From a virus, in the IMG/VR virus record IMGVR_UViG_3300034104_005553, positions 1-24,608 of that record: 24,608 bases of DNA; one strand, 5' to 3'. A program made the translations under genes and the position numbers. The notes beneath the pieces were generated by a model. It ran no database searches and was not told where the DNA came from. It worked only from the letters and a program-made list of their open reading frames with translations. This document shows, piece by piece, positions 1-24,608 of this stretch (within the stretch, counting starts at the first letter, position 1; each line of letters begins with the position of its first letter).

Positions 1-56
1 TATTAAAAGCTGTTAACCAATATAGTGATTCAAAACCATATACTTCACCAGAATAA
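1..56 (+). CDS. 3' end of an upstream gene (partial)
   Basis: The only + frame open to the window edge begins at base 3 and encodes 17 residues (ending SKPYTSPE) before TAA at 54-56. The other two frames stop at once. It lies 19 bases before the next ATG, the tight spacing seen throughout, so it is probably the C-terminus of a real gene. Nothing can be said of its function. Confidence 0.55.
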   Translation, partial: LKAVNQYSDSKPYTSPE

Positions 57-75
57 CTTTACAAATTAAAAACCT

Positions 76-603
76 ATGCTTATACTTGAACAATCGGAAA
101 GTGATAAATTAGCCTTATTGAAAAAAGCAATTGAAGATAAGGTTGAAATCTCTTTTTGGTATAAAGGTGTTAAGTTTAGAGACCCAAAAGAAAAAAAGTA
201 TACTAGACAAAATTGGAGATTTGCCCAACCAACCGATATAGGAAAAAGCAAAGCAACTGATAAATGGATGTTGAGAGCTTTCCAAAAAGGTGGTGCGAGC
301 AATACAAACCAAAGAGCGTGGAAAACATTTTTGGTTGACGAAATGAGTAGTATTACTTTAATGAATGGTGATAATAGTTCATATAAACCATTCGATAGAC
401 CAGAGGGTTCTAATTTTAATACAACTGGAGATAAAAAAATGAAAAATGATCGCCCAGAATTAAAGTTAGATTTGAATAAAAAACCAGTAGATAACCAAAA
501 TAAAAAAGAACAACCCCCAATTGAACAACCAGGAGCTGAGCAACTAACTGAAAATAGAGGTTTTTTAAATTGGGTATTAAATTTAAACTATGGATCAGAA
601 TGA
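76..603 (+). CDS. WYL-domain-like protein
   Basis: A 175-aa protein. Residues about 12-95 resemble a WYL-type beta-barrel: a start such as LKKAIEDKVEISFWYKG, a basic stretch, a W-R-F-A-Q-P turn, then W-M-L-R-A-F and a closing W-K-T-F-L-V-D strand. WYL domains bind nucleic acids or other ligands and often regulate transcription or defence. The last 70 residues are polar and low in complexity (K, N, Q, P), probably disordered. The ATG is the first in frame and no Shine-Dalgarno is visible. The 3' end overlaps the next gene by 14 bases. There is no helix-turn-helix, so it is not a standard WYL regulator; the family call rests on pattern only. Confidence 0.6.
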   Translation: MLILEQSESDKLALLKKAIEDKVEISFWYKGVKFRDPKEKKYTRQNWRFAQPTDIGKSKATDKWMLRAFQKGGASNTNQRAWKTFLVDEMSSITLMNGDNSSYKPFDRPEGSNFNTTGDKKMKNDRPELKLDLNKKPVDNQNKKEQPPIEQPGAEQLTENRGFLNWVLNLNYGSE

Positions 604-1162
604 TAAAATGAATTTTCTAGCACAATCTATAAAAAACGCTAGAAAAGTTATGGAAAAAGTGGAAACACATAATGTCACAGGAAATGGTTTTACTCATAGT
701 AAAGCGTCTGTAACTGAAGAAGATGTTGATAAAATGTTGGATTCAAATGGCTCCGATTTTATTTCTGAAGCACAAATGATACAAAGAAAAAATTCAACAA
801 TGAAAAATATGTCAACATCAAAAATGCCAGCTGCTATTTTAAAATCCTTCCAAGAAAATCCAATTATTGACCCAACAGCCCCAATTGGTATGGAGTCTAT
901 GATGCAAGAGATTACAAAAAAAGCATCGCCAGTTGAAAGAATAGAAGAAAATACAACAAATAAAGGTGGATACGTTGTTGAATCACAACAAACCGCACCC
1001 GTTATGGACACTAAATTAATTGAATATATTATTAAAAAAACAGTTGAAGAAACAATTGATCAAATTAACAAAAAAACTTCAATAGATGAAAACATTCAAA
1101 TTAAGATTGGTGACAAAACTTTTGGTGGAAAATTAAGTACACTAAAAGAAGTTAAAAAATAA
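590..1162 (+). CDS. Hypothetical protein, possibly virion-associated
   Basis: A 190-aa protein of no recognised family. It is polar and rich in K, E, N and M. Residues about 140-165 (IEYIIKKTVEETIDQINKK) form a likely amphipathic or coiled-coil helix, followed by a short beta-like tail (IQIKIGDKTFGGKL). It starts inside the end of the WYL-like gene. An in-frame ATG at 608, just after that gene's stop, is an equally good start and would shorten the product by six residues. It belongs to the same transcription unit as the holin; a structural or assembly role is only a guess from context. Confidence 0.6.
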   Translation: MDQNDKMNFLAQSIKNARKVMEKVETHNVTGNGFTHSKASVTEEDVDKMLDSNGSDFISEAQMIQRKNSTMKNMSTSKMPAAILKSFQENPIIDPTAPIGMESMMQEITKKASPVERIEENTTNKGGYVVESQQTAPVMDTKLIEYIIKKTVEETIDQINKKTSIDENIQIKIGDKTFGGKLSTLKEVKK

Positions 1163-1193
1163 ACTATAATAAACTAAATTAAAAAAAAAGAAA

Positions 1194-1355
1194 ATGAACA
1201 AAGAACAATTATTAGGAATCGTTAGACACACCTTAACATTTGTGGGTGGTATTCTTGTTATGAAGGGTATTGTGGACGAAGCGGCGTTTAGCGAAATTTC
1301 AGGTGCTGTGTTAACACTTGTAGGTGGTATCTGGTCAATCTTTTCAAAAAAATAA
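1194..1355 (+). CDS. Small holin, Pam3-gp28-like
   Basis: A 53-aa protein with two short hydrophobic segments (residues about 13-27, TLTFVGGILVMKGIV, and 35-50, ISGAVLTLVGGIWSIF), a charged turn between them and a basic C-terminus ending SKK. Size, the starting pattern MNKEQLLGIVRH and the two-pass topology match the small Pam3-gp28-type phage holins that permeabilise the inner membrane at lysis. The ATG follows an A-rich leader (AAAAAAAAAGAAA) typical of Bacteroidetes translation starts. No endolysin is recognisable beside it. Confidence is high that it is a gene and fairly high that it is a holin. Confidence 0.7.
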   Translation: MNKEQLLGIVRHTLTFVGGILVMKGIVDEAAFSEISGAVLTLVGGIWSIFSKK

Positions 1356-1362
1356 TTAAACC

Positions 1363-1551
1363 ATGGGTAAAGTTATTAAATTTTGTAAAAACAAATGCTG
1401 CCCAGTTGTTGAGGTAAAAGAAAACAGTATAGTTTTGGGTGATAAAAGTGGCCCAGAAGGTATTACAACCTGGACAAAAAATCAATTTAAAGATTTTGTT
1501 GAAGCGGCAAAAAATGGTAAATTCGATTCAATCTTAAAAGAAGAGATTTGA
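1363..1551 (+). CDS. Small DUF397-like protein
   Basis: A 62-aa protein starting seven bases after the holin stop. It has two early cysteines in C-K-N-K-C-C, then PVVEVKENSIVLGD, a GPEG turn, and W-T-K-N-Q-F-K-D-F. This order (C..VEV....V.V.D....PEG....T...W/F..F) closely follows the DUF397 pattern best known from actinobacteria, though the small size makes convergence possible. Function unknown. It is the last gene before the terminator at 1570-1605, so it closes the holin unit. Confidence 0.65.
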   Translation: MGKVIKFCKNKCCPVVEVKENSIVLGDKSGPEGITTWTKNQFKDFVEAAKNGKFDSILKEEI

Positions 1552-1569
1552 TTTATCTAAACTACTAAC

Positions 1570-1605
1570 AAAAAGGGGTTAATTAAAAATTAACCCTTTT
1601 TTTTT
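1570..1605 (+). terminator. Intrinsic terminator after the holin unit
   Basis: GGGTTAAT (1576-1583) pairs perfectly with ATTAACCC (1589-1596) around a five-base TAAAA loop. It is flanked by an A run upstream and nine T's at 1597-1605, which can extend the stem. This is a textbook rho-independent terminator and separates the holin unit from the sugar-metabolism unit. Confidence 0.9.
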
Positions 1606-1630
1606 GCCATTTTTTTATTATTTTTATACA

Positions 1631-2035
1631 ATGGGCAAAAAAGTTTGGATCAACGGTACTTTTGATGTATTGCATAATGGCCACTTTAGACTAATAAATT
1701 ATGCATCATCCTTAGGAATTTTAACTATTGGTATCGATAGCGATGCGAGAGTTAAAGATTTAAAAGGTTTTGGTCGACCTTATCATAACCAATTTGAGCG
1801 TCAATATAATCTTTTTTCAGTAAAAAATGTAAACAATGTAATTATTTTTAACACTGATGAAGAATTAGAGGATGCTATAAAAAAATGCAAACCAGATTAT
1901 TTCATAATTGGTTCTGATTATAAAAATAAACAAATCATAGGTGGTCAATATGCAAAAGAAATCATCTATTTTGAAAGAATAAATTTTTCAACAACTGAAA
2001 TTATAAACAAATGGGACACAAACAAAAACCAATAG
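1631..2035 (+). CDS. Cytidylyltransferase-like nucleotidyltransferase (TagD/RfaE-C type)
   Basis: A 134-aa single-domain enzyme of the nucleotidyltransferase superfamily that activates a phosphorylated sugar or polyol with CTP or ATP. Visible motifs: N-G-T-F-D-V-L-H-N-G-H at residues 8-18 (the HxGH signature), R near residue 43, G-S-D-Y near 98, and F-S-T-T-E-I-I near the C-terminus, replacing the family's ISTT(K/R) motif. Length fits glycerol-3-phosphate cytidylyltransferase or the adenylyltransferase half of HldE. I chose ATG 1631 because the upstream in-frame ATG at 1604 lies in the terminator T-tract and adds an unlikely aromatic leader. The 3' end overlaps the cupin gene by 25 bases. The substrate cannot be read from sequence. 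Confidence 0.85.
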   Translation: MGKKVWINGTFDVLHNGHFRLINYASSLGILTIGIDSDARVKDLKGFGRPYHNQFERQYNLFSVKNVNNVIIFNTDEELEDAIKKCKPDYFIIGSDYKNKQIIGGQYAKEIIYFERINFSTTEIINKWDTNKNQ

Positions 2036-2409
2036 TTATTAATGCAAAAGAATGCCCTGGTTGCAATGTACCAAAAGGGTGGGGCCATGAGATAATATTT
2101 GAAAATAATGAATTATATTGTGGTAAATTACTTTGTTTTAAAGCGGGTGCTAAGTTTTCGATGCACTATCATATGATAAAAGATGAGGCTTGGTACGTTA
2201 AAGAAGGTGAATTTCTATATCGATGGATTGATACGGATAATGCCGATTTAAAAGAAGTAAAATTACGCGAAGGTGATAGTGTAAGGCAATTACCTGGACA
2301 ACCACATCAATTAATAGCAATAACCGATGGAATTATATTTGAAGTATCAACTCAACACTTTGACAGTGATTCATATCGAGTTATGAAGGGTGATAGTACC
2401 TATAATTAA
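2011..2409 (+). CDS. Cupin protein, mannose-6-phosphate isomerase-like
   Basis: A 132-aa single cupin. Metal-ligand candidates are H52, H54 and E59 (H-Y-H-x4-E) in cupin motif 1 and H99 in motif 2 (LPGQPHQ). The KGWGHE start near residue 22 resembles the C-terminal cupin of type II phosphomannose isomerases and related sugar-nucleotide enzymes. It probably binds or isomerises a sugar or sugar phosphate. The start lies inside the nucleotidyltransferase gene, so the two are probably translationally coupled and work on the same sugar route. Sure of the fold, unsure of the reaction. Confidence 0.8.
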   Translation: MGHKQKPIVINAKECPGCNVPKGWGHEIIFENNELYCGKLLCFKAGAKFSMHYHMIKDEAWYVKEGEFLYRWIDTDNADLKEVKLREGDSVRQLPGQPHQLIAITDGIIFEVSTQHFDSDSYRVMKGDSTYN

Positions 2410-2422
2410 AATAACATAATAC

Positions 2423-2453
2423 TTGCTTTTTTAGCATTTTTTTATTACTTTTG
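2423..2453 (+). promoter_or_regulatory. Bacteroidetes-type promoter (-33 TTG, -7 TACTTTTG)
   Basis: TTG at 2423-2425, a 20-base spacer, and TACTTTTG at 2446-2453 match the Bacteroidetes consensus (TTTG, about 20 bases, TAnnTTTG). The ATG of the next gene is 21 bases beyond the -7 box, leaving a short leader. The same spacing occurs at 22825-22855. Confidence 0.7.
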
Positions 2454-2474
2454 GATAAAACCTAAGGTTAGATT

Positions 2475-3701
2475 ATGTCAAAGATTAAAATTTTAGTCGC
2501 ACCAGGCGATAAAGCTGGATCGGGTAAATTTAGATGTGTGGATCCACACGTAAATTTACAAAATAACTTTTCAGACGAGTTTTTTGTTGATATTGACTAT
2601 GCTATTGATTTTAATAATGCTGAATATTTGAAAAAATATGATGTAATATTCATACATAGAATACCACAACATCGTCATAAAGAAGCTATTAATATAATAA
2701 AAAACATTAAAAAATTAGGTATCAAAGTTGTTGTTGATATTGATGACTATTGGGATTTAGATCCATCACATGGTATGTACCATTCAGCTAAAAGAGAAAA
2801 TCTGGGTGGGATTTTGGTTGAGTGTTTAAGATTAGCCGATGCTGTCACAGTACCAACATCAATACTAGCGGACACAGTTAAATCAAAAAACAAAAATGTA
2901 TTTGTCTTACCAAACGCAATTGATCCGAACGAAGAGCAATTCAAAAATAAAAAAACTGAGTCTGAACTTATTAGATTCGGATGGCTTGGTGGTTCTTCAC
3001 ACATAAAAGACATTGAACTATTAAAAGGTCTTGGTAACATGCAAAAGTCTCTTGCTAAAAAAACACAATATGTTTTATGTGGTTTTGATAAAAGAGGTAC
3101 TGTGCAGATGATAGATCAAGCAACTGGTCAACTAAAACAAAGACCGATGCAACCTCAAGAAACAACTTGGTTTATGTATGAGTTATTTCTTACCGATAGT
3201 TATCGAAATTTAGAGGATGACCCAGAGTATTTAAAGTATTTGGTGGCATTTGAGGACAATCAAAACTACGATTTAACAAACAAACCATATAGACGAATTT
3301 GGACTAAACCGATAACACAATATGCTACTGGTTATAACCACTTCGATGTTGCTTTGGCTCCATTAAATGATTCCGTATTTAACAAATACAAATCACAACT
3401 AAAGGTTATTGAGGCTGGTTTTCATAAGATGCCAATAATCGCACAAAATTATGGGCCATATACAATTGATTTAGTAAGTGCTATTGATAAAGGTGGGGCT
3501 TGGAATCCAAATGGAAATGCACTATTAGTTGAGCCATCTAAAAACCATAAACAATGGTTTAAACATGTTAAAAAATTAGTTGACAATCCAGAACTAATAA
3601 CCGAACTTGGTGAAAAATTATATGAAACTGTTAAAGACAAATATGATTTAAACAATGTAACCAAAATAAGAGCTGAAATTTATAAAAATTTAATAAAATG
3701 A
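2475..3701 (+). CDS. GT-B glycosyltransferase (group 1/GT4-like)
   Basis: A 408-aa glycosyltransferase of two Rossmann-like halves. The N-half has V-I-F-I-H-R near residue 57, V-V-V-D-I-D-D-Y at about 85-92 and A-D-A-V-T-V-P-T at 121-128. The linker V-L-P-N-A-I-D (144-150) leads into R-F-G-W-L-G-G-S-S-H, typical of the nucleotide-sugar-binding C-half, and the C-terminal region (LNDSVFNKYKS, IEAGFHKMPIIA) resembles the E-x7-E region. It would transfer a sugar from a nucleotide donor to an unknown acceptor, in the cytoplasm or at the membrane face; no membrane segment is seen. It is read from the promoter at 2423-2453, and its stop overlaps the next start (ATGA). Confidence 0.85.
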   Translation: MSKIKILVAPGDKAGSGKFRCVDPHVNLQNNFSDEFFVDIDYAIDFNNAEYLKKYDVIFIHRIPQHRHKEAINIIKNIKKLGIKVVVDIDDYWDLDPSHGMYHSAKRENLGGILVECLRLADAVTVPTSILADTVKSKNKNVFVLPNAIDPNEEQFKNKKTESELIRFGWLGGSSHIKDIELLKGLGNMQKSLAKKTQYVLCGFDKRGTVQMIDQATGQLKQRPMQPQETTWFMYELFLTDSYRNLEDDPEYLKYLVAFEDNQNYDLTNKPYRRIWTKPITQYATGYNHFDVALAPLNDSVFNKYKSQLKVIEAGFHKMPIIAQNYGPYTIDLVSAIDKGGAWNPNGNALLVEPSKNHKQWFKHVKKLVDNPELITELGEKLYETVKDKYDLNNVTKIRAEIYKNLIK

Positions 3702-4273
3702 TACCAATAGAAACAATTGAAAAAAACAAAAAAACTTATTATAGTGCCATAAAGGGTTATAATATTTGTCGCTTAACGCTTATTGATAAGTTAGCTGATA
3801 TGGGTTTATTTGAATCACCCGCATCAACAATGTTAAGTTTGCACAATGCATTTCCAGGTGGTTTAGTTGACCATTTATTGAGAGTTACTAACTACGCAAT
3901 AAAAATAAATGAAACACTACCTGAAAATCTCAAACAAACTAAAGAAAGTGTGGTTAGGGTTAGTTTGTTACACAGCATTGGTAAAATTGGTTTATACACA
4001 CCATGTAAAAGTGAGTGGCACATAAAAAACCAAGGTAAAATGTACGAGTTTAACGAAGAGCTCACATCAATGACTATTGGTGAAAGAAGTATTTTTTATA
4101 TCATTTCGAATGAAAATGGTGATATGTTAACTGATATCGAATATCAGGCAATACTAAATCACGACAAGAGTTCATCTGATAAAATGTCTGAATGGCACAC
4201 ATCACCTCTTGGTGAAGTATTAAAAATGGCTATTAAATTAGCTATTATGGAAGAAAAAAGTAAAAAAGATTAA
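3698..4273 (+). CDS. HD-domain-like protein with a broken HD motif
   Basis: A 191-aa protein with the layout of small phage HD hydrolases: N-A-F-P-G-G-L-V-D-H at residues 50-59 gives the first metal-binding His (H59), followed by a helical region and V-S-L-L-H-S-I-G-K-I-G at 88-98. In the family this reads LLHDIGK, and the Asp is a metal ligand. Here it is Ser93. Later histidines (H155, H167) exist, but the closing Asp helix (family pattern HxAD) reads L-K-M-A-I-K-L-A and also lacks its acid. It is therefore probably catalytically dead or altered, perhaps binding nucleotides only. The ATG overlaps the preceding stop, and dUTPase follows, which hints at nucleotide metabolism. Confidence 0.7.
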   Translation: MIPIETIEKNKKTYYSAIKGYNICRLTLIDKLADMGLFESPASTMLSLHNAFPGGLVDHLLRVTNYAIKINETLPENLKQTKESVVRVSLLHSIGKIGLYTPCKSEWHIKNQGKMYEFNEELTSMTIGERSIFYIISNENGDMLTDIEYQAILNHDKSSSDKMSEWHTSPLGEVLKMAIKLAIMEEKSKKD

Positions 4274-4274
4274 T

Positions 4275-4880
4275 ATGGATTTTTCAAAAAAAGACCAAAA
4301 TGAATTAGAACGTTTAATGAATTTAAACGTAAATGATTATTTAACAGACGATGAAAAAAGCCAGTTAAGTGATATATTTAATCAAGCGGGTATGGAAGAT
4401 TGGCATTATGACCCAAATGACATGTCAATGAGACTTAAAGTTAAAATAATCAATAACTCAACCAACCCAGATCCAGTTTATCAAAAAATGGGTGATAGTG
4501 GGTTTGATTTTATGGCCAGCTTACCTGAAGATGAGACAATAACGATACCACCGTTAAAAAGAGCTTTAATACCAACTGGGTTACATTTTCAAATACCAAT
4601 TGGGTTTGAATTACAAGTTAGACCAAGAAGTGGGTTGGCTTTAAAAAACGGTATTACTGTTTTAAATACACCTGGAACTGTTGATTCTGGTTATAGAGGT
4701 GAAGTTAAGGTTATACTTTACAACACGGATGAAGCCCCATTTGTTATTAAAAATGGTGATAGAATTGCACAAGGTGTTATTGCACCAGTACAATTTACTA
4801 AAACAACAAAATTTATCAGAGTTAATAATTTAGATGAATCCGACAGAGGTTCTGGGGGATTTGGGTCAACTGGTATATAA
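4275..4880 (+). CDS. dut: dUTPase (trimeric type)
   Basis: A 201-aa deoxyuridine triphosphatase that hydrolyses dUTP to dUMP, keeping uracil out of phage DNA and feeding dTMP synthesis. All five motifs are present: DSGFD at 74-78 (Ser where many have Ala), PRSGLALKNG 117-126, NTPGTVDSGYRGE 131-143, GDRIAQGVI 161-169 and the P-loop-like RGSGGFGSTG 191-200. The family core is about 145 residues, so the first 50 are an extra acidic N-terminal extension (DYLTDDEKSQ) of unknown role. The start follows the HD-like gene stop by one base. The stop shares a base with the next ATG. Confidence 0.95.
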   Translation: MDFSKKDQNELERLMNLNVNDYLTDDEKSQLSDIFNQAGMEDWHYDPNDMSMRLKVKIINNSTNPDPVYQKMGDSGFDFMASLPEDETITIPPLKRALIPTGLHFQIPIGFELQVRPRSGLALKNGITVLNTPGTVDSGYRGEVKVILYNTDEAPFVIKNGDRIAQGVIAPVQFTKTTKFIRVNNLDESDRGSGGFGSTGI

Positions 4881-5170
4881 TGAAACAATATTTTAAAGCA
4901 CAATTAGATTATTATCCAACTTTAACACAAGATGTTTTAGATAGAGCTGAATTTAAAACAGTTTGGTCTGGAAAAAGAATGCAAGCTGGTGATAAAATTG
5001 TTTATGCTTATGTTTATTTATTAAATACCGATGACTTAAAAGCCATAACATTCCTTGAAAGAGAACTAGATGAAATTGGCACTAAATTTAAATTCATTAG
5101 ACTTGAAGATGAAATCATGCCAATTTTAGCATTTAAAGAAGACACAAAAAAAAGAGAAACAAATGGATAA
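4880..5170 (+). CDS. Hypothetical 96-aa protein
   Basis: No recognised family. It looks like a compact alpha/beta domain: a strand region (AGDKIVYAYVYLLN, about 37-50), then a charged helix (ITFLERELDEIG) and a strand (KFKFIRLEDEIMPILAF). A-T-A-A-T-G coupling to the dUTPase stop and an eight-base overlap with the next gene make it a real operon member. A short nucleotide-metabolism partner or ferredoxin-like fold is possible, but nothing decisive is visible. Confidence 0.7.
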   Translation: MKQYFKAQLDYYPTLTQDVLDRAEFKTVWSGKRMQAGDKIVYAYVYLLNTDDLKAITFLERELDEIGTKFKFIRLEDEIMPILAFKEDTKKRETNG

Positions 5171-5834
5171 TTTTTCTTTAACAGTAGCATTTTCAACTAG
5201 AAAAACAAATGAAGAATATGTTGAACACCTTAAAAAATCTTGTGCTTGCCCTGATTTGGAGTTACTTATTTTTGAAAATAATGGTGACAGAAGCTTGTCG
5301 GAAATTTATGACGAAGTTCTTAAAAATTCTAAAAATGATATAATTGTTTTTTGTCATGATGATTTAATTTTTGATACACCTTATTGGGGTAGAAAATTAG
5401 TTAAACATTTTAAGAGAAACCCTGAGTATGGAATTATTGGTGTTGCTGGTAGTAACCATTTAATTGATGGTAGATGGTGGTCTTTAAGACAGTCAATGCA
5501 TGGTATTGTTAACCATACAGACGGTACCAGAAAATGGACTAGTATGTTTTCTCAACCACAAGGTAATAAGATAAAACAAATGGCAATATTAGACGGTTTG
5601 TTTTTTGCTGTTGATAAAACCAAAATAAAACACAGTTTTGATACCGATTTTTCTGGTTTCCATTTTTATGATCTATCTTTTTGTATACCAAATTTTTTGG
5701 ATGGTGTTAAAATTGGTGTTATTACCGATATTTTAATCACACATTTATCGGTTGGTATGACAAATCAAAAATGGGAGGATAATAAAAAGTTACTTGAAAA
5801 AAAATATGCCGATAAATTTCCAATAAGAGTATGA
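5163..5834 (+). CDS. GT-A glycosyltransferase-like protein (StrF/Glyco_tranf_2_5 type)
   Basis: A 223-aa protein of the GT2-like clan. V-F-C-H-D-D-L-I-F at 62-70 supplies the Asp pair that binds metal and nucleotide sugar in GT-A folds. G-I-I-G-V-A-G-S-N and D-G-R-W-W-S-L-R follow, as in StrF-type glycosyltransferases, and G-F-H-F-Y-D-L-S-F-C lies in the C-terminal part that normally holds the acceptor-site residues. It probably adds one sugar in the glycan made by this block. It overlaps its neighbours by 8 and 4 bases, so it is co-translated with them. No signal peptide or membrane helix. Confidence 0.75.
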   Translation: MDNFSLTVAFSTRKTNEEYVEHLKKSCACPDLELLIFENNGDRSLSEIYDEVLKNSKNDIIVFCHDDLIFDTPYWGRKLVKHFKRNPEYGIIGVAGSNHLIDGRWWSLRQSMHGIVNHTDGTRKWTSMFSQPQGNKIKQMAILDGLFFAVDKTKIKHSFDTDFSGFHFYDLSFCIPNFLDGVKIGVITDILITHLSVGMTNQKWEDNKKLLEKKYADKFPIRV

Positions 5835-6493
5835 AATCAGTTGTTGAATTAAAAAACAAACACGAAGGTGAAGACATATATATTTTAGCTTCAGGTAAAT
5901 CTGTCGATTTTTTTAACGAAGATTTCTTTGAAAATAAAATTGTTATTGGAGTTAACCAAGCATATAAAAAAATATGGTGTGATTATCTTGTTAGAAAAGA
6001 AGTTAAATTTATTAAAGAAAGTTTAGAAACAGATTCGATTGTTATTGTTTCCGAATATGATAGTGGAAATCTAAACTCTGGTGAGCACAAATTAAACACC
6101 AACAAAATCACCCACGATAATTTATACTACTTTCAACATTTAGATAATTTACATTCTAAAATTGACACTTCTGTTTTTGGTACTGATAAAATTGTTGTTA
6201 GTTATTCAACAATAACATCAGCGATGCATATTGCCGCATATATGGGTGCTAAAAACATTATTTTAGTTGGGCATGATTGTGGTACAATTGATGGTGAAAT
6301 GACATTTAAAGGTTATTATAATTCAATTAAAGACACACCATGGGTGGCCTGGGATCAATATAAGAATTGGTTAAAAGTAATAGAGGGGCAAACTATAATT
6401 GTCAAACGAGAAATTAAAAAATACTATGACGCGAATGTTGTATCATTAATACCATTTGTTTCATTAAATCTAGAAAATCATTTATATATGTAA
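5831..6493 (+). CDS. DUF115/GT42-like Rossmann protein, possible sialyltransferase
   Basis: A 220-aa protein starting D-I-Y-I-L-A-S-G-K-S-V near residue 15, then I-V-I-G-V-N-Q-A-Y-K near 37. It has T-S-A-M-H-I-A-A-Y-M-G-A-K near 129-141 followed by I-I-L-V-G-H-D-C-G. This arrangement (glycine loop, VN-AYK, TSA helix, then I-L-V-G-x-D) is shared by DUF115/MptE-like proteins and bacterial GT42 sialyltransferases. Since it directly precedes a CMP-sugar synthetase, a role in transferring or handling the nonulosonic sugar is plausible. It could equally be a modifying protein without transferase activity. Start and stop are both coupled to neighbours. Confidence 0.6.
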   Translation: MKSVVELKNKHEGEDIYILASGKSVDFFNEDFFENKIVIGVNQAYKKIWCDYLVRKEVKFIKESLETDSIVIVSEYDSGNLNSGEHKLNTNKITHDNLYYFQHLDNLHSKIDTSVFGTDKIVVSYSTITSAMHIAAYMGAKNIILVGHDCGTIDGEMTFKGYYNSIKDTPWVAWDQYKNWLKVIEGQTIIVKREIKKYYDANVVSLIPFVSLNLENHLYM

Positions 6494-7131
6494 TGAAAGA
6501 TGTCACTCTGCTAATACCAGCTAGAAGAAATTCAAAGGGTTTACCCTTTAAAAATAGAACTTTATTACCAGAAACACTAAATAATATACCAAAAGAATAT
6601 TGGGATAAAATTATTGTAAATACAGATGATGAGGTTATAATTGATAAATGTGTTGATTTAGGTATAAAATATTACAAAAGACCAGATATCTTTGCTACCG
6701 ATGAAGCATCGACAAAATCAGTTATTGAGGATATGATAATAACTGAAAAATTAAATGGTACCGTTATAATGTTATATTTAACGTATCCAGAAAGAACCTG
6801 GGATGATATAGTGTCAGCATATAATTACTATATCGAACATAAAGCAAAATCTTTATTATGTAAAAAAAACATTAATGGTACCCACCCATATTTATATTTG
6901 TTAGAAGTTGATAATAATATGGGGCGACAATTAAAAAAACATAATTTATACAGAAGACAAGATTATCCTAAAGTTTTTGAGCTTTCACACTTCATTTCAA
7001 TTTTTAATACAAGTGTTGTTAAAGATTTAAACAATAATTTGTATAATAATAAAACAATATTTTTTCCAATTATTGATCCAATTGATGTGGATAATAAATC
7101 TGATTTGGATAATTACTTATCAAAAAAGTGA
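6493..7131 (+). CDS. neuA: CMP-nonulosonate (acylneuraminate) cytidylyltransferase
   Basis: A 212-aa enzyme that joins CMP from CTP to a nonulosonic acid such as sialic acid, making the donor for sialyltransferases. The N-terminal L-I-P-A-R-R-N-S-K-G-L-P-F-K-N (residues 7-21) is the CTP-binding signature of this family. I-I-V-N-T-D-D-E near 40 and K-Y-Y-K-R-P near 60 follow, and I-D-P-I-D-V-D-N-K-S-D-L-D near the C-terminus supplies the conserved metal-binding acids. Length is close to the family's catalytic domain. The start codon follows the previous stop directly and the stop overlaps the next ATG. NeuB lies two genes away, which strengthens the call. CMP-Kdo synthetase is a less likely alternative. 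Confidence 0.85.
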   Translation: MKDVTLLIPARRNSKGLPFKNRTLLPETLNNIPKEYWDKIIVNTDDEVIIDKCVDLGIKYYKRPDIFATDEASTKSVIEDMIITEKLNGTVIMLYLTYPERTWDDIVSAYNYYIEHKAKSLLCKKNINGTHPYLYLLEVDNNMGRQLKKHNLYRRQDYPKVFELSHFISIFNTSVVKDLNNNLYNNKTIFFPIIDPIDVDNKSDLDNYLSKK

Positions 7132-9023
7132 TGGGTGTTTTCATAAGAAATAAAACAAAAAGAGTACAAAAAACTGAAGAAAAAGCCCCAGTTTTAGTAA
7201 ATACTAACCCAAATGAAAGTAAGGTTAGTGAAAATAACGCTGTTATTGAAAAAAAAGCGATTAAAAGTGGTTTTGGTGATATAAAAACCAAAACCACTGA
7301 GGTAAAAAAATCGGTTATAGATAACATATCAATCAATAAAGAACAAAATAAAGCTGTTAAACCATTTAATCAACCTAAAAAAGATAATCACCCAGCGACA
7401 CTTTTATTTAATAAAAATAAAGATTTGTCTTTTGAAAGAATTGTAGAAATCCCGAGAACTGAAAAAAAAATAAATGAATTTAAGTACAACACACCACCTA
7501 AAAAATATGCTTTAACAACAATATTAAATGATTCATTTGGTGAATATTTTTACGTTTTTTTAAACTCATTTCTTGAAAATAATAAATGGTTTAAAGGTGA
7601 TATCGTTATTTTACATAACAAACAATTATCAGAATTATCGGATGATAAAATAAGAAAAATTGGGTTATTGTATAGGAATATTATCTTTAAAGAGATAGAA
7701 ACAAATAAATACGATTACATTATTAACTTATTTAAGGAAAGAGTCAGCGCTAATATGCACAGATTCATACCATCTATATTAACAATAGAAGCGTTTAATT
7801 TAACTAAATATGATAAAGTATTATATTTAGATAGCGATATGTTAGTTGTTAACGATATATCAAATTTATTTTTAATTAGTAATAATATTGTTGTAACCAG
7901 AGACACATCTGTATATACAACGGATAATGTTATAAAAGAAATAAATCAAAATGAGCCTTTGTTAAATGGTGGTTTCTTACTGCTAGATGGTGATTTTATA
8001 AAATCAGATAATCATGTTAATAACATGATAGATATATTCCCAACAATAAGAGAACCAAAATTTTTGGATCAAAGTTTAATGAATGAATATTTTAAAAAAT
8101 TTGAGGTTTTATTTATTTCTTCTGATTATAACTTACTTAAAAGGTGTTTTGATGATTCAAAAGAAAGTCAACTTAAATTAAATCTTAAAAATATTAAGAT
8201 AATACATTACGTTGGCGAAAAACCTTGGAACCCAAAACAAAAAGATTTTGAAAAAAAATACAAAGCAATTGAAAAATTGTGGTTTGATTATAATGATAGG
8301 TATAAAAATATTTCGAACAAAATTGATGGTATTAATTTAATATCATCTGGTATTAATAGTGAAAAATTGTCAAGGATAGTCCCAAATATAAAAAATTATG
8401 ATACAGTAACAACAAATTGGGGCATTAATTTTAATAATATCATTGATATAGATTATTATTATTGCTCAACCCCAGAACTACCATTGTTAACTGAAATTAA
8501 TGATAAAAATTTTAAACCGAATAAACTCTGGTTATTAACTGATAACGTTAGTGTTAAATTAGGTAAAATTAAAAATGAAAAATTATCAAATGTCGATCCA
8601 TTTCATTTTATGAAAAATAGATCACCCGAATATTATTCTATAATAGAAAAAAGAAAAGAAAATAAAAAATACTTGTTACCAACATCAGGTGCTAGCATGT
8701 TATTATTTTTTAGTTTACTTGATATTTCAAATATCAATATAATCGGTTATAATTTATATAGTAGAGTAAATATTGACGGTTCTTATAAACAATTTGGCAC
8801 ATCAAAATTTGTTAACCCTTACACCGATAAAAATAAACCGCATTCTATTGAATTTGATTTAAATTTTATTATAATTGCATTAAATACACTAATTAATAAA
8901 AACGTTAATGTTAATTTTTATGAATCATACATTGTTAAAGATATGTATGATTTATTAAGAAAAAATTGGGAAGTTGGTGAGATTATAACTCACATTAAAT
9001 TAAAATATTATGGAGAAAACTAA
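7131..9023 (+). CDS. GT8 glycosyltransferase fused to a GT42 sialyltransferase-like domain
   Basis: A 630-aa two-enzyme fusion. Residues 1-120 are K/N/E-rich and probably disordered. Residues about 125-395 are a GT8 domain: L-Y-L-D-S-D-M-L-V-V (231-240, DxD at 234-236), L-N-G-G-F-L-L-L (278-285), F-L-D-Q-S-L-M-N (311-318) and H-Y-V-G-E-K-P-W-N (359-367). Residues about 400-625 start I-N-L-I-S-S-G-I-N-S and contain L-P-T-S-G-A-S-M-L-L-F-F-S (516-528) and I-N-I-I-G-Y-N-L-Y-S, matching the TSG...A..LG..EIYL.GIDFY core of Campylobacter Cst-type GT42 sialyltransferases. It may add two successive sugars, the second from CMP-nonulosonate. ATG 7131 is preferred over the adjacent GTG at 7128. Confidence 0.75.
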   Translation: MGVFIRNKTKRVQKTEEKAPVLVNTNPNESKVSENNAVIEKKAIKSGFGDIKTKTTEVKKSVIDNISINKEQNKAVKPFNQPKKDNHPATLLFNKNKDLSFERIVEIPRTEKKINEFKYNTPPKKYALTTILNDSFGEYFYVFLNSFLENNKWFKGDIVILHNKQLSELSDDKIRKIGLLYRNIIFKEIETNKYDYIINLFKERVSANMHRFIPSILTIEAFNLTKYDKVLYLDSDMLVVNDISNLFLISNNIVVTRDTSVYTTDNVIKEINQNEPLLNGGFLLLDGDFIKSDNHVNNMIDIFPTIREPKFLDQSLMNEYFKKFEVLFISSDYNLLKRCFDDSKESQLKLNLKNIKIIHYVGEKPWNPKQKDFEKKYKAIEKLWFDYNDRYKNISNKIDGINLISSGINSEKLSRIVPNIKNYDTVTTNWGINFNNIIDIDYYYCSTPELPLLTEINDKNFKPNKLWLLTDNVSVKLGKIKNEKLSNVDPFHFMKNRSPEYYSIIEKRKENKKYLLPTSGASMLLFFSLLDISNINIIGYNLYSRVNIDGSYKQFGTSKFVNPYTDKNKPHSIEFDLNFIIIALNTLINKNVNVNFYESYIVKDMYDLLRKNWEVGEIITHIKLKYYGEN

Positions 9024-9855
9024 AATTATAGCAGAAATAGGGATTAATCACAACGGTGATATTGAAATTGCAAAACAATTAATAATGGTGGCTAAGGCCG
9101 CTGGTTGTGATTATGTAAAATTCCAAAAAAGGAACCCAGATGTTTGTGTCCCTGAGGATCAAAAAAGTAAAATGCGTCAAACACCATGGGGTGAAATGAC
9201 ATATTTGGAATATAAGTGGAGAACAGAATTTAATTACGAAGAATATGATATTATTGATAACTTCTGTCATCAAATTGGAATTAAATGGTTTGTTTCCGTT
9301 TGGGATAAAGATAGTGTCGATTTTATGGATATTTTTAGAAGGTTGGGTAAATCATACGATGGTACAATCAAAATCCCATCAGCGTTAATCACAGATTTAG
9401 AACTTTGTGGGTATGCAAGAGATAACTGCCAAAATTTGATTATTTCAACGGGCATGAGTACGGAAAACGAAGTTAGGGCGTGTATTAACGCTTGTACCCC
9501 AGATGTTGTTATGCACACAAACTCAACATATCCGTGCCCAGTTGAAGAATTAAATTTAAATTACATTAATTGGCTCAAATCTTGGTACCCAGGTTTAGAT
9601 ATTGGATACAGTGGACACGAATATGGTCTTGTAACAACATTTGCAACAATACCAATGGGTGTAACCTGGATTGAAAGACATGTAACGCTTGATAGAAATA
9701 TGTGGGGCTCTGACCACTCAGCATCAATTGAACCATCTGGTTTATTTAAATTAGTTAAAGGTATTCGTGATATCGAAGCTGCTTTGAGCATACCAATGAA
9801 AGCAAGAGAAGTTTTTGGTGGTGAATTATCTAAACAAAAAAGTTTAAGAAAATGA
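9010..9855 (+). CDS. neuB: NeuB-like nonulosonate synthase without SAF domain
   Basis: A 281-aa TIM-barrel enzyme that condenses phosphoenolpyruvate with an N-acetylhexosamine to form a sialic-acid-like nonulosonate. The start A-E-I-G-I-N-H-N-G-D (8-17), V-K-F-Q-K (36-40), I-K-I-P-S (near 119), I-S-T-G-M-S and the late barrel strands (I-G-Y-S-G-H, I-E-R-H-V-T-L-D-R) are NeuB hallmarks. Typical NeuB is about 340-350 residues because a C-terminal SAF (antifreeze-like) domain closes the partner subunit's active site. This protein stops at K-Q-K-S-L-R-K, just where that domain would begin. The start lies 14 bases inside the fusion gene. Substrate (sialic, legionaminic or other) is undetermined. 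Confidence 0.85.
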   Translation: MEKTKIIAEIGINHNGDIEIAKQLIMVAKAAGCDYVKFQKRNPDVCVPEDQKSKMRQTPWGEMTYLEYKWRTEFNYEEYDIIDNFCHQIGIKWFVSVWDKDSVDFMDIFRRLGKSYDGTIKIPSALITDLELCGYARDNCQNLIISTGMSTENEVRACINACTPDVVMHTNSTYPCPVEELNLNYINWLKSWYPGLDIGYSGHEYGLVTTFATIPMGVTWIERHVTLDRNMWGSDHSASIEPSGLFKLVKGIRDIEAALSIPMKAREVFGGELSKQKSLRK

Positions 9856-10484
9856 AAAGTAAAGAACATGATAAATTAGTTGATTTTTGGGACAATTGTG
9901 ACCCAGTTTTTTCACATATTAAAATTGAAGATTACTTAGTTGATTTAGAATCATTAGTTAAAAGTTGGGAAAATAATTTCCTAAAATTTTATGACTTTAA
10001 AAACAAAGTTGTAATCGATTACGGAATAGGTGGTGGTTATCTTGGTTTATATTTGTTAAAAAGAAAAGAACTATCAAAATATGTTGGTTTTGATATATCA
10101 AATAGACAATTAAATGAGGCTAGAAAAGTTTTAAGTAATCTTCCTGTTATATTATATAACACGGCCCAAAAAAATACTTTTAATGAGTTTAATGCGGATA
10201 TTTTTATTTGTCAAGCGGTTATTCAGCATTTTCCGAGTGAAGAGTATTTGATAAATTTTTTACATAACATAAATAAATCAAAAATAAATGATGTTATGCT
10301 ACAAATAAGATATAACGAAAAAACAATTTTTAACGAAAATTATAACACAACAGAAAACGTTAGATTGGCTTGTCAAACAAACTCAGATTATATATTAAAT
10401 TATTTAACAAATTACCATTTAGTTAAAAGTAAAAAAATAAAAAACAAATCAAATTACGAATATTTGTTTTTTCAAAAAATTTAA
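9852..10484 (+). CDS. SAM-dependent class I methyltransferase
   Basis: A 210-aa protein with a Rossmann methyltransferase fold. Motif I is V-V-I-D-Y-G-I-G-G-G-Y-L-G at 53-65, the acidic end of strand 2 is V-G-F-D-I-S, and F-I-C-Q-A-V-I-Q-H-F near 116 fits motifs IV and V (methyltransferase type 11/12 style: ..xxxVHHF). It transfers a methyl group from S-adenosylmethionine. Its overlap with NeuB by four bases suggests it modifies a sugar or glycan, though a small molecule or protein target is possible. The C-terminal third (NYHLVKSKKIKNKSNYEYLF) matches the usual antiparallel strand pair. Confidence 0.8.
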   Translation: MKSKEHDKLVDFWDNCDPVFSHIKIEDYLVDLESLVKSWENNFLKFYDFKNKVVIDYGIGGGYLGLYLLKRKELSKYVGFDISNRQLNEARKVLSNLPVILYNTAQKNTFNEFNADIFICQAVIQHFPSEEYLINFLHNINKSKINDVMLQIRYNEKTIFNENYNTTENVRLACQTNSDYILNYLTNYHLVKSKKIKNKSNYEYLFFQKI

Positions 10485-10527
10485 ATATGATTAAAGTATT
10501 TGAAAATAGAATCGAAGTTGTGTTAGC

Positions 10528-10559
10528 TTTGGTATTCATTTAAATAAAAAATAATCTTT
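10528..10559 (+). promoter_or_regulatory. Possible weak Bacteroidetes-type promoter
   Basis: TTTGG begins at 10528. Its TTG (10529-10531) is followed after exactly 20 bases by TAATCTTT (10552-10559), the spacing used at 2423 and 22825. The -33 box is good but the -7 box deviates from TAnnTTTG at its end. It lies in an 82-base gap just before the GH130-like gene, where a promoter is expected. Confidence 0.35.
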
Positions 10560-10566
10560 TACCAAA

Positions 10567-11577
10567 ATGGTGTACACATTTAAAGATTTTTTAGAAAAAA
10601 CATCTAAACCAAAAAGAAAAAGCACTTTAGGTGATTTTATTAGAAGAGAAATATACTCTTATAAACCACACCTAAAAATAAAAGATACTTTATTAATTAA
10701 TTCCAATAAATTACTTAAATCCTATAAATTACCAAGTGCGGATGTTGGGTATGTAACTAACTGGTTTAATGGTTCTATAATAAAATACAATAATAAAAAT
10801 ATGTTTTGTTATAGAATGGAAATCCCCCCAAAATGGTTTCAATACCAAAAAATAGGGTTGGTTGAACTCGATGATAATTTACAACCAATACCCGAAACTA
10901 ATAAATTATTAAATTTACATAGTGTATTTAACGGCTATCATGTTGAAGACCCAAGGTTATTTGAAAATTTTGGTGATCTTATGTTAGCGTATACGGATGG
11001 TTATAATATGGCTTTAGCCAATTTAAGTAAAAATACTTCCGAATACCTTAAAAAACCATCAAATAAAAGTGTACCAGAACATGATGGTCGAGAAAAAAAC
11101 TGGGTACCATTTAGTTATAATAACAAAGTTCATTTTGTATACCACACAAACCCAAATCATATTGTTATTGATTTGGAAAATAATGTTTATGAACAAAAAA
11201 TTAATTTAAAATATAAATACGGTCAAATTAGAGGTGGTACACCCGCATACAACATGGGTGATTATTACTTAAGTTTTTTTCATTCCTCAACCCCGTTAAA
11301 ATCAGAAAAACATGGTAGGATTTATTTTATTGGGGCTTATATTTTTGAAAATAAACCACCATTTAGACCGATATCATATACACCCGAACCATTAGTAATG
11401 GGTGAATATTTTGATATGTCAGTAAAAAGACCAGCCAATACGGTTTTTGTGGTTTTTCCTTGTGGTGCTATATTTGATGGTGAAAATTGGAAAGTATCTT
11501 TTGGATATCAAGACTATGAAAATAGGATATTCACTATTAATAATAAAGAATTACTTAATTTAATGGTAAAAATATGA
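10567..11577 (+). CDS. GH130-like beta-propeller protein (glycoside phosphorylase/hydrolase family)
   Basis: A 336-aa protein with motifs of the GH130-type five-bladed propeller: V-E-D-P-R-L-F (126-132), D-G-R-E-K-N-W-V-P-F (173-182), R-G-G-T-P-A-Y (222-228), S-F-F-H-S-S (236-241) and V-V-F-P-C-G near the C-terminus. Classical members phosphorolyse or hydrolyse beta-mannosides. The subgroup with E-K-N-W and R-G-G-T-P is mostly uncharacterised and often found beside glycosyltransferases. It may trim, transfer or bind the glycan. It begins after an 82-base gap with a possible promoter, and its stop overlaps the HAD gene start. Confidence 0.65.
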   Translation: MVYTFKDFLEKTSKPKRKSTLGDFIRREIYSYKPHLKIKDTLLINSNKLLKSYKLPSADVGYVTNWFNGSIIKYNNKNMFCYRMEIPPKWFQYQKIGLVELDDNLQPIPETNKLLNLHSVFNGYHVEDPRLFENFGDLMLAYTDGYNMALANLSKNTSEYLKKPSNKSVPEHDGREKNWVPFSYNNKVHFVYHTNPNHIVIDLENNVYEQKINLKYKYGQIRGGTPAYNMGDYYLSFFHSSTPLKSEKHGRIYFIGAYIFENKPPFRPISYTPEPLVMGEYFDMSVKRPANTVFVVFPCGAIFDGENWKVSFGYQDYENRIFTINNKELLNLMVKI

Positions 11578-11900
11578 ATATATATGTAGATGTTGACAAT
11601 ACAATAACCGAGACGATAGGTATGGATTACGAAAATGCCAAACCTATTTATGAAAAAATTTCAATTATAAACAAATTGTACGATGAAGGTCATACAATAA
11701 CATACTGGACAGCAAGGGGTTCAGTTTCTGGTATTAATTTTTACGAATTAACCAAATCCCAATTAGAAAATTGGGGTGCAAAACATCACAATTTTATGGT
11801 CGGTAAGCCAGCTTACGATATATTTATTGATGATAAAACAATAAACAACATTAATGAAAACCTTTTTACATGGGTAACCAAAGAAGAAGAAAAAAACTAA
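11574..11900 (+). CDS. Small HAD-superfamily phosphatase-like protein
   Basis: A 108-aa minimal HAD fold. Motif I is V-D-V-D-N-T (5-10) with nucleophile D6 and acid D8. Motif II is Y-W-T-A-R-G, motif III the Lys of V-G-K-P, and motif IV D-I-F-I-D-D-K. All four catalytic motifs look intact, and there is no large cap domain, as in small sugar-phosphate or polynucleotide 3'-phosphatases. It could dephosphorylate a sugar phosphate in the glycan route or a nucleic acid end. It starts within the last bases of the GH130-like gene and overlaps phoH by 31 bases. Confidence 0.8.
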   Translation: MNIYVDVDNTITETIGMDYENAKPIYEKISIINKLYDEGHTITYWTARGSVSGINFYELTKSQLENWGAKHHNFMVGKPAYDIFIDDKTINNINENLFTWVTKEEEKN

Positions 11901-12607
11901 CAGAAGAGGAAGAAATCGAAGCTTTTGAGGCAATTAATCGAGGACACTCTGGAAATATATTCGATAGAATTAAAATTGACATAAAATCAAAAACACCTAA
12001 TCAAAAAAAATTAGTAAACGAAATTAAAAGCAAAGAAATTGTTATATGTTCTGGATTACCTGGAACTGGAAAAACATTTTTATCATGTGCTGTTGCTTTA
12101 GAATTATTAAAAAACGATCCTCGTTACAGAAAAATAGTAATTGTTAAGTCGGTTACAACTTTAAAAGATGAGGAAATTGGGTTTTTAAAGGGTACTATGA
12201 AAGAAAAAATGGAACCCTTTATGTATTCTTTTATGCACAATTTCGAAAAAGTTATTGGTAAATATAACGTTGAGGCATTAAGGAATGCTGGGATGATTGA
12301 GGAACTACCAATTGCATACATGAGAGGTATTAATATTGATAATTCGGTGACAATTATTGATGAAGCTCAAAACATATCAATTGATAACATAAGGACAATT
12401 ATGACAAGACTTGGTGAAAACTCAAAAATGATTTTTCTTGGGGATGAAAACCAAATTGACATGAAAAAAAAATCTGAAAGTTCTTTGAATTTCATTATTA
12501 ATAAATTTAAAGACTTTGATGAAGTTGGAACTGTTGTTCTTGGTGAAGATGATGTGGTTAGAAACCCATTGATTAAAAAAATCGAACAGATTTTTAGGGA
12601 AAAGTAA
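11870..12607 (+). CDS. phoH: PhoH-like ATPase
   Basis: A 245-aa PhoH-family P-loop ATPase, common in large phages including T4-like ones. The Walker A motif is G-L-P-G-T-G-K-T (62-69) and Walker B T-I-I-D-E-A-Q-N (161-168), followed by I-F-L-G-D-E-N-Q-I-D, the family's sensor-like segment. The preceding basic start (MGNQRRRKK) and T-P-N-Q-K near 42 fit the family. The role in phage is uncertain; RNA helicase or nucleotide-binding functions have been proposed. It overlaps the HAD gene by 31 bases, and the A+T-rich hairpin at 12600-12624 covers its stop. Confidence 0.9.
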   Translation: MGNQRRRKKLTEEEEIEAFEAINRGHSGNIFDRIKIDIKSKTPNQKKLVNEIKSKEIVICSGLPGTGKTFLSCAVALELLKNDPRYRKIVIVKSVTTLKDEEIGFLKGTMKEKMEPFMYSFMHNFEKVIGKYNVEALRNAGMIEELPIAYMRGINIDNSVTIIDEAQNISIDNIRTIMTRLGENSKMIFLGDENQIDMKKKSESSLNFIINKFKDFDEVGTVVLGEDDVVRNPLIKKIEQIFREK

Positions 12608-12624
12608 AATTAAGATTTACTTTT
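12600..12624 (+). terminator. Weak hairpin over the phoH stop codon
   Basis: AAAAGTAAA (12600-12608) pairs with TTTACTTTT (12616-12624) around a seven-base loop, with only one G-C pair and a short T tail before ACTG. It could be a weak terminator or mRNA 3'-end stabiliser. It directly precedes the promoter hairpin at 12632-12668. Confidence 0.35.
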
Positions 12625-12631
12625 TACTGTT

Positions 12632-12668
12632 TAACCATACTTTTGCTTAAAAGGCAAAAATATGGTTA
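12632..12668 (+). promoter_or_regulatory. Promoter -7 box inside a hairpin that covers the next start codon
   Basis: TACTTTTG (12638-12645) matches the -7 box and is identical to the one at 2446, but the -33 region is only TTTAC (12616-12620). It sits in the 5' arm of a long inverted repeat. TAACCATA (12632-12639) pairs with TATGGTTA (12661-12668), and after one C/A mismatch TTTTGC (12641-12646) pairs with GCAAAA (12654-12659). The 3' arm contains the ATG at 12662. RNA starting from this promoter would lack most of the 5' arm, whereas read-through RNA from phoH would fold and hide the start codon. Confidence 0.55.
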
Positions 12669-13300
12669 TTGGTATTACAATTAACAACATTATTAGGGAT
12701 CATTTAACACAGCTAAAAAAAGCTTATGAATTGTTAACGGAGCAAGAATGTATAGAACCTATCAATCCGTTTGACTTAGAAGCATCATTTCCTAGTAAAA
12801 GTTCAACCGAATTAATTACTGAGTTTACACCAAACTCCGAAAATTTAAATGATTTACCTTTAAATGAGGTAAATGAAGAATTTAATGTTTATGAGTTTTT
12901 ATATCATGAAGCATCTTTTGAAATTTTTGGTAGGGCTGAAGAATCTATTGATGGGATTGTGAGGAAATTAAAAAATTACGAAAAAAAACTTGGTGTAAAG
13001 ATTGTTTTAATAAACAAAGAATCACCCAGATCTAAGTGTGCAACACTGTTTTTCCTTTCAAAAAATGGATTTGATTTTGATAGGGTATTATTTCCTAAAT
13101 CGGATAAAAATTATTGGGATGAGGTTGATGTTTTAATAACAGATAATCCCAAAATCTTAAAAAAGAAACCAAAAAACAAATATTCAATAAAAGTTAAAAA
13201 TGATTTTAATATTGACATAAAATCAAATTTTAGTATTATTGATTTGAATGATTTTAAAAATTTAAAAAGTATAATAAAAACCATAAAAGAAAAAAATTAA
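12662..13300 (+). CDS. HAD-like protein lacking the catalytic aspartates
   Basis: A 212-aa protein that appears to keep a HAD-type outline but not its chemistry. The first strand reads I-G-I-T-I-N-N (3-9) where an active HAD has hhDxDxT. G-V-K-I-V-L-I-N-K-E (111-120) fits motif II, and D-E-V-D-V-L-I-T-D-N-P with K-K-K-P fits motifs III and IV (153-170). The C-terminal half is lysine- and asparagine-rich. It would be a pseudo-enzyme, perhaps binding a phosphorylated ligand, with the intact HAD protein two genes upstream. The fold call is by pattern only. The ATG is chosen because it is the first in frame and lies at the promoter hairpin. Confidence 0.55.
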   Translation: MVIGITINNIIRDHLTQLKKAYELLTEQECIEPINPFDLEASFPSKSSTELITEFTPNSENLNDLPLNEVNEEFNVYEFLYHEASFEIFGRAEESIDGIVRKLKNYEKKLGVKIVLINKESPRSKCATLFFLSKNGFDFDRVLFPKSDKNYWDEVDVLITDNPKILKKKPKNKYSIKVKNDFNIDIKSNFSIIDLNDFKNLKSIIKTIKEKN

Positions 13301-13302
13301 AA

Positions 13303-14379
13303 ATGGAAAAAATAGATGAAACTTTAAAAAATATTGAAAGTGCCATTGAAAAAATAAAAAACAAAGATTCTAAAATTATCTTTTTATCACCAGACACAAA
13401 AGGTACAGCAAGAGCTAGCGTTGCATACATTCATAGACAGGCTTTAGCATTAAAAAATGCTGGATATCCTGTTAGTATTTTACATGAAAAAAATGATTAC
13501 ATTAAAGCTGAAGGTTGGTTAGGAGAAGAGTTTGTTGGTCTAGAACATAAATCTATTGAAAATAATGATTTAACCGTTGGCCCGCAAGATATTATCGTGG
13601 TACCAGAGATTTATGGTAATGTATTTGAACAAATATTACAATTACCAGTGCAAAAAGTTATTTTAGCGCAATCTTATGATTACTTGCTAGATAGTTTTTC
13701 TCCAGGTAGATCGTGGTTAGATTTTGATGTATCGAGTTGTATTACAACGTCAAAAACAGTAGCGGATACAATTAAAGAAATGGTACCAATGGCGGACGTC
13801 AATTTCATTGAACCGATGATCCCAGAATATTTTTCACCAAATGAATTACCACAAATGCCTGTTGTTGCAATTCATTGCAGGGAACAAAGAAAAGCTGCTA
13901 AAATAATTAAAAGTTTTTATTTAAAGTACCCATTATATCGCTTCATTTCATTTAAAGATATGCACGGTATGACTGAACGTGATTTTGCTAAAAACTTAAA
14001 AGAATGTGCACTTTCAGTTTGGGTTGATGATGATAGTACTTTTGGTACATTCCCAATTGAATCCATGAAGTGTAATGTACCAGTTATTGGTAAAGTACCT
14101 AATTTAATTCCAGAGTGGATGAATGACGATAACGGTATTTGGGTTTATGATGAAAATCAAATAGCCGATTTGGTATTTAATTTTATGAAAAATTGGATGG
14201 AAGATAATTTACCAGAAAATCTATCAAAAGTTAATGAAACAGTTGCTGGTAAATATACATCAGAAATTTTTGAAAAAGCTACAATTGAAACATTCTCTAT
14301 GTTATTTGATAGAAATGTGGCTAAACTTAATAAAATAAAAGAAACTTTTGAAAAAACCTTAGAAACAAATGAAAAATAA
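13303..14379 (+). CDS. GT-B glycosyltransferase-like protein (GT4-type)
   Basis: A 358-aa protein. After a 20-residue charged helix, I-I-F-L-S-P-D-T-K-G-T-A-R-A near 25 begins the N-terminal Rossmann half. The C-half includes S-T-F-G-T-F-P-I-E-S-M-K-C-N-V-P-V-I-G, the GT4 region that grips the nucleotide sugar (E-S-M-x-C-x-V-P-V-I), and P-N-L-I-P-E-W-M. Family length is about 350-400, so it is full length. It likely transfers a sugar from a nucleotide donor. It follows the HAD-like gene by two bases and overlaps the GT2 gene by 11 bases, so the three probably act together. Confidence 0.75.
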   Translation: MEKIDETLKNIESAIEKIKNKDSKIIFLSPDTKGTARASVAYIHRQALALKNAGYPVSILHEKNDYIKAEGWLGEEFVGLEHKSIENNDLTVGPQDIIVVPEIYGNVFEQILQLPVQKVILAQSYDYLLDSFSPGRSWLDFDVSSCITTSKTVADTIKEMVPMADVNFIEPMIPEYFSPNELPQMPVVAIHCREQRKAAKIIKSFYLKYPLYRFISFKDMHGMTERDFAKNLKECALSVWVDDDSTFGTFPIESMKCNVPVIGKVPNLIPEWMNDDNGIWVYDENQIADLVFNFMKNWMEDNLPENLSKVNETVAGKYTSEIFEKATIETFSMLFDRNVAKLNKIKETFEKTLETNEK

Positions 14380-15196
14380 TATAGATTTAACGGTAGTAAT
14401 CCCAGTTCATTCAGTTGCTGATGAAAAATTTAATGATTTGCTAACTGGAGCTCTTAATAGTATTGAAAATAATAATGTGCACCCATCTAACGTTATGATC
14501 GTTCGTTGTGGTTGTAGCGAAGTTAAAGAAGTTTTAAATGATTTTGACGTATCAAAATATAACTTCCATGTTACTATACTTGAAAATAAAACAGGTAAGT
14601 CTTTCCAAAATCAAATTAACTACGCAGCAAAAAATATAACAACAAAATATTTTAGCTTTTTGGAGTTTGATGATGAATATTCAGTTAATTGGTTTAAAAA
14701 TGTAAAACAATATACTGAAGCTTATCCAGATATTGATATGTTTTTACCTATTATTACAGATGTGACTAATGAAAATAATTTTGTTGGTTTTACAAACGAA
14801 GCTGCTTGGGCTTATAATTTTTCTGATACATTGGGTCATATTGACCATGAAGTTTTAAGCGAATATCCAAATATTAATCCAGATGGTATGGTTGTTAAAA
14901 CAGAAGTTTTTAATTCAGTTGGTGGGTATAAACCTGGTATTAAGTTAACATTTAATTATGAATTTTTATTAAGGTTTACAAATGGCGGTAGAAACATCAT
15001 GGTTATACCAAAAATTGGTTATAAACACGTAAACATGAGACCAGGATCATTGTTCTGGCAATATAAAAATGGTGGTGTACCAGAGATGTTATTAACACCA
15101 GAAGAGGCTAAGTTCTGGATGGATGCAGCAAAAAAAGAATTTTTTTACACAGAAGATAGACCGATAATATATGAGCCAAATGAAACAGTCGAGTAA
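14369..15196 (+). CDS. GT2-family glycosyltransferase
   Basis: A 275-aa GT-A enzyme. L-T-V-V-I-P-V-H at 7-14 is the usual first strand. F-L-E-F-D-D-E-Y (97-104) gives the DxD-type metal and donor site (D101, D102). P-D-G-M-V-V-K-T-E-V-F-N-S-V-G-G-Y near 170-186 is the standard region following the acceptor loop. It probably extends the same glycan as the GT-B gene it overlaps. The C-terminus (about 230-275) is acidic and low in complexity. No membrane segment is seen, so it is probably cytoplasmic. Confidence 0.85.
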   Translation: MKNNIDLTVVIPVHSVADEKFNDLLTGALNSIENNNVHPSNVMIVRCGCSEVKEVLNDFDVSKYNFHVTILENKTGKSFQNQINYAAKNITTKYFSFLEFDDEYSVNWFKNVKQYTEAYPDIDMFLPIITDVTNENNFVGFTNEAAWAYNFSDTLGHIDHEVLSEYPNINPDGMVVKTEVFNSVGGYKPGIKLTFNYEFLLRFTNGGRNIMVIPKIGYKHVNMRPGSLFWQYKNGGVPEMLLTPEEAKFWMDAAKKEFFYTEDRPIIYEPNETVE

Positions 15197-15198
15197 AC

Positions 15199-15912
15199 AT
15201 GCCAAGAAAGAAAAAAGACCGCAATTATTATGGTGTAGATCAAGAAACGGCGGTTGTGGCTTTCTTAAATGCCAAAACGATTGGTGAGAAAGAAAAGATT
15301 TATCGTGAGTATTTGCAAGAACCAATCAATAAAATGATTGAGAGTATTATACGAACTTACAAATTATACCGACAATCCTACGAATTTAACGATTTACACG
15401 CAGACACTTTGTCTTTTTTAATGACAAAGTTTGATAAATTTAAACCTGAAAAGGGTAATAAATCTTTTTCTTATTTTGGTACCGTTTGTAAAAATTATCT
15501 GTACAATGAAATGATGAAGGAATATAAAAAAAGTACTTCATTTACCAATATTGATGACACAGAACAAGATTTTTTAAAAAGGGATGATCTTTTATATAGA
15601 ATTGATGAACAAGAATTAGATTTATCAGATTTTATTGAAAAATTATGCCAATCAATCAAAGATGAATTAAAAAATGACAACCTTAATGACAATGAATTTA
15701 AGGTTGGGCATTCTTTGGTTAAGATATTAGACGAATGGAAGGAGTTATTTTCTCAAAACGAAACTGGAAAAAACTCAACAAAATTCAATAAAAACTTAAT
15801 TCTTCTTTATATCAGAAACATGACTGGTTTAAATACTAAGGAAATTAGAAATAGTATGAAGCGCTTTAAAAGTTTATATGTTATTTTTAAAGATAGATAT
15901 TTAGAGGAATGA
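15199..15912 (+). CDS. gp55-like late sigma factor
   Basis: A 237-aa protein whose residues about 43-112 resemble sigma region 2 as found in T4 gp55. I-N-K-M-I-E-S-I-I-R-T-Y is followed by F-N-D-L-H-A-D-T-L-S-F-L and F-K-P-E-K-G-N-K-S-F-S-Y-F-G-T-V-C-K-N-Y, where the aromatic cluster corresponds to the core-binding and promoter-melting helices. T4 gp55 is 185 aa and binds host RNA polymerase at single-element late promoters. This protein is longer, with a C-terminal extension (about 140-237) not seen in T4. Its place directly before the virion genes supports a late-transcription role. The call is by pattern; no search was run. Confidence 0.7.
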   Translation: MPRKKKDRNYYGVDQETAVVAFLNAKTIGEKEKIYREYLQEPINKMIESIIRTYKLYRQSYEFNDLHADTLSFLMTKFDKFKPEKGNKSFSYFGTVCKNYLYNEMMKEYKKSTSFTNIDDTEQDFLKRDDLLYRIDEQELDLSDFIEKLCQSIKDELKNDNLNDNEFKVGHSLVKILDEWKELFSQNETGKNSTKFNKNLILLYIRNMTGLNTKEIRNSMKRFKSLYVIFKDRYLEE

Positions 15913-15933
15913 TATTTATAATAAAAAATTATT

Positions 15934-16305
15934 ATGATTGGAAATCCTAAAAAGAAAAAAGTTGACGTTTCTGAAGAAAGTATGAAAGAACTCATGCAAG
16001 AAACTTATAATGAAATTGTTGACGAACGTAATAAAGCATTATCTGCTTATAAAAAATTTAGTAAAGATATTAACGAAAACTCCGACATCGCTTTGGTTGG
16101 TAAAATAACTAATGATTTATTAAAAATCATTGACGGTACTATCGAAAAAAAATTGAGATTAATTAAGATACAAAGCGACATTTTGTATAAAAATGGTAAA
16201 AATTCTGGTGACGCTTCAGCACCTATTGTAATTACAGAAGAAGATAGAAAATGGGCTGAAGATTTTTTAAAAAATCAAAATAACAACGAAAAAGAATACG
16301 AATAA
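15934..16305 (+). CDS. Hypothetical helical protein
   Basis: A 123-aa protein of no recognised family. After a basic start (MIGNPKKKK), residues about 15-90 are predicted helical with heptad-like spacing (NEIVDERNKALSAYKKF, DLLKIIDGTIEKKLRLIKI), followed by an acidic tail. Its start lies 13 bases after a TATTTATA octamer, in the 21-base gap after the gp55-like gene, and its stop overlaps the next start. The size and helical nature would fit a chaperone, scaffold or small terminase subunit, but nothing distinguishes these. Confidence 0.6.
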   Translation: MIGNPKKKKVDVSEESMKELMQETYNEIVDERNKALSAYKKFSKDINENSDIALVGKITNDLLKIIDGTIEKKLRLIKIQSDILYKNGKNSGDASAPIVITEEDRKWAEDFLKNQNNNEKEYE

Positions 16306-18242
16306 TGAGTCAACAAAGTGAAATATTTTCAAGATACCGATCACTCTTTAATAGTAATTCTGTTAGAGCTACTGAAAGTGAATTTTCTAGAAAGTTAAAT
16401 AACATGGACTTTGTTGATTTTTTATTTGAATTGGTTAAAGCAACTAAAGGTCAAAAACAGTTTAAAAATATTATTTTAAAAGGTAGTTTATCTAAATTAA
16501 AAAAAACCGATGAACTTAATAAAATAATAAAAAAGTCGTTATTAGCCCAATTTGGTTGTGATAACACATTAATTATACCAACCAAATATACAACGAAATC
16601 AAGTATTGGTATCGAAATCGACAAAACAGAAATCGATCCATTTGGTTTATTTGGTGTTGATCCAGATCAAAAACCTGGTAGATTTATTTATGAAGGAAAT
16701 GATCCCACTAAACATATAAATTATATTTTATATAAATCACAAGGTGTTGGTAATATTAATCCGCTATCCATAAAATATGAAGATCGTGTACTTTTTGAGG
16801 TCTACGCTAAAACACCAAACACAATGGTTTTTAAATTTGGTGAATTTTATGAAAATAAAAGATTTAACGAGTGGTTAGACGACTATTTAACAGCTGCGGA
16901 TCCGATATTTAATAGTGTAAACTTTACAACAATTTTAACTGATATTATTACTGGTTCAATTTCACTTAAAGCAAATAAAAATAAAATTGAAATTAGAAAA
17001 GAAAGTGGTGTTATTAAAGCAATGCAAAAAATATTTGGTTTTTGTTCCGAAACACCAGACGATGCTGGTGCCCCAAATAATTCCGCTAATAATATTTTAA
17101 AAGATCAATTATTACAAAACCCTAATTTTAACGGCGAAAATTTAGTTGGTAATCAAACTGGTTTGGGTAATTCAGGTTCAAACCAAGATCAAGACCCATT
17201 TGATTTTGATTTTAATGATTTAGATGAGATTGAAAGAGATGCTGATTTAAAATCGAGAGGTGTTATTAGATTTGCAACTTGTGGTGATTTGGATTTGAAT
17301 ATTAATCCAGATGATATTTTAAATGGGCTTGAACTATTATTTGCAAACGCGGATCAAAACGATGTTTACAGTTACGATGGTACAATAAACAATGAATTAC
17401 CAACAGTCGGAACTGGTCAACAAGGTATTAGATATGATAATTCACAAATTTCACCAAATATTGATAAAGCGGCTAATTTTTTTGATGATGCGATCAAAAA
17501 AGGCGCGACCGATGCTATAAATCAGGGTGAAACAAATGTTGTTATAGATTTACCATCAATAAACGCTGAATTACAATTAAATATACTAAAAGCTATTCCG
17601 TATGCATTAATGCAAATGGTTTTAACACCTAAAATATGCGTTGTACCAAAATTAACGGCTGTATTAAGTGGAAATATTGAAAAAAAATCGGTTAACGATT
17701 TTATCAAAAATATGACACCAAGTATAACTAAAATTGGAACATCTGTTACTAAAATTTTAATAGAAAATATTTTTGATTCAATAAAATCTGATCTAACACG
17801 GTTAGCTGCTGAATTAGCTTTATCTTATTTAAAACAACGTGGTATGGATTATCTTGCTACACTTAGGTCGTTATTAAGTTTGCTCGGTTTATTCTCTGGT
17901 GGTGGAGGCGGATGCGGTGGTGTTTTAGATCAATTATTAAAATTGTTAAAATTAGCAAATTTTGGCCCAATGCCAATGTTACCACCTCCATTAGTTTTAA
18001 TAGCTGGTGCGATAAAACCTGGTATGAACAGTGTCTCAATGATAAACGATATAAAATCAAGTTTAACCGAAAAGGGAATAGAGACAGCACCCACTTTACC
18101 AGATGGTACGCCAAATAATATGATGATCGCAATTGAGGAAACTGTTAAAACAATGGTTACACACATAAAAACCAACTCAACAATTCAAACATTTGGTATC
18201 TCAGCTGCTGGGCCAGTTCAGGGTTACGGACAAATTCAATAA
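16305..18242 (+). CDS. Large probable virion (baseplate or tail) protein
   Basis: A 645-aa protein of no recognised family. Residues 1-215 are mixed alpha/beta. About 240-305 is acidic and asparagine-rich (NQDQDPFDFDFNDLDEIE). A hydrophobic helical region follows from about 425, including L-S-L-L-G-L-F-S-G-G-G-G-G-C-G-G with a glycine cluster and L-L-K-L-L-K-L. The C-terminus ends G-P-V-Q-G-Y-G-Q-I-Q. It lies between the sigma-like gene and the gp5-like hub gene, where T4-like phages keep baseplate genes, and its length suits a structural protein. A hydrophobic segment that inserts into membrane during injection is possible but unproven. Confidence 0.6.
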   Translation: MSQQSEIFSRYRSLFNSNSVRATESEFSRKLNNMDFVDFLFELVKATKGQKQFKNIILKGSLSKLKKTDELNKIIKKSLLAQFGCDNTLIIPTKYTTKSSIGIEIDKTEIDPFGLFGVDPDQKPGRFIYEGNDPTKHINYILYKSQGVGNINPLSIKYEDRVLFEVYAKTPNTMVFKFGEFYENKRFNEWLDDYLTAADPIFNSVNFTTILTDIITGSISLKANKNKIEIRKESGVIKAMQKIFGFCSETPDDAGAPNNSANNILKDQLLQNPNFNGENLVGNQTGLGNSGSNQDQDPFDFDFNDLDEIERDADLKSRGVIRFATCGDLDLNINPDDILNGLELLFANADQNDVYSYDGTINNELPTVGTGQQGIRYDNSQISPNIDKAANFFDDAIKKGATDAINQGETNVVIDLPSINAELQLNILKAIPYALMQMVLTPKICVVPKLTAVLSGNIEKKSVNDFIKNMTPSITKIGTSVTKILIENIFDSIKSDLTRLAAELALSYLKQRGMDYLATLRSLLSLLGLFSGGGGGCGGVLDQLLKLLKLANFGPMPMLPPPLVLIAGAIKPGMNSVSMINDIKSSLTEKGIETAPTLPDGTPNNMMIAIEETVKTMVTHIKTNSTIQTFGISAAGPVQGYGQIQ

Positions 18243-18252
18243 TCTAATATTT

Positions 18253-18471
18253 ATGAAAAACGAAAAATTAAAAGAAATTATCGATAGTCATAAAAATAAA
18301 TCAAATAAAGATTTGGCTAATATATTAGCAACTATTCAAATTGATTTTAAACAGATTAAAGAGGTTATTTTAGATTTAACTGAAACCTTAAAAGAACTCG
18401 AGGTAACATACGATGCTGTTTACGATGAGTTACAAAAAAGGTTAAAATTTGAAGAAAAAAATGAAAGCTGA
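18253..18471 (+). CDS. Small coiled-coil protein
   Basis: A 72-aa, highly charged helical protein. L-A-N-I-L-A-T-I-Q-I-D-F-K-Q-I-K-E-V-I (about 22-40) and L-K-E-L-E-V-T-Y-D have heptad spacing, so it is probably a dimeric or trimeric coiled coil. I start at ATG 18253, eleven bases after the previous stop. An upstream in-frame ATG at 18193 would overlap the previous gene by 50 bases and is less likely. The 3' end overlaps the hub gene by 11 bases, so the two are translationally coupled. A chaperone or structural linker in the baseplate is plausible. Confidence 0.65.
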   Translation: MKNEKLKEIIDSHKNKSNKDLANILATIQIDFKQIKEVILDLTETLKELEVTYDAVYDELQKRLKFEEKNES

Positions 18472-20092
18472 TTATAAATTAGGTGTTTGTTTTGACAATA
18501 AAGACCCAAATAATTTTGGTAGAATACGTGCAATACCGATAGATAAATTAGGTAAAAGTGTTTCCTTAAAGGAAATACAAGCGTATGTTAAAAATCAAGA
18601 TAATATTGCCATTAACGAAAGTACATACAGGCCATGGTACTCAACTATAACACGTGGTTTTAAAGAAAAAGATGAATATCTATGTGAACCGTTTTTACCG
18701 AAAGGTGTTGGTGTTACACCAAATAATGGGCAATTAGTTAAAATAATAACATATGATGATTTTAATCAAAAAAATGAATTTATTGGCCCCTATACAGTTG
18801 ATCAAATTACATTAACAGATGAATACAGAAATGTTGTTAATAATTTACAAAAAAATATTGATTTAAAAGAAGTTTTACCAAAATCAGGTAAAACTTTTAT
18901 TTCTGGTTATAATGGAGAACAAGTTATATTGGGTGACGATGAGTTTTTAGTTAGATTGGGTCATATTAACACAAATAAAACCAGAAATAATAGTTATCCA
19001 TTTATTCAATTATCACAATTTAAAAACAGCTATAATATAAAAGAGGTTACAAAAACTATAACTGAAACTCCAGACATAGCAATTGATTATATCTGCCAAT
19101 TATATTTATTTTACAGAGAAAAAACAAATCTAAACGATAAAAATTTTACGGCAGAACTAATATTATTTGACTCTAGTAAAATGAGAAACACTAGAAATGA
19201 AGTTGGTTTAACATTAAAAACATATAGTGAACAAACACCTTATATAAATAATTCATATACGAGTTATATTGTTAAACATAGAATTGACACTTCAAATTAC
19301 AACGAATTAATTAAAACCGTTGAAGACATATTAAATGGTTATAAATCAAATGGTTTAATTAAATATTTTGATGTAAATAATACTTTGACACAACAAGTAA
19401 CCGAAAATCAAAATACAATAATTGTTGTAAATAACAATATACCAAATACACCAAATTCTGGTGGTGCTGTTGGTGATAGTAATATTGTCTCTAAAATGAA
19501 AAATTGGATATTTAGATTAGACCCAAATACTAACATATCAAATTATAATGGTACTTTTACCACCCCAAATTTACCACCAGAAAATATTGTATACATAAGA
19601 CATAAAGACTATGTTAACTTAGATACTTTTATTACAAAATATAAAACAGAAAAAAGATATGGCAGCTTAGCTCAAAACAATACAAAAACAACAACAATTA
19701 CTGAAAATGTAGCTGAATCCGTAAAAAAACCACAATCAGTTTATACGGTATACTCGGACAAATTTTTATTTTTAAGTAGTTTAAAATCATTAAACATTGT
19801 GGATAACTTCAATTTTGATGGTATACCAAACAATAAATTAGCTGAATTTTTAAACGGAAAAAACCAAAATGTTGTGACATATGGGTTTGTTAGGGGTGAA
19901 AAACTAATGCAATTGTTAGATGAAATTTTGGAGATGTTTAAACAGCATGGTCATGAAGCTGGTAAAGATCCGAGAGACTCAATTGTACAAAATACAAAGG
20001 AGGCTGTTGAAAATATAAAAAAGAAAATAAAAGACGAATTAAAAGAAAGTCAAAATAATGTGATCATCAATCATAACTTAAGACTTAATTAA
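18461..20092 (+). CDS. gp5/VgrG-like baseplate hub protein with N-terminal OB-fold
   Basis: A 543-aa protein. Residues about 5-125 match the OB-fold of T4 gp5 and related tail-spike hubs: Y-K-L-G-V-C-F-D-N-K-D-P-N-N-F-G-R-I-R (5-23), then W-Y-S-T-I-T-R, F-L-P-K-G-V-G-V-T-P-N-N-G-Q-L-V and N-E-F-I-G-P-Y-T-V. This domain trimerises and holds the spike on the hub in contractile tails. T4 gp5 then has a lysozyme domain; here it is replaced by about 350 asparagine-rich residues and a helical C-terminus ending H-N-L-R-L-N. No beta-helix or lysozyme motif is visible. ATG 18461 is preferred to the in-frame TTG at 18449. Confidence 0.65.
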   Translation: MKADYKLGVCFDNKDPNNFGRIRAIPIDKLGKSVSLKEIQAYVKNQDNIAINESTYRPWYSTITRGFKEKDEYLCEPFLPKGVGVTPNNGQLVKIITYDDFNQKNEFIGPYTVDQITLTDEYRNVVNNLQKNIDLKEVLPKSGKTFISGYNGEQVILGDDEFLVRLGHINTNKTRNNSYPFIQLSQFKNSYNIKEVTKTITETPDIAIDYICQLYLFYREKTNLNDKNFTAELILFDSSKMRNTRNEVGLTLKTYSEQTPYINNSYTSYIVKHRIDTSNYNELIKTVEDILNGYKSNGLIKYFDVNNTLTQQVTENQNTIIVVNNNIPNTPNSGGAVGDSNIVSKMKNWIFRLDPNTNISNYNGTFTTPNLPPENIVYIRHKDYVNLDTFITKYKTEKRYGSLAQNNTKTTTITENVAESVKKPQSVYTVYSDKFLFLSSLKSLNIVDNFNFDGIPNNKLAEFLNGKNQNVVTYGFVRGEKLMQLLDEILEMFKQHGHEAGKDPRDSIVQNTKEAVENIKKKIKDELKESQNNVIINHNLRLN

Positions 20093-20105
20093 AATATTTA
20101 TATCT

Positions 20106-21671
20106 ATGGGACTATACCGCACATATTTTGACAAGAATAATACAATTATAAAAAATTCTTTTGTAAACACTGGTAGAAACCAGGTTTCTGAGTTATATTT
20201 TGGTGATAGTGTAAGCCGTTTCCTTTTTTATTGTTCGTTTGATGAAATAAAAAATAAAGTTTTTAACAAGGAAATTATTATAAATGATAGTGTTAAACAC
20301 TATTTGAAAATAAAAAACACATCAAATTTTGATGTGTCGGCCTTTTTATCCGATAGTAATAATCTAGTTTTTTCAGACAAATACAGATCTTCTTCTTTTG
20401 ATTTGGAGTTAAAACCAACAAAAGAATTTTGGGATGAAGGTATGGGGTATGATTTCCAACCAAGTCCTTTGTCAAGACCACAAGATCGAGACTTTAGTGA
20501 AGAACCATCAAACTGGTTTAATGGTACTTACATTTCAGAATTTTTAACACCTGGGGTTACTTTAGGTGAGACAATTACAAACCAACATTTTGATCGCGGT
20601 AATGAAGATGTTTACATGGATATTACCGAGTTTGTAAATAATATTCTAATAAACGGTATTACCACGGGTATAACGACTGGAATAACGACTGGAATAACGA
20701 CTGGAATTACTACGGGTATAACGACTGGAATTACAACAGGTATAACGACTGGAATAACGACTGGAATTACTACGGGTATAACGACTGGAATTACAACAGG
20801 TATAACGACTGGAATTACAACAGGGATTACCACAGGTATAACAAGTAATTACACTGGTTTTTGTTTAAAATATACTAACCCATATGAGATTTTAACTTTT
20901 GATGATGACAGAGCATATGTTTTGGGTTTATTTACAAAACACACCCAAACATTTTTTGAACCATTTATTGAAACTCATTATGATGATCTTATACAAGATG
21001 ATAGAGTTGATTTTTATTTAAACAAACTTAATAGGTTATATTTGTATGTTAATATTGACGGTAAATTAACAAATTTGGATGAGTTACCTAATTTCAACAT
21101 TCAAGGTGTTGTGTTTACGCAACAACCAATTGTTAAACAACAAACTAAGGGTGTTTATTATGTTGAATTTTTTGCATCAAGCGATACTTTTGATTCGTAT
21201 GTAGAATATAAAGATATTTGGTCTAACATTAAAGTAAATGGTATAAATAGACCAAATGTAACCCTTAAATTTGTACCTAAAGAAGATAACGATTTTTATC
21301 AAATAGGTTCTGAGGTGTCGGATCCTATAAGATACGGTATATCTGTTAGTGGTATTAAAAGAGAAGAAAAAGTTAACCAAGGTGAAAACAGAAAAGTAAA
21401 TGTTTTACTACGAAAGCCTTATACTGTTGAACAGCACGATGTAAAAACAAATGTTTATTATAAATTGTATGTGAAGCAAGGCCCAAACATTGTTGATATA
21501 ACAGATTGGCAACATGTCAATAAATTATATAACACAAATTCATTTAATATTGATACAACTTGGTTGGTACCACAAGTATATTACGTTGATATTAAAGTGG
21601 AAAGAAATGGTGAAGTTAATTTATATAATGAGGAATTAAAATTCACCATAGTAAGTAAATTTAAAGGATAA
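20106..21671 (+). CDS. Probable virion protein with a DNRLRE-like domain and a GITT repeat
   Basis: A 521-aa structural-type protein. Residues about 15-260 resemble the DNRLRE/carbohydrate-binding beta-sandwich: S-E-L-Y-F-G-D, W-D-E-G-M-G-Y-D-F, N-W-F-N-G-T, and N-E-D-V-Y-M-D-I-T-E-F-V-N-N-I before the repeat, then N-Y-T-G-F-C-L-K-Y after it. The 64 residues at 184-247 are 15 GITT units plus one GITS, inserted where the fold normally has a short loop. The C-terminal 270 residues are beta-rich with three or more Ig-like strand sets. It follows the hub gene, so it is probably a baseplate, tail-fibre or neck protein exposed on the virion. Its start is three bases after a TATTTATA octamer. Confidence 0.65.
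   Translation: MGLYRTYFDKNNTIIKNSFVNTGRNQVSELYFGDSVSRFLFYCSFDEIKNKVFNKEIIINDSVKHYLKIKNTSNFDVSAFLSDSNNLVFSDKYRSSSFDLELKPTKEFWDEGMGYDFQPSPLSRPQDRDFSEEPSNWFNGTYISEFLTPGVTLGETITNQHFDRGNEDVYMDITEFVNNILINGITTGITTGITTGITTGITTGITTGITTGITTGITTGITTGITTGITTGITTGITTGITTGITSNYTGFCLKYTNPYEILTFDDDRAYVLGLFTKHTQTFFEPFIETHYDDLIQDDRVDFYLNKLNRLYLYVNIDGKLTNLDELPNFNIQGVVFTQQPIVKQQTKGVYYVEFFASSDTFDSYVEYKDIWSNIKVNGINRPNVTLKFVPKEDNDFYQIGSEVSDPIRYGISVSGIKREEKVNQGENRKVNVLLRKPYTVEQHDVKTNVYYKLYVKQGPNIVDITDWQHVNKLYNTNSFNIDTTWLVPQVYYVDIKVERNGEVNLYNEELKFTIVSKFKG
20655..20846 (+). repeat. Sixteen 12-base coding repeats (GITT/GITS)
   Basis: Sixteen 12-base units in a row, each encoding GITT except the last, GITS. At least seven nucleotide versions of the unit occur (such as GGTATAACGACT and GGAATTACAACA). 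A 60-base block of five units at 20691-20750 is repeated exactly at 20751-20810. The units vary almost only at synonymous sites. Confidence 0.97.
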
Positions 21672-22072
21672 TGGTATTAACTTATATAAACCCACTCAAT
21701 AAAAATTATAAAGGTGAACACACCTACGAGTTTTTATTTTCAAAAACAAATGAAATTAACTTTGGTGATGATTGGGATGTAGCCCCAGCATCAAGTGGTT
21801 CATTAACCCCACCACCAGTTGATGAGATTGACATTGTTGGTATTTTAAAAACAGATGAAATCGAGTTAGATTTGGCTATTTTTTCAGATAATTTTTCAAT
21901 GTATGATTGTGTCGAGAATGTAATAGCCTTGGGTTGGGAAAAAGAATCACCAAACAATGAAATTAGATTGGTTTTCCATTTTGGTGAAACTATCGAAAGC
22001 GTTAAAGAAAAATTATACAGCAGAGACAAAATAATGAAAATCGTAAAAGAAACACAACATGAAGAAAATTGA
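21671..22072 (+). CDS. Hypothetical protein in the virion gene cluster
   Basis: A 133-aa acidic protein with no recognised family. I-N-F-G-D-D-W-D at about 29-36 is a distinctive acidic-aromatic patch. S-S-G-S-L-T-P-P-P-V-D-E then leads into a beta-rich half (I-V-G-I-L-K-T-D-E-I-E-L-D-L-A-I). Its start shares a base with the stop of the repeat protein, and it overlaps the next gene by 14 bases. It probably works with that protein, perhaps as a connector or baseplate part. Confidence 0.6.
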   Translation: MVLTYINPLNKNYKGEHTYEFLFSKTNEINFGDDWDVAPASSGSLTPPPVDEIDIVGILKTDEIELDLAIFSDNFSMYDCVENVIALGWEKESPNNEIRLVFHFGETIESVKEKLYSRDKIMKIVKETQHEEN

Positions 22073-22703
22073 TTTTATAAAAAATTTAAAAGAAGTTAAT
22101 CAAGCTCCTACAACTAAAGATATAGAAACGGCGTCAAAAAACGTTGAAGCATTAACTGGTGCAGTAAAATCACTTGGCGACAACATGCAAACGTTAAAGG
22201 ATATGGGTATTGTTGGCGAAGATTTTGATGCCTCCAAGAATTATGAAACTGAAGATGATTTTTATAAAGCAATTATTGATCATTTGATGTATAAAAAATA
22301 TAGGATGACCTATTTTAACCCAATTGAAAGTAAAAGTTCGGAACCTAATCAACCAAAAGAAGAACCAAAACAAGATAAACAATTAAGTTTGGACTTCCCG
22401 AAAGAAAAAGAAATAGAGTTTCCAAAAGAAGAAACACCAAAACCAATTTCACAGATGTCTGATAGTGAATTTAATGATTATATGCAATCAAAAGGTCATT
22501 TAAATCAAGACGGTTCTTTATATTTTGTGGTTAATTTAATTAAAAAAGGTTCATTGAGAAGAGCATATATTGCTTTACAGGACATTATTAGAAAAAATCT
22601 TGAAGAAAATTTTGCGGATTCAAAAATCTTCACTATTATTGCAGAGGCAGAAACGCCAAAAATCAGTAAAAAAGAAATTTTAGAATACTTAAAACGCAAT
22701 TAA
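22059..22703 (+). CDS. Hypothetical protein with a charged linker
   Basis: A 214-aa protein in three parts. Residues 1-80 are helical (S-K-N-V-E-A-L-T-G-A-V-K-S-L-G). About 85-135 is a K/E/P-rich disordered linker. About 138-214 is a compact helical domain (S-E-F-N-D-Y-M-Q, Y-F-V-V-N-L-I-K-K-G-S-L-R-R-A-Y). This flexible-linker layout is common in phage adaptor and scaffolding proteins, but no family is recognised. It overlaps the preceding gene by 14 bases. Confidence 0.6.
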   Translation: MKKIDFIKNLKEVNQAPTTKDIETASKNVEALTGAVKSLGDNMQTLKDMGIVGEDFDASKNYETEDDFYKAIIDHLMYKKYRMTYFNPIESKSSEPNQPKEEPKQDKQLSLDFPKEKEIEFPKEETPKPISQMSDSEFNDYMQSKGHLNQDGSLYFVVNLIKKGSLRRAYIALQDIIRKNLEENFADSKIFTIIAEAETPKISKKEILEYLKRN

Positions 22704-22704
22704 A

Positions 22705-22821
22705 ATGAATAACAACAAAGAAAAAGAGGCTCCTGTAATCACGCCAACAGTAACCCCAACTGAAGATCCGTCAAAGATTAAATTTCCAAAACCATCGGTT
22801 TTACCAAAACCACAGGCTTAA
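22705..22821 (+). CDS. Proline-rich 38-aa small protein
   Basis: Starting one base after the previous stop, this encodes 38 residues rich in proline, threonine and lysine (P-V-I-T-P-T-V-T-P-T, K-F-P-K-P-S-V-L-P-K-P-Q). It is likely an unstructured peptide, perhaps a linker or partner for a virion protein. The close spacing and the clean end before the next promoter support it as real, but so short a frame could be chance. Confidence 0.4.
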   Translation: MNNNKEKEAPVITPTVTPTEDPSKIKFPKPSVLPKPQA

Positions 22822-22823
22822 AA

Positions 22824-22855
22824 TTTGGATATTAAATTTTTTATGCTTATCTTTG
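22824..22855 (+). promoter_or_regulatory. Bacteroidetes-type promoter for the terminase unit
   Basis: TTTGG begins at 22824. Its TTG (22825-22827), a 20-base spacer and TATCTTTG (22848-22855) make the closest match to the Bacteroidetes consensus in the window. The last base of the -7 box is the first base of the terminator stem at 22855, so transcription should start within that hairpin. It would drive the 379-aa gene and the terminase. Confidence 0.75.
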
Positions 22856-22884
22856 CCCTATAAAATAAAATATAGGGCTTTTTT
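22855..22884 (+). terminator. Intrinsic terminator ending at a start codon
   Basis: GCCCTATA (22855-22862) pairs perfectly with TATAGGGC (22871-22878) around an eight-base loop, followed by six T's (22879-22884). ATG 22885 comes immediately after. It should stop read-through from the virion genes. RNA begun at the overlapping promoter would lack most of the 5' arm and so escape it. Confidence 0.8.
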
Positions 22885-24024
22885 ATGGAAAAAAATCAAA
22901 GAAAACCGAACGTTGATTTGAATGGTTATTCAAAGTTAATCAACCCAAAAATTTTGGAAAAAGTTGCCAATCGTAGACATACTATGGCTAAAATGCCATA
23001 TTATAGTAAAAAAGGTGAACCAGAAAAATTGCACGAAGAAGAAATAATCGAATCTCGTTACAAATCTTTGTCTGATAGCTACTCCAATACATTTAATGTG
23101 GATAAACAGTCCATAGGCACCATGAATATCATGATGAATGCGGGGTCAAATGGTATGGCAATCATGAGAAATGAAAGACCAAAACGGGAAGAATTGGTCA
23201 AATTGGTTGAAAATATTATCCGTTCGGAATACAATATGGATAAAGATGAGATATTATTTGATTTAGAAATTGTTGATATTGGTGGTTGTTCTTTACCAGA
23301 AGAAATGGACGTTGATAAGAAAGTTGAGGATGAATTTGAACAAACGGATGATTATGATATTCTTAAAAAAAGGACAATAAATGCATTATCACAAGGCGCG
23401 GCTTTATCATCCCATTATATTTTTCACCTATACAAAGATGAATTTGAGGAAATTATTCCACAGATAACTCAAAGTTATCAAAAAGCTCTAATAGCAAACG
23501 ATCTTTTTTACTTTATACTAAATGATGATGATTTACAAAATCAATTATCTGGTGGCGATAGTGGGTCAAATGCGGGTTATTGTAGGTTAAATTTTGATGG
23601 TGATATTCCTGTGATCGAAGCCAAAGCAATTAGTGCCCCAATATTGTTACATGAGGTCACCAAGTGTTTAATCACGTTTTTTTCAATTCCAGGTATTCAA
23701 AACATGGATCAGGAAACGGTTGATGAAACGGATTTTGTCATGGCTGAATTATGGGATATACGATTTGGCCCAACAATTTGGACTAATTTCCATTCAATTA
23801 TTGATGTCGATGACTATGACATTAAAAAATTAATTATAATGGAAATCTTCAAAATGGACTCAATTACCTTTATTGATGATTTTATGAAAAAGGTTATGAA
23901 TGATCCAGAATTAGCAAAAAAAGAAGTTAAATATATCGTCAAAAAAATCAGAAATCAGATAATGGAATATGAATTTGAAAAGGATTCAGACGATGTTGAT
24001 TTATCAGATTTTGGTATTTTCTAA
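22885..24024 (+). CDS. Hypothetical protein upstream of the terminase, HExxK motif
   Basis: A 379-aa protein of no recognised family. Residues 1-60 are basic and proline-containing. The middle is acidic (E-D-E-F-E-Q-T-D-D-Y). I-L-L-H-E-V-T-K-C (about 254-262) recalls a zinc-protease HExxH helix with the second His replaced by Lys, so it is more likely a structural helix than a protease. The C-terminus is helical and acidic. It has its own promoter and is the only gene between that promoter and the large terminase, so a DNA-packaging, portal-associated or prohead role is plausible. Confidence 0.6.
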   Translation: MEKNQRKPNVDLNGYSKLINPKILEKVANRRHTMAKMPYYSKKGEPEKLHEEEIIESRYKSLSDSYSNTFNVDKQSIGTMNIMMNAGSNGMAIMRNERPKREELVKLVENIIRSEYNMDKDEILFDLEIVDIGGCSLPEEMDVDKKVEDEFEQTDDYDILKKRTINALSQGAALSSHYIFHLYKDEFEEIIPQITQSYQKALIANDLFYFILNDDDLQNQLSGGDSGSNAGYCRLNFDGDIPVIEAKAISAPILLHEVTKCLITFFSIPGIQNMDQETVDETDFVMAELWDIRFGPTIWTNFHSIIDVDDYDIKKLIIMEIFKMDSITFIDDFMKKVMNDPELAKKEVKYIVKKIRNQIMEYEFEKDSDDVDLSDFGIF

Positions 24025-24053
24025 AATAAAAGTATTTATATGAAAAATACTTT

Positions 24054-24608
24054 GTGAATATAAAAGATAAAAGAGAGTTATTATTAGAGTACACGAAATG
24101 TGCCAAGAGCCCGTCTTATGCTATTGAAAGTTATTTTGAAACATTCGATAAAACACAAGAGGGCTTTGTGCCATTTAAATTATTTGATAAACAAAAATTA
24201 CTAATCTCTAATTACGAAAGCAATAGGTTTAATCTCGTATTAAAATACAGGCAGGCTGGTATTTCAACAGTAACAGCAGCTTACGCAGCGGTTAAGACCG
24301 CATTCGCCATATCCGATAACCCAGAAAGGGTTCTTATTCTAGCAAACAAACAAGAGACGGCGATTGAATTTTTAAATAAAATTACTGGTTTTATTAAACA
24401 ATTACCTGATTGGGTAAATGTGACATTTGATAAATCATCCCAAAAACACGTTAAACTATCAAATGGTTCCGAGTTAAAGGCGGTTGCAACGTCTACGGAC
24501 GCATTACGTGGTTATACACCAACAATAATGATTCTGGATGAGGCTGCGTTTATTGAGGGTGGCCAGGCTTTATGGTCAGCGTGTTTGGCGGCTATTGGTA
24601 CTGGTGGT
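24054..24608 (+). CDS. terL: Large terminase subunit (5' part, runs off the window)
   Basis: The first 185 residues of a T4 gp17-type terminase ATPase, the motor that packages DNA into the prohead. L-K-Y-R-Q-A-G-I-S-T (63-72) is the Walker A region in the RQxGxST form, with the lysine at the front. I-M-I-L-D-E-A-A-F (158-166) is Walker B with catalytic Glu163. F-V-P-F-K-L-F-D-K-Q (38-47) is the adenine-binding Q motif. The frame has no ATG after the in-frame stop at 24027-24029; GTG 24054 is the best start. The nuclease domain lies beyond base 24608. Confidence 0.9.
   Translation, partial: MNIKDKRELLLEYTKCAKSPSYAIESYFETFDKTQEGFVPFKLFDKQKLLISNYESNRFNLVLKYRQAGISTVTAAYAAVKTAFAISDNPERVLILANKQETAIEFLNKITGFIKQLPDWVNVTFDKSSQKHVKLSNGSELKAVATSTDALRGYTPTIMILDEAAFIEGGQALWSACLAAIGTGG

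Follow-up and report, generated by a model that had tools for sequence, protein, structure and literature searches.

A tandem array encoding the four-residue unit GITT is under purifying selection, varies in length among related phages and, in every relative examined, occupies the same loop of one protein, which has 521 residues here. On balance, we favour reading it as a selected lengthening, variable in size, of a single exposed loop; the protein is probably a structural component of the virion. The array lies in a 24,608-nucleotide stretch of DNA from a large uncultured phage (IMG/VR record IMGVR_UViG_3300034104_005553, positions 1 to 24,608), referred to here as the window. Sixteen 12-base units at 20655-20846, fifteen encoding GITT and the last GITS, had been described in the first-pass annotation, and both the coordinates and the units are exact; the array is in frame within the open reading frame at 20106-21671. 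The features that define the loop and its protein are as follows:

20106..21671, + strand: open reading frame of a predicted virion-type protein (521 aa) that carries the array, with an N-terminal beta domain and two Ig-like domains
residues ~1-297, ~298-400 and ~408-521 (AF2 model): beta domain, DNRLRE/CBM96-like, followed by the two Ig-like domains
20622..20642, + strand: conserved loop entry DITEFVN (residues 173-179), from the alignment of relatives
20655..20846, + strand: GITT array, sixteen 12-bp units, fifteen GITT and one GITS (residues 184-247)
20682..20815, + strand: higher-order duplication, a 74-bp exact repeat with copies starting at 20682 and 20742 (offset 60 bp)
20856..20873, + strand: conserved exit strand GFCLKY (residues 251-256)

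The AGT codon that makes the last unit GITS belongs to the loop exit; at the same position the loop exits of relatives read GVTSSYN, GITYNYQ and GITGNHY. Other short coding tandem repeats in the window are located at 10692-10732 and 22351-22375 (18-bp and 12-bp period, respectively).

The fifteen GITT copies of the window are encoded by six distinct DNA units, which are separated by at least 8 silent changes and no replacements (pS 0.67, pN 0). If mutations were random, 31% of the changes in GITT units would be silent and 69% would replace a residue, and the observed count deviates strongly from this neutral expectation (P = 7.6e-5). The fifteen units differ only silently, as had been claimed, which places the encoded motif under purifying selection. 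Replacements are also rarer than silent changes when relatives are included, as a minimal count over eight long arrays pooled gives 55 silent changes against 10 replacements (P ~2e-19 against the 69% neutral value), which bears out the proposal that selection acts on the repeat itself. The four positions are not equally constrained. In the pooled long arrays the glycine at position 1 shows 16 silent changes and no replacement, a count that is partly built in by the definition of the unit; an unbiased count finds glycine in 115 of 118 internal units. Thr-3 shows 16 silent changes and no replacement, and Thr-4 13 and 1. The isoleucine at position 2 is the loosest of the four, with 10 silent and 9 replacement changes, yet it is still conserved beyond the neutral ratio of 2:7 (P 0.004). 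Among the 118 internal units, Gly, Thr and Thr/Ser are near-invariant at their positions, whereas isoleucine is present in 101. In the long arrays, position 2 varies significantly more than the hydroxyl-bearing positions (Fisher P 1.3e-9). Isoleucine is a feature of long arrays (97 of 113 units, in two clades), whereas short arrays, represented by 10 units only, carry Thr, Ser, Ala or Val. The constraint is unexceptional compared with the flanks: pN/pS is 0-0.18 in long arrays, where the upper values include interrupted or edge units, and 0.02-0.26 in the flanks between relatives, which puts conservation of the array on a par with that of the remaining protein and not above it.

Selection had been proposed in place of a fresh expansion, and here the data differ from the earlier view, as both processes occur. 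Tandem-repeat analysis of the window detects a 60-bp higher-order period over the array (94% match), and units 4-8 are identical to units 9-13, giving the 74-bp exact repeat. Only 4 of 5000 unit shuffles reach the same identity, indicating that some of these units arose by recent duplication. Old, silently diverged units are thus mixed with fresh ones. DNA units are almost unshared between the arrays of different phages; this alone does not prove array replacement, as silent sites are too diverged, but taken together with the internal duplications it demonstrates turnover of the array.

Relatives were collected from IMG/VR in two scans: the window protein as query returned nine, and an aligned set of the post-array part returned 272, 80 of them retained. 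Whenever a checked relative has the array, it lies between DI[T].[FY]VN and GFC[LI]K, and the loop ranges from 12 residues without a repeat up to 122. Within the close clade, whose proteins begin with MG[IL]YRTYFD[KR]NN, one group has a loop of 12-13 residues without an array (SIISGATSGTTYN) and other members have loops of 15-28 residues; the clade contains a loop of four GTTT units (L068) and one of five GSTT units (L057). Both of these arrays are homogeneous (GGATCTACAACA four times in L057), and that of L057 is young. Loops of 58-122 residues with nine to 16 GITT units are found, likewise in this clade, in the window and in L001, L002, L008, L009, L014, L019 and L029, and the longest loop is that of L065/G014. 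Perfect conservation of the encoded unit therefore holds within the window and fails among relatives, whose units include GVTT, GMTT, GTTT, GSTT, GYTT and GVTS and many of which have no array. Distant relatives have a short ordinary loop of unrelated or faintly similar sequence, such as VNGILTGNTTNHGIGIKF; unrelated sequence at the site, which the first-pass annotation named as evidence against its view, thus occurs in distant relatives only.

The comparison of repeat number among relatives that had been suggested reveals variation down to a single unit. L021 and L020/L077 each differ from L023 by one 12-bp unit and are otherwise ~99.5-99.9% identical in DNA, so near-identical genomes differ by whole units and the array behaves as a VNTR. 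In a tree inferred from the flanks alone, supported branches force a minimum of four gains or losses of long arrays, as compared to 11 on average when labels are shuffled; repeated gains and repeated losses are not told apart by this tree. Unit counts come from short-read metagenome assemblies, which makes absolute numbers uncertain, and that of the window is more credible because its longest exact repeat (74 bp) is shorter than common read lengths. GxTT arrays are cut by contig ends in L013, L015, L020 and L147, as expected where short-read assembly breaks.

The AF2 model of the 521-residue protein, built with 46 relatives, has a mean pLDDT of 80.6. Residues 298-521 match Ig/alpha2M-MG-like folds in VIA-align (Z up to 9.9): residues ~408-520 superimpose on complement MG domains with Z 9.9 and rmsd 2.8 over 101 residues, and both Ig-like domains together match complement, alpha-2-macroglobulin and S-layer proteins with large rmsd. 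As modeled, the C-terminal part matches an Ig-like/MG-like beta sandwich over a whole domain, a common fold that implies no function. Such domains fill the PDB fold list, and residues 1-297 are barely covered by it. In BFVD the first-ranked entry is a full-length relative, a ctNQV2 protein of 31% identity, and the tenth is a SecTim467 protein annotated as CBM96 (E 6.2e-6, TM 0.26, rmsd 7.5). The order of the motifs WDEG, SNW, GNED, DIT..VN and GF.L, judged by eye, resembles that of DNRLRE/CBM96 proteins. However, the CBM96 profile (PF24517) has no match in the window protein, and on the corresponding segment of three relatives it scores 13.3-15.2 bits, below the cut-off of 26 (E 1.4e-4 to 2.5e-3 for one genome). 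The array had been placed in a loop of a DNRLRE-like virion domain; the loop site is real and the domain is probable, and 'DNRLRE-like' is probably a fair description of the N-terminal domain, judging from motifs and model, and does not amount to membership of CBM96.

Pfam, PHROGs and NCBIfam assign the protein to no confident family, and a PDB profile search returned nothing at E 1. UPF0158 exceeds its cut-off of 21.1 bits in three relatives (21.4-23.7) over only ~31 residues and was dismissed as chance, and FliH and tape-measure profiles match on the array only, reflecting its composition. A tblastn search of cultured phage records found no relative of the protein, bacterial and archaeal genomes gave none either, and a literature search found no paper on the GITT repeat or the protein. 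The window ends in a fragment of a T4-type terminase, 34-37% identical to cyanophage gp17, and the array gene occurs on contigs as long as 298,833 and 320,934 bp; together these indicate large T4-related phages. The array gene is positioned four genes before the terminase, and from this placement and its domains we infer that the protein is part of the virion. The array loop is probably exposed.

GxTT repeats are not confined to this loop. At least 119 stretches of (GxTT)4 occur in viral contigs, often in large ORFs and likewise as tandem 12-bp units; they encode GGTT, GATT, GTTT or GSTT, so that position 2 is usually Gly, Ala, Thr or Ser. Isoleucine arrays, in contrast, occur almost only in the 521-residue family at its loop: (GITT)3GIT is present in 20 IMG/VR stretches, from perhaps seven distinct phages, and 17 of these are in this loop. 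Ten (GITT)3 DNA matches in bacterial and archaeal genomes lie outside the family, mostly in short or incidental frames. The isoleucine version is thus the special part of the 521-residue protein's loop. Within the same phage group, GxTT loops recur in two other large proteins, one of 904 residues (G001) and one of more than 1600 (G015, G013, G022), which indicates that these phages tend to lengthen loops with GxTT. They are encoded as follows:

L144:3027-5738, - strand: GxTT repeats in large proteins
L145:3-4877, + strand: as above
L147:1-4998, - strand: as above
L148:1-3672, - strand: as above

The repeats in these two proteins read GLTTGSTTGFTTGFTT, GTTT four times, GSTTGTTT and GITTGVTTGIT. 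Two described systems resemble the array in part. The GxxxG repeats of FliH/YscL also place glycine at every fourth residue and vary in steps of four, whereas their intervening residues are the helix-favouring Glu, Gln, Lys and Ala and the protein is unrelated (PMC2674601); a FliH-type repeat was rejected for the array, in which these residues are Ile, Thr and Thr. In crAss-like phages, the BACON tandem repeats are likewise a hotspot of change in a phage protein, but they are whole carbohydrate-binding domains and not a four-residue loop unit (PMC6949934).

Three other accounts of the array itself were considered. A simple repeat that is tolerated, evolves neutrally and has yet to decay would agree with the recent 74-bp duplication, with the homogeneous arrays of L057 and L068 and with the abundance in viral contigs of arrays having Gly, Ala, Thr or Ser at position 2. 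We consider this distinctly improbable, as a unit pS of ~0.6-0.7 with pN near 0 means that many mutations have passed and replacements have been removed, a pattern that contradicts neutrality unless mutation is extremely biased towards third positions. A defined period-4 structure is also rather unlikely, though it has more in its favour. The array could form a beta-solenoid or beta-arm, or a glycine-zipper (GxxxG) helix pair, with the isoleucines packing, copy number setting the length of the rod or hairpin, and possible self-association. The retention of isoleucine in the long arrays of two clades, where short arrays have Thr, Ser, Ala or Val, goes beyond the need of a mere flexible spacer; it hints at a defined structure and to that extent counts against the spur-like extension that we favour. 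AF2 models the array of the full protein as two helices of ~23 residues (pLDDT ~57-73) and the array alone, without an alignment, as one long helix with pLDDT above 90, and the weak FliH matches arise from the common GxxxG spacing. Isoleucine, threonine and glycine are, however, poor helix formers in water. Apart from glycine, every residue of the unit is beta-branched, a poor composition for a water-exposed helix, and perfect repeats give AF2 little information; for these reasons the modeled helix is chemically doubtful and was not relied on. The beta-stack suggested by the first-pass annotation is a possible conformation. The helix-favouring composition of FliH repeats (PMC2674601), the wide variation in unit number and the presence of GTTT or GSTT at the same site also speak against a period-4 structure. 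The same helices are approximately of membrane length, and beta-branched residues next to GxxxG are typical of helices in membranes, judging from the title of a reference listed in PMC2674601; both would suit a membrane-active glycine-zipper hairpin for genome entry. Such a role is highly improbable, given that mean Kyte-Doolittle hydropathy is only ~+0.68 per residue, the GTTT and GSTT versions are polar and the length varies freely.

The remaining account draws on the genes upstream of the array gene, which encode glycosyltransferases, a CTP transferase, NeuB, a methyltransferase, a GH130-type protein and an MptE-like protein, and which include the following feature:

window 6493-11900, flanked by the dUTPase/GT2 genes and phoH: cassette subject to gain and loss, carrying CTP transferase (PF02348), GT8, NeuB, methyltransferase and GH130-like genes

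The cassette is predicted to encode a nonulosonic-acid-type pathway of the phage. The array, with ~32 Thr/Ser in 64 residues, could then be a mucin-like O-glycan acceptor decorated by the neighbouring enzymes (CTP transferase, NeuB, GT8, GT2, methyltransferase and MptE-like), an idea that we regard as improbable. It would fit the two near-invariant hydroxyl positions beside a variable position 2, and the location of NeuB, the CTP transferase and glycosyltransferases roughly 5-15 kb upstream. O-glycosylation of Caulobacter flagellin, moreover, needs NeuB-dependent pseudaminic acid (PMC7591256). Among related records covering the region, the NeuB part is present in ten, including the window, and absent in nine; all ten have loops of at least 15 residues, and the group with 12-13-residue loops lacks NeuB. 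On the tree, however, this association reduces to three independent contrasts, of which two are for and one against in most pairings; with three contrasts it cannot reach significance and gains no support beyond coincidence. L065/G014, despite its 122-residue loop, has no NeuB in over 35 kb upstream, NeuB-less phages have GxTT loops in other proteins too, and the cassette may modify host glycans instead. The full version, a phage-made mucin-like spur that bears nonulosonic-acid glycans from the phage's own NeuB/CTP-transferase cassette on the virion, is a long shot; if true, an adjustable-length glycosylated threonine array would shield the particle or tune adsorption.

Under the favoured reading, a length-variable extension of an exposed loop, the array would have been seeded by a short G-x-T-T that the loop of relatives already contains, and 12-bp units would be gained and lost in frame by duplication and loss, through slippage or unequal recombination. 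Between length changes, selection purges nearly all replacements, keeping glycine at position 1, threonine at 3, threonine or serine at 4 and mostly isoleucine at 2. The result would be an uncharged, threonine-rich, period-4 spur standing off the domain, which may serve as a spacer or contact surface. This is a fairly ordinary selected length-variable loop and not a new system. It is nevertheless a clean example from nature of DNA units that differ by lineage while the four encoded residues stay, with short-loop relatives as controls. A minimal repeat in a virion-type protein can here be tested directly for its copy number, structure and function, and GxTT loops emerge as a recurrent route of loop lengthening in this phage group.
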